A stretch of 64,000 bases of DNA from Apiotrichum sp. Y4204 (Eukaryota > Basidiomycota > Tremellomycetes > Trichosporonales > Trichosporonaceae), in the NCBI GenBank assembly GCA_025531455.1, contig JAMYHL010000065.1:62001-126000 (forward strand), in the 5' to 3' direction. Numbering within the stretch: position 1 is the first letter of the stretch; every line of letters starts with the position of its first letter. The position numbers were made by a program, and so were the translations under genes. The notes under the pieces were generated by a model. It searched no databases, was not told the DNA's origin, and saw only the letters and a program-made list of their open reading frames with translations. Positions 1-64,000 of the stretch are shown here, one piece after another.

Positions 1-1879
1 AGATACCGTTGTGCGAGTGGCCGATGAGCGTTTGCTGAGGGTTCATCTGAGCGTATTTCGAGCTGCCGTCAGAGTGGTCCCCGACCGATGTATTGTACAA
101 TGTACTCACTCAGGAATCATGTTCTCAACCGTCACCGTGTCGGACACCTTCCACTCGTCGACAATCTTGCCGTACTCGAGGTCCATGCGGAAGAGCGAGT
201 TCTTGTTACCAGGGTCAAGCAGGAGCATGTCGGCGTCCTGGTTGTGGAGCATAATCTTCTTCGGAACGAAGGCCTTGCCCTTGCTGTCCTTTACACGGTC
301 AATGGCGGTGCGGAACTTGACCTTGTCGCGGTCGTGCGAGAAGACACCGATCATGTTGCCACGAGTGACAAACGAGACGTCGTTCTTGAAGCCAACGGCG
401 AGCTGCTCGTTCTTGGACCCAGCAGCGAATCCCTCAGAGTCGGACCCCTCATCCTCCTCGTCTCCGTTCTCCTGGGCCGACTCGTACTCCTCTTCCTCCT
501 GCTCTTCCTCGCGCTGCTCCTCCTCGTCCTCGTCCTCAGCCATCTCAATGTCACCGTAGGCGTCCTGAATGTAGCGCTTGTCGGCGGCCTGGGCCTTGGC
601 GTAGCTCATCTTGTTCTTGTTCTCCCACATGTAGAGAGTGAGCTTTTCCTTCCATTCGTCGAAAGCGTCGGCGTTGAGACGGAGACACCAGGTCATGTTC
701 ACGAGACCATCGCCCTCGCGGAAGGTGAAGAGGAACGCCTTGTTGTTGAGGTCAAAGCGCGGGTTGATCTCCGAATCGATGGGAACCGAGATGTAGGGCA
801 TCTTGCCGTTACGAACGATAAGCCACGCTGCAGTGAGTTTATTTTACCTGGCTCCAAAACTCACTGTCAAAGTCGCCATTCGACGCCAAGTCCGCGTCCA
901 CATCCTTCTCCTGGATAACAAACAGGTCGGCCTCCTTGTCGAACAGGTAGAGCTCCGCCTTGGCAGTGTGGAGAATGGGGACATCCTTGAAGGGGTCCTC
1001 CTCCTCCGGCGCTTCCTCCAGCACCGCCTGTGTCGAACCCTTGGCGGGAGACGCCGCGGGAGAATGAGCTGGAGATGCCGCAGGTGGTGCAGTGATGGGC
1101 TCGGGCTCAGAGTACTTGAGGGCCTCCAGGTCCTCGTCGGACGCGAGCTCGTGCGAGCGTTGGAATTTCTGCGATTAGTGGACGAGGATATGCTTGGACT
1201 CACCCTCTCGTAGACACATTGCAGAAGGGTCAACTCGAACACCTTGCTGGTTGCTGTTCCGACCGACTTGATGTCAGTCAGGGTCCCTACATCCTGCGAT
1301 CCCTACCTTGCTGCAGACAAACTCCCAGAGATCACCGTCATCGCCGCTCAGGTCAGCCCAGGCACACGTCGCATGGCCGTCGAGCGATCCAAAACGAAAC
1401 TCGAGCGCCTGGTCAATGAGGAAGACGCGCTCGTCATCGGCTGATGTTAGTGAGTCATTCCCGAGTGATGCTAGTCGCCACCCACTTTCGGCGTCCTCCT
1501 CGAGCAGCTGCTCCTCGCCCTCCTCGTATGCACGGGTGACGACAAGCTGGTACTGAAACTCGACTCCAGTGCGGCGGATAGTCGCGACTGCGTCCTTGAA
1601 GCTGCGTGGTCAGTGATGTCCGTCGGAATTTGCGTATCACTCACATGCACTCTCGGGACCCCTTGATGCTGTCGGGGCGGACGAGGTAGAGCTGACCGGC
1701 CGGGATCTGGATGAGCTCCGGGTTGGCCGGATTGCCTTGCCGTTAGCGTGTCCATTGATACTTGCTGTTATGGCCATAGTTTGTACTCACCCCACATCTG
1801 TCCGAAGACTGGTAGACTGTCAGCTGAGCTGTCTCGGGGTGGAGGAGATCAATCACTTACGAGACTTCAAAACAAACAT
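1..1879 (-). CDS. VID27: VID27 family protein, C-terminal part missing (runs off left edge)
   Basis: Vid27 is a conserved cytoplasmic/nuclear protein named for vacuolar import and degradation; its biochemical role is poorly defined. The start at 1877-1879 gives MFVLKSLFGQMWG after joining a 19-nt exon (1861-1879), an 18-nt microexon (1791-1808) and the following exon (NPANPELIQIPAGQ). Downstream come a segment with PILHTAKAELYLFDKEADLF and the block MPYISVPIDSEINPRF. A very acidic stretch follows, then the C-terminal domain with NSLFRMDLEYGKIVDEW. One intron (about 37 nt, GTGAGT donor) sits just before TWLIVRNGKMP. The last intron begins near 113, and the open exon reads DSKYAQMNPQQTLIGHSHNG up to base 1, matching the family's beta-propeller-like C-terminal region. 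The true 3' end lies outside. Divergent from RPT2, with a shared promoter of about 660 bp. Confidence 0.9.
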
Positions 1880-2543
1880 GGTGCTTGTTTTGCCGATTGA
1901 AGATGGTGTCGGTTTACGCGTGTTCGGCTTCCCACAGTAATGCGAGCGAGATGTCCGATGGTGTTGGTGGCAACGCAGCCGAGAAAATAAGAGAAAGAAG
2001 AAAAGAAGAAGAAAAGAGAGCGTAGTGGAGAGTGAGATGAATGATGATGATGATAAGACTCGTCCTACTCTTTCGAGCCCCCGTGTTGTTGTTCGGGTCG
2101 TAAACCTGTGATGCGACTTTGACTTCTATGGTGGAAGTGAGGAGCAAGGCGCAAGAGCAGAGGAAAAAAGAGACGGGAGAGAGAGAGGGGCGTGACTGGA
2201 CTGGCCTCTCCTCTTGTTTGGGTGGCAAATTCTGGTCACGTGATTTAACTAAGAGAGAGGACATATCCACTATGACGACACCTACACGTCAATCGGGCAG
2301 AATCCAAAATCCCATGAATATTACACGTGTAAAATGACATGTGCCATGTGGCAAAGAAGACGGAGGTAAATGTATCATCTTCTACCGCGCCCTGTGATGA
2401 CAGAGTGAACGCGCGTCTTCGACCTTTGGCTGCTGGTCGCTGTCGTCGTCGTTGTCGGACGTAGGAGAATCCAGAGCATCATCATCCGTCGTCAGCTCGA
2501 CTCTCTCAACAACAACCAACAACCAACTACCACATCATCCAAC
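1880..2543. promoter_or_regulatory. Divergent VID27/RPT2 promoter with PACE-like elements
   Basis: Non-coding interval between the start codons of VID27 (minus) and RPT2 (plus). It contains a perfect GGTGGCAAA at 2221-2229 and an 8/9 match (TGTGGCAAA) at 2347-2355. In Saccharomyces GGTGGCAAA is PACE, the Rpn4 site found upstream of proteasome genes. A CACGTG palindrome lies at 2237-2242. The perfect element is 315 bp and the second about 190 bp upstream of the RPT2 ATG. Function in this organism is inferred only. Confidence 0.55.
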
Positions 2544-4008
2544 ATGGTAAGCTAGTCTTGATCCTGATCTAGCTTTGCAGCAGCTCACATCCTACAGGGA
2601 CAGGGTCCTTCCAGTGGTAAGCCTCCCGGAGGCCGCAAAGACGACAAGAACAAGCAGCAGGTGAGTCGCAACAGCTTTTGTACGTCTGATGAAGCTGACC
2701 TCTCCCAGAAGCCCAAGTGGGAGCCCCCGGTGCCTACCCGCGTCGGCAAGAAGAAGAAGCGCGGACCCGATGCAGCGACGCGCCTGCCCGCCGTGTACCC
2801 GACCACACGGTGTAAGCTCAAGATGCTCAAGATGGAGCGCATCAAGGACTACCTGTTGATGGAGGAGGAGTTTGTGGTCAACCAGGCAGCGCACGCCGGA
2901 GAGGACCGGACAGCGGCGGACAGGTCACGCGTCGACGAGCTGCGCGGGTCGCCAATGGGCGTCGGCACACTCGAGGAGATTATCGACGACGACCACGCGA
3001 TTGTCTCGTCGGGCAACGGACCGGAGTACTATGTCAGCATCATGTCGTTTGTCGACAAGGACCTTCTCGAGCCTGGCTGCTCAGTGCTGCTGCATCACAA
3101 GACACATGCGGTCGTTGGTGTGCTTGCGGACGACACGGACCCCATGGTCTCGGTCATGAAGCTCGACAAGGCGCCGACAGAGAGCTATGCGGACATTGGT
3201 GGTCTCGAGTCGCAGATCCAGGAGATCAAGGAGTCGGTCGAACTGCCGCTTACACACCCCGAGCTGTACGAGGAGATGGGTATCCGGCCTCCCAAGGGTG
3301 TCATTCTCTATGGTGTCCCCGGTACCGGCAAGACGCTGCTCGCCAAGGCCGTTGCCAACCAGACTTCGGCCACCTTCCTGCGTATCGTCGGTTCGGAGCT
3401 CATCCAGAAGTACCTCGGTGACGGTCCGAAGCTTGTCCGTGAACTGTTCCGTGTAGCAGAGGAGCACGCGCCTAGTATTGTGTTTATCGACGAGATTGAC
3501 GCCATTGGAACAAAGCGCTACGACTCGACATCTGGCGGAGAACGTGAAATCCAGCGTACCATGCTTGAGCTCCTTAACCAGCTGGACGGTTTCGATGAGC
3601 GTGGAGATGTCAAGGTCATCATGGCGACCAACCGCGTGAGTCACAGCAGAGCTCAATCATCTGAATCGTCTCGCTAACATCCAGATTGAATCTCTCGATC
3701 CCGCGCTTATCCGTCCGGGCCGTATCGACCGCAAGATCGAGTTCCCGCTGCCGGACACAAAGACGAAGCGCCACATTTTCAAGCTGCATACGTCGCGCAT
3801 GTCGCTTGCCGACGACGTCGACCTCGAGGAGCTCGTGATGACCAAGGACGACCTCTCGGGTGCGGACATCAAGGCGGTATGTACCGAGGCTGGTCTGCTC
3901 GCGCTGCGCGAGCGCCGTATGCGCGTCACAAAGGCCGACTTTACGACTGCGCGTGAAAAGGTGCTGTACAGGAAGGACGAGAACACGCCCGCGGGATTGT
4001 ACCTCTAG
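2544..4008 (+). CDS. RPT2: 26S proteasome regulatory ATPase subunit 4 (Rpt2)
   Basis: AAA+ ATPase of the 19S base that unfolds ubiquitinated substrates and opens the 20S gate. Exons are 2544-2546 (ATG alone), 2598-2660, 2709-3635 and 3685-4008, giving 438 aa, close to yeast (437) and human (440). The N-terminus MGQGPSSGK is the N-myristoylation signal known for Rpt2. Walker A is GVPGTGKT; most Rpt2 proteins have A or P at the second position. Walker B is [13 protein letters not shown], followed by the SRH region with MATNR and [11 protein letters not shown]. The C-terminus GLYL is the HbYX-type tail that docks into the 20S alpha ring. The ATG-only first exon is supported by frame and by the conserved Gly2. 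UBC7 follows on the same strand. Confidence 0.97.
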
Positions 4009-4354
4009 GCGTGGGTGCGTGCGTGGGACGTGTATGCATGGTGTAGTAGCATGGCGACGAGCGAAGCAGATACAGATATGCAGTATATGCATTACATGAG
4101 GCAGCTGTTATAGCAGTGGGCGTGCGTTGCTCGAACTCGATATCTCGATCCATCTGCCCTTGAGGCTCCACGTTGATTCCACGCCGTGACAACGCGACGA
4201 CATCGCGACATCGAGTCAGCCAGCCGCGGCCAGCCGGATGGGGAACATGACATGACAGTCGCGGATATGACAGTCGCGGATGACCACGAATCGCCACCCA
4301 AACCTCGAATCCACAACCACACCATCACATCACATACACATACCCCAACCATCA
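4009..4354. promoter_or_regulatory. RPT2 3' end / UBC7 promoter with a 15-bp tandem duplication
   Basis: Interval of 346 bp without a gene. It contains ATGACAGTCGCGGAT twice in perfect tandem at 4252-4281, about 75 bp before the UBC7 start. A CA/AC-rich leader (cacatcacataca type) precedes the ATG. No other clear signal is seen. Confidence 0.4.
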
Positions 4355-5303
4355 ATGTTCGCCGGCTCGAACCCCCGCGCGCAGACCGCGAGCGCCGTGC
4401 GGCGGTGAGTGCGGGCGCTAGTGGCGGGGTAAAGGAGACGGACTTGGCCGCCGACGTCCTACGTCTTCGCATCTTCACCCGGTCCCTTCCCCCCTTGCCC
4501 AATCTCGTATTCCGCACTGACCCCAGCCTCATGAAAGAGTATCGCGACCTCACAGCGGACCCGATCAACAACATGCTCGCTGCGGGGCCGGTGAGCGAGG
4601 ACAACATGCTCGAGTGGGAGGCGCTCATCCAGGGTCCCGAGGGGACGCCGTATGTGAGTCGCGGCGGATGGGTGGGGGGATATGTGGGCGCGATGGGGAG
4701 GAGGGAGGAGGTGATCTGGGGTCGTGGGATGTTGAGAGGCTGTCAAGGAATGGGGAGGGACGCGGCCGACACTCGGATTCGTTACTGACAGACAGGAGGA
4801 CGGCGTCTTTGCCGCCAAGCTCACATTCGTGCGTCCCCCGCGCCCCATACATCTTCTGACCGCAGCCGTCCGACTACCCGCTCAACCCGTTCAAGATGGT
4901 ATTCGACCCGCCGCTGCTGCACCCGAACAGTGAGTGCCACACAGCGCGCATAGCGCGCTTTGCTGTTGCTGATCCACAGTCTACCCCGACGGCACGGTCT
5001 GCATCTCGATCCTCCACGCGCCCGGCGACGATCCCCTGCGGTACGAGTCGGCGAGCGAGCGCTGGTCCCCCGTCCAGGGCGTGCGCAGCGTGTTGCTCTC
5101 CGTGCTCAGCATGCTTGCCGAGCCGAACATTGAGAGCGGCGCCGATGTCGATGTGAGTACCAAGCCGGAGTTGGCCGGTACCTGAGCCCTAGCATCACCG
5201 ACGTTACCGTACTCACTTCCAGTGCTGTAAGCTGTACCGCGACAACAAGCCCGAGTTTGAGCGCCGCGTGCGCGAGCAGGTGCAGCGTCTGCTTGGGCTC
5301 TAG
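4355..5303 (+). CDS. UBC7: Ubiquitin-conjugating enzyme E2, Ubc7/UBE2G type
   Basis: E2 enzyme of ER-associated degradation, working with Hrd1/Doa10-type ligases at the ER surface. Six exons: 4355-4404, 4527-4653, 4796-4828 (33 nt), 4866-4929, 4980-5152 and 5223-5303, giving 175 aa. The third intron is only 37 nt. The UBC fold shows [29 protein letters not shown], then the active-site segment [16 protein letters not shown] with the catalytic Cys. The acidic-loop insertion [17 protein letters not shown] that follows is diagnostic of the Ubc7/UBE2G and Cdc34 families. The C-terminus is short, which favours Ubc7 over Cdc34. The first intron is 122 nt. Confidence 0.95.
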
Positions 5304-5525
5304 CGCATCGTATATACCTTATATCTCAGTTGTACCCCAGGCATCATCACTTGGCTGCACGGCTACGCTTGCATCGCATTGGGTATCTAGACAACTACCA
5401 TGTATTGATTGGCGTTTTGCGTTCTCGTCAAGAGCAGAGCTCGGCATCCTGGCACACAGCGGACGGACGGCATGGCACAGCTGACAACGATCGCCCCCCG
5501 TCTACAACTCCTTTCGTCTCCGACT

Positions 5526-8500
5526 CTAGTCATCCTCCTCCTGGTGATATCCAGCACGGCGCATCTCGCCGAGCCGCCTCCGTGCGGCGCCGAGGTCCTT
5601 CTCAAGACGGAGGATCTCAACCTGCTGCTCCATCTCGCGCACCTTGAACTCGTGCGTCGGCATGGCCTTGTAGTCGACGCTCTCCTCGTCGGTCGACTGG
5701 TTTGAAATGATCTTAACCTGCCGCACGAGCGCCTTGCACGCGTCGGTGACGGCCTTGGCCGCGAGCTCGAGGTTGTGCTGCGCCTTGGACGTCAACGATG
5801 CCTTGATGCGCGACGCGGCGACGAGCTGTGCAGTCGCGGCAGCGACCTCGTTCGACGCAACGATCAGCTGCTCAAACGAGTGCGTGCCCGAGATGACGCC
5901 GTCGGCGGCCTCGATCAGCAGGCTAGTGCCGTACGCGACGGCCTTGGCGGCGGAGATGAGACCCTCGGTCCAGCGGTGGTTCTTCTTGTAGAAGTGAGCT
6001 GTCGAGGACGTGCCCTTGCCTTCGCGCACAATCTCCTCCTGCGACGCCGTCGCAGCCTGGATAAGGCGCCCAATCGCGTTGGTGATCGCCAGCGCCGCGT
6101 TGAGAATTGCATCGTGCACGTGGCCCTCGAGGACGTCAAACTTGGACTTGGGCCGCGCCTGGAGCGCCTGCAGACGCTGTGTTGCTTCGGAAATCGCCCT
6201 GGCGGCCTCCTCCATCTCGTTGGTGACAATGTCGCCGAGGTCGCCGTTGACCTGCGTGAGCGAGGACTGGGTCTTCGGGAGCAGCGCCTCAACGACTGCG
6301 GAGAGCTTGCCGAGCTGGTTGCGCGTCTCGGCATTGTTGCGCAGCGCAACGTCCTGCTTGTTCCCACCAGCAGTGAGCTTGTACGACTGGAGGTTGAGGA
6401 AGAAGCGCTGCACGACGTCACCTGCAGACTTGGCAACCGACACGAGCTTCTCCGAGCCGTCGTCGCCGTCGGCGAAGCGCGTAATGCCCTTGCTGGCAAA
6501 CAGCGTGTCCGAAATGCTCTGCGCAAACTCGTTGGCCGCCTTGATGACGTCCACGTAGCCGCCGCCGCTCTTGCGCTCGAGGTAGAGGTTGAATGTGGAT
6601 GCAAACTCGGTCGCGTTGGCCATCGCCTTCTCGATCATGGACAGAGTGTACTGCGGCGTAGCCGTCGTGTTGCCGCTCTGCATCGGAGCCTCGAGCTCGT
6701 AAATTGCGTCGTCGACCTTTTGGACACACGCCTGGAGAATCGAGTCGATAATCGAGTTGAGCTCCTTGCGGTGGTCGAGGATGAGCGTGTCGACCTGGGC
6801 GTCGAAAGTACCGGTGGTCTCGTTGCTGGTGAGACGCAGGTCGTCGAGCTCCTTGATGGTCTGGTCCATGCCGACCTGCATGATAGCGAGCTCCTGCTCC
6901 TTCTCGTCCATGACACGCGCAATCTCGCCCTCCTTGGCGTCGAGCTTGGAGAGCAGCTCGTCGATCTGCATCTGCTTGGCCTGTGATGTTAGTATAGGAG
7001 ATTCACATTGGCGGCTAAGACCCGATCATCTGACTCACCCGCAAAGAGTCCTCCACCTCGGTGAGCTGGCGGTTGTACTTTGTCATGATGCCCGAGACCT
7101 CGCTCGACTTGTGGCGCGAGGCGTCCTCGGCGCGCTCGTTGGCGAACGCGAGGTCGCGCTTGAGGCGGTCAATCTCCTCCTTGTGCGAGCTCTTAACGCG
7201 GTCAATGTCGTAGCGCGCGCGGTCGCGGTCGCGGATCATGTCGGCAAGCTCGAGGTTCTTGGTCTTGACGTCGCGCTCCATGCGCTCCATCTTGTCAATC
7301 GCCTCCTGCGCCGAGTTGGCCTTGAGCTGGAAGCCCTTGGACTTGTTGAGCAGGTCGAGGTGCTCAGAACGGAGCTGCGAGTAGAGCTTGGCGAGCGCCT
7401 CGTACTTGTTCTTCCACATCTCAACCTGGCGCTGGAGCTGCTGAATCAGGTCGTCCTTGCCACTCAGCTGCTGCCCGACGTTGGCGCCAACCATGGCGAG
7501 CTCAGTCTCGAGCGACTTGACGCGACGGTCGTACTGCTCGAGCATCATCTGGTCACGCTCGTACTGGTTGCGCATGCCGAGCATCTCCTGCTGGAGCTGC
7601 AGCACCTCGCCGGCATTGTTCTGCTGCTGCCACTGCGCGTTCATCTGGTCGCGCATCAGCTGTTCCTGCGCCTGACGCGCGCGCTCCTCCTGCTGGCGCT
7701 GCAGCTCGGCAAACTCGGCGTCCTGCCGGGCCTTCTCCTCCTGCTGGCGCTTCTGCTCGTTCTCGCGGGCAGCAACGAGCGCAGCCTGTTTGCGCTCATA
7801 CTCCTCCAGCATGCGGCGCTGCTCCTCAATCTCCTTCTGGGTGGCCGCGGGTGAGTCGGAGCGGGGTATGGCGGGCGTGGCGGTTTCCTTGCGCTGAACG
7901 GCGGGGGCGGGGCGGGCGGGGAGATCGGGCGCATCGTGCCCGTGATCCAGAAGGTTGGGCGGCTCCTGTCCCAGCTTGGGCACATTAATGAGGCCGGTGA
8001 GATATTTCAGATTCGAGCACTCGTAGTAGAAGCGGCGAAGGTTGTAGTGCTGCGAGTTGTATCGCTCGCGGAGGGGCTGAAGGGCGTCCGCGGCGTCGGT
8101 GCGGCGGAACATTGCGCGCATCATCGACGTAATGAACTTGTAGATACCAAACGACTCTTTGACAAGGGGCACGAGGGCGGAGATGCGGCACTCGTTGTTG
8201 TTTGACCCACGGAAATGTGCAAAGATGAGTTTCTGGAAGCTGTCAATCTGGTCCTGGAGCGCCATGAGGTCGGTAATCGTCTCGTAGCCCTCGTTAGGGT
8301 CGTCAATGTTCTTGAGCGAAATGTACTCCTCGTACTCGAACAGACCGTTGAACTCGGGGTGGTGGCGATGGAAGCGGAGCTTGGCGAGCAGGAACGCTGT
8401 GTACGAGCGGATAAGGGCGCCATATCCCTTGACGCCCTCGCCTCCTACAGTTCGGCCACACGTCTCGAGCCATCCAACCTGTCCGTGGGCTTCTTTGAGG

Positions 8501-9153
8501 GTCTGCGGTGGTGAATGAGTTTAGGCAACAAACATCGAAACTCACAACTGGGTGGCCCTCCTGGAGGAGCTTGTGGACAAGAATCAGGGCCTTGAACGTC
8601 TGCACCTCATCCGTGAGGATCGGCTGTGTACGCAGACCGTTCCACACCGAGAGCGACGAGTGGTAGTCCCAGGTGTACACGATACATTCTACGGTGAGCA
8701 ATGGGCACGGGCGGGGAAGGGCGACGAAACCAGGAGTGAAGATGGGGCACCACGAATCAAGAATCTGGGACAGGAGAATCCCGGGCCTGAATCGCCTTCC
8801 GCCATCTGCCCTTGTGCTTCTGTCTCGTGCGAGCACTCACTGCGGACGTGTTTCTGCTCTGTCTGTCAGCGCGCATTGCATGGCAAGTACTCACTCGGCG
8901 CAGTCTCCTCGGCCGTCGTCGCCTTCTTGATGTTCAGGCTGAGCTCGGCCTCGGTCTTCTCGCGGTCGACGGGCCGCGTGGGCTGGTGTCCCGGCTGGTG
9001 CGGGCGCACCGGCCCGTCGTCGTAGTCGTGGTCGCGTCCACGGCCAAACCTGGTGTGAGCGCAAATGGGAGATGGGGTCATGCGAGCTGATTTTCCTATC
9101 ACCACTCAGCTCCGACCCCGGACTGTGTCCCTGGTGCCGGCGGCGACTCACAT
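5526..9153 (-). CDS. SLA2: Endocytic adaptor Sla2/End4 (HIP1R family)
   Basis: Links clathrin coats, PtdIns(4,5)P2 membranes and actin at endocytic sites. About 1,080 aa. The N-terminal ANTH domain shows EAELSLNIKKATTAEETAP, KHVRKCIVYTWDYHSS and LVHKLLQEGHP. A long Gln/Glu-rich coiled coil follows (translated from roughly 7050-7900). The C-terminal I/LWEQ (THATCH) actin-binding module lies at 5540-6900, with VTDACKALVRQVK near the end; the stop is TAG at 5526-5528. The start codon appears split: AT at 9152-9153, an intron 9050-9151, then G opening exon 2 (ATG TTT GGC). An 18-nt microexon at 8841-8858 supplies KQKHVR inside the ANTH domain and restores the conserved APKxKHVR motif. The long plus-strand reading frames opposite it are shadows. 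Confidence 0.95.
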
Positions 9154-9685
9154 GGTGGGACGCAGTGTCTGATATGGGTGTTCTCAAGGATGTGAGATTG
9201 GATGTGGATGTGAGGATGAGATGGAGATGGAGGGAAGGGATTGTTCGTCGTTGATGTCAATGTCGAGGAGAGAGATACAGAGTGTGCGTTCGCTGCGCCG
9301 CATGCCGCCAGGCGCGCAGCATCAGCCTGGGTTGTGGGATGACCACACGCTATGACGTGGGCGGACTGGGGGAACAAGGGAAAGCGGGGGCAGATTGCAA
9401 TCGACAGTGCAGGTTGATTAGCTCGTGATTAGGCGTGAGGTGAAATCAATCGATCAAAGGCTAATAATTTCATTAGCAGACCCGGTCTCCAATTCCTAAT
9501 TTCCATGTGTCCTCATCTAATCGGCGACTTGCGCATTAGAAATGCACATGAAACGACCTCCACCTTGCATCTCGTTGCTGTCATCCCCGCCGCCGCGTCA
9601 TGGGTTGACGAGGACAAGAGCACACGATAATATCGCGATTCGAAAGTCACTTGTCAACAACATCATCACCCACAACACCACCACC
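9154..9685. promoter_or_regulatory. Divergent SLA2/YIP4 intergenic region
   Basis: 532 bp without a gene, between the divergently transcribed SLA2 and YIP4. The central part (about 9410-9540) is A/T-rich with repeated TTAG/CTAAT-like words. A CA-rich leader (caacaacatcatcacccacaa type) runs up to the YIP4 ATG. No specific element is recognised. Confidence 0.35.
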
Positions 9686-10669
9686 ATGGCCTACGCACCA
9701 GTCGCCTCTGACCCGCAGATAATGTACGCCCTCCCCTTACTGCACCACTGACATCCAGCCAGGCGGACGACGACGACCTCGAGGCGCTGAGCTTTGCGCC
9801 GCGCCCCGCCTCCCCGGCAAAGGCTCCGGCGCCGGCACCAGCGGTCTCGGGGCGCATTGGGAGCGCGCCGAGCCGCGAGACGTTTGCAGGCGTCCGCCTC
9901 GAGACGCGGTATACCGGCGAGTCGACGCTCGATGAGCCCGTGACGGCCACTATTGTGAGCTATGGTAACCTGGCAAAGCTCATCCCAGATGCGCGACCTG
10001 CGCTCGATCTACACCAAGCTCCAGCAGGTGCTGTACCCGCCAAAGGGAGGCCACCAGCAGGCTTTGAGGTGGGTGAATTTGATGACGCTGACCTACTGAC
10101 CGCAGGGATTGGGATCTGTGGGGCCCGCTGCTGTTCTGCCTCTCGCTGGCGATTACGCTCAGCCTGGATGTGAGCCGTAAACAGGTACGCGAGCTGACGC
10201 CAGTCGCCAAGGGAGCAGTCCATGCAGGTGTTTAGTCTTGTGATCTCGCTCGTCACTGTCGGAAGCGTGGTGGTTACCGTCAACTCGAAGCTGCTTGGCG
10301 GGAAAGTGTGGGTCAAAGAATAGCTGTCCGAGTGTGGCAAGCTCATCGCCACTTCTCCCCTGTTCTCTTCCCTCTGACTTCAGATCCTTCTTCCAGTCCA
10401 TGTGTGTGCTGGGGTACGCGCTCGCGCCGCTGCTTCTCGCGTCCATCGTTGCCCTTCTCCTGCATCCGCTCTACGTGCGCGTCCCCGTCGCACTTGCGTG
10501 CTGGGCGTGGAGTGTGTGGGGTGAGTTGTGATTCAGGGAATTCAACTGACAGCCAGCATCGATGAACTTCTTCAACGGCACTGGCCTGCCCGAGGCGCGG
10601 ACGTTCCTCGCAGTGTATCCGCTCTGTATCTTCTTCTTCGTCCTCGCGTGGATGATCATGATCCAGTAG
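9686..10669 (+). CDS. YIP4: YIP1-family Golgi membrane protein, Yip4/YIPF6 type
   Basis: Yip1-domain proteins bind Rab GTPases and act in ER-Golgi and Golgi vesicle traffic. Seven exons: 9686-9723, 9759-9954, 9989-10068, 10106-10184, 10228-10307, 10384-10520 and 10557-10669, giving 240 aa with introns of 34-76 nt. The soluble acidic N-terminus is followed by the YIPF6 signature ESTLDEPVTATIMRDLR and RDWDLWGPLLFCLSLAI. LLGGKVSFFQSMCVLGYALAP comes next. Five hydrophobic segments run to the C-terminus, ending WMIMIQ. Convergent with the hydrolase-like gene; the two stop codons are only 43 bp apart, so their 3' UTRs probably overlap. Confidence 0.92.
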
Positions 10670-10712
10670 GGGAGGAAAGTATATATGCATGCCGTAGTGT
10701 ACAACTATGATA

Positions 10713-13326
10713 CTACGGACCCATGACCGTGTCGTCATCTACATCCTTGGTCTCATGAGGAGGCGCGTCGACGAGCTGGCCTTCCGTGGGCGCAGGTGGT
10801 AGGGACGACGTGGTGGTTGGCTGTGTCGGGCTCTCGACGAGAGTGCCTGTGGCGGGCACCGATGTTGTGATAAAGGGACTGGTTGGCGTCATGCCTCCCT
10901 CCGATGCTTCGCCTCCACTCATCTTCTTCACTAAGGGCCGCGGGCCCTTGACTAATCCCTTGACAGGCGATTGCGGCCGCGAGCGGCTGGTGGAGACTGT
11001 CGCGGTGCCGGATGTGGAGACGGACAGATCGGGCGGCGCGTCCATCAGAGAATTAGAGCGGCTCGGGGCAGCATCCGCGCCAGAAGTGGTGCCGGACGCC
11101 GCTTCCTCAGTCATCTCCACGTCAACCAAATTGTTGACAGTATTCGGATCGGGACGTGGCCCTTCACGGCTGTACACCAGGAAGTACGGCCCCCCATCCG
11201 TGAACTGCCCTTTGGTATCTGCCTCGATCTCGTCCCACGAAACCTGGAGTCAGTTCGAAAGAGATCGCTGATTACCCCGCAAACTGCAGCGACTCACCCG
11301 TCTTGCCTCATCGCCGATGTGCCACCACCCGTCGTCATTGCGAACGTACGCGTACAGGTGCTTGCCGGGTGTCATAAAGCCGTCGTGCCACAGGATCGCG
11401 CGCAGGATGTACTGATGCTGGTGCTTTGTCGGGTCGTCCGTGTCGAAGAGCGTTCCCGCTAGACGCGTTTCGTTTTCTGCAATCTTGGCTTCGAGTTCGG
11501 TGACCTTCGTCTTGATGATCTCCGATATGCGCTCGAGCTGGGTATGAGTTAGGGTCGACATTGTTAACTCACCTTGGCCTTCAGATCTGCACGCCGAGTG
11601 TCTGGCTCTTCAGAGGTAAGTGGTTCAGAGCCGAGATGCTTGACCAAACTGTGGTTAATGAGTGTAAGTATCGCAATACGCACGTCTCGATAGCATCCGG
11701 GAGATTGTGCTCCTGTTCGTCAGCGGGTATGTGATAAAGATCGCCACCCACCTTGTAAGTCGTTAATCGCTCCACACTCTCCTTGCATCTCCTCAGCTCT
11801 CCCTTCAGAACGGCCTGCTCGGCACGTATATTTGCCGCCCACGCCGCGTTGCCAGTGAGATAACGGTCTGGCATCAGCTGAAGAAACGAAAGAGATCAGC
11901 TTTATGGGACCCACCAAGATACACCGACTCGTCAAACTCCCATTTCGGCGCGCTGACGCCGGGTATGCGGCGAAGGCAGACGAATACGATATCTGCAAGC
12001 TGCTGGATGCTTTCGCCCGTGTTGTCTGGCGGCCAGATCAGCCCCGCAAGCGCGTCCTGGATCCTGTTCGGGGTAGATGCTGTGCGCTCAAAGGTGACAT
12101 AAGTGTGGGGGACCATGGGAACGCTGTGGAGCAGTGTGGTGACGAGCTGCCCGGGGTTGTGGAAGAAGTCGTGCAAGTCGTCCTCGAATAGCAGGTTGTT
12201 GTTCATTGATTCGGAGGCATCAGACAACACGTTGAATAAATTGGGGATCCACCGGTCTGCGATGGGTTAGAGCGCGGAGAATGAGAGACCCACCTGTGAT
12301 GGCACCATGCGGAGGAAGCGTCGTGTTGTTGATGTTCCACTCCTGGTGGAGTGTCTGAATGTAATCATCGGCAAGGAGGTAATTGTTGTTGTCCTGAAGC
12401 TGCGTTTTACAAGCTTCCTCGAGGGTTATGAGTGCTGGCGTGAGTGCTGCGCAAAGTCACTACGGCGTACCAAGGGAATCATCCTGGTCGGGCTGCAGAG
12501 TTGTAAACACGCTCGCCAGCTGTGGCACCGCCGTTATAGCTTGCAGGAGATGTGCTCCAAACGTCGGCTGCTCAACAGCGAGAAAGACGGTTGGTCTGGA
12601 GTCAGCAATAAACAAGCAAGATACCTCACGCTCCGGGCTCCTTCGGCTCCTGTGGTGGGATGTACGGCGCCTTGGGGCTCCCTGCCGAGTGGAAGCTGGC
12701 GGTCATCATCGACTCTTGTATCGCGCGCTGGAAGTCTTCCTCCTCCTTATTGTTGTCCGCCTGAAGTCAGCTGAGCGCATTCGAACAGCTCACCTGAGTC
12801 TGGGCAGGCGCTGGAGCAGCAATCGCAAGCTTTCCCTCGGGGTCATCCTTGTTGCTCGGTCCAAACGCCGGGACCACCTCTTCCTGAGGACCAGAGCGTG
12901 ACGGGGAAGGCGGGGGCGCCGTCGCACGAGCCGACCGTTCGCGCTCCGCACGCTCGGCAGGCGTATCAGAGTACAGCTGCTCGACCGCCGTGCGCACCTG
13001 GTTGTCGTCGTGCCACACCGGCCGCGGCAGAGGTGGCGAGGGGGGCCGGAACGGGTTGTTGCTGCCGAGCTGCACGCCCCCCTGGGCCTCGGTCGGCCAT
13101 GGGCCCGGTGGCGGCGAGTACCGCGGGCTTGGGTCCGGCGCGTCGGGTGTCCACTGAAATCAGCAGCTATTCCCCTTAAGTACTAGCTACGCACACTCTC
13201 GCCCTCGCCGAAGACCCAGTTGATCGCCGCCTCGGTGTTGTGGTATCGCAGCGCGGCATGGTGCGCCTTGCGTGGCTCGACGCCCATCTCGAGGAGCGCC
13301 GTGCGCACCGCGTCGTTGGCAGACAT
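10713..13326 (-). CDS. UBA-UIM ubiquitin-hydrolase-like protein (USP25/28, Ubp2 type), probable pseudo-deubiquitinase
   Basis: The N-terminus (from 13326) encodes a UBA-like domain (AVRTALLEMGVEP, AAINWVFGEGE). A Pro-rich linker and a UIM (EEEDFQRAIQESMM) follow. The next segment, PTVFLAVEQPTFGAHLLQAI, occupies the place of the USP Cys box. The C-terminal USP part has YILRAILWHDGFMTPGKHLYAY, DDGWWHIGDEARRVSW and GPYFLVYSREGP, matching the His box and closing strands of USP25/28/Ubp2. In USPs the Cys box reads G-x-x-N-x-GNTC; here the aligned residues are AVEQPT, so the nucleophile and the oxyanion Asn appear lost while a His is kept. A long Ser/Thr/Pro-rich tail ends at the TAG 10713-10715. 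Likely non-catalytic ubiquitin binder. I cannot exclude a mis-placed intron near 12590. Confidence 0.8.
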
Positions 13327-13988
13327 GGTGTCTATGCTCTAGGTGAGCCGGAACTGTGAGAATAGAAGAATGGGATGGGGTTGAAGTCACAATAACAAGC
13401 GACGTCGCGCCTACTGTGCGGTGCGCAATCTGGCGTTCGCTGCACCCGGTGGTGCCAATCTGTCCCAGAGAACAGTGACGACACCGGGGTTTGCTTCCGT
13501 GGGCTGGGTGGAGGTCGGTGAGGAGGTTGCTTTGGTGACCAGAAGGACACTGTCAGAGTGTCGGGGGGCAGAATAAGAAACAGGGTGGGGAAGAATGATG
13601 AAGACAGTAAAACAGAATTAAAGAGCAGCAGCAAAGAGGAAAGAGGAACGGTGACGAGCGTGAAGCAAACGACGTCAACGATGCGCACGGTGGTGACACC
13701 AAAACGATCAATCGCGCCTGGGGGGCTTTTATAGCGGGGACATAGTTGGGTATCTCGGATCTTTCCTTTCGCTATAGCACAGTGGATTATAACTAATAAA
13801 ATAAAACCTTTGCAGCCTTTACAAGAAATGAACCACCGATGTTTCGAATCCCTCACAGACTTTTACTCAACCTCCACTTTCCCACTCCGGTTTTATCACA
13901 GAGCAGCTTCCTTTCCTTTCCTTTTCTGGATCTCCGCCACTCAAATCATCGACATTTCTGGATTTCCACAACTTTCATCACCACCACA
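13327..13988. promoter_or_regulatory. Divergent intergenic region between hydrolase-like gene and COA8-like gene
   Basis: 662 bp, no gene. A/T-rich part at 13590-13810 with long purine runs; CTTTTATAGCG near 13728. A pyrimidine/ACA-rich leader lies directly before the 13989 ATG. Confidence 0.3.
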
Positions 13989-14754
13989 ATGCTCACCCTC
14001 GCTCGCCGGAGCGCACTCCCGGCCGTTCGCGCCGCGCACGCCGCGTCCTCATCCACCGTCGCTGGATCCGCGGCCGAGCCCGCAGCCACGCCGCGGCGGC
14101 GGCGCGCGCGCGATGCCAACGTCAACCTCGAGAACGTCGACCTCGTCGCCCCGTGAGTGCCCGAACCCCCTATGATCCTATGATCCTCAGCAGTGCTAAT
14201 ACATCCAGACCCGACCCGCTGTCCAACATGCGCCCGATCATGTATGCGTCGCCGCGCCGGCGGCCGTCCAACTCGCCGTACTCTGCCTCCGAGTTTCCTG
14301 CCGAGATGAGCGGCAAGGAGGCGACGCAGGCCGTGCGCGAGATGGAGTGGCGCATGATGCGCGAGCGGGTGGATGTCGCGAATCACCGTTTTTGGGTGAG
14401 TAGCGCGCGGAGCGAGAGGGCTCGTGTCAAAGAGCGTGCTGTTGAGAAACACATCACTTTTCATCCCTCTCTCCCCGACCCCGACATTCACAGTGCCAAG
14501 TCTGACCTCAGGCCTCCACCAACGCCTCCTTCCAACAACATCTCGCCTCGCGCCTCGCAGCCCTCCCGCCCGCAAGTGACCCGCCAACGGAAGCAGACCT
14601 CGCGGCGCGCGACGCGGTGCTGACTACCTTCTACCGCGACTGGCAGATTGGGACGCGCGCCGCGCAGCAGCAGTGGGTGCGCCAGTGGTGGCGCGACGTC
14701 TGGGCCGGGATCAAGATGCAGGGAAGGGTGTACCTCGGACGCCTAGGGATCTGA
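13989..14754 (+). CDS. Mitochondrial COA8/APOPT1-like protein (DUF2315)
   Basis: In animals COA8 (APOPT1) is a mitochondrial factor for cytochrome c oxidase assembly; fungal relatives are little studied. Three exons: 13989-14152, 14209-14395 and 14512-14754, giving 197 aa. The N-terminus MLTLARRSALPAVRAAHAAS is Arg/Ala-rich and amphipathic like a matrix-targeting presequence. The family block reads PPDPLSNMRPIMYASPRR, SPYSASEFPAE, MEWRMMRERVDVANHRFW. A C-terminal Trp-rich helix follows (TTFYRDWQIGT, WVRQWWRDVW). These match the DPxSNxRP and FW-containing motifs of the family. Stop TGA at 14752-14754. Confidence 0.82.
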
Positions 14755-15664
14755 GTGTGAGAGGAGAAGAGGGTGGCCGCAGATAGCATGACTTGCATGG
14801 ATAGCATTGCTCAGCTCCCGGCTGCGAGTGACTCGGGTAGTGGTGGCGTGAGGACTGACCCCGCTGTCTGGCTGTTGTGTTCACCATCCCATTCTTTCGC
14901 AACTTTGCATCGAGCAGCAGGCAACGTTTTTGACAAAAGCTCTCGAGTCCACCCAGCAGACCTACAAACCACACTGGACCTGCTCAAAGCCCCACTAACG
15001 CGTACTGCATATTCGAGAGAAACGCACCCCGGGTCCAGCCTTGTCCCGAGTCGGAACAGCAACAGCCTGCAGGCTGTACCGCGGTACAACGGAGACTAAC
15101 TAGGATGTGTCGCAGATTCATGCTCATTGGGATTCTGTTCCAGATCTTGCGATCGGCTTCGGCATGATATCATTAATGCATCATTGCAAGCAACCAGGCG
15201 CACATCGTGCACCACAAAGCACCACCGAGCTTCTCTGTGACGCACTGCGGTTTTACCTGAACAAACAGACTACACGCCTGCCCTCGCGCTGCTCTCTCTC
15301 TCTCCTGCATCGATGCCCAATTGACCAAGCCTCTGCACAACTCTACTCGACATACATTTGCTACACGAACTGGTCCAATGAACAATACTAAAGGGGCCTG
15401 GGGCCTGCCTGGCCGCAGCCATGGTTTTCTTCTACTGCCGATGCCTTCTTACGCACGCCAGCCTCGTGTCGATGCGGCGACGCTCTACGATGCCAAAATC
15501 AAAAATGCGAATCCTGCCACTCCGACTCCGACACGGCAACGACAACCCGACTCGGGGTCAACCCGACTGCGACTTGTGACTCGCCTCGCCTGCCCGCGAC
15601 TCTCGGCGCCGCGGGCTGGCCGAGGATGTGAGATGGGGTTTTGAATTTAGATATCGTTATCCGT
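14755..15664. other. Intergenic, no gene seen
   Basis: 910 bp between the convergent COA8-like gene and ISU1. The only open frame of note (plus, 15321-15644) has no coding-like codon use and no recognisable motif. I see nothing else. Confidence 0.4.
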
Positions 15665-16583
15665 TTAGGCGTGTGCAGCCTGGGGTGCGGGAGCGGCGTC
15701 CTGGGCGGTCTGATGTGAGCCAGGGTACTCTATTATCACAAGATTCTCTACTCACAGTGGCAGCCAGGCGGGTCGCGCGCTTGGTCTGGTAGTCCTTGAT
15801 AGCGGACTTGATGGCGTCCTCGGCAAGAAGGGAGCAGTGAACTGAGGGTTAGCACTAAGGCCCGGGTCTGCGAAGCAGGGCAGACCGGTCGGAAAGCGCG
15901 TGCGTGTGGGAGATGACTGTAGTATTTGTGATACCCCATCTATCCAGCACCGTTACCGCGCTCCAACCCGATCGGCGCTCCTCAAGTCAATACTCACGCT
16001 TAACAGGCGGCAGGCAGAGCTCCTTTGCAATCTCGGTGTTCTTGACGCCGCCGGCCTGCTCGAGGGTCATGCCCTTGACGCGCTCGGTGATGTACGACGA
16101 CGAGGCAATGGCAGAGCCACAGCCGAATGTCTTGAACTTGACGTCCTCGATGATGCCGTCCTCGCCGACACGGATCTGGAGCTTCATGACACTGCGGGTG
16201 TTAGTGAATGTAGGCGGAGGATATGATAGGGTGAGAGCGCGATCGGGCGAGGGGACGCAAGCCAGGGGCCAAATCCCCTCCCGACCGATGACCGAGGCGA
16301 CAAAAAAGTCGACTTCGCGCTTCGCGTTTCGCACTTTGCAGCGCCACACCTCGCTGGATACTCACTCTCCACAGGCGGGCGCGCCGACAAGGCCGGTGCC
16401 GACGTCGACGTCGTCCTTGTTCATGCGTCCGACATTGCGGGGGTTCTCGTAGTGGTCAATGACCTTGGCGTGGTAAGCGCGCGCGGCGGGGGCGGCGCGG
16501 GGGATGGCGCGGGGCGCGACGAGCGCGGGGCGGAGGCCGGCGCGCGAGGTGGTAGCGGCGGTGCGGAGGGCTGAGCGGAACAT
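15665..16583 (-). CDS. ISU1: Mitochondrial iron-sulfur cluster scaffold Isu1/IscU
   Basis: Scaffold on which Nfs1-Isd11 and frataxin assemble [2Fe-2S] clusters in the mitochondrial matrix. Exons 16366-16583, 15998-16191, 15756-15841 and 15665-15709 give 180 aa. An Arg/Ala-rich presequence ends near ARAYHAKVIDHYENPRNVG. All three ligand cysteines are present: GAPACGD, FKTFGCGSAIASSS and LHCSLLAEDAIKSAI. The LPPVK motif bound by the Hsp70 partner Ssq1/HscA is intact (LCLPPVKLHCS, rebuilt across the second intron). The C-terminal extension is short and Ala/Pro-rich. A TATA-like TATATATA lies at 16647-16654, about 65 bp upstream of the ATG. Confidence 0.97.
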
Positions 16584-17064
16584 TGTGAGAGAGTGTGAGT
16601 GTGTGTGTGGTTGTGAAGTGGAATGGGAGTGGCGAGTTGTAAAGTCTATATATAGGGGTGGGTGGAGTAAAAAGGCGGAAAGCCAGAGGAAGAGGAGGAG
16701 AAAGGGTCAGCAGTTCGGGTCAGTCACCTCCTCCGTCGCCGGGCCCCCAGGGCGGACGGAGTTATCGGCGATATCGGGAGTGGCACTTTTTGAATGATGA
16801 CAAATGAGACATGTTCTCACAGGGTCTCTACCAGATCCAAGAGAGTTTATCTGATTATAACGTTGGTTATCGGAGATCAAAGGCAAGCCCTTCCTTTCGG
16901 AGATGTGGAGCGGAGTGGGTGGCGAAAACAAGAGATCGCAAATGTCTCAGTGCCTGTGAACACTCTCCGGCTCGGGCCTCAGAGCTCGACCAAAACCACA
17001 GGCCATGGGATGTAATGCGGCCGCTCCCAGGCACTGCACTCCTACCTGCTGGTGCCATCCATCC
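16584..17064. promoter_or_regulatory. ISU1 promoter and intergenic region
   Basis: 481 bp. TATATATA at 16647-16654 is well placed as a TATA box for ISU1 (minus). Purine-rich sequence at 16680-16710. No gene seen; the far end is the 3' flank of the Hal3-like gene. Confidence 0.45.
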
Positions 17065-18432
17065 TCAGCACCACCACTTCTGCTCCCAGTACATGCCGTG
17101 GCTCATCGAACGCCACGCCTCGTTGGCGCTCATGGCCTTGGGGCGGTGATCGACCGGCGTGGAGCTCGGAGGGCTCGACTCGGCGATGCGGTCGTATTCT
17201 GTGCGCTGGGACGGAAGCCCGGGAACAGGCTGCATGAACGAGTGCGCGGGGTCGCGGGGGAGCTGGGTCGCCTCGCCCCAGATCGGCCGGAACACCCAGA
17301 ACGGGCGTGGGATCCCGTCCTTATCCCGGTCGGCGGTCCACTGCTCGGCGCCTGGCGGTGGCGGGCCGAGCTCGACGTGTGTGGGCTTCCACTTTGTGGG
17401 TGTGTTGCTGTCGCCATCGCCGTCGCCGTCTACCTCCATATCCGCGTTGAGGGAGCGCTGCTGCTGCCGCATGTGAAACAGCGCAGCCATGTCCTGCACC
17501 GCTATCACAATGTCACGCCAGTCCACCATCGCGCCGACGTCTGATGTCAGTATGGAATGAACGGAGCGGCGTGTGGGACTGCGTTTGGGCCCCAACATCG
17601 TACGATGGAGGCGCGCTTCACAGCCCAAAAGTGTAAGATCTTCTTCAGCCACTCACTCTCCCCTTCCCTTTCACACTCGGGCTGCTCGAGGACCGCGAAA
17701 TGAAGCTCGTCACGGAGGACACGCAGATGCCGCGGCGTGAACGCGTTACGGTACATATCCGGGTCCATTGCGGGGCACACAATCACGGGCGTGGACGCCG
17801 GGAGTGCGCGAAGCAGGGACAGCTGCGGTCAGACCTGAGACCTCATTATCAGCCACATACCGCGAGGTTCTCGCTCATCCCGGCCGCAATCTTCGCAAGC
17901 ATATCCGCCGAGCACGGCGCGACAAGCACGGCATCAGCCCATCGCCGGAGCTGGCATCAGAATCGACAGATTCTCGGATCTCCCACCTCGCGATAGAGCA
18001 CCACCCCTTCAGTCTAATGTCAGCCCCACCGGTACGTACGCATACATACCTCGTCCTCATCGCGCCATACCCTTACGCCCCATTCCGTCCCCTCGACGCC
18101 CCACGCAGCGCGCACCGCGGCGTCCACCGCGCCCTGTTCGACACTGCCGACAACCTGCAGCGCAATTCCCGGATCCTGGTATCAGCCCCCTTCTGTCTAC
18201 TACACACCTTGCTCAGAGCGGCGACCATCTCGGAGACATACCCATCGCCAGCGACAACGACGATACGGAAGATCCCATCTGCCTTTGGCGGGCGGTGCTC
18301 TGCCGCGCGGAACGTTCCCTTGGCGCGCCGTGGTGGCTGCTGCGGTTTTGGTGGGAGCATTAGCCCGTATCGCGACGTCGCGGAGGGGTTGAAGGGCGCT
18401 GTCGAGTTGAGTCCGCGCGCGGGGAAGCTCAT
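17065..18432 (-). CDS. Hal3/PPCDC-fold flavoprotein-like protein with altered active site
   Basis: Phosphopantothenoylcysteine decarboxylase (PPCDC) makes phosphopantetheine in CoA synthesis. Fungal relatives Hal3/Vhs3/Cab3 form mixed trimers and Hal3 also inhibits Ppz1 phosphatase. After a basic N-terminal extension the fold shows FRIVVVAGDGYVSEMVAAL, then LRRWADAVLVAPCSADML and AKIAAGMSENLA. PVIVCPAMDPDMYRNAFTP follows, then DVGAMVDWRDIVIAV. The PPCDC histidine (in LHxEL) is Tyr here (VLYRELRRWAD, across a small intron). The PAMN asparagine is Asp (PAMD), and the usual GSVA flavin loop is GDGY. A Cys occurs in QPECEREGE but with different spacing. The C-terminal tail of about 130 residues is unlike typical PPCDC. 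Probably a regulatory or partner subunit rather than a stand-alone enzyme. Confidence 0.75.
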
Positions 18433-19063
18433 GGCGGAAGGATGTGTGTTGTTGATGTTGTTGTTGGCAAGAGCTGTGCTTTTGTGTGCCCTCGGTTGTT
18501 ATTATTGTGGTCGGTCAAGAGCATGTTATAGCTGTGCAGAGAGAACGGAATGTGCAACGTCATGCCCCCCCGGATCCGATCGATCGGGATTTTGTTGTTG
18601 GCGGGTATCCGGATATCCGGATATTCACGAGTCACATCAGCCGGTTAGCCGGCGACCAGCGATCCAGCTTTCGTGGTGACAATTCTTAATTAACAAACTC
18701 GCATCTGTAACAGACATGTTCATGAGCACTTCGAAGACCACCACCTGACACAACTGCAAATGCATGGGACCCCATCGTTGAGCATTATGAACGCAGCAGG
18801 ACAGAGGAGTACGGTACCTTTCAAACCTTCTGCCCAGTGTCACACGGCCCACGGTACCCCACGATGTGCACGTGCCTCGCGACTCGTCCCACATCGCAAG
18901 CTCTCCGCGTTACCCAGATGGGATCGCAAGCTCTGGCTGTCTCCAAGCGACTCTCTCACATATAATGCAGCATGTCATACATACCAGACGATTCCCGTTA
19001 CTCACAGCTGCACTCACCGCAGAGATACACCTCCCAGGACGCATCACACGGGGACGGAGAGCG
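18433..19063. promoter_or_regulatory. Divergent intergenic region
   Basis: 631 bp between the Hal3-like gene (minus) and the hypothetical gene at 19064 (plus). Contains CCGGATATCCGGATAT-type nested palindromes around 18608-18624 and a run of CCCCCC near 18566. No gene or known element recognised. Confidence 0.3.
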
Positions 19064-20537
19064 ATGGCGTCAAAGAGCAACACCACGCTCGTGAGTGAGA
19101 AGGGCACCGAAAAAGGCAGCATCGCGAGCCTCGAAGACACGCCTCCGGCCACACAGCCCGCGCAGCTGCCCACACGGGACCAGTCTCTACTTCGCATCCT
19201 GTTCAACCGCCCGCTTTCGCCACCCCCAAGGCCGCCCAGTCCGCCAGCAGCACGCGCCGAGGCCGTCGAGGATGACACGCCGTGGGTCACCCTCATATGG
19301 GACACGGTGGACGGAAGGATTTCGTTCGACAAGGTCCTCATACCCCTGCATCAGGACCTAAACGTGAGTCCGCTGTAGACCTGCGTACCTGCCTATCTGC
19401 GAACCTGACGCGGCAGACTTGGAGACGCCTGATCACGCATCACGTGTACCCCGCCTTCCTCCCCGAAGCCATTGAAATCAAACGTGTTACGTCTGATCAT
19501 GACGACCACGGCCGCAGAATCACGCCCGCGACGTGGGACGCAGACTATGCGCACCTCTGTGCTGTCGCTGAACCCTGGGTAAAGTGGTACAGCGCGGATG
19601 TTCGTGTCAGCATCGTGCATCCTCACTTGACATCCGGGCTTCTTCGCCCGCCTAAATCCAAGCTGCACAGATTCCTCATCATGATAAGGCTGCGCAAGAA
19701 GCCCAATTTGACCCCAGAAGGCCTCCCACCCAGACCCAAGAAGAAGAAGCCAGTTGTATACCTCTTTCCACCGACAGAATGTGCGGTCTCCGTTCGTGTC
19801 ATGCTACGCAACTCGAGTGAGTTCTGCCGCGCTTCCCTTAGGATCGGCCCTGATGGAAGTGGCGTTTACGACGCTCTATCCTCCGCCTGTCAAGTCGTCC
19901 CCGCGCAGCGTCCAGTGGGAGGTCACGGCGCGCCCGAACGGCGTGCTCACGACACTCGTGAACGGTCCCTCGGGCGGCGAGGGTGGAGACGAGGGCGTTG
20001 CCATCGGCCCCGCAATCGACGCATCGTATCTCTACTGGGAGGCAGACGTGCAGCACTGCGCCGCGCGCCCCCTGGATCACATGGCGTATGCGACAGTCGA
20101 GCCGGGAAACAGCGTGCTCGTCCCGCGCGCGCAGATTGACGTATATCTCGAAACGGCTCTCAAAGCGCTGGGGCTCGACGTCGAGCCGCGCACCTCTTTC
20201 GTCACGTGGGTTTGCCCTCAGGAGGCCTGACTCTGCTGACTTTTTCAGCTTCTGGCTACCCGAGTTTGAGAGCGATTTCGTCGCGCTTCGCTTCCTCCCG
20301 CAGGAAGTGTACGCCTCCGCCGTGCCGATGGACATTGTGCCGGCTCCGGATGTCGTGACGCGCATATTTGGAGTCTTCCGTAACGTTTCCGCTTTGGAGG
20401 CTGCGGCGTGGCCCCGCCGCGGGGAAGATTGGCGAGACATTGTCCGGCCCCCTGGTGCGGAGCAGCAGCGCGACGCCGGGCTGTTCCGTGTCGTTGAGTG
20501 GGGTGGGATGGTCGTCGGCGGTGAAAGAGTGAGATGA
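19064..20537 (+). CDS. Conserved basidiomycete hypothetical protein
   Basis: Four exons: 19064-19363, 19417-19816, 19842-20205 and 20249-20537, giving 450 aa. The third intron acceptor is TTAG after a 25-nt intron (19817-19841), which is unusually short. Visible features: a Pro/Ser-rich N-terminus, a Lys-Pro patch (GLPPRPKKKKPVVYLFPP), a central block AFTTLYPPP and SVQWEVTARPNGVL, and DASYLYWEA. The C-terminal block reads TSFVTFWLPEFE, FVALRFLPQEVYASA and PDVVTRIFGVF. The SxxWxV, YLxWEA, WLP and RFLPQ motifs recur, to my recollection, in uncharacterised basidiomycete proteins. No enzymatic motif, signal peptide or membrane segment is seen, and no function is proposed. Confidence 0.75.
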
Positions 20538-22434
20538 TGCTGTGCTAGTGAGCTGTAGTCGTAATGCGTGTTGTGTAATTGATCCAGTGTATGATACCGG
20601 GAATCAGAAGGGCATCAGCACGGCGTTCTTGGCACTGGGGAGGGTATTAGCTTCTCGCGGCCACGGTCGTCGCGATCGGGTCGCGTCTGTGCCTGAATGA
20701 GATCGAGACATGAATGGTGTGAGAAGCAGAAGTGTCGCGGCCTGTCTGATCGACGACAGAAGCTTGGCAATGCACGATGGAGACAAAGTGATATGCACTA
20801 CTCAACTCGACCTCGACCTCGTACACAATCTCGACAATCCCGTGAGCGGGCATCGCTTGGCCGGGCTTTGCCCATTCGCCCACCCACGGCGGCTCCTGGA
20901 TAAACAGCCCTTCCCTCTGGCCGATATCCTGAGCTTCAGATCCTCGATTCCCGGCTTCCCCCTGTCCATATATCCCTTGCTGCCCGGCTACCCATGTATA
21001 CCTGACCATGTACCATGTATGCACAACCCGTCTCAAACCCAGGTCCCTGTTCGTCATGGATGATGGATATAGTATTATATCACCGACTTGGCTGACGCCA
21101 GCCGACGTGTTTCTGTTCCTTTGTTCTAGCGTGCTCGGGGCGCAGATCCGTGTGTGCAGAATCCGTGTGTGCATGTGGGATCGTCATCAGTCCAGAAGCG
21201 GATCGCCGGGGGGATCGTCGTTCTAGCTCCCGCTTTGGGCTGTTCGAAAGCTTCCGACCGAAAGCGAGATCAAGAGAGAAAGAGAGATGTGTATGCCCCC
21301 GACGACAAGTACGACAACAAGCACGACACAGGAACAACAAATGTATGCGTAGATGCTCTCTCTTGCTGGCAATATTCTCTGACCCACTCCTCGCCTGGTT
21401 GTTGATCCTCCGGCGCAGATGAGGTCATCCATGCACTATCATCGGGCGTTTCTCTCCGGGCCCCGGCCCGCGTCCAGACCACACCCATGGGCTGTAGCTA
21501 GTAGATGTCGTTCTCCCACGCGTGTTTGCCTTTGCCGTGTTTGAATGCATTCTTGCAACTAGCTTGTTGCGTTTTAGGTTTTGCGCAATGGAGATTAGGG
21601 AAATTTTGTCTGGCGGGGACCACTCACTCTCCTCTGGCCTCTGAATCTCTCTCTGCCAGCGCTAGACAGTCCGGGACACAGGTATGGGCTCCCCCTCCCC
21701 TGTCGTCGTGGGCCCAATCGCGAGCCGATGTTTTGCAGGGGCCCGACACAGGGCAGCGGGGCGGCCGCGCGTGGGCTGCTGAGGGCTGCAGAGCATGCAT
21801 ATAGGCAGAGACGCCCACCCCCATCTCTGACCATGTCTCTAACCCATACGGTCCCTCCGTCGTGGTTCCCTAACTTGGGGGCTTGCGGTCGATCGCGCAC
21901 GGTTCTTTTATGGTCTCCCGGATGTAGCAAGCTTGCGACGGTTGTTTGTGCTGCCTTGCTGGCTAAGGGTGGCTTGGGATCCCGCCAAAATGGAGACGCG
22001 GTGAACAGAGGCCGCGTGGAAGGGACAAGTGTCGTGTAAGATGTGCACTACACTGGCACTGTGATGCATTTGCAGAATGCATGCATGCATGCATGCTGCA
22101 CCAGCAAGCGCAGAGCGCGCGTAGATGTCACTGCAGCTATGCTTGTGGGTGGGTAGGTGATGTTTGCCCTCTCCCACAGCCCCCCCCCCCAGCCCAGCCC
22201 CCCCCCCAGCCGCGCCGAGTGTTCCGTCTTTAGGCTCCACGCCATCCTGTTGCACTTTTTTTTTTACCTCCTGCTATCACACTTTCTTTTTTTTTTGCTA
22301 CATCCACCCTCTTTATTTTTTTCTTATCCACCTCCTCTCCTCTTCTTGTACTTTTTCTCTTCTCGCCGTTCTTGGGCTCTTCATTCCTTTTCCTTCTAGT
22401 GCAGACCTCTCGCCTCCGACCGCCCACACGCACC
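20538..22434. other. Long intergenic region and ELO promoter
   Basis: 1.9 kb. Contains a coding-like minus-strand patch (see 20604-20945). A GCAT repeat lies at 22079-22096. Two C runs (22180-22190 and 22198-22207) and then a T/C-rich stretch with several T runs (22255-22400) lie directly before the ELO start. Pyrimidine tracts of this kind are common ahead of strongly expressed fungal genes. No other gene is supported. Confidence 0.4.
20604..20945 (-). other. Possible 3' part of an unidentified gene (coding-like patch)
   Basis: On the minus strand the stretch encoding LFIQEPPWVGEWAKPGQAMP followed by GIVEIVYEVEVE has strongly G/C-ending codons like the neighbouring genes. The frame then decays. 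Splice-like signals follow, including CTAATACCCTCCCCAG before a short exon ending in TGA at 20604-20606. The upstream part towards 21174 stays open but looks non-coding. I do not recognise the protein. It may be a real multi-exon gene or a decayed remnant. Confidence 0.25.
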
Positions 22435-23822
22435 ATGCTCGCCTCGCTCTTCCAGCCGGGCCACGGCCCCGTCATCACCGCCCTCCGCAAGCTCAGCGAC
22501 GCTACCGGTATCGCCCCGCCCCCGCACCTCGTCAACTGGGTGCCCGGCGTCACCCCGCTCTCGACCACCACCTCGGTCGTCATTGCCGTCGCGACCTACC
22601 TCGCCGTCATCTTTGGTGGCCAGGAGCTTATGCGGTGAGTGAAAGGAGCGGCAGGGCGAGGAGCAGCGGCATGAAAACGTTCCAGACCGGCAAAAGGGAT
22701 TGCCACGACCAGGGTGGAGCCCACCGTCCACTGCAGCGGACGCGTTCGACGCGTTATACGCGTGTAACGGATGTCCCCCCGATGTGTTGGTGCGCGGCAC
22801 TAGTGCTCCAGCACACGCGGGGTTGTATGGCCCGGTGGACAGACGCGGCGAGTTGTCGGCGTGCGTGCGCCCAATCGTGGTCCGCCACGGGATGAGGAAC
22901 ACGTCGAATGGCCCGGAGTGGGGAGATGGCTCCGTGCCTCCCAACTCTGCTCCGGCCGGGTCTCCGATCGATTCCAGTCGATTGCGGAGCATGCGGTGCC
23001 GAGCCCGGTTTCATTGCACGCGCCGAGAGGCAAGTCATTTCTATGCGGTGCTAGAAATGAGCCAGAAATGGTCTCCCCCGTCGTCCCAGACACGTTCCCC
23101 GCTACGCTCACTGCTCTACTCGCCATCTTATTCCACCCCGCTAACATTCTAGCAACCGCCCCGCGTACAAGCTCAAGATCCCCTTCCAGATCCACAACGT
23201 CTTCCTGACCGTCGGCTCTGGTCTCCTCCTCGTCCTCATCCTTGAGGAGATTATTCCCCGCATCCTCACCAACGGCCCCTACTGGTCGATCTGCCACCCC
23301 CGCGCCTTCAACACCACGCTTGTCTCGTACTACATTATCAACTACTACTTCAAGTATGTTGAGCTCATCGACACGGTCTTCCTCGTCCTCAAGAAGAAGC
23401 CCCTCCAGTTCCTGCACGTCTTCCACCACTCGGCCACGGCTGTGCTCTGCTACACCCAGCTCGAGGGCCAGACCTCGGTCCAGTGGGTCGTCATCTCGCT
23501 CAACCTCTGGGTCCACGTCGTCATGTACTACTACTACTACGCGACTGCCGGCGGCGCCAAGATCTGGTGGAAGAAGTACCTCACCACGATGCAGATCACC
23601 CAGTTCGTCATCGACCTCTTCATCGTCTACTTTGCGACCACCCAGCACTTCCTCTACCGCTTCAACGTCAAGCTTCCCTGGGTCGCCGAGTGCGCCGGTA
23701 CCGAGACCGCTGCTCTCTTCGGCTGCGCGCTCCTCACCTCGTACCTCTTCCTCTTCATTGCCTTCTACAAGAAGACGTACAAGGCAGGTGCCGCCAAGCG
23801 CGCCGCCAAGAAGGCGCAGTAA
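22435..23822 (+). CDS. Very-long-chain fatty acid elongase (ELO family)
   Basis: ER membrane condensing enzyme that extends acyl-CoA with malonyl-CoA for sphingolipids and very-long-chain fatty acids. Exons 22435-22634 and 23153-23822 give 289 aa. Seven or so hydrophobic segments are visible. The ELO signatures are present: KYVELIDTVFLVLKKKPLQFLH, the catalytic HVFHHSATAVLCY histidine box, NLWVHVVMYYYYY and TTMQITQF. The C-terminus is Lys-rich (KKTYKAGAAKRAAKKAQ), including a KKxx-like ER-retrieval pattern. Closest in type to yeast Elo2/Elo3, but I cannot assign which. The single intron is 518 nt, about ten times the usual size here. Confidence 0.93.
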
Positions 23823-24054
23823 ATGCACGCGCCTCCGTCCTCCTCAGTGGCCAGCTCTGCGTACAGAGCAGCTGGACCACACTAGTATCAGCGCGTTCGC
23901 CCCCCACACCTCTAGGCGCGCATAAGCATCACCAAACCAAGCATAGAGCACACCCAACCCGTCATGCCCCAGAGGTCTGCACTCTATTCCCTTTTAGTCC
24001 TAGTCACCGCGGCGTGCGCCACTCTGGCACCCATAGAGCTGAGAGATGCACGTT

Positions 24055-24118
24055 GTTAATGAGATCGAGGCGCAGGCAGCCCATGTGTTAATGAGATCGA
24101 GACGCAGGCAGCCCATGT
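24055..24118 (+). repeat. 32-bp tandem duplication
   Basis: Two adjacent copies of a 32-bp unit starting GTTAATGAGATCGAG (24055-24086 and 24087-24118), differing at one base, in the 339-bp gap between the ELO stop and the PER1 stop. Confidence 0.85.
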
Positions 24119-24161
24119 GCCGTATTTTATATCATCAGACTGCTGGCGGCCCACGGCCCAA

Positions 24162-25281
24162 CTACGGCGTCTTCATTCTCGGCGGTCCGCTAAGGACTCG
24201 CGTGTCCAGCCGGTTGGCATCGCGAATGAGGAACCGCCACCACGCCGCGCCGATGGGAATGGTCGCCGCGTGCCAGCAGGCATGGGCATCGAGCACGCGG
24301 AGGATGGGAGGAAAGTCGAGAAGCTCAAGGCTCATCGCCGCGATAGTCGCGAGGGTAAGCAGCGCCGGTGTCCAGTCGCGCTCGCCATAGTTGATACGAG
24401 GATATGGCGCCGGCCAGCGCCAGCCCCCAATCGCCGGCCTCGCAATAAATGACGCAGACCACATGATCCAGAGGAGGTTCCCCACCATCCCGAGGGCGGC
24501 GGCGAACGCGACGTGATACCCGTACGGAAAATGGGGGAGGGAGGAGACGTACGCAAAGTGCGCGAGGACGGTGACGAGCACGGCGGCGGACACGGGCCAC
24601 AACAGCGCGGAGCGCGAGCGCGGCGTCTGCAGCCCGAAGACGCGCACAATCGCGTATAGCAGCGACATGCCGATCGTCACTGTTGCGGAGAAGTAGTCGA
24701 GGCGCTCGGTCCACGGCAAATCTGGTGTCAGAGAGCGAGGGTGGTTGGCCGAGACCGAGCTTGCCCGCGACATGGTAGACGTCGCCTCAGCCATCAGCTC
24801 CTTCGGACTTACCACGTGTATGGAACACTGCGCTCCAGAGCCAGGTATTGATGTGCACGCCGGCGGCAGTGAGGAGCCATGCCCGCATGCCATTCTCTCT
24901 CGGGATGCGGCGCGCAGCCGCCTTGTACCCCGCCGCGTGGACGGCCAGATTCCCAAGGCTGAAGAGCACGCTTGCGGGCTCCTGCATCCCCCCGGCGCGC
25001 GTGAACGCCCACTTGCCATGGAACTGGTGGTAGTACTCTTCTCCGCGATCCGACGCGTCCGTGAGACTGTGTGCGCATTTGTAGTCGCATTCCGACGCGC
25101 AGTCCCACCCCAGCAGGGAATGTAGCACACCAATGTCCCCCGGCGCGCAGGTCGATGCGCACGACGCGTGGCACGCGCGGAAGCGGTCGTGCCGGTCGCC
25201 CGAGGACGCGAGTGACGGCGCCGCGAGGGCGAGCGCAAGTGCAAGCAGGGCGACGTGAAGTGGTGGGAGACGCAGCCGCAT
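24162..25281 (-). CDS. PER1: Per1/PGAP3-like GPI-anchor lipid remodelling protein
   Basis: ER membrane hydrolase that removes the sn-2 acyl chain from GPI anchors so they can be remodelled. Exons 24813-25281 and 24162-24721 give 342 aa. A signal peptide (MRLRLPPLHVALLALALALA) is followed by the Cys-rich lumenal region (CHASCASTCAPG, GWDCASECDYKC). YYHQFHGKWAFTR comes next, then several membrane spans. Family motifs VHINTWLWSAVFHTRD, TERLDYFSA and the C-terminal DAHACWHAATIPI with the conserved His are all present, as in PGAP3. The presence of PER1 fits the GPI-anchored glycoprotein at 46854-48078. Confidence 0.94.
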
Positions 25282-25758
25282 CGCGAGTGGTGGGTTCTGT
25301 GTGTCAGCTGAGCGCACTAGGCCTGTCGTGATGAAGCGTAAAGCCGCGTAGAGCGGCCGCAGGTGCAGCGCCGAGTTGTCATGAGAAGTGGACGGGACGG
25401 ACGTACCTTGAGCTTGTTGATGGTGGAGAGAGCAACAACAAACAGCCAGAGTGTGCCAAGGCTTGTTGAATGTGTGGATGGCATGACGACAGCCCAGGGC
25501 AAACAATGCGCCGAACTTTGGCTCTCTCTGCTCTCAACAACGTCTGGGACACTCTTCTGCTCGACAACAAACTCTCACAACAACAGCACACTGCATAAAG
25601 TACTCTACACACTCCCTCTCGCCATCCCACTCACAACCATTCCGCCCTCATCTCTCCGCCAGCGCTCGCGCCCGTCCTCGCCAGCGCCCGCGACACCACC
25701 ACGCGATCCAGCACCCGGCACTGGCGCATTCCCATTCGGATCGCCCCGCTCGCGCGCC
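25282..25758. promoter_or_regulatory. Divergent PER1/ENPP intergenic region
   Basis: 477 bp without a gene. The part before the ENPP start is C/A-rich (caacaacagcacactgc, ctctcgccatcccac), as expected for a fungal 5' leader. No specific element recognised. Confidence 0.3.
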
Positions 25759-27752
25759 ATGGCCGAGCTGCACACCCTCCCGCCCGAGGGGATACGCACG
25801 CCGGCGCTGGACGCCGCAGAGCGTGTTGATCCCCCGAGAGAGTGGCTCGGCGCCGGAAACGGAAACGGAAATGGACACCCCAACGGAAACGGACACACTA
25901 ACGGGAATGGAAACGGACTCCGGTCGCCTGATCGCATGCTGCACAGCTACCCGCCGCTCGCGGACGACGAGGAGCCTGACGCGACGACCGCGCTCCTCGG
26001 TGGCGGGCGGAAACGCCGTCCGATCAGTCCACTGCGCGGGCTCGGCGACGCGCAGTGGTTCAGACAGGCGCGCGAGGTCCTCACCGCGCGCATCACCGTC
26101 TGTGGTGTAGAGGTGCGTGTCCTGCCCTTCGTCACTGACCCCAGATCCCGTGGGTCTTCACCCTCGTTCTCCTGCTCCCCCTCCTCATTCTCCTCGGGAC
26201 GATCTCGCGCGGACCATTGATACCCCCGCTGCCGCTGCTCTCCAACGGCACGCACGATTTCCACCGCACGACGCTCGTCGTCTCGCTCGACGGCTTCCGC
26301 CCAGACTACCTCCGCAGCCGCGCCGAGCATGTCCCGCACCTAGCTGTCCTGGCGGCTGACGGTGTCAGCGCGCAGATGCAGCCGGTCTTTCCCTCGCTCA
26401 CGTTCCCGAACCACTGGAGCATCCTCACCGGCCTGTATCCCTCCTCGCACGGGATCATGGCCAACACGTTCTTCCGGCCTGGCCTGGGCTCATTCGATTA
26501 CGGGTCGCCGGATACCAGCTGGCAGGGGCACTGGTGGCTTGGCGAGCCGCTGTGGAGCGTCGCGGAGAGGAAGAACCGGCGGGCGTTGAACTTCATGTGG
26601 TGAGTTGATATGGAGGAGGGATGCTGTGCTCTGCAGCAGGTACGGCGTCTGCTATGATACCTGTTCTCCTCATGACGCTCCCATCTCCGTTCTCTCTGAC
26701 GCCAGGCCGGGACCGCCAACGACCTCCGCACACATATCACCCTCCTTCTTCACCCAGTACGCGCAGTGGAACTCGACACGCAAACTGTGCGAGCTCCTGA
26801 AGTACTTTGACAAGCCGCCAGACGCCGCCCCGTCACTCATGTTCATGTATCTCCCGGACGTGGATCAGGCGGGACACGCGGCGGGGCCGGACAGCGAGGA
26901 GGTGGCTCGCGCGCTGCGCCGTGTGGACACGTTTGTCGGCGACCTCCGCGAGGGAATCAGAAAGCGCAACCTGGGCGACATTGTGGATCTCATCGTGCTC
27001 AGCGATCATGGTGGGTGCCGCGCTGGAATTGTGCTGATTTCATCAGGAATGACGGGGCTGGCTGAGGAACGGATTATCTTCTTGGACGACGTGATGGGCG
27101 ATCTTCTGAAAGACGTTGAGCACCGCGACGGTGGGTCCTGATGAAGAAATCAACTAACCCCAGGCTGGCCGTCGTTCGGAGTATGGTTCAAGGACGGAGT
27201 GGATTATACCCCCCACCTCGAAGCCATCAAGCAGGCGGCCGCAAACAGGCCGTTCTCAGTGTACACGCACGATACGATGCCTGAGCGCTGGCATCTTGCA
27301 GCGCCAAACGTCGCCCCGGTGTATCTCGTGCCGGATCTGGGCTGGCTACTGGCTACCAAGGTGGGTATTGGGGTAAACATCGGATGGGCAATCTAGCAAC
27401 TCGCCGCTCACACTAGGCCGACTACAAAAAGGCCGGCGGGCGCCTCACGGTATTCGGGGCACACGGGTACGACAACATGTACCCGGAGATGCAGGCCATC
27501 TTTTTCGCTGACGGTCCCATCGCGGCCCAGATGAAGTCGCGCGCGGTAGAGACGATGGGCAAAGGGTGGAAGACGACCAAACCGGCCGTCATGGAGTGTG
27601 AGCCTGCTTATTTTGAATAACAGCTGACAGCAGCGTTTGCCAACCTCGAGCTCTTCAACCTCATTGCGCGGCTACAAGATATGACCGACTACGCGCCGCC
27701 GAACAATGGCACACCGCACTTCTGGGACGCGTACCTCGGGCAGCAGGATTGA
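25759..27752 (+). CDS. ENPP-type ectonucleotide pyrophosphatase/phosphodiesterase, type II membrane protein
   Basis: Seven exons: 25759-26112, 26145-26599, 26706-27010, 27047-27130, 27164-27360, 27417-27597 and 27634-27752, giving 564 aa. The cytosolic N-terminus carries an Asn-Gly repeat (about residues 34-53). One membrane anchor (about residues 119-142, PWVFTLVLLLPLLILLG) precedes the catalytic domain. Two-metal residues are visible: VVSLDGFRPDYL (Asp), PVFPSLTFPNHWSILTG (nucleophile Thr), YLPDVDQAGHAAGP (Asp, His), LSDHGM (Asp, His, rebuilt across an intron) and FGAHGYDN (His). The PHFWDAYL end is typical. Expected to hydrolyse nucleotide phosphodiesters outside the cell or in the vacuole lumen, like yeast Npp1/Npp2. 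Confidence 0.93.
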
Positions 27753-28351
27753 TTCATGTACAGTATTTATGTATCCATATCGCGGCACCTGTGGGGTGGG
27801 TATGGGTATTCGGGAAGGGGAACGAGTAACAGCTGGATCTGTGTCGCTCATCACCGTCGCCGCCGCCGAGCATTTAACAGAGACCGCCGTGTCGGGCGAC
27901 CCCTCGCCGATACTAGAGGCTGCGAATTCATTTCAGAAGCGCAAAAGCGGTGGGTCCTTGTTTGGAGTGTGGAGAATTGGAAGGTGCAGGGCGGATGCCT
28001 GCTAGGCTTATAAAAACCTGGGGCTTGAGCGTTGTGGTCGTGATTGACAGCCAAGGCAAGTCCTCCAACTGCGATGCCCGCCGATAATCTCACGACGCTG
28101 GACTACACTGGAGCACAATAGTCTATCAGGCCGGATGTGATGTTTAATAGACTGATGTTCACGTCCTTATCTGGAACGTACATCGTCTTCCTTCTCATCT
28201 GTCCTTTGACGTGCTTGCCGTTCTTCACATGCAGGAGGTCACCCATATCACTGAGGAACCACTCCTGGTTCTTACCCCAAAACTCTGTCCGCACTCGCCG
28301 TCGCATATGAGCTGGCTGATACCGCATGTCGAAATGTGATTGAGAACCGGA

Positions 28352-28371
28352 GGGGGGGGGGGGGGGGGGGG
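28352..28371 (+). repeat. Poly-G tract of 20
   Basis: Uninterrupted run of 20 G on the plus strand. Long G homopolymers can form quadruplexes and are prone to length change and to assembly error. Confidence 0.9.
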
Positions 28372-28692
28372 CAAAGGGGAGGTTTAGCAGTGTCTGCTGG
28401 GGAACTGTTCCTCCTGCCGCCCGGGTCTGCAGCCGTATCCGAGTGTCGGAGAGTGCTACGAGTGAGGTGCTTGCAAAAGTGGAGACATTTCACGTTGAGT
28501 TGGTTGCCTTGCAAGAGGGCTGTCAATCCGGTTGTTGACGTTGTCGAGACGCCCAAGAGTCCCTTGCAAGTGAAGTGGAGATCGAACAAAGTAAACCCAC
28601 CTTGTCCCCGGAGCCTGCCGGCCGTTGCCGCAGGCTGCATACCGGTACAGAACGATTCGGCGTCGCCTTGTCAACAACAGAAAAAGGGGGTT

Positions 28693-28870
28693 AGTAGTAA
28701 CCGGTAGGCGCCGTCCGTACCAGATCTCAGTGCTATGAAGCCAAGACCATCAACTGTCGAGCACTGGCTCATCACAACAAGAGAGTGAGAATTACACATG
28801 CGGTAGTAGTAAGCGGCCGACGCAGTTGCGGACCAGATCTCAGTGCTGTGAAACCGAGCCCACTATCTCA
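28693..28870 (+). repeat. Diverged tandem duplication, 112-bp period
   Basis: AGTAGTAA..CGG......ACCAGATCTCAGTGCT.TGAA.CC.AG occurs at 28693 and again at 28805. Identity is roughly 75-80 percent over about 60 bp by eye. Confidence 0.7.
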
Positions 28871-29389
28871 TCGCGCGGTGCGATAAGGTTTGTCTGATCT
28901 CGACACTCCACAGCATACAAGACGTCATCGGCACCGCTGTGCTCTCGGTCCGCGTTTCAGCTGATCGCAACGGCCCAAGAAGAATAGCGCCCTTTCTACT
29001 TCTAGATCTTGGTACGTAGGTGGTGCTATTTCTGATGGATCTCGGCAGGCAGATTGGGGTCCGTTAGGTCTGAAACGCCCGGGGAGTGACCGACGATAAC
29101 AGATCCAAAGGCGCTGGAGTCTGTTCATATGTTGATGCAGTGAGCACTGCTTCGAGAGGCAGTGAACTTGACGTTTAACTCCAAGTGGTGGGGGGATCTC
29201 TGCCGCCGGGATGCTATCTTGCATGGGAAAAGGACGTTCCCGAGTTTCATCATGTCACTGATGGAGGAGTGGGGCTTCGGCTCGTATCGAGCCCAGCATC
29301 GCTTTCTTACCTGCATTCTCGCAGTACACCGCTCGCCGCCCTGCGATGAGTCCATGCGGACCAGTTATGCAGGTGGACGGTTCAGCGCA

Positions 29390-29567
29390 GTGGAGTGGGA
29401 AAACGGTTCAGTTGCACTCTATCTGCTCCGGTTCGGGTTCTCATAGTCAACAGGCAGCCATGACGTCTCCTCCCTGTAGTCATCTCGGAGACTGGGAGAT
29501 CCATCCAGTTGCACCTTATTTGCCCTGCATCGAGATCCCACAGTCGACCGACAGCCGTGACGTAGCG
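29390..29567 (+). repeat. Diverged tandem duplication, about 97-bp period
   Basis: The segment from about 29390 (GTGGAGTGGGAAAACGG, CAGTTGCACTCTAT, CATAGTCAACAGGCAGCC, ATGACGT) recurs from about 29487 (GGAGACTGGGAGATCC, CAGTTGCACCTTAT, CACAGTCGACCGACAGCC, GTGACGT). About 70-75 percent identical by eye. Confidence 0.7.
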
Positions 29568-29951
29568 GCCCTCGCGGTTTGGATGGGATGATGAGGCAGT
29601 AGGCGCTAGTTCATCGTTCCCACCCACATCGTAAGGTCAGCTCGGGAGGAGCTATGCGCAGTGCTACAGGATGCTGTCGTGGCCGACGCGTTCGTGAAGA
29701 TTTGAGGATAGTCATCCAGTCAGCCATGCTGTTTGAGAAACAGTATGGTCGCCGATAAGATAGCAACTCGGGGACTAGATTGCCGAATTCACTCGTTTCG
29801 GATGTCCTCCGTCCATAAGTCACTCCCTCTGGAGGGACACGCTACTTCCCTGGAAGCTGTCCACTGGCTCACAGACTACTGCATAGCCGAAGCACAGGCT
29901 TACACCGGTGCCTGCTGTGGATGGCAATGCCTTTGCAGCGCATGGCGATGC

Positions 29952-30005
29952 TACAGTTTAGTTGTCCGATACAGTTCAGTTGTCCGATACAGTTTAGTGA
30001 CCCGT
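29952..30005 (+). repeat. 18-bp tandem repeat, about three units
   Basis: Units start at 29952, 29970 and 29988: TACAGTTTAGTTGTCCGA, TACAGTTCAGTTGTCCGA, then a decayed TACAGTTTAGTGACCCGT. Lies about 70 bp before the first TIR element. Confidence 0.85.
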
Positions 30006-30075
30006 TAGAGTTTGAGTTACCCAATGCAGTGTGCTCGTCTCATCTTCACCGCTATGTTTAGATCAATGTACAATA

Positions 30076-30302
30076 CAGCAGTCAACAAAAAGTCTCCGCG
30101 ATAGAGATCGGGGTAGTGGAGTCCTTTCCCACACCGTGAGGAAGGCTTTCCCCATGCATCTTCCACCTAGTCACAGTTGTTCGGAGGCCGTTCTTTGGTA
30201 AGGAAGTCGGCTCGAAGCGTCGCTTTGCGGTGCAGTATGCATGCACAGGAGCTGCGAAAGCAACAGACAGGACGACTGCGAGAACGCTTTCGGTAACCAC
30301 TG
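30076..30302 (+). mobile_element. MITE-like TIR element, copy 1 (227 bp)
   Basis: The left end reads CAGCAGTCAACAAAAAGTC. The right end, read from the other strand, is CAGTGGTTACCGAAAGCG. Both match the termini of copies 2 and 3. The left end is preceded by TA. Internal sequence aligns with copy 2 along its whole length, including AGTTG(T/C)TC(G/A)GAGGC and GTGCAGT(A/G)TGCAT(G/A)CACAGGA. No coding capacity. Lies 56 bp upstream of the TATA box of the secreted-protein gene, in the same orientation as copy 2. Confidence 0.7.
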
Positions 30303-30358
30303 TGGAAGCACCACAAGATCGAGAGTGGAGTATTGCGAGTTTCGAGCGTCTGATATGG

Positions 30359-30366
30359 TATAAATA
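30359..30366 (+). promoter_or_regulatory. TATA box of the small secreted protein gene
   Basis: TATAAATA, followed by a CAA/CTC-rich leader. A 5'-UTR intron is likely: GTACGT at 30471, acceptor GGCGCAG ending at 30559, with a CTAG-containing branch region. That places the ATG 44 nt into the second leader exon. Confidence 0.6.
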
Positions 30367-30603
30367 AGACGGACCCCAGGACCGTCATCAGCATCAAGCA
30401 GCCTTCTCCGACAACAACAACATCCCCTCTACGAACAACCCTCTCACTTCACTGCACGAAGACCTTACACGTACGTTCCCCCATATCCTCTTCCCCTTCC
30501 CCCCCCCGCCCAAACCGCCCTTCCGTGTTGCCCCCCTCCCCCAAACGAACTAGGCGCAGGATTGGATACTCACCCAAGCAGCTATCGCACAACACCAACC
30601 AGC

Positions 30604-30939
30604 ATGAAGTTCTCGATCGTTGCCCTCGCTTCGCTCCTCGCCACCCTTTCCGGTACCGCCATGGCTGCGCCCGCCGGCGCTGAAGGCGGCATGGCGGGAA
30701 AGCTTGAGGCCCGCGGTGTCCCCTTCACCGGCCTTGAGACGTGCAAAAACGGCAACGGCGTATGGTGCTACTCCGAGTGCCGCGATGCGACGCACACCGG
30801 CTACTCCATCCAGTTCTCGTGTGACTGGGGAGACAGGTACGACATCTGGAACGAGGGCGGAGGTGTCTTCAAGGTCGGTGGCGATGGCCGTCGCCTTGGC
30901 ACCTGCCAGAAGGACGGCAACCGCTACAAGTGCTGGTAG
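30604..30939 (+). CDS. Small secreted cysteine-rich protein
   Basis: 111 aa, no intron in the coding part. A classic signal peptide (MKFSIVALASLLATLSGTAMA) is followed by a short propeptide ending in KLEAR, a likely Kex2-type processing site. The mature part begins GVPFTGLETCKNGNG. It has six cysteines (TCK, WCYSEC, FSCDW, GTCQK, YKCW) and ends KCW, suggesting three disulphides. I do not recognise the family. The size, signal, processing site and even number of Cys fit fungal secreted effectors or antimicrobial-type peptides; function is not shown. A TATA box and a probable 5'-UTR intron lie upstream. The gene is bracketed by two direct copies of the TIR element (30076-30302 and 31329-31541). 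Confidence 0.85.
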   Translation: MKFSIVALASLLATLSGTAMAAPAGAEGGMAGKLEARGVPFTGLETCKNGNGVWCYSECRDATHTGYSIQFSCDWGDRYDIWNEGGGVFKVGGDGRRLGTCQKDGNRYKCW

Positions 30940-32152
30940 TGGCTTTCAAATTAGCAGAGTATTTTGTTAAAGAAGCTTCGTGATGAATCCCTTCTTTAGT
31001 CGTACTTGATCGGAAACCGAGCGTCCCCTGCCAATTGATACAGACTGTGCTTCGGCTTGATAATCTTCTGGCAGCGTCTACGACTCCGCCCACGGGAAGC
31101 GAGTTTGCCCTGCCCCCATGTCGCGCAGTCTAAGAGCGCCCCAAGATTGAGTGAGGTTATGAGACCAGGGAATTGGGTTCTTCATTGGTTGCATTACCCT
31201 TGCCAGTGTAGACGTTCAGCTTTGAGGGTGGTTGGTGTAGGGGAGCGCTATTTTCATAACAGCACAGAAAGTGCTTCGGCCAATGTGGCCGCTCAGCGTC
31301 GGAGGATGATTAGTACAGTACATTGGGTCAGTAGTCACCAAAAGTCTTTACGCCATTGAGATCGTTCTGCAGTGAGGATGCTTTCCCACATCCATGTACT
31401 GTACAACTTGGTTACAGTTGCTCAGAGGCTCATCTTGTGAGGAGACGGGCTCCAAATGACACCCTGCTGTGCAGTGTGCATACACAGGATGTTCAAAAGG
31501 TACCGAGAAGACAACCGCGTATAGTCATTTGGTGTCTGCTGTACGATGTGTAAGGGTGATGAGCGAAGAATGAAGCTTATCTATGGAGATAAACGAGTGT
31601 AATGATGAAGGGTACGAGCGACGGCGCGGTTGAGCGAACAAGTACGGCAGAAGCTGACGGTCTTTCAACACTTATCCGCGCAGGCAAGAAGTCGCACCAT
31701 CCTCTTCACATCCGACCTGGCCGGCGTGGACGTCTAACCCTTGAGATGCTTATGCTGAAAGACAGTCAGCTTCCGCCGTACTCGTTCGCTCGCTCGTGCA
31801 GTTGCTCGCACCGTTTACTATCACACTCGTTTATCTCTATATATAAGCTTCCTTCTTCGCTCGTCACCCTTTATGTGTCGTACTATAACCGTCGTTCGAC
31901 AGTTTAGTAGACTAGAGTGTCAGTTCCTTAGCAGTACAACAAGTTCCTAGAGTGAGAGACACGGCGAGTCTTCAGCTCCCACGGCCATCGGACATCAGCT
32001 TCGAGCGGTTTAGCGTGCTTGTATGGTGAGCTGGAACGCATGCAAAGACATAAACCCGCCACGAGCTCATGTCAGTGTCCGTTGTACCTCCCTTTCTGGG
32101 TACTTTGACGCCGCGCTACGCCAAGCGGCCAGGCACATCATCCATCCTCCAC
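30940..32152. other. Gene-poor island, between secreted gene and GNAT
   Basis: 1.2 kb without a supported gene. Holds copy 2 of the TIR element (31329-31541). The rest shows no coding-like codon use and no recognisable repeat. Confidence 0.45.
31329..31541 (+). mobile_element. MITE-like TIR element, copy 2 (213 bp)
   Basis: The left terminus is CAGTAGTCACCAAAAGTC then TTTACGCC. The right terminus, read from the other strand, is CAGCAGACACCAAATGAC then TATACGCG, an imperfect inverted repeat of about 26 bp. TA follows the right end. The 45 bp after the left terminus match the inverted copy 3 very closely (TCTTTACGC.ATTGA, CGTTCT.CAGTGAGG). No coding capacity. Confidence 0.75.
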
Positions 32153-32692
32153 TTAACTATCCCCCAAGTCCTGACGGAGCATGGCCCACGAGTCCTCGTC
32201 AATCCACTCCCCCTTGAACATCTCGCACTCGCGCGCGCGCCCCTCGTGCCGGAACCCAACAGCAGCGAGCACCCTTGCAACAGCGGTATTCCGCGCGTCG
32301 GTCCGCGCAATCACCCGGTGGGCGGCATACCGTGCAAACAGCATCTCCACCAGCGCACGGACCACCTCGCGGGCGACGCCGCGGCCCTGCGCTGCCGGAC
32401 CGACTGTGATCCCGAGCTCGTACGCGGCGTCCGGGAGAGTATGCACCGCCGCGTCGCCGACCAATGCGCCGTTCTCGTCGTGGATCGCCAGCTGAATCCA
32501 CCCGTCCTCTGGCGGCGGGAAGGGTGGTTGGGCAGCGAGGAGCCGGTCTGCGTCGGCCTCGGAGTAGTCCGGCGTCCAGCCCTGGTAGAGCGCGACGGCC
32601 GGGATGCGGCGGTATGCAACAAAGGCGTCCCGGTCACTGTGGGAAAGAGGGCGGAGTGTAAAGCGGGCGGTCGTGAGAAGGGGTGTGTCCAT
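32153..32692 (-). CDS. GNAT-family N-acetyltransferase (RimJ/RimL-like)
   Basis: 179 aa in one uninterrupted frame. The layout is typical of the GNAT RimJ/RimL group: MDTPLLTTARFTLRPLSHSD at the N-terminus, IQLAIHDENGALVGDAAVH, then the acetyl-CoA motif VGPAAQGRGVAREVVRAL (Q/RxxGxG/A). VIARTDARNTAVARVLAAVG and FRHEGRARECEMFKGEWID follow. The substrate cannot be told from sequence. It lacks introns in a genome where most genes have several, and the organisation resembles bacterial proteins of this group. That could indicate transfer, but short intronless fungal GNATs also exist. Divergent from the secreted-protein gene at 32989, with 296 bp between start codons. Confidence 0.88.
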   Translation of the reverse strand: MDTPLLTTARFTLRPLSHSDRDAFVAYRRIPAVALYQGWTPDYSEADADRLLAAQPPFPPPEDGWIQLAIHDENGALVGDAAVHTLPDAAYELGITVGPAAQGRGVAREVVRALVEMLFARYAAHRVIARTDARNTAVARVLAAVGFRHEGRARECEMFKGEWIDEDSWAMLRQDLGDS

Positions 32693-32988
32693 GACGGTGG
32701 ATGGATGGAATCTAAAGTTGCATTCAGTGCGGGAGAGCTAAGTATGGGCACCTCGTGACCCACTGAGGACTTCATGACTGGGATGGAGTAATTGTGGACA
32801 CACACACGTTCCCGTCTGCACAATTCACACTGCACCATTGCATCCAATGCACCATGGTCGGATGCACGGTATAGAGGATGCCCACTGACAGTGACCAGCT
32901 TCTGACATGACATTGTGAACGTCGAGCCCAACAACAACAGCGCCGAAAGCAGAAGCGACGGATAACACATTTTTAGCGGACCTCTACG

Positions 32989-33345
32989 ATGAAGGCACTC
33001 TTGTTCCTCTCCCTCGTCGCCGTTGCGCTCGCACACCCGCGACCTGGCGCAGCCGCACCCGCAACCGCAAACGCGAACCTGAACGCGAACGGGCAACCCA
33101 TCCCCGCCCCCGTTGATCACCTCCAGGCCCCGCTCTGGGCATACGCCGCACACGCATACTCGGACGAGGGGGACGACTACCCCGCAGCACTGGCTGCTCG
33201 CCTCCGGCGTGCGGACGAGAAGGCCGCGGTATTCCTCCGCGAGCGGGCTGCGCGAGCGGAAATGGAGCGCGAGAAGCGGAGTGGAGAGGACAAGGCTCAA
33301 GGAAAGGCGCAGAGACACCGCCGCGCCGTGCCGTTCCACGGGTAG
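32989..33345 (+). CDS. Small secreted protein with dibasic sites
   Basis: 118 aa, no intron. The signal peptide MKALLFLSLVAVALAHP is followed by an Ala/Asn-rich low-complexity segment (TANANLNANGQPIPAP), an acidic middle (YSDEGDDYPAALAARL) and a strongly charged C-terminal part. The end carries KR and RR pairs (MEREKRSGED, RHRRAVPFHG). Those would let a Kex2-type protease release a short C-terminal peptide, AVPFHG. No cysteines. Family not recognised. Coding status rests on the signal peptide and G/C-ending codons. Confidence 0.65.
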   Translation: MKALLFLSLVAVALAHPRPGAAAPATANANLNANGQPIPAPVDHLQAPLWAYAAHAYSDEGDDYPAALAARLRRADEKAAVFLRERAARAEMEREKRSGEDKAQGKAQRHRRAVPFHG

Positions 33346-34523
33346 AGATGTTATCCATACAGTAGTCCTCCCCCCCTCACCGCGCTGCTCACTGAGGCCA
33401 CCCAGCTGGTGACGCCCCCAAGACCATGGATACTTGCTCTCTGACGCCCCCAAGACTCTGTGACAGCGATGCTGGTGTGCTCCTCGCCACCGACGCTCTC
33501 CTCGCCACCACCATGTCTGCACTTGCCACCACCGATGCTCTGCTTGTTAATAGTTGATGTATCGCTCACTGTTGACATAGCCTTTCGTAAACAGGGATGC
33601 GATCTTCTTTTGTCGTCGCGCAAGAGCTGTGGGAGTTTGCTGCCTGCTCCAGCACAAGCTACGGTACCGAGGCCATATACTCTTGCACGAACTAATGCAA
33701 CACTGCAGCCAACTGTAGCATTGTTGCAGTGACGAGCAGAGCCCTTTAAACGGCATGCACAGGAGGTGAACGGTGGTGGTTCTGACGATCATATGAACGC
33801 GACAGTCATCTCGGCGCCCAAGTCGCCAGCCAAATACAAAGTACAGTCATCCGCAGACAATTTGCCTTGTTCTAGTGGCAGACCACCATCAGTAACGGCG
33901 GCCAACTAATTTCTCTAGCGGCAGCGCTCAAGTACTGCGGGCCACGCGCGCTCCTAGACGAAGTTGAGTACATGAGCGATAGGGAAAGTAAATACTGCTA
34001 AACTGCTGTTTATATAGTTTATATAGTAGCTAGAGTGGCAGAGTCGCTACGGTGGGAATGGCCAAGCTGCACGGGCGAAGCTGTACATAAAGTGCCGTCA
34101 GATGGAATCTGTGGCTGACAAATGTGGCACGCAGTTAACCCAAGAACATACTTCTTCAAGGTTAGCATAGTTTGGCACCCGATTACTTGCCACACATCCA
34201 GTTGTGCACCAATGCTTACTAAGCTTGGTAAGCATCTATTCTTAATGGTTGACTACATGCTCACCAAGTTTGAGCATGATCAGTTCGGGATTGATCAAAT
34301 GGGAGCAAAGCGCGTTTGCCGTGTTAACGGAAAACATCTCCGGGTTAACGGCCGTTGCGACTTCGACTCTCCTTGCGGAGCATGTGGACATATGAACAAC
34401 GCGACTTAACAATGGCGTGGCGTCTCGCACCTGCTTGTTCTGTGCGAGTATATCTGGGACACTTTGTCATTCTTCCATTCACCCATTACCCACACTTTCA
34501 TTACTCAATTTCTTCGTACCACC
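33346..34523. other. Gene-poor island, upstream of the tandem pair
   Basis: 1.2 kb, A/T-rich with no supported gene. TTTATATAG occurs twice in tandem near 34009-34026. Two similar hairpin-forming units lie at 34213-34234 (TGCTTAC/GTAAGCA) and 34256-34278 (CATGCTCA/TGAGCATG). A GTTAACGG word occurs twice shortly after. The open frame at 34122-34409 spans these hairpins and lacks a recognisable domain. Confidence 0.4.
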
Positions 34524-35198
34524 ATGGCTCCTCAGCCCCCATCGTCTCCCCTAACCCGGTCGGTCACGCCCGTAGCAAAGGTTGCTCTAGCCATCGGTGC
34601 GCAAGCGATGTCGGGCTCAAAGGGGCCACTCTACATGTGAGTGCCTGAGTGTGCTAGTGGGCAGAGTGCTGATGGTAGCGCCCAACCAAACTGCACGCAT
34701 TGCGAGACAGGCCGACCCTGTGTTCTGGTTATGGAATCAGCTGATTCGACTGAGGTCGACATTGTTGGGTGCGCGAGGTGCCGAACGGATAACCTTGCTT
34801 GCAATCTCGCCGCCAAGTATAAGGTCAATGGCGGAAATGTTACCAAGGTCGAGCCCGAGGCCTTGAAGGTAAGCCTCCGTGATGTCCTCATGACCTGACG
34901 TGCAGCGCACAGCTCCCCCACGGCGTCCGGGTCCAGGGGTCCGGGCGGCAGGCCCCCCAAGAGGCCCCGCCTGGAGACGATCCAGGACACAAACACAAAG
35001 CTCGGCCAATTCCTTCAAGACCGGATTGTCGAGATCGAGGCGGACATGGACGGGCAACGCGCCGAACGCAAGCAGCTCGTGGCTTTGCAAGAACAGCTGC
35101 AGGCGGCTGTGGCCAGCAGGGATGAGGCAATCGCGTCTCTGCAGAAGCGCCTCGCTTCCGCCAAAGAAGACCTCGCGGCGATACAACGCCCGCTCTAG
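34524..35198 (+). pseudogene. Cys6 zinc-cluster-like / coiled-coil protein, tandem copy A, frameshifted in exon 3
   Basis: Exons 34524-34636, 34679-34868 and 34906-35198 mirror copy B exactly. Exon 1 encodes a Pro/Ser-rich lead (MAPQPPSSPLTRSVTPVAKV). Exon 2 encodes the cysteine module C-x2-C-x5-C-x16-C-x2-C-x6-C (CTHCETGRPC, GCARCRTDNLAC). Exon 3, in the frame homologous to B, encodes a basic linker SRGPGGRPPKRPR and a coiled coil (AVASRDEAIASLQKRLASAK) ending at TAG 35196-35198. Exon 3 is 293 nt, one base short: near 34913 the A copy lacks a base present in B, so the spliced frame does not reach the coiled coil. It is either a decaying copy, a sequence error, or a gene using another C-terminus. 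A conserved 52-nt intron-like segment follows at 35203-35254. Confidence 0.6.
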
Positions 35199-35318
35199 CG
35201 CGGTGAGTGTTTTGATCTGCGAAAGCCTGAAATGTCGTTCTGACCGCACCTTAGCATTACGGCGACCGAGACACCTACCACACCCCCCTCTGTACATATC
35301 CGTGTAGACTAGTGGAGA

Positions 35319-36000
35319 ATGTGGCACCCTCCGCCCTCCCCCATCACCAGGTTGGTCACCCCGTTGAGGAGGGTGGTGAAGGAGGTTGGAGCTCGCTCCG
35401 TCGTCGGGCTCAAGAGCACCGTTTACCTGTGAGTGCATGGGTGTGCTAGTGGGCAGAGTGCTGATGGTAGGGCCTCAACACCTTGCGAAGGTTGTGGCAA
35501 GACGCGGGCGTGTGTGCTGGATATGGTGGCGTTGACGCCGAACGAGGTCAAGCTTCGCGGCTGCTATAAGTGCAAGGGTGAACAACGTCCTTGCGACCTC
35601 GCCGCCACCTACCACATCGTAACCTCCGTCGTCAAGCAAGGGGAGCCCGCAACCCTGGAGGTAAGCCTCCGTGATGTCCTCATGACCTGACGTGCAGCGC
35701 ACGGCGTCCCCCGTGGCTTCAGGTTCGAGGGGCCCGGGCGGCAGGCCGCCGAAAAGGCCCCGCGTGGAGATCGTGCAGGACGGCGACGCGGGCTTGCGCG
35801 CGTCCCCTGAGGACCGCGTCGGCGAGATGGAGACACAGCTGGGCGGGTGGCAGCTACAGCGCAGCCAGATCAAGGCGGGGATGGAGCAGCTCCAGGCGAC
35901 GATGGAGCAGCTCCAGGCCACCCTGAGCACTGCAGATGCGGCCATCGCCGCGCTGCAGGAACGTCTAACCTCGGCCAACAAGGAGCTCGCCGAACAGTAG
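35319..36000 (+). CDS. Cys6 zinc-cluster-like / coiled-coil protein, tandem copy B (intact)
   Basis: Exons 35319-35428, 35471-35660 and 35698-36000, introns 42 and 37 nt, giving 200 aa. Exon 1 encodes MWHPPPSPITRLVTPLRRVV. Exon 2 carries C-x2-C-x5-C-x16-C-x2-C-x6-C (PCEGCGKTRAC, GCYKCKGEQRPC), which resembles the Zn2Cys6 binuclear cluster with a longer middle loop. Exon 3 has a basic linker SRGPGGRPPKRPRVEIV and a heptad-like coiled coil (KAGMEQLQATMEQLQ, AALQERLTSANKELAEQ). Zinc cluster, basic linker, coiled coil is the layout of GAL4-type DNA-binding proteins. DNA binding is inferred, and no activation domain is seen. Only 120 bp separate it from the end of copy A. A 52-nt intron-like segment (36022-36073) lies just after the stop. 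Confidence 0.7.
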
Positions 36001-36231
36001 CCCCCGACGCCAGCAAGCCACGTGAGTGTTTTGATCTGCGAAAGCCTAAAATGTCGTTCTGACCGCACCTTAGCATTCCCGGAACACCGTGATACACATC
36101 CCGTCCGTCTTAAGTATTTGTGTAGAATAGTATAGAGGAAGAAAGAGACACCCTCCCGAGCACAATTTTCTCCTTTTGGCTTTTGTATACGCGCCACTTC
36201 CAGTATGTATTGTTGCTGTTATAGGCCTTGA

Positions 36232-36783
36232 GTGTGGGGCTTAAGACAGAATGAGATTTGGAGGTGCAAGAATCGGTGTCTCCAGTGGTGGCGACGCGTT
36301 TCTCGCATAAATGTTAAACAGGTACAGTTTCCGGCCATTATTAAAATGGCCCTTCTGGTCGAAAGGTTGCCCGCCGTCACTGTAATCGCCGAATTTTGCA
36401 TCCTGTTATCTCATCAACTTCAGTCCTTTGCCCCATGTTTCTTTGCAGCATCTTTCAATAGTATGTCAAGACCTATAGCAGAGGCAGTCGCATGCATGCA
36501 GCTGCCCACAGGTGAAAGTTACATGGAAATATTTGCTGTTCTGCCTGATGGAGAGGGTGCCACTTTCCCTACTGATGGGACATACTTTCGCATTTTTGGC
36601 CATTTTTTACCCACTCTGCAACACTTTTCTCTCCAGATATTCCTTATGCATCGCGATGCACATGCTATGCATATAGATTTTCTAAGGGTTCATCCCCTGC
36701 GCTTCAACATGTCGGACTGGGAAACTACTGGAGCCCCATGTGAGGAGTTACAGTGGTTCAAAATTGGACGTCAGCGCCGGTAA
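36232..36783 (+). pseudogene. Possible decayed OB-fold (RPA2-like) gene fragment
   Basis: Open frame with lower G+C than neighbouring genes. The segment DGTYFRIFGHFLPTLQHFSLQ followed by IFLMHRDAHAMHIDFLRVHP resembles the end of the replication protein A 32-kDa OB fold, which has a TYVxVxGxL...SLxAFxI...H pattern. An upstream RINVKQV recalls the VxIKQ lead of that fold. The middle does not read as a clean OB fold, and intron-like signals (CAACTTCAG, CTTTGCAG) interrupt it. May be a remnant, a highly diverged gene, or chance. Confidence 0.25.
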
Positions 36784-36855
36784 AGTGGCCTTTGGGGCGC
36801 GTTTGGGTCACTAATATCGGCCGCATACTGTATAGGCTGCATACTGGTACAGATT

Positions 36856-39800
36856 CTACTTGCACAAACTGCGAGCCTCTTCCTCGACCTCGGCAGGGTG
36901 CACGAACACACGTAATGGGATGTCAGAGGGCAGGGCAGCACGCGCGGCGGCGACGCGCGTGCCCCACGTCGCGGCGAGGCGGATGAGCCGCTCCTGGGCG
37001 TCCGTGAGGGTCTGCAACTCCGCGACAGTCGCGTTCTCTTCGGCTTCGTGGTCCGAAGAGGAGGCGGATGAGGATGAGGACGATGAAGATGAAGACGAGG
37101 AGCTCCGTGGGCGTGTAGTCTTCATTTCCACATCAACCTCCGCTTTCACCTCAACCTTTGCCCGCTTCGTCTTTTTCGCTCCTCGCTCCCGGCCGCCCCT
37201 CCGGGTTTTGCTGTCGCCCTTGCCCTTACCCTCGACGTTGCCTTTGCCCTTGCCTTCCCCTTTGCCCTCCCCTTTGCCCTCCCCTTTGCCCTCCCCTTTG
37301 CCCTCGCCCTCGGCCTCGGCCTCACAGTTTTCCCCATCGTCGCCAGGGTACCCGCCGGGCATGCTCCGCCCAGCTTGCGGATCAGGCTTCGGCACCGGAA
37401 TCTCCGCGCCGCCAGTAACGTCGCGGATGAAGATACCCGCGACCTGCCCCGGATGCTGGAGCGCCATGAGAGTGTACACCTCGAGGTCCTCTTCGCCGCT
37501 ATCCCCGAAGAGCAGGAACCGGGAGCGGGGGAAGGCGTGGAACACCTCGTCCAGTCCAGGTCGTTTGCGCGCGCCCGCGCCCTCGTACAGCGCCGCAAGC
37601 AGCGCGCGTGGCCCGTAGTATTTGAGCTGCCGTTAGAGAAGTAACAGTTACTGCAGTCCCCGAAAGCCTTTACGCGGTCATTTCAGCCGTCCCGCTGGCA
37701 CCTTCTGTGCATGTATACAGCACATCAGAGCACATTTGGAGCTGTCTGTCCCACCAGAGAATCTTCGAGACCATAGATTCTTCGATGTTTTTTTTTAGCA
37801 CGGGAGGAACCCATGTTTCTGGCAGGAGGAACCATGTTCCTCTCTGCACGAGGGCAACGAGGAAACTGCCAAAGCGGAGCGAAGAAGCTGCAGCTGTAAT
37901 AGAGCGGTACCTGCGTGAGGAACCGCTCCCTCACTGTAGAACGCTTTCAATCGCGTAAAGACTTTCGGTGACTACCTTAAGACTCACAGTGAGGGAGCAG
38001 GCAGGGAAGGCGTGCGAGTGCAGGAAAGAGAGGAGTGCGGGGAGCAGCTCAATCGGCGAGAGGGACTGCTGTCAGCTCTGAATTCGTGAGTTTCTCAGTT
38101 CTCACCACAAAGTGAAGTCCGCAAACTCCAGCGGCCGCGAGACTTCTGAACAGCTGCTCCATCCCGGGCACACCAATCTCGCGGTCGGGGCGGCAGAACA
38201 CGTTCCTGATATGAGCATTACACTGGCGACAGAACCCACCGGAACACTTCGCGCGCGCCTCCCAGGATATCGCTGCGCTTGACCGTGTCATCCTGTCGTC
38301 AGAGCAGTCTAACTGCCAACCCACCACATCCGAAATGATCCGCACGCCGTCCTCCCGCGCAGGCGTGTACGTGAGACGGCTCTCTGCGACGTACTCTTCC
38401 GGCGGCTCCTCCTCTGGCGGCGGCGTTGGCGCCGAGTGCTCAGCCACTTTGGAATCCTTGTCGGTGCGCGTAGCCTTGCCCTTGATTCCCAGCTTTGCAA
38501 GCATCGAGCGAGTTGAAGAGGTTTCGTTCTCGACGGCTTCACCCGCCTTACCCGCCACGTCGTCCTCGTCCTCGTCGTCCGCGTCCTTGGGCGGTTCCTT
38601 CTCCGTAGTCTGGTCCGTATTCCTTTCTGTGTGCTTGCCATGCTCTGAGGCCGCATCTGCGGTCGACTCTGTGGCCACCTTGACGTCCTTGTCGGTGCGG
38701 GTCGCCTTGCCTTTAATGCCAAGCTTGGCGAGCACTGAGCGCGTCGATGAGGTTCCTTTCTCCACGACAGCGGCCGCTTCATCGGCCGTATCATCGTCGT
38801 CGTTGACGCTGTCGTCCGCGTCCATGGACGCAACCTTCTCCGTTGCCTGGTCGGGATTCTGGTCTGTACGGTGACCCTGTTCTGCCTTGTCCGGAGTTGT
38901 CTCGGTGGTCGTCTTGTTCACTACATCCTTCTCTTCGCTCTTGTCGCTGTCTCTCGCATCCTCCTTGTCCTTCTTCTCCGGCTTGCCAGTCTCCTTCGCC
39001 TTCCCCTTGTCCTCCTTGCTCTTCTTCTCCTTGCTCTTCTTCTCCTTCTCCTTCTTCTCCCTTTCTTTCTTCTCTTTCTCCTTCTTCTCCTTTTCTTTCT
39101 TCTCTTTCTCCTTCTTCTTAGGCGGAAGCTTGACAAGCCGCGCACGCACACGCACCGAGTATCCACGCGCATTCTCCGCCATTTCGGGACAGTGCTTCTG
39201 GACCGCGTCCCAGGGAACCACCACTTCAGTGCCAAGCAGGCCGTTCGAGTCGGTGGTGAGGTGTGTGCTGGCGAGAATCTCCCCCTCCCAGTTATCCTTG
39301 ACCGCATACACATCAACACGTACGCGGCGCGAACCCAGGGCACCGGCCCAGAACGGCCGGAGCCGCGCAGCGAGGAGGCGGCGCGCGGCACGCGCGTCGA
39401 ACAGCGGAGCCGGCGCGTGCAGTGCGTGCGCGTTCGTGGTCGACTCGGGGTGATGCGCCGCGTCCAGGATGCGCTCGGCGCTTTCCTTGCCCGTGTCTGC
39501 CATGTCGGATGTACTGTTGCCCCTCTCTGGTGCTAGGGTCGGGAGGTCCGCGAAGCCTGGGATCAGCATAAGTATTTAGCAGCGCAACCTACGCTGGGCA
39601 ATGCCCACGAGCGCCCGCTGCGTGTGCGTCGCGCCCTTGAGGGATCGCAGGTCGGTGGCACACCCGGCGACGCTGACGGCGATGTCAAACGCCTTGGGAT
39701 CATCGTCATGTGGGCGGAGGAGGGCCCAGCGGGGTATGAGCCAGACCTCGTCGTCATGCGTCACGCCCTCGGGTTCTGGCTCCTCCCCTTTCGGCTCCTT

Positions 39801-40214
39801 GTCGTTGTCGCCGCTCCATTCGGCCCACACGGCTGCCCGCTCCGCCGCCGTCCCCTGCGATGCGATCAGCGCCGCCGTGCCCGGATACTCGGCCGCCGTC
39901 GCCAGCAGCGACGCCATGCTCGAGACCTCCGAGTACATGCTCGCGAGGTAAGACTGGCTGCGTTTCGGCTTGTCCTCGGCGGAATGGGAGGAGGCGGAGG
40001 AAGACGAGGTGGTGGGAGTGATGGGGAGGGGCGGGGTGGTGATCACCGGGGCCGGGGCGGCAGCAGCGTCGGCGGAAGTCGTATCCTCATCTTTCTCGTC
40101 CTTCAGGTTGCCCGTCTCCTGCGAGCCCGCATCCGCGCGCCCGCTAGTCGTACTGTGCGCACCCGCTGGTGTATCGCTATCAGCTGCAATGTTCTTCTTT
40201 TGCGGATCAGACAT
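36856..40214 (-). CDS. APP1: App1-type phosphatidate phosphatase with large Lys/Glu-rich insertion
   Basis: App1 is an actin-patch-associated Mg2+-dependent phosphatidate phosphatase (DUF2183, HAD-like). The first exon encodes a Ser/Ala/Pro-rich N-terminus and DEVWLIPRWALL; a small intron near 39570-39605 joins it to FADLPTLAP. The catalytic motif is rebuilt across two tiny introns (38293-38324, 32 nt; 38206-38239, 34 nt): RIISDVDDTVKRSDILGG and REVFRNVF, with DxDxT intact. GVPGMEQLF and SPIELLPALLSFLHSHAFP follow. A 361-nt intron (37627-37987) holding a TIR element comes next, then LKYYGPRALLAAL and FPRSRFLLFGDSGEEDLEVY. Between the N-domain and the catalytic site is a very long KEKK-rich, acidic insert with a duplicated module (LAKLGIKGKATRTDKD). 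The C-terminal half has a (GEGK)n run and a poly-Ser stretch. Stop TAG at 36856-36858. Confidence 0.9.
37651..37976 (-). mobile_element. MITE-like TIR element, copy 3 (326 bp), inside an APP1 intron
   Basis: Plus-strand left end CTGCAGTCCCCGAAAG then CCTTTACGCG. The right end from the other strand is GGTAGTCACCGAAAG then TCTTTACGCG, about 22 bp of terminal inverted repeat with few mismatches. Both sides are flanked by TTA (37648-37650 and 37977-37979), a likely target duplication containing TA. It is inverted relative to copies 1 and 2 and about 100 bp longer. Removing it and one TTA leaves an intron of 32 nt, the normal size in this gene. That supports a recent insertion. Confidence 0.8.
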
Positions 40215-41264
40215 GATCTGTGGGAATGAGCGAGTGTGCAGTCTCAAATGTTGCCGGATCAGTTTGCTGTTGCAACAGACCGGCAATGCCGTCATTGGGT
40301 CATGGTCGGCAAGGTCGGTTCAGTGAGTCACCGGCTCCCGCAATCCTGGATCCCGGGAGTATGTATGATACCAGCATACCAGCACACGACAACAACAGCA
40401 CGCACACAACATCACAGGAGTAAAGTATGGCCGGACCAGTGCACTGCCAGACGACGTTCAGATGCGAATCAAAATAACATTACTTCTACTGTATACGAAG
40501 CATCCGCCTGTGGGTATGCTGGTCGGTTTGATCCTAACTTCACCAGCGATTCTTCTGGGTCCAAAGGAGAAGGGCAGCAAGGTGCTGCAAGCAAAATACA
40601 TTTGGTTTGGAGCCTGAGACGAGACCACCCTTAACAGCGACCCGGGAAACAAGTGAGGGCAAACAGATTGGAAACTTGACCCTGTTCGACCACACAAAAG
40701 CCTGCATTTCGGTTTGTTGTTCCTGGCCATACTGAGATCTCTATTTTTTCTGTGATTAGTCTTTCTAGTTGCAAGTTGCAAGCCTTGTTTGGTTACTCTA
40801 TCGAAGAAGCTGTGACAGCACTTGAGTTGACAGGCCATGGCGCAATTCGAGAATCAGAAGGCTACAGTGCCCTGAAAGCCGGTCGGAGAAGCCTAGCGGC
40901 CCACGAGTTTTGACTTCACTGACTCTTGAGGGCCTGTCATGGGAATCAGTAACAGAGACCCATCGTTAGGAGAGTCAGTTGCCTGTTGTTAAGTGACCAT
41001 TGCAGTATACACATATGACTGCATTTGCTCCAACATGGTATCACCATCATCGTATCATCATCGTCCCCGCCATCACCATCGTGGCCATCGCCCTGACTTC
41101 TCGTTGTCTCGTTGCTTCGTGTTCGTCGTCTGGTTATCATTTGCCAACGCTCGATGTTGCCGAGTTCAAGTCACTTTCAGTCAGCACCTTCAGACTGACA
41201 TATCACCTAAGACCCATCCGAATCCACTCATGGACCACACTTCAACTCACGCTTGCAATCCCAA
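40215..41264. other. Intergenic, APP1 promoter side, no gene seen
   Basis: 1,050 bp between the APP1 start and the VOC gene stop, both minus strand. CAC/AAC-rich leader-like sequence near 40380-40420; CATCATCG/ACCATC-rich stretch near 41040-41090. No coding-like frame or motif was found. Confidence 0.35.
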
Positions 41265-41681
41265 TCAAGCCGGGAGGTGGCACACGGCCTCGATATTGTG
41301 TCCATCGGGGTCGAGCACAAACGCGCCATAGTAGTTGGGGTGGTAGTGGGGGCGCTCGCCGGGGGGACCATTACACTTGGCGCCGGCCTTGAGCGCCGCG
41401 GCATGGAAGGCATCGACCTGCGCGCGGTCGGGGCACGTAAACGCGACGTGGACGGGGGTAGGCTTCTCGGCGACCTTGGCCTCGGGACACTGCGTGATCC
41501 AGAATGTGGGAGCGTCGCGGGAACGGCCCCATCCCGAGACAGGCGGCATCGACTTGGCCTGGGGGCACTGCTCGTTGGGAAACTCCATCTGCATCTCGGC
41601 GCCGAGAGGGGCGAGCGCGGCAGCGTAGAAGGTCTTGCTGCGCTGATAGTCGGTGATCACAATGCCGACGTGGTCGATCAT
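41265..41681 (-). CDS. VOC (glyoxalase/dioxygenase superfamily) protein
   Basis: 138 aa in one frame, start at 41679-41681 and TGA at 41265-41267. The N-terminal beta-strand MIDHVGIVITDYQRSKTFYA contains the first metal-ligand His of VOC proteins (DHV). HVAFTCPDRAQVDAFHAAAL carries the second-module His, and GAFVLDPDGHNIEAVCH ends the fold with the conserved DPDGHNIE motif and ligand Glu. Substrate not predictable; members include lactoylglutathione-lyase-like and resistance proteins. No intron. Confidence 0.9.
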   Translation of the reverse strand: MIDHVGIVITDYQRSKTFYAAALAPLGAEMQMEFPNEQCPQAKSMPPVSGWGRSRDAPTFWITQCPEAKVAEKPTPVHVAFTCPDRAQVDAFHAAALKAGAKCNGPPGERPHYHPNYYGAFVLDPDGHNIEAVCHLPA

Positions 41682-42829
41682 GTTGGGAGAGTGATGAGAG
41701 GTAGGGAGAAAGTGAGAGATGTGACCCGTGAGCGGGAAAGAGCACGCGAGGAAGGATGAAGATGATGATGGAGATGGAGAGTCCCGTCTTGCTGTCTTTA
41801 TATCTTGGCTGGCGCAGATGGGATGCATGGGATGTTTGACCCACGCTGCAACGTGCGTACAGCACGGTGGGTGACTCGAGCTGAGTGTGTTCTGTGTCGA
41901 GCTGAGTGGACGTGACTGGGGCGGAATGTTGACGTCAGGTGATCGGCGGAAGCTGTCCGGACCGAGGCCGAGGGTCAGGGCGCAGGGAACTACAGGATGG
42001 ATCTGCAGGAGCATGATCCGCTGGGGCAGGGAGCGATTGCGTGGTGATCGCTTCCGAGCATTCCAAAGCCCAAAGGAATGTTCTGCATGTTCTCGGTACT
42101 TCGGTCCCCTTGTTGTCAAAGCTGCGAAACGCGAGAGTATCTCCTACGAGAGCATTTCGACGGCAAGATTGACAGAAGACGAGTTCGAAACTGTTGCAGT
42201 GGACGAGGATACAGCTACAGCTCAGCTGTAGGATTGTAGATCCGAGCCAGCAGCGCTAGGACCATGCCTTCCAGAATTCTAGACCGATCCCCGAGCTGTG
42301 CAACGTCCAACGCCCTCTCCACTCGGTACCGATAATATCGATATAAATATGCAGGATCGCCAGGAGGTAGCTCCCAGATCCCAGAATCCCAGGACAACGA
42401 GGAGCGACGAACGCCAATGGCCAACCGGCGGCAAGTAGCTAGCCGTGAGACACGGTCCAGTCATCAATCGTCAATACGCGTCAATGGTGTGTTTGGACGC
42501 CCCATTCCCCTCATCTGGAAAACGTACATTCTGTATTCTGTCCCCTGGTAGCTCGAGGCTCGGGCTCGGGGTCGGGCTCGGATCTTGAATCTGGTATCGC
42601 GCTCGTTCTATCTGGGCCGCTCGCCACATTGTGCTATGCCACAATACAACAACGAGAGCAAGAGAATGATCTATTCATGCAATCCTGGGAGCTACATTTA
42701 TCAAATGCGTACAGATGACATGGAATATATGGGATGGGATAAGATGAAATGGCAGTAGGAGTCGAGTGCAAATGGCGAAGAGTCGGAGAGGCGGGGTATG
42801 GAGTACGGAGTAGAGATCTGGAGAAGTGC
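41682..42829. other. Intergenic, no gene seen
   Basis: 1,148 bp. The part next to 41681 is the VOC promoter, with a purine-rich leader GAAGATGATGATGGAGATGG. Around 42310-42350 there is an A/T-rich patch with ATCGATAT. A CGGGCTCGGGGTCGGGCTCG repeat lies near 42560. No coding sequence supported. Confidence 0.35.
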
Positions 42830-44881
42830 TTAGACGGCAGTGGAATGCGATCCACCATCAGAGACACCGCGGACGTGGCCGGTCCCGTTGCCCGCATCGT
42901 GGCCATTGTGGGGCATGTCGTACGCGCCGGTATGCGCGCCCTTGCCCTGCTGCGCCTTCTCCTGAGCCTTGGCGGCCTCGCGCTGCTCCTTCTCCGCCTC
43001 GAGCTTTGCAGCGACCTTGTCGCGCGCCTCGCGGTCGCTGTCGCGCATGAACATGCCGGTACGAATGGCGGGGATCTTGGTGAGGTACAGCGCGTCGATC
43101 CTGGAGGAAACGTCAGTACGGAAGACCTGTGAGTGGGAGAATGCATCTACTCACTCCTCGATGGAAAGGCCCTTTGTCTCGGGGATGAAGAACAATGCGA
43201 AGAGGAAGCTGGGGGGTGAGCCGTGTTCTTCTTCTGTTTCCGCTGCTGCGGTACTCACTTGAGGGCAAGACATCCAGCCCAGACAAAGCAGATGCCGGTA
43301 CCGATGCGCTGCTGGATCTGCGGGGCGGCAAACGCAATGATCATGGCGAACAGCCAGTTGGCGGCTGTGCCGAGGGTGACGCACAAAGCGGACAGGCGGA
43401 TCGGGAAACTCTCGCCACACACGACCCACGCAACGGGACCCCACGACGCGGCGAATCCTGCAATAAAGATACAGCTAAAGGCGATGAGCGCGTTGCCTGC
43501 TGGCTTCTGGTCCGGGAGGGCCTTGGAGACTGAGCCGGTGATGATCTGGCCGATGAACATTGTGAGCGCTCCGATAATCAGCACGGGGCGACGGCCAAAG
43601 TGGTCCACCGCGTACATGCCCGGGAAGGACATGAAGACGTTGACCGACGAGATGATGATCTGGAAGACGTCTAAAAGGAGTGTTAGGGATTGTTCGTGCT
43701 TGTCAACCTCCAGACTTACAGGCATCGTTGAGACCGGCAGTCTTGGCAAACTGGGGTCCGTACGAGAAGAAGAAGTTGACACCGGTAATCTGCTGTCCGA
43801 TCTGGACGCACACGCCGACCATGACACGGTAGAGGATGCGGTTCTTGGTGGAGAAGATCTCCCTGTACGACGCCTGGCCCTGCTTCTTGGCGTCGGCAGC
43901 CTTGTCCGCAATCTCCTCCATTTCCTCGTCGAGCGCCGGGTCGTCGACCTTGGTCGACCGCAGGCTTGCCAGCGCCTTGCGGCACTGCTCCCACTTGCCC
44001 TTCTTGGCCAGGAAGGCCGGCGACTCGGGCATAAACAGGAAGCCGAGGAGGAGACCGACGTCGAACGCCATCGGCAGGCCCGTGACCACCTCCCAACTCT
44101 TGTTACCCTCGTAGTAGTGCATGCCCCACGAGCACATGCTCACTCCCCAGATACCGAGAGTCACGCAGAGCTGGAACGAGCCGGTCACGATGCCGCGGAA
44201 GCGCGGCGGCGCAGCCTCAGCCTGGAAGACGGGCACCAGGCCCGACGTCGCGCCAATGCCGAGGCCGATGAGTACACGGGCGACATAGACCTGCTGATAA
44301 ACTTTTCCGGAGCACTAGAATCAGTACTGGACCCAACCCGTATTCTCGCTTTCACTCGTATTTTCTGCTTCGCTTCTACTCACTTCGATAGCGGCGCCAA
44401 TCATGTGGATGAAGATGAAGAGCATACACGTAACACGCAGACCAATCTGCCATCAGCACTGATCCAACACTCGTCCCTCACCCGATCAGCAATGTTGCCC
44501 GAGAAGACGGCGCCGAACATTGCGCCTAGACACAGCAGACCCGTGATCGCACTCTGGCGCACCGTGCTGAGCGCACAGCCATCGGGACCGCATTGGCCGA
44601 AGCGGCGCGAATATTGTTCCATGTTGAACTACTGGTCAGCATACCGATAACTGGAAATGGAATGGTGGTGGCGACGCCACCGAACAATCTACGGTACGAT
44701 CGACCACAGATACACAGAACAGTGTCTTATCGATAACAGAATATCGCATCCACTCATTCTACCACTGTCCGCCAACACTCACCAGACCACCACCAGACGA
44801 GTTGCCCCATCCGAAAATGACACCCGCCAGACTCTGGAAGAGACATAGCGTGAGCGCCTTCTTGCTGCTGCGCGGCGCCAT
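42830..44881 (-). CDS. MFS sugar (hexose) transporter
   Basis: Twelve-TM major facilitator of the sugar porter family. The start at 44879-44881 gives MAPRSSKKALTLCLFQSLAG and VIFGWGNSSGG; several small introns follow. Family motifs are visible: GAMFGAVFSGNIADR, YVARVLIGLGIGATSGLVPV, EAAPPRFRGI and the central-loop PESPAFLAKKGKW. The sugar-binding QQITGVNFFFSYGP, DHFGRRPVLIIG, GESFPIRLSALC and PETKGLSIEE come next. The PESPR motif has Ala instead of Arg. The cytosolic C-tail is long, Ala/Glu/Lys-rich and then His/Gly-rich. Uptake of glucose or related hexoses at the plasma membrane is expected; exact sugar unknown. The 5' flank of almost 2 kb is unusually long. Confidence 0.92.
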
Positions 44882-46853
44882 CGTGGATAATGTGGATACA
44901 GTCGTGGCTAGCTGGCTAGGTGAGGTGGCAATTGAAGCTGGGGAGATGAAGCTGGGGCTGTAGGTGAAGTGATGGGAACGTCTCGGGGGGTAGATGTTTG
45001 CTCCACTGCATCTTTTATTCCATCGGTCACAGGTCTCCGTTCACATTCACCCAGATCACTCAGCACAGCGGGTCTCCGTGGTCGCCAGGTCCTGCGCCGT
45101 AAACTTGCACCAACGAGGCCTGGAAGGGAAAACTGATTAATGCAGACATCAAGCTCTGCCAGCTGACAGCTGACAGCTCTCCCAGGTCCCAGCTCTCCAG
45201 ACTGCCAAAGTGGAAGGTTCAACTTTTTCGGAGCTACGTCATAATGGGGTGGATGCCTCTCCCCGTCAGCCGGCCGGTGGCCGTCTCGCACCACCGCACT
45301 CACGATGCCACATGCACGTCACTGCGGGCAGAGCTGCAAGCTGCAGGCACGGCCAGCGCGCTTGCTCGCTCCGCCGCCGTCGGGGCACGGACTCCGGCCG
45401 TCCGCCCGCGCCGATGATGTATGCCGTGCCCTATGCCGTGCCCCTGACGTGGGACTTATCGAGTTGCGCGAGGTGCCCGAGCAGGGCGGATGACCTTGTA
45501 AAATGACATGCACCACCGTTGCCGCAACACGTGTACACAGCTTGCCCCTTAGGCCCTAGGCATGCTTCTGGTCAAAGGTCCCAGACTGCGCGATAACCGC
45601 ATAGCTCGCAGAACCAAAGCGATTGAAGCGAGCACATGTCCAGGCGTGTGTTCGATTGCTTGCCCGCGTGCCCGCATGTCCGCATGTCCGAACGCGTGGG
45701 TAGAGTGATCGACGGCGAGCAGCATGAGCATATTAGCAGTTAACAGGGTGCATGCGAGACGCCGCACGCGGGTGCGCGGCCGATCGCGACGCCGGCGGCC
45801 GCTTCAGCGCTGTCGCCGGCGCCGGGATCCCTCGTGCTCGCCATGCTATGCAGCACGCAGTCCATGCGCGTGTCGATTGATCGTGAACCCACCCCGCCAG
45901 TGACGGCCAAGAAGCCTGGTGGAGCTGGACCCACTGTGGGTCGCAGGAACGTGGAGATGGTGAGACATGGCCGCCGACTCGGCGATGACAGTTGATCCTT
46001 ATGAATTTGATTAATGACACGCTCGCCGCGCGTGGAGATGATGTGGCAGAAATGCATAATGCAGGAGATCAGGAGATGATGTGGCCATTCCATAAACACT
46101 CTGCATCTCTCCCAGTGGTCGTTGTCATCGCCGCCAAGCGCCAAGTGCTGGCCCTCGCCAAGTGCTGGCCAAGCAGCCAAGGCGCAAACAGCTACAAGGT
46201 GCAAGCAGCCAAGCAGATAGCAGCGGGCAGCCAAGGCAGCCAGCAGCCACTTACCCGCTGGCCAAGGCAGTTTTCGCGCCATCTATCCAGTGTGGGCCAG
46301 TCCCGGATGGAGTGTTTCCCGATCCCCTGCGCAGGTACCGGAGGCTGTGATGCGCTCTGTTTGATGCGTGTTTGGGCTGTTCACAACGGTGCAATGCGCT
46401 GCATGCGTTGTTTTATGCTGTTTTGCACGTGCACCGGTGTGCGTCGCGACTCGACAACCTCACACAGCAGGGGAAATTGTGCCACTGATGGCTGGGGCCG
46501 GATCTGGCAACTCCGACACCTCGGTCTTGGCACCTCCAGCCTTCACTTCCATACTAAATGGATTCGTCACTGTGCTGTGATTTGCATACGTGCATGATGG
46601 TTCGCTACGGGACTACGCTCTACAGATGATACAATGATGTGGGTGGGTATGATGAGTGTCCGTGTGGGTGCAGTGGCAATGTGGCAATGCGACGAGTGTC
46701 CGTACACTGAGGGACAGGAAAAAAAAAAAAGTCGGCTCGGTTAGCTATTAGCACTGACGGCGCGGAGCCGTTGGCAGAAAATGGTGTAGCGTCCGTGATG
46801 GATTGCTTTGGGGGGATGCTGTCAAACATGTTTTGCTTCACTCTGCGATGTGC
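44882..46853. other. Long intergenic region upstream of the hexose transporter
   Basis: 1.97 kb without a supported gene. From about 46130 to 46260 the sequence is a degenerate repeat of GCCAAG/GCAGCCAAG words. CCCGCATGTCCGCATGTCCG lies near 45670. A run of twelve A is at 46719-46730. Open frames here lack motifs and coding-like codon use. Large upstream regions of transporters are often regulatory, but no specific site is identified. Confidence 0.35.
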
Positions 46854-48078
46854 TTAGAGGAAGATGAGGGCACCGCCCGCAACAGCGCCGAGGAGGGCGA
46901 CCATGCTGTACTGAATGGAGACAGCCGAGCTCTTGGGGGCGGCGGCCTGGTTGTCCGGGGTCTGGGGCTCGCTCTTGCCGCTCTCCTTGCTGGCACCAGT
47001 CTGCTCGGGGAGCGGGGTCATCGAGTTCTTGTTGCTAGTGTCCGGCTTGCCAGAGGCAGTGGCGTCAGGCTTGGCCGAGCCCGTCTTGCTCGCGTCGGAG
47101 GATGAGGCGGTCGACATAACCGGCGGCGCGCTGGCGCCCTCGGCAAAGAGACTCGGCTTGGCAGTGACCTCGAGGTTGCGCGGGTCAATGCCGTTACCGA
47201 TGGTCTGGTATGTCTTGCAGTTGGACGTCTTGGGGAAGAAGGCGGGTGCCGAGGGGGTGACAGTGTTGCCGATGGTGTGGACGCCACCGCCCCAAGTGCC
47301 CGTGAAGCGCTGGCGGAAGGTCGAGTACGAGCCGTCGGGCTGCGGGTAGAGACCCGGGGGCGGGGCAATGTCGCCGTCGCACGAGGTAAAGTCCTTGGTG
47401 TCGGCGTCGTGGGGGATGGCCATGACAAAGTTGCAGCCCATGACGTCGAGCTCGTGCTCACACATCAGCGCGGTGTTGACCTTGCCGTTCGCGGTACAGA
47501 TACGAAGACAGAACTGGCGGACCGAGATGAACGACATCCACTCCTCGTAGAACACGTCCTTGCCGTCGACGGCGTTGGTGGTCACGTTGCCACCCACGGG
47601 GTTACCTTCGCCAGTTGGGCCGTGGGGGTCGAGCTCACCGCCGTCGTCGCCCGCGGGGATGTTGAGCTTGGTGCCGTCCCACCAGCCCGAGACCTGGATG
47701 TACTCTGGTGTCTTGATGAACTGGGCAGACTTGATGGTGCCGTCGGGAATGAGACTGGCGGTTAGTAGACGCCACATACACCTTTATCACCATCACTTAC
47801 CGGGCATTGTTCCTTGGCTTGGTGCACCATGCGACGACAATGGGCTCGGTGTTGCCGATGGTCGAGTCGGGTCCGGGCTCGGGGGGCGCGTACATGCAAA
47901 AGTCGTCGATCGAGTTGGCGGTAATGAGGCGCGCCATCGACGTCTGGTTGACCTTGGAGCCGACAGCCATGAACTCGGGCTTGTCGGGGTTGGTGGGACC
48001 GTTAGGACCCGAGGCAACGACACCGGCCTGGGCAGCGACCTGCGTCGCGAGCAGCGGAGCGAGGAGGAAGGGAATCAT
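46854..48078 (-). CDS. GPI-anchored surface glycoprotein of the macrophage-activating glycoprotein family
   Basis: 392 aa from two exons joined by an intron of about 48 nt near 47755-47800. A signal peptide (MIPFLLAPLLATQVAAQ) is followed by the conserved ectodomain: ARLITANSIDDFCMYAPPEP, STIGNTEPIVVAWC, RLIPDGTIKSAQFIKTPEY. KLNIPAGDDGGELDPHG, FCLRICTANGK, CEHELDVMGCNFVMA and a C-terminal FRQRFTGTWGGG complete it. A Ser/Thr/Pro-rich stalk then leads to a hydrophobic C-terminus (VALLGAVAGGALIFL) typical of GPI attachment. The family is widespread in fungi and was named from a Cryptococcus protein; its molecular role is unknown. Confidence 0.88.
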
Positions 48079-51000
48079 GGTGGCAAGTTGGAGAGGCTAG
48101 AAGAGGGGGTTGGGGGGAATGAGTGTCGCCATGGACAGGTGGATACTTATACTATGCGGAATGAGTGCAGCAGGAGTGCAGCGGTGCATGGTGCGATCGC
48201 CCGCACTGCCCCGCGAGCTCTTCTTCTGTTGCAAGGCATGGAGCGAGCAGACGGACGCGGAAAGTGGCCGCGAGGGAGAGCAAGAGAGCGAGAGAGCGAG
48301 AGAGCAAGAGCGGCAACGCAAGTGCAACGCAACGGGCAAAAACAACAACAATAGTGATGATCCACTGCAAAGCCATCAGTGGCGCCACCCGCTCTTGCTC
48401 TGCTCTGCTCTGCTCGTACAGGAGTCCATGTATGCCAGGGGCGCGAGAGCGGCAGGGAGGCGCGCGGCAGGCAGAGGCCAAGCATGCAAGCCAAGCCTTG
48501 ACAAGCTTGAGCCTCTGGGCGCATCTGCCTCTGCTGCTCATCTTTTGGAGCTCTGGAGCTGTGCGTCGAGTGTCCGACGATGGTATGATGCGGGGTGGGT
48601 TAGTCGCTCTGGCTGTTGTTGTTGGAATTGCGGCGGTGGCCCCCGAGTACCCCGAGTGCACCGCTTGTCGGGCGAACCACTGGGCAGTTGCCCTGAGTCA
48701 CAATACCACCACTGAAAGCTGGAAGGATGCCGAGCAGGCCGAGCAGCGAGCGACAGCTTGGCATGCATGCTTGGAAGGAGAGTATGCAGCGTCTGCCAAT
48801 GCCGTCACCATTCGAAGCCCCTTCGGTGGACCGCTTTGTCGGGCATAGCGCAGAATGTCTTGCTGCTATTCCTGGGTTCCGGCAGAGCCAGTAGGGAAAA
48901 CGGCCACAACGGCCACAACCCCTCGTACAGCTCGTACGGCATCTGGCATCTCCTCGTTGCCGTTGTAGCCCCTGCACACCGCGGCAAGCCCTGCATCGCC
49001 CGCCCCCGTCTCCTCCCCGAGTGTGCGATTCCCATCATTGACAGTCAAGGGGGATGGTGTACAGCCTTTTCCCGACTTTGATACATGACATGGCACACGG
49101 CACGCCTCGGCGGGCAGCCATCACAACGTTTATGCAAGTGGCCAAGCCGGCCGAGCCTTGTCCCCTGTCTGGCAGCGGCATCCGCGTCGGAACAACAGCA
49201 ACTCAATTGGCTCCCAGAGTCAATTGGGTTGAGGCACATCCTGATACCAGCGAATGGGCCGGCACTCCGAAATGGCTGGGGACTTGGAACAGCGACTCGA
49301 GCGCGGCGCAGCGCCTGAGAAGCTGAGACCGAGTGAGCGGATGGTTTGCGCCGGCGCTGGCGTCTTCCCATGCACAGTTCATGCGCGACGACTGGCGCCT
49401 GGCGGGCTGCGCGAGCTGGCGCGCAGCGCGCGGCGCGCCTGTCTTGCATGCATTCATTCATAGTGGAAAATAACCGCTGAACCAGCCGTTTCGCAGCTGG
49501 CGGCGGCGGTGGCAGTGCGCTCACACGCACGCGCCAGCCATTACGGGCGTCGCCATTCACCCCGCCACCACGGCCACCACATGTCCAAGTGTCCAACGTC
49601 ATCATGCCATCAGCGCGTGCGAGCGTGTAGGTGTCAGTTTAATTGATTGATATCGGCTACGAGGCGCACGAGGCGACGTGGGCGTGCGTGCATGTAGTGG
49701 TAGCAGTGGACGCAGCGAGGAACGCCCACCCACACACTCTCTCTCCTGCACCAGTACTGTTGGATGAATTGTATTGTGGCCGCTTTGCTGCGACGCGTTT
49801 CGGCTCTAGTCCGCTACCCATTTGCAGATTGCAGCTATACAATTAGCCCCCCTCGGAGGACGACTCCATCCTCGCATCGCCTGTGCCCAGAATAACCTGG
49901 AGACACAGTAATCATTGCCGCACCACTTCCGCACGCATTCCGACCTAGTCTCCTGGACCTGGTTGCCGAGCGGACCGGCGCAGGCAACCACAACCTTCAC
50001 GGATCAGTTTCGGAGACGTTAGGTACGTTGCAATGGTGCACCCGAGGTCCGAGGCCCCTGCCAACCCACCAGGAGCGGCAGTGAGGCCGGGACATTGTCA
50101 CCATGAAGCTTTGAGAGTCTCCGCACTCGAGGCTCGGGCGAAGAATGTATCGGAATGACATTGCCCGCCACTTCCGCTTTGCATCCGAAAGGCACGATCT
50201 GGTCCGAAGATGAGTGGCCTTGGGCGCCTTGGGTTCCCGATGATAATCTATGCAACCGGCGATCAGTGAGAATGAATCAAAGCGCTGCAGAACCATGTCA
50301 CAAGATGGCAGAGTCTTGTTCTCCAATTCTCCACTCCTGCAGCCGGATATGCCGGTCTGCGCGCCGCTTTGGTGGCGCGCCATCCGAGATATAAATCGTG
50401 AGGGGGACCGGGCGCGAAGCGAGCTCGTCGGGGCAGTGCATAACTATCGTGCAAATTGTGGCGTTCGCGATGATATCTGGGCTGAAGAGCCTTGGGGTCT
50501 CGGGGTCTCGCGGCTGGTAGGTTCGTGCTTTGAGTGGCCGAGTGTTAAGTGATCAAGACACCCGACGACGTGACGACATTTGTGCATTGACATGGGATTT
50601 ATGAGATGGCGCGCAGTGCAGATTGGTCACGACTCGGGAATCTGATTGCAAGATTTCAACGTACAGCGTACAGCGTACAGCGTCCATGTATGCATCCAGT
50701 ATCCAATGAAGGGATTCATGCTACACTCTAGAAACAGTCGTCACATGGTTTGCTTCATGCATCATGAGTGCCGAGACACATGAGGACGTGAGATGGTGGC
50801 GAGGATGAGGGCGACGAGGGCGACGAGGGCGACGAAAGAAGAATGGCCAGTCATCCAGCACCCGGCACCCCCCAAGTTGATCACGTGACGATTGCCCAGC
50901 TCGCCACTGGGTTACAGTCACTGTGGGGGTGGCGCAGGTCCGAGCGTCACGAAAACAAAGCAAAAGCCCGCCGCCACAGCCCACCGCGTGAAGGGACTGT

Positions 51001-51479
51001 CACACCGGGCCGCGTTTGCCCTTTGGGGAATGTATGTTATTTCTGCTGCTTGCGACCTGTCACCTTCAAAACTCACTACACTCGCTGCCAGTGCATGTCG
51101 ACGACGGGGGATATGGTGGTGAGAAGCGACGAAACGGTAACCTCGGAGGTGTGCGAGGTGGTCTGATGGTTATTGCTCACTTCAGCGTCCACCTTCCTCG
51201 CCCCCTCGCGGTTGACTGTAGTTGACTAGATTGTTGTCATTCCCCTCGGTCTACCGTCCACTTGATCCTTTTCCTTCTCTCTCTCTCTCTTCCCTCGCGT
51301 TTCAGCCAAAAGGAAAAATTATTTTGGACCTTTGGGACAGATTGTGTCAAGCATCCCCTTCGAGCATCGAGCACATCCGAGCATCACCCTTTTCTTTTTC
51401 TTTCTCTTTCTGTCTCTCTTTCTCAGTCCTTGTCACTCTCACTCACTCACTCTCATTTCTCCACACTCACCCTCAACAC
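48079..51479. other. 3.4-kb intergenic region with no supported gene
   Basis: Divergent interval between the surface glycoprotein (minus) and the gene at 51480 (plus). Seen: a GAGAGAGC-type purine microsatellite (48280-48310), GTACAGC three times in tandem (50661-50681), GACGAGGGC repeats near 50810-50835, and a long CT-rich tract (51275-51475) next to the 51480 start. No open frame shows a domain, signal peptide plus coding bias, or splice pattern I would defend. A non-coding RNA or very long promoter is possible but not visible. Confidence 0.4.
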
Positions 51480-53134
51480 ATGGACACATCCTGGACGGCC
51501 TCCGTCCCCTCCCTGGGCCTGCCGCGTGGGTACTTACTATCTGTCGCCACCCATCGCTGATGTCAGTTCCGGTCCCAGCAGCTCGCGTCTCGTTCGTGAC
51601 CACCGTATTCTCCCTCTTCAAGCGCCGCCACGAGGTCGTCCTCCCCTCTCTCCCCGCGAAATCACTTCTCGAGAGCATCGGCTTGCTCGCCGGCGTGCTC
51701 GAAGAGGAGGCGGAGCGCGACACCCCGGCGCAGAAACACAAGGAACACACGCTCGCCGGCGCGCTCGCAAACCTGCACTCTTTCCACTCCCAGCTCGTGG
51801 CCGCCATCGCCGCGTCACCTGATGCAGCGACCGACCCGGCGGCCCTCGAGGCGACGTGCCATCTCGCCACCGGGTTCCTTAGCGGGACGATCGCGTGCGC
51901 GCTTTCGCTCAGCGGCGAGGCCGTTCCCGGGGCGATCAGCAAAGAGGACGCAGGTGAGGCGCTCCAGACGTGCCTCCAGGGCGCGTTCATTCTCTACGGC
52001 ATCCTCGATGCTATCCCGGATTCCCAGTTGGATGACGCGACGGCCGACGCGCGCGACGCCACTGTCGAGTCTATCGAGCACGCGGTACTGGCGTCTGTCT
52101 TCAAGGTCGACCAGTCGCTCTCCCCGCTTTTGTCGCGTGCGCAACAGCTTACCGAAGTGCTGGTCTCGGGCTCTACCGACTCGCTGGAACTATACACCGA
52201 GGCGCAGCAGCTCATCCACACGCTCAAGCTGTTCGCCGACTGCGTGCAGGGCATGCACGCGCTCCCGCGCGCCGACAAGACGCGGCACACGGCCGACCCG
52301 ATCCGCATCGCCCTCGAGATCCGCCTCGTCGCCGCCGACATCGCCATCAGCCTGATGGTCTTCGAAACGCGCTCCAGCCTGTGGCAAAGCGAGCGGACAT
52401 GGGTCGAGGGTGCGCAGCGCTACGTGCTGGATTGTCTTAGTGGCGCGACCCTCCTCCTCCCCGACCACGAAGGTCTCCCGCTCGTTTTGGAAGAACTCGA
52501 CGAGACGGTTTGGTTCTCCCATACCGAAAGCGATACCGATTCCGAGGACGAAAATTCCGACGACTCGGAGACAGACCTCGACCTCGACGCAGGCCTCGGC
52601 ATCGACGAGGTGGAAGAACCGGTCGTTGACGTGCTTTCGCGTCTGTCGCGTCTCACCGACCGCTTTTGCGAGGCAGACGAGGGCTTCCGCCGCCAGTGCC
52701 CCGAGCTGCAGGTCGGCGGGGAGCGCGTTGACGTTGGCCGGGGTTCCGTTGAGAAGCGGTATAAAAACCTTGTGGCGAAGATTGTCGATTTGAAGAAGGA
52801 GGAGAAGCGGGCTGAAGCGGCGGCGGCCGAGGCGGCAAAGGCGAAAGCGACAAAGGGCGGTAAGGGACCAAAGGGGAAACGCAAGCGCGACTCTGAGGAT
52901 CTCCCTCCGGAAGACGCCGAGCTGCTTGACAAAAAGTATGCCTCGGCGATCAAGCGCGAGCTGCAGGCGCACGGCGTGCCGCGCAGCATACTCGACGAGG
53001 TGGCGCCTACGGCGAAGCGCGCGCGCACGTCGGGTGGCCGGCCGCGCCTGTCGTCTGAGCGCGCTGGAAGCCGGCGCGCGTCGGGGAGTGTCAGTGTCTC
53101 GGTCCGCGGGCGCACGACGTCTGTCGCCGAGTAA
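51480..53134 (+). CDS. Uncharacterised protein, helical N-terminal half, acidic middle, basic C-terminus
   Basis: Two exons, 51480-51525 and 51567-53134 (intron 41 nt), giving 537 aa. This joins MDTSWTASVPSLGLP to LPVPAARVSFVTTVFSLFK; starting at the in-frame ATG 51560 inside the presumed intron is the alternative. The first 330 residues look like a helical bundle rich in Leu/Ala (CLQGAFILYGILDAIPD, LTEVLVSGSTDSLELYTEAQ). A strongly acidic segment (ESDTDSEDENSDDSETDLD) follows, then a short helix-rich part and a Lys/Ala-rich stretch with GPKGKRKRDSED. The Arg/Ser-rich tail has KRARTSGGRPR. The two basic clusters look like nuclear-localisation signals. No family recognised. A T/C-rich leader precedes it. 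Confidence 0.75.
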
Positions 53135-53304
53135 AGCATGTCCAGTAGTGTTTGTACATCTTAGTACCATATTCTAGTAGCCATCCCCACGATTTACGAC
53201 TGCGACGCCGTGCCATGCCCCTATTACAATGAATCTCATGCCAACTATTCTACAACATTCCGGCTGGGTAGCGCCGGCACCCTCTGAACGTGCGGGCCTA
53301 CAGA

Positions 53305-53748
53305 CTACGGGGCAACACCACACCCGCCGTCCCTAGCATGGGTAGCCACGCACTCTGCAGAGCAGCTCCATTCTCCACACCGACTGCAAGCGTAGGCACC
53401 GAGGTATCCACACGACGCACACAGTCTCCGCGGGGGCACTTTGGGCGGCGGGGCCGCGGCCGACACATACGGCGGCACGGGCTGGGACGGCAGTTCCTCG
53501 AGCCAGTCGCGCGCGGATTTCTTGGCGTACAGCGCGCGCCGGACGTTGGGAGTCTGCCGCTTCTTTGCGGCGGCGAGCGCGGTGGCCGCAGCCGATCCCG
53601 CCGGCGGTGGGGGCGGGAGAAAGGAGCTGGCCGGGATGTCGGTTGGGTTTGTGCGCTGCTGTCAGAGAGGTATTCACGAATTACGCACCTCGAGATCTTC
53701 GAGACGGCGCTGGAGGCGGCGGGCCTGCAGATCGGTGGTGGCGACCAT
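53305..53748 (-). CDS. VPS71: HIT-zinc-finger protein, SWR1 complex subunit Vps71/Swc6 (ZNHIT1) type
   Basis: Exons 53689-53748 and 53305-53655 (intron 33 nt) give 136 aa. VPS71/ZNHIT1 is a small SWR1/SRCAP subunit needed for H2A.Z deposition. The N-terminal helix is MVATTDLQARRLQRRLEDLE. A TPNVRRALYAKKSARDWLEE segment and the PPYVSAAAPPPKVPPRRLC lead precede the finger. The zf-HIT reads CASCGYLGAYACSRCGEW then CSAECVATHARDGGC: four CxxC-type ligands plus a Cys-x3-Cys/His/Cys set, with two extra residues between the last His and Cys. The match to the VPS71 family rests on the ARKS-like block and the AAxPPxxPPR lead. Divergent from the gene at 53932, with 183 bp between starts. Confidence 0.88.
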
Positions 53749-53931
53749 CGGGGGCCGTGAAGATGGAGAGAAAGATGGGGGAGAAATGGAAAGAAACAGA
53801 AATCGGAGATTGTTGTTGATGCAGCTGGACGTAGCCTCCACTTTTACCACCGATTTCCGACGCGTGGCCACCCAAAACTCACAAAACAGACCACACCCAA
53901 ACTTGTCGTCATCCCATCAACCCACCCCACG

Positions 53932-55351
53932 ATGCTCCGGATACTCAGCACGGCGCTCGACGGCGTCGACAACAGCACACTGGCGCTGGCAGCCGTCGCG
54001 GCAGGCACGGCGTACGGCCTAAAGCTCTACGCGGGGGGGCGGCGGAATATCTGGGAACGCGACTGGACGGGTGGGAAGCTCATCATGATCGTCTCTCCGC
54101 CAACGCCGAGCACGCTCGCGCTGATCGACACGCTCCTCCGCCTCCCGCTCCCGCCTAACATCCTCTTTTTGCCCCCGGCCCTCCCGCAGCCCCTCCTCAC
54201 CGTCCTCCACACCCTCCGCCTCGCCTCTTCTTCCCCGCATGCCGCGCTGCACGCCGAAGCGCTCCCGCGCACGCCGGCCGGCGTGCGCGCCTTCGTCCGC
54301 AAATGGGCTGGCGCACCGATGGGGACAGTCGGCGAGGGCGGGCGGCGCGTCGACGCAATCGTCCTTGGAGGGGGGTGGGAGTGCGCTGTTCCTCCTCAGG
54401 CGCCGCTCGACCCCGCACAGGACCCCGAATGGACCCCCGCCCAGTTCCACTTCCACCTCGTCACTGCGCTCCTGCCCAGCCTGATGCGCGCGCCGCCCGA
54501 GCGCGACCTGCGCGTCGTGCAGCTCGTGTCGCCTGCCTGGGCGGGGGCGATGCCGGGTATCCAGGCGGGGATTGAGGGCCGCCCCCGCGCGCCGGACTCG
54601 GGACTCGCTGCGGCGGCTGCTCGGCGCGGCGCCACGAGTCTTTTGCTTCAAACGCATCTGGCCCTCGTGCTCGATACCCTTGCGAGTGCGGCGTATGCCA
54701 AGACCCCGGCCGTCCCCGACCCAGAGGGGAATGTGGTCAAACGCGTGTCTCTCCAGAGCAACATTCTCTCCCTGTCGGTTATCATGCCGTGGGCGCGCGA
54801 CGAAGTGGTCAAGCCGCTGTGGACGGGCGTGTGGGCGATTCTGTGAGTAGACGGACGCCATTCTTTGCTCTGACACCAGATACATTCTCCTTTTGCCGTT
54901 CATCGTGCTCCTCACCCCCGGGCCCGCGCAGTCCGTACAGAGCGTGCTGCACGCGCTCTCTGCGCCGGTCAAGTTCCCGGGGGAAGAAGAGAGTGCGGGA
55001 AGCACCGCCCTCGTGAAGGAGTCTGCTGAGGAGGAGAAGACGGAACAGCCCGCAAAGGCGGACCCCGACGAGGTGACTGACCCGCGGCGCAACGGTGTGC
55101 GCCAGGGCGATGTCATCCGCGGGTGTGCTACCATCGAGTGCGTAGACTCATAATACAAGGCTGACAGCAGTATTCCTCCCGTGCTCCGCGACCCGCTGCT
55201 TGCGCGCGCGACGTATGAGAAGGTCGAGGGCGAGGTCGAGGCGGGTGTACGGGCTAGCGAGGCGAGGGAAAAGGCGTATGGGAAGCAGGAGAGTGAGAAG
55301 GGAGAGAAGCCCACGGAGGACACAACAGAGAGGACGAATGCTACAACATAG
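53932..55351 (+). CDS. SDR/Rossmann-like membrane-associated protein, uncharacterised
   Basis: Exons 53932-54842, 54880-55137 and 55171-55351 (introns 37 and 33 nt) give 449 aa. The N-terminus has a hydrophobic stretch (LALAAVAAGTAYGLKLYAGG) that may anchor it. WTGGKLIMIVSPPTPSTLAL and VDAIVLGGGWE look like the first and fourth strands of a short-chain-dehydrogenase-like fold, with FHFHLVTALLPSLM and LRVVQLVSPAWAGAM following. The usual GxxxGxG and YxxxK motifs are not clear, so activity is doubtful. A second hydrophobic segment (YILLLPFIVLLTPGPAQSVQ) precedes a charged C-terminal tail. Similar proteins occur, to my recollection, in other basidiomycetes without known function. Confidence 0.65.
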
Positions 55352-55593
55352 ACTGGCAGTACGGGCAGCTGGCTGCCTCACCATGCCACACCCGGATACC
55401 ATACCATGCACACATTGTGATATCACCTGCGCCATACTCTCGACGGCATGCCTGCGGCACGCCTGCGCATGCACGTATGGCTTATGCTTTTGCATTCTGC
55501 GGCGAGCCGCTTCTACCTCTATCCTCGGGCCCGGACCACCAGTACGGGCGGTTTCGGGCGGAGCACTGCTGCTCTTGGCTGTGGCTAGTGGGC

Positions 55594-56777
55594 TTAGATG
55601 GCCTTGGAGCGGGCGAGGTTCTCGACGTTGGAGACGGCCTCCTCGAGGAGCTGCTTCTTGAAGGCGGGCTTGGCGATCTCGGCGGCAATGTTGGCGGTGA
55701 CAGTCTTGACGAGGGCCTCCTGCTCGGCCTCACGCTGCTGCTGCTCGTAGCGGACCCACGAGTCGAGGACGGCCTTGAGCTCGCCCTTGATGGCGGCCTC
55801 CTGCTCGAGGACAAAGTTCTCGTGCTCGAGCTTCGAGGTCTCCTTCGAGACGGCGTACAGCTGCTCAGTGAGGGGAACAACGTCCTTGAGCTGGGTGACG
55901 GCGTCGATGCGGTCAGTCACGGCCTTGGTGTGCTGCTCGCGGGCGCCGTTGAGGATGCCCTTGATGCGGTCAATGTGGCCGTTCGCCCACGAAGAGTAGG
56001 GGGCACCAATGTTCTTGGCAATCGCGCCAAAGATGATCAGGAACGCGACGGCGAGGACAGTCTCCTCGTTGGCGACCTGGCGTTAGTGGAAGAAACAAAC
56101 AAAAAAATGACGAAAAGGTCATTCGCGACAGCGTTCATGCGTCACCTCGATACCCACGTAAAGCTCGGTCGAGACGGCAGCGGCGGTAAGACCAGCGCCG
56201 AGGACGATGCCGCCGGTCTTGGTGAAGAGCGACGTCGAGGGGACCGAGTTGATGATCTCGGCGGCCTTCTCGTCAGGAGTGGGCTCTGTGCGGGTTAGCA
56301 TGCGGTTGGCGAGTGACGCTTGTGGGGCAAGCGGACGAGGGCCGATTGTTGACACGCCGTCGCCATTACGAGCAGCGCCGCGGTGCGCTTCGGCATCCCT
56401 CGCCCTCTCCTCCGTCCATCATATCCTCCCCATCTCCGTCTTTCCTCCGACCGTCCCAATCTCTCCCCACTTCTCCTCTCGGCACTTCCAAACATCCCTC
56501 GATACTAACGCGAAGCGTAGCCACGGACCCTGCGACGTCAGCATACACTCTGCAACGCGAGCCCCCCGCCGCCGCGACACCGAGCCACATCGAGTAACAG
56601 CCTCGGGTAGTATCTCGGCTTTCGGCCAGACTCGGATATCGACTCTAATCGCGGCGGGGGCAGCCCATTTTTTCTTCTTCTTCTTCTTTTTGAAACGCAC
56701 GACTGGAGGGCGCGGGGGACGACGACCGGGCGGGCGACGGCGCTCCGGAGCGAGCGGAGGGCGAGACGGGAAGCCAT
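55594..56777 (-). CDS. ATP4: Mitochondrial ATP synthase subunit b (Atp4), with a 20-nt microexon
   Basis: Peripheral-stalk subunit of F1Fo ATP synthase. Exons 56701-56777 (77 nt), 56510-56529 (20 nt), 56146-56285 (140 nt) and 55594-56076 give 239 aa. The presequence MASRLALRSLRSAVARP leads to SVRGYASQPTPDEKAA. RGYAS, an R-x-Y-(A/S) processing site, is supplied only by the microexon, which also fixes the frame. Two membrane spans follow (TGGIVLGAGLTAAAVSTELY and ETVLAVAFLIIFGAIAKNI). The long charged stalk helix has HIDRIKGILNGAREQHTKAV and runs to the C-terminus NLARSKAI. Microexon acceptor GACGTCGCAG with upstream CTGAC; donor GTTAGT. The first two introns are 171 and 224 nt. Confidence 0.9.
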
Positions 56778-57372
56778 TTTCGAGAGAAGGGGTGGGGGTG
56801 GAGAGTGGTGTGTGAGGGGGTGGTGGTGGTGAAGAGAAGTCGTTGGGCAGCGAGCGCGAGCCGAGGCGAGACTGACCGCAGGCAGCCAGCCAGTCAGCCA
56901 GCCAGCCGGGGTGTCTTCCCTCTCCTTCCTCCGTCCGACAGCAAGCTCCAGCTCTCTGATTTCAATCTGATCCCGCTCCGGAGGAAGGCATCCACATCCA
57001 CCTTTGACTGGGGCTGACCGGACCTCACTGGACGCCGATCCTGACTGGACGAACTACTGTAGGCCCACCCAGCAGCTAACGGCGCACATCGGCCGGACAC
57101 CCCCCCCCAGCCTACGGCGTTATCGGAGTTCCGAGATCATCCGGGGGTGGCGAAGTGAGAGATGTGTGGTGCTCGCGTGGTGAATTATGTGTTAAAATTG
57201 TGTATATTTGACTCTCGAAGCTGGAACCCTTATCACCCGCACCCAACAATAATGGTTGCCCTCTGCGGCCTTGAGCGCCTGGAGCGGTTCTCCTGCACGA
57301 AACCACAAGTGTTCCCAAAAGGAAAAACAATACTCGCATCACACCACACCACATCCATCCCATCCAACATCC
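56778..57372. promoter_or_regulatory. Divergent ATP4/LEO1 intergenic region
   Basis: 595 bp. Contains (AGCC)n-like CAGCCAGTCAGCCAGCCAGCC near 56885-56910, a C run of nine near 57100 and an A/T-rich section at 57180-57220. The leader CACACCACATCCATCCCATCC lies just before the LEO1 ATG. No gene. Confidence 0.35.
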
Positions 57373-58854
57373 ATGTCCGACTCGGAGAACGACCTCTTTG
57401 GCGAGGAGCAGACGTCTCCGGCCGCCGCGCCGTCCCCCGGCTCCGGGGCGGCGAGTAGCCCACCGCCGGCGGCACCGGCGCGCCGCGTGGATCCCGACGA
57501 GGAGAGTGATGACGAGCAGCGGGAGCAGCGGGGAGCTGGCGACGGCGCCGACGGCGCCGACAGAGCATCCGACAGGGAAGGGGAAGAGGGAGCAAAAGGG
57601 CGCGGCGCAGACGACGACAAGGCTGGGAGCGACGACGGAAACAACTTGTTTGGGGACACGGACGACGAGGGCCCGCCGCCGCGCTCGCCGTCGACGCGGG
57701 ATAGCACGCCCGACTCGACGCGGCGGCTAGAGTATCCCGAGGAGGAGGTGGAGACGTCCGAGGTGGTCGCCAACGTCCCGGTGCCGACGTGGCCGCGGCT
57801 CGCGGCTACCGACGGCAAGGTGTGGCATGTCAAGCTTCCGGCATATGTAAATGTCGAGGCGCGGCCATTTACGCCCGAGTACTACCGCGCGACGAACGAG
57901 GACACGGAGGAGCTCTCTGGCCCCGCGGCAAAGGGCAAGATGATTGGCGTGCGGAACACGATACGCTGGCGGTGGGATGGGGGCGAGCGGCAGACGAACG
58001 CGCGCATGCTCCGCTGGAGCGACGGGAGCGTGAGTCTCCAGCTCGGAAGCGACCTGTACGACCTGGCGCCGAGCTATGGCGCGACGCTCGCGCGCCCAGA
58101 GGACGAAAAGGCAAAGGAAGAAGACGGCAAGTCGACTGCGCTCCCGACACCTGCGGCCCGCGAAACTTCTTTCCTGTGTGTGACCGCCCCCGAGGAGCAG
58201 GTGCTCGTCACGGAGGCGGCGATCGCCGGGCAGCTCTCGCTCGTCCCGACCTCGATGGACAGCAAGACGCACCGCGAGCTGGTAAAGCACGTCGGTGCGC
58301 AGCACGAGAAACATTCGCGGATGATGATTCTCGACGACGCGGTGGATTCGAAAAAGGTCGCAGAGCTGCTGGCGCGTGCAGCCCCGCAGCGGCAGGCGGC
58401 CAAGCCGTCGTCGTCGCGCGTCGCGCACACGCGCCGATCGGTCGCCGACTCGCTTGGCGGGCGCCGCGGGGAGCGGTTCAAGCGCGAGGCGTCGGACGAA
58501 TCCGAGTTTGAGGAGCGCGAGCGCCGCCGGGCCCGTGACCGCGACTACGACGAGGATGACGGATTCGTCGTTGCCGACTCGGAATCCGACGACGACGAGT
58601 ACTCGCGTAAGCGGAAGAGCAAGGCCAAGAACAAGGCCAAGGCCAAGCGTCGGCACTATGATACGGACGAGGACGACGAGGACGATGACGACCTCGACGC
58701 GGCGGAGATTGCGGACCGGCGCATCGAGGAGGCGGAGCGCAAGAGCAAGAAGAAGGGCAAGAAGGCTACCAAGGACGTGTCGTCGGAGGGCGAGGAGGAC
58801 GACGCAGAAGGCGAGGACGACGGCGACATGGACGTCGAGAGCGAGGAGGATTAG
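57373..58854 (+). CDS. LEO1: Paf1 complex subunit Leo1
   Basis: 493 aa, no intron. Leo1 is a subunit of the Paf1 elongation complex, needed with Paf1 for H3K4/H3K36 methylation during transcription. An acidic Asp/Glu/Ser N-terminal region starts MSDSENDLFGEEQ and repeats NNLFGDTDDE. The conserved core follows: VWHVKLPAYVNVEARPFTPE, NTIRWRWDGGERQTNARMLR, WSDGSVSLQLGSDLYDL, then SFLCVTAPEEQVLVTEAAIA and SKTHRELVKHVGAQHEKHSR. The C-terminal half is highly charged (RERRRARDRDYDEDDGFVV, KNKAKAKRRHYDTDEDDEDD), as in all Leo1 proteins. The frame stays open further upstream to 57256, but the chosen ATG follows the leader and gives the family N-terminus. Confidence 0.95.
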   Translation: MSDSENDLFGEEQTSPAAAPSPGSGAASSPPPAAPARRVDPDEESDDEQREQRGAGDGADGADRASDREGEEGAKGRGADDDKAGSDDGNNLFGDTDDEGPPPRSPSTRDSTPDSTRRLEYPEEEVETSEVVANVPVPTWPRLAATDGKVWHVKLPAYVNVEARPFTPEYYRATNEDTEELSGPAAKGKMIGVRNTIRWRWDGGERQTNARMLRWSDGSVSLQLGSDLYDLAPSYGATLARPEDEKAKEEDGKSTALPTPAARETSFLCVTAPEEQVLVTEAAIAGQLSLVPTSMDSKTHRELVKHVGAQHEKHSRMMILDDAVDSKKVAELLARAAPQRQAAKPSSSRVAHTRRSVADSLGGRRGERFKREASDESEFEERERRRARDRDYDEDDGFVVADSESDDDEYSRKRKSKAKNKAKAKRRHYDTDEDDEDDDDLDAAEIADRRIEEAERKSKKKGKKATKDVSSEGEEDDAEGEDDGDMDVESEED

Positions 58855-59007
58855 AGGGCGGAGCTTGATAGATTTCAGTGACAGGTCTTCGACCGGCACC
58901 ATGGTCAGTAGCTAGCGATGTACGTATACGCAATCGGGAAACAGCATGGCATGTGTGGATCTTATCTATCACTAACAAACTAAGTATACAGTATGGGAAT
59001 CCTCTGA

Positions 59008-62000
59008 TCACCGAAGCGTGGGGAGGCGGACGTTGGCGCCGCGCCATCCAGTGCTCCAGTCGCTCTTTCCGCTCGCGTCCGAGAACTGCCCCCCACCAGA
59101 CCCATCGCTGGCGTTGCTCGCAGTCTTAACCAGCACATGGTGCGTCTGGTGGTCGCTCAGCGTCCTGAGCGTGTGGCCCTGCGAGTCCGAGTACGTGTCG
59201 CTGCTGTATCCGTCCTCGAGGCTCGCACTCTCCGACTTGACGCTCAGGAAGAGCGGGAGCGGCGTGGGTGTCGCGGCCGACGCGGTAGAGACCGGGAAGT
59301 ACGAAACGTTCTTGCTGCTGAACGGCGGGGTGGCGGGGGAGATGGCCGTCTGCCGCGTGCGCGGGCCACGGGGTCCGAGGATGCGCTGGCTGATCGAGTT
59401 GGCCGCCGACGCACCGAGCGGGCCAGATGGCGCGGTAGTGCTGTTTGCGCGGCTCAACAGAGTGTTGCCGTGCGACATGTCGCTGCCGCTCCAGCGCGAG
59501 TGGCCGATCGAGCTCGTCGGCGAGGTGATCCCCCGAGCAAAGGCGCCCCCACCGAGTTCCTTGGCGTCGAGGCCATGGTGCGTCGGCGGGGCAGGGACCG
59601 GCGGCGCCTGCTCCATCCGCGCGCGGGTGGCGAGCGACAACGGGGACGGGTGCGAGTCGAGCGAGAAGGAGCCAGAGTATGGTGAGTCGGTGATCTCGCT
59701 GCGCTCTGACATCGTGTTTGAGTGGATGCTCCCGCGTGGTGATGACATGCTCGCTGGCGAGCGGGACCGCGACCCCAGCGCGGTGGTATAGCTCCTCCGG
59801 CCGTTCGGCGAGACGCGACCACTAGGGATCGGGGAGAGCGGGGCATTGAGGTGCTGCGGCGACTGGTTGAGGCCGGCGCTCGAGGCAACAGAAAACTTGC
59901 GCAGTGCCTCGGACCGCATCTCGATCTGCGCAACACGCGCGCGCACGGCAGGGAGCACGCTCTCGAGGGTTGCAGAGGTGAGGTTCGTGCTCGTGGACGA
60001 GAGGAGCGAGTCGACGCTTTCGGCCTCGGACACGATGCGGTTCGTCTGCTGGAGTGGGGAGCGCGTCGGCGACGCCGGCTTGAAGCGCTCCGGCACCACA
60101 AGAGAGTGGCGCTTTGGCTTGCCCTCTGGCTCGGCGGGTAGCGGGCGCGTGTACACCGGCTGCTGCGGAGAGTGGGGCGAGTCGAGGCTGTCGCTGTCGC
60201 TCTGCTCCGGCGTTGTAAGCTGCGGCAGGTCGTGGTCGCTGTTGGCGGTTATGAACGAGTCGTGCCCCGAGCTCGAAGCGTACATGCTCCCGTGGCGCGC
60301 AAAGTGTGGCGGCTCGAGGTCGCTGTCGTCGGACATGCTCTCCGAGCCATCTGAGAGACGAGACAGCTGGCTGGTGAGGTTCGCGCCAGCACCGCGGGCG
60401 CGGAGGGTGCTGACACTTCCCTCATGCGAGAGGCTGTGCGCGTCGTCCGACATGCTGAGCAGCGCAGAGCGGCCGGAGATCGTACGGCCAGTGAGCGTGC
60501 CGCCCCACTGAATGTCTCGCGCGCCGCCTGGAGAGGGGAGCGTCGGCGCGCTCTCCTCCCTGTGCTGATAGTCTGTCCACGACACGGTCGAGTAGCTCAA
60601 TATCGTCTTCGGACGCTGGTACGGCGAACCATTCGCAAACGTGCGGTGGTCGTCCTCCATCGACAGGCTGCTGAGCGAGATGGTGTCAATGTCAATCGGT
60701 TCCGCAAAGTCCACGTCCTTCGGCCTGCTGGGGAGCACGGCGTAAGTAGCCGGCGCCTTCTTCTTGGATTCGGTTTCCGGCTCGGGGTCCGACTGCGATG
60801 ATTGCACAGGCTCGCCCTTGCCAAAGCCGCACAAGTACGCCAGGCGGTCCTGAAGCGAGACGCGTTCCTTGAGCAGGCGCTCACGCTCATCCGTGAACGG
60901 CGACACGGGGGCTTTGGTGGGCGTGTCGTCGTCCTGCGGGGGCGCACCGCGCGGCGTCCGCATCCCAGGGGCCATGTCGTTGTCCGACTCGTCCTCGGAA
61001 GTGTAGTCCATCTCGTCCATGTCCATGTCCATGTCCATGTCGTCGCCTTGGAGGTGGCCGTGCCCGCGCCCGTCGGCACTCACAATCTCGGTGAGCATGT
61101 CGTCGTCGATAGGTTCCTCCTCCTCCGAGATGTGCGAGAGATACTCGTCGCGCGGATGCTTGCCAAAGTCTGGGATGTCGAACAGCGGCAGGATGGGGAC
61201 CGGCGAGAACTCAACAGGTGGAAGGCCGGGGGATGCTTGCGGCGTGCGGTCCGTCTCGGTCGCGTTCGACTCGGTTTCAGACGAGGAAATGTCCGCGTCC
61301 GAGTTGAGATCAATCGCGCCCGACGAGTCGCGCGCTGGCTCGTCGTACCCGATGGGATACTCTTTCTCGACGGGAGGGCCGGCAGGGACGTACGCGTCAC
61401 GATCACGTTCATCCTCGTCGTCATCCGTAAGGAGCGTCTCGGAGTGATCGCGGTTTATGACTGCTAGGGACTGCTCGCGGCCGTCGCGCCGGGCGGCCTC
61501 AACAACGAGGTGGTTGCGCTCCTCCTCGTCGACACTCATGCCCGCGTCCGACCTGCCGTTCATTGTCGAGTACACTGACCCAGGCGAGGGAGGGCGGGGA
61601 TGCAGGTCGTCGCCGAGCATCCGCGGCCTGGCCTCGTCGGGCTGGTTACTCGCGCACGCCGCAACCATGTTATCCATGTCGAGGGTCGTCGAGCTTTGAC
61701 GCGTGACCGCGTCGCCGTCGTCGCCCTTGATCTGCTCGAGCGTGTATCCCGCACCACGGCCCGCGACACCAGCATCAAGCTCGGCCGGCACCTGCGTTCT
61801 GATGGACATGCGTGAGCGCCGTGCGTCGCCCGGCATCGGCGGCGGATCGATAGACAGAAAGTTGATAAGCCGCACAGGCACATCGACATAGATCGAGTTG
61901 TTGAGCGTCACGCGCAGCTTGTACGTCACTTCAACGAAGCGCGAGCGCGAAATGGAAAGATGGCCGGTCTGTTGTTAGATTGATACCATAACCCACAAAG

Positions 62001-64000
62001 CTCACAGGAATGGGGACGCTCATGTCCCAGCGGTTCGACTCGCCGGGCTCGAGGCCAGTCCACCACGACTTGGACGTGACGTGACCAGAGCCCACCTCCA
62101 TAAACTCGGCCTCGACACTCTCCTCCGCAATCTTGGAGCGCACAACGTCAACAGGCGGATGGCGCTGATTGCCCTTCGGCACGCCAAACGTGCTGACCTC
62201 CTGGAGGATCGCGAGGGTGCAGCGGTTGATCTTCTTGTGGCTCTGGTTACGCACCGCCACCTGGCACCAGACGCGCTGCCCGGCGACCCAGTTGCGCCTG
62301 CCAAGCGCGACCTGCATCTCGACTTTGCCCTTTTCTCCGCCGATGCGCCAGCCGAGTCCGCTGGTAGTGTGCGCCACGACGGGCTGGGGCGACGGCGCGA
62401 GCGCAGTCGACGGGTCATGGTACGGGAGGACCACGAGCGGGCGGTAAAAGTGTGCAATGGCGCGCTTGCCCGTGCTGGGAATGTGGAGCTTGATGCTTCC
62501 GACCACGACGTAGCGAACGTTCGGGCCCTTGTTGTTTGGTGCAGTGTAGCAGCCCTTGGCGCCGCCATCGACGGGGAGCCGCATGCAGAAGGACAAGGCG
62601 TGCGTTCCCTCCTTTGCTGCGTGGAAGCCCTCTTCATCGGGCGCGTCGCCAAAGAGGGTGCAGCGCTGGGCTGCCCGCGGGTCGACAAACTCGCGCAGGG
62701 GGTATTGCTGCTGGTAGAAGATGTGCCTCGTCTGGCCGTTCTCCGTCTCCTCAAAGCCGAGGACACGGAGTTTGCCGCCGCCAACACGCAGGCCCTTGCC
62801 GCGCTTCCCGCCACGAACAACTACCTCGATCCGGCCACGCATCTCGCAGCCCTCGACGACGCACTCGCGCTCAATCAGGACATCGAGCTCGACACGCGCG
62901 CGACCCTTCTTGGCTGCTTCGAGACGCACGAGCTCCTTGTCCTTCGGCTTGGCGGTCTCGGGCGCAGGGAGCAGGCGGTTGGCGCTCAGACGACGGGAAC
63001 GCGGCTTGCCGAGCATGACGTCGAGCTCGCGGGCTGCGCGCTCCTGGGAACTTGCCGGGTGGAACAACGTGCCCTGTCGGGCGAGCGTGGCCAGTGCCTC
63101 GCCATCCGAGTGGCTCCGCTTGTGTCGTCCACGAGTGCCAGTGTGTCCGGAGCTGCCAGAGTCGGGGCGGGAAACCGGGAGGGGCGGGAACTCTTGCGCG
63201 TATGAGCGTTCCTGCGGGAACTCTTGGGTATGCGAGCGCTGCGGAGGGAACTCCTGGGTGCGCGAGCGGTGTTGCTGTTGGGGGAGCTCCTGGGTGTGCG
63301 AGCGCTGCTGCTGCCGGGGAGGCTCCTGAGACGGATGAGGTGACCTAGCAGGCGAGGTCGGAAGCGAGACAGGGAACGTCTGCATCGGCCGGGGGCTCTC
63401 CTGGGGCACGGTGAGGCGCGAGGGCGCGGAGGGAATCGGGGGGTAGTGCGGGTTTCTTGTTGATGCCGGAGATGGCTGGCTCATCGGGACAACGGGCGGG
63501 AGACGCAGGGGCGAGGACACCGGCGACTTGGGCACCGCCCGGGGGCCACGCGGCGCAGGGGCTGGGACACCGAAGAGCTCTCCCGGGCCTTTGCCCTTGA
63601 TGAACTCGCCGTCGGCACTGGCAATCATGCCGCCTGTCTCAGCGCTGAGGAGCACCTCGTTAAGCGAGTGCTTGTGGACCATCTCGGAGAGCGGACGCTG
63701 GGGCTTATTCGGCGACGCCTCGGCGGGATACGGCGCCTGGCGAGGAGCCTGGCGGGGCACTTGGCGGACCGGAGACGTGAACGGGTCCGAGTAGGGGTCC
63801 GACGGGTATGTGGGGGGGCGGGGTTGCGGCTGCGGAGGGGGGATCGCTGCAAAGGTCGTAGCTGCACCAGAGACGCCGCGGGCGCCGCGGGGTCCCGAAC
63901 GATGGTCTGTCGGGAGGCGGAGGCGCTCCTCGGGATCGTCCTCCTCGTCCGAGAGCGAGTGGTATGCGTTCTGGTCCGACTTTGCAAGCTTGCGCAGGAT
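59008..64000 (-). CDS. Large alpha-arrestin-domain protein, N-terminus beyond right edge
   Basis: About 1,650 residues lie in the window, in two exons split by a 37-nt intron near 61960. The N-terminal part present is Pro/Gln/Ser-rich, with QQRSHTQELPQQ-like repeats around 63180-63320 (RSHTQEFPQ, RSYAQEFPP). The arrestin-like core includes GSIKLHIPSTGKRAIAHFYR, VALGRRNWVAGQRVWCQVAV, TSKSWWTGLEPGESNRWDMS and TGHLSISRSRFVEVTYKLRV, matching the arrestin C-domain of alpha-arrestins. A C-terminal half of more than 900 residues is Ser/Pro/Asp-rich and probably disordered, ending NVRLPTLR. Alpha-arrestins recruit Rsp5/Nedd4 ligase to plasma-membrane transporters; I see no clear PPxY motif in the part checked. 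Stop TGA at 59008-59010. Confidence 0.85.

Follow-up and report, generated by a model that had tools for sequence, protein, structure and literature searches.

In this study, we found that two tandem genes of Apiotrichum sp. Y4204, gene A (34524-35254) and gene B (35319-36073), share three short predicted introns that are nearly identical, whereas their exons have diverged strongly. A genome search with gene A as the query found a third copy, C, with the same introns on contig C126. Coordinates refer to the window, that is, the whole 64-kb stretch of DNA that was analysed, and the comparisons cover one genome, three copies and two haplotypes. The explanation that we tentatively favour, although we put it just short of an even chance, is that A and B are tandem paralogues of old age and that selection holds their introns at the level of the nucleotides, probably because of a role in splicing or in the control of expression.

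The two genes have a common exon/intron layout, as follows.

34524..34636, + strand: gene A exon 1 (113 nt), the first 31 nt the same as in copy C
34637..34678, + strand: gene A predicted intron 1 (42 nt), differing at 2 positions from B and at 1 from C
34679..34868, + strand: gene A exon 2 (190 nt), Cys6 segment
34869..34905, + strand: gene A predicted intron 2 (37 nt), without differences among the three copies
34906..35202, + strand: gene A exon 3, coiled-coil frame open, stop ending at 35198, not in the frame of exon 2 if spliced as proposed
35203..35254, + strand: gene A predicted intron 3 (52 nt), differing at 1 position from B and at 3 from C
35255..35318, + strand: A 3'UTR and A-B spacer (64 nt), adjoining intron 3, yet diverged from B and C
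35319..35428, + strand: gene B exon 1 (110 nt)
35429..35470, + strand: gene B predicted intron 1 (42 nt)
35471..35660, + strand: gene B exon 2 (190 nt), Cys6 segment
35661..35697, + strand: gene B predicted intron 2 (37 nt)
35698..36021, + strand: gene B exon 3, with the basic patch and the coiled coil, which continue the frame of exon 2; stop ending at 36000
36022..36073, + strand: gene B predicted intron 3 (52 nt), 3' of the stop

The third predicted intron lies 3' of the stop codon of the coiled-coil frame in all three copies. Exons 1 and 2 of A and B join in frame once intron 1 is removed. Exon 1 of C has 112 nt, and the same join in C would require another donor site for the first intron. 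With splicing at the proposed sites, only in B does the frame of the Cys6 exon continue into the coiled coil; in A and C, exon 3 is shifted by one base relative to B, with the coiled-coil frame open over its full length. Such a frame shift in two of the three copies would speak against a strong function of those copies. Bearing on whether the shifts are assembly errors, nine of 11 control ORFs compared with C126 had no insertion and four had neither an insertion nor an uncovered base, the ORF ends not being checked apart. The A-B locus is flanked by a 30-nt inverted repeat with 90% complementarity (33926-33955 and 37598-37627), and two ORFs on the - strand, 36856-37632 and 38049-39575, carry low-complexity repeats of the GEGKGEGK and KEKKEK type.

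The introns also affect the reading frame. When intron 1 is retained, the frame stops at once in A and B, and retention of intron 2 adds nine residues, VSLRDVLMT, followed by a stop, in the same way in A, B and C. Because these stops are in frame, splicing would decide whether a full-length protein is made, and a role of the introns in splicing control is plausible.

As a rule, introns change faster than most other parts of a gene. Here, A and B differ in their introns at 2/42, 0/37 and 1/52 positions (3/131 in all) and in their exons at 53/110, 91/190 and 110/297 positions when the segments are aligned singly, or 56/110, 91/190 and 112/297 in one joint alignment. Exons and 3'UTR together differ at 279/658 positions, and chance does not account for this contrast with the introns (binomial p ~6e-27). 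The sequence-only reading, which had noted near-identical introns within diverged exons, was thus borne out, and its estimate that the ungapped exon-2 proteins keep the six Cys at about one third identity (22 of 64 residues) is in line with the 35% that we obtained over 63 columns.

The three best-scoring conserved segments between A and B are 34867-34977 (intron 2 and 72 nt of exon 3), 35203-35258 (intron 3 and 4 nt) and 34636-34678 (intron 1 and 1 nt). At five of the six edges the level of divergence changes no more than 4 nt from the splice site, the exception being the 3' side of intron 2, where the similarity reaches 72 nt into exon 3. Intron length is constant across A, B and C, while the exons carry indels. 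The intron interiors, for which the first 6 nt and the last 15 nt of each intron were left out, differ at only 3/68 (A-B), 3/68 (A-C) and 2/68 (B-C) positions, compared with 4/11, 8/17 and 8/17 fourfold sites of exon 2 (Fisher p 0.006, 6e-5 and 2e-5). The full introns have also changed less than the nearest noncoding flanks, with 4/131 vs 25/149 for A-C (p 1e-4) and 3/131 vs 21/252 for B-C (p 0.02). Between A and B, the noncoding 3'UTR of A, which starts right beside intron 3, differs at 20/61 positions against 3/131 in the introns (p 7e-9). The 5' flank and the first 31 nt of exon 1 are far less diverged between A and C. It suggests that the introns may be under selection, as they are below their flanks, do not change in length and have abrupt edges at the splice sites.

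On the other hand, the introns are at the ordinary level of haplotype divergence, so they could simply be young and the exons the anomaly. Among 370 control windows of 131 nt, 31% differ by 3.1% or less, and the A-C intron interiors (3/68) are not different from four candidate introns of other genes (p 1.0). These four, kept from six pattern candidates and still candidates only, have 10 differences in 174 aligned sites and 2 gap sites; the overlapping candidates 8254-8335 and 8254-8341, without differences, were dropped because they lie inside an open frame. The three introns showed no unusual RNA fold (z -0.11, -0.80 and 0.96).

The intron sequences were used as probes for further copies, as the sequence-only reading had proposed. 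Searched across the genome with up to three mismatches (intron 1 by a 30-nt part), each intron pattern was found at three places, which are the genes A, B and C. With a 22-nt piece of intron 2, two more places matched with three mismatches, on the homologous contigs C68 and C113, compared with one for its backwards control. A dispersed repeat or introner with the full or long patterns is thus excluded, and the worry that the conserved segments might belong to a repeat outside such genes is answered to that extent. Introner-like elements are likewise near-identical introns; unlike them, each intron here stands at one homologous position in three related genes, with the full pattern not found elsewhere. 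The genome thus holds at least three copies of the gene in searches that scored the best candidates, and a search for further paralogues gave three weak matches (E 0.33-0.62); the one on contig C35, the only one inspected, was judged to be chance.

The position of copy C points to two haplotypes. A 70-kb part of C126 aligns with the window in reverse and colinear order. Identity ranges from 71 to 94% among the aligned pieces, is mostly 92-94%, and reaches 93.6% and 92.4% in the two largest; stretches of the window that do not align include 27784-28758, 33942-34390 and 36328-36830. Therefore C126 is probably the other haplotype of the window, with A and B on one haplotype and C alone on the other. 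Elsewhere in the genome, P450 matches occur mostly as near-equal pairs on different contigs, and C68 and C113 share one 3-kb pair at 95.7% identity. Together with the colinearity of C126, these pairs suggest that the assembly seems to hold both haplotypes or two close subgenomes. The assembly has 48.9 Mb in 182 contigs, which suggests about 24 Mb per haplotype if everything is paired, and a diploid or hybrid basidiomycete with a small genome.

The sequence upstream of C matches that of A, and the sequence downstream matches that of B; gene C itself resembles A in its 5' part and B in its 3' part. Its exons are a patchwork in which some 40-nt stretches are closer to A and others closer to B. 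The stretch with the start codon of B aligns to B's own 3'UTR, and 64 nt separate intron 3 of A from the ATG of B. It may weakly suggest that B came from a tandem duplication that started inside exon 1, and hence lacks the promoter of A. Haplotype divergence peaks at the A-B locus and falls off in the flanks, and seven of the eight most diverged 190-nt windows of the 64 kb fall there. The variable family proposed from the sequence alone gained indirect support for variability at the locus, from these windows and from the unequal gene number of the haplotypes (two and one), but not for a larger family, as only the three copies were found among the best candidates scored.

Other parts of the window also differ between the haplotypes. 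The stretch 27784-31538 is a second one of strong difference, with parts unaligned to C126 and the rest 71-79% identical, and it contains an ORF (30364-30939) that looks like a small secreted Cys protein. At 13491-13870, divergence is locally 18-23%, compared with a background of about 5%.

Judged by their divergence, the exons seem to be several-fold older than the split of the haplotypes, and the introns look young. By Nei-Gojobori counting on the three sequences, with silent sites near saturation, pS/pN was 0.82/0.35 (A-B), 0.54/0.21 (A-C) and 0.68/0.39 (B-C) in exon 1, 0.62/0.43, 0.62/0.26 and 0.54/0.30 in exon 2, and 0.62/0.34, 0.64/0.30 and 0.25/0.16 in the coiled-coil part of exon 3. 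The age follows from pS values of 0.54-0.82 in eight of the nine comparisons, compared with 0.06-0.20 between haplotypes in 11 other ORFs of the window, not all with Pfam support, where 189/2058 fourfold sites differ (9%). In addition, pN is below pS in all nine, so the exons look to be under purifying rather than diversifying selection. The excess of nonsynonymous over synonymous change that marks a family under diversifying selection was not found in any of the nine exon comparisons. Together with the diverged noncoding 3'UTR of A (20/61 vs B), this leads us to reject diversifying selection on the protein as the main cause, which had been one of the two explanations offered from the sequence alone. 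Transitions are scarce among the exon changes (A-C 93:111 vs 1561:923 in the window background, p 2e-6), for which old age, changes of amino acids and replacement of segments are each a possible cause. RIP-like mutation would seem an unlikely source, as the exon changes are not dominated by transitions.

Several explanations compete with constraint on the introns. It is possible, but we consider it unlikely, that the introns keep the true recent time and that the exons were replaced or changed faster, through segment switching or exchange with spliced cDNA; the latter would leave the introns alone. The intron divergence at ordinary haplotype level, the patchwork of C, the few transitions and the diverged 3'UTR of A beside the much less diverged A-C 5' flank and start of exon 1 would all agree with replacement. 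However, pN below pS throughout means that purifying selection has filtered the exons for a long time, searches of the genome that scored the best candidates found no donor, amino-acid change alone can lower the transition share, and the flanks within 150 nt are also above background (25/149), as expected of an old locus. A special form, in which exons and 3'UTR are overwritten by cDNA of the spliced message, taken from copies that are diverged or error-prone, and introns, 5'UTR and flanks stay untouched, seems to us highly improbable. We give a similarly low weight as to exon replacement in general to balancing selection as the force that maintains separate old exon alleles, with introns and flanks made uniform by recombination or gene conversion, in which case a recognition role would be possible. 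The divergence peak with its falling flanks, the two genes against one and the mosaic structure of C fit this explanation, but if exchange could clear a 37-nt intron of differences, nearby silent sites should be cleared as well, and near-saturated silent sites fill exons of 110-190 nt on both sides of intron 1. Moreover, pN is lower than pS, A and C are out of frame in exon 3, and the 3'UTR of A escaped homogenisation. Gene conversion anchored in introns, the other explanation of the sequence-only reading, would need islands of 37-52 nt in far more diverged DNA that end near the splice sites at five of six edges, and nothing in the present data shows the recognition function that it had raised.

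It is also improbable, more so than either exon replacement or balancing selection, that the gene model is wrong and that the conserved segments belong to an antisense gene, a noncoding RNA or a small mobile element. The introns are predictions from the sequence, and in both tandem genes an antisense frame crosses introns 2 and 3 (34737-35474 in A, 35475-36218 in B). But in C the two intron stretches do not lie within one open antisense frame, for which reason we reject antisense coding, and silent positions are conserved too, so that coding alone would be insufficient for the identity. The in-frame join of exons 1 and 2 in A and B, and the occurrence of the full intron patterns in these three genes only, also speak against a wrong model. 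A process that follows the splice sites, either selection on the introns or RNA-based exchange of exons, would be needed, because an exchange cleaning such a short intron would also clean the adjacent silent sites, and without any exchange introns and exons would be of equal age.

Taken together, we suggest that the locus exists as two haplotypes, with old tandem paralogues A and B on one and the single gene C on the other, and that the exons diverged long ago, mostly under purifying selection. Selection on the nucleotides as such would have kept the three short introns almost without change, the most likely reason being that they share signals for splicing or expression control.

The product would be a small protein with a Cys6 segment that is perhaps metal-binding (C-x2-C-x5-C-x16-C-x2-C-x6-C), a basic patch and a coiled coil. 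In these features it resembles the fungal Zn(2)-Cys(6) binuclear cluster (PF00172), from which it differs by its long middle loop and a score below the cut-off. No Pfam family passed the cut-off; PF00172 reached 13 bits in A and 8.4 bits in exon 2 of C against 21 required, and B was not listed. A structure model of exon 2 built from the three sequences (mean pLDDT 66.2) has, with low confidence, a hairpin between the two Cys pairs. It gave no Foldseek match with E <= 0.001, and no solved structure was matched by sequence up to E 10.

Conserved introns with switched exon segments are known in snake venom phospholipase A2 and three-finger toxin genes. The present genes share with them the conserved introns and flanks and the exons diverged even at silent sites, and the similarity of C to A and B is a patchwork; a donor was not found among the best candidates scored in the genome. 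They differ in that pN is smaller than pS in nine of nine comparisons, three copies were found, no secretion signal was noted and the noncoding 3'UTR has diverged too. In MHC genes, balancing selection keeps old exon alleles apart, and the introns of MHC class II genes are homogenised. Old exon variants, young-looking introns and a haplotype-divergent locus are common to both; here, however, the introns have just 37-52 nt with abrupt edges and there is no sign of diversifying selection, in a comparison of two haplotypes.

In this fungus, near-saturated silent sites stand beside frozen introns of 37-52 nt in three copies and two haplotypes. If RNA-based renewal of the exons were true, it would mean that a fungus has a mechanism which generates diversity and respects splice sites, and any rewriting of the exons would point to a process that tells exons from introns in DNA. 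If selection acts on such short introns, as we tentatively prefer, the locus would be a clean case for finding what introns encode.
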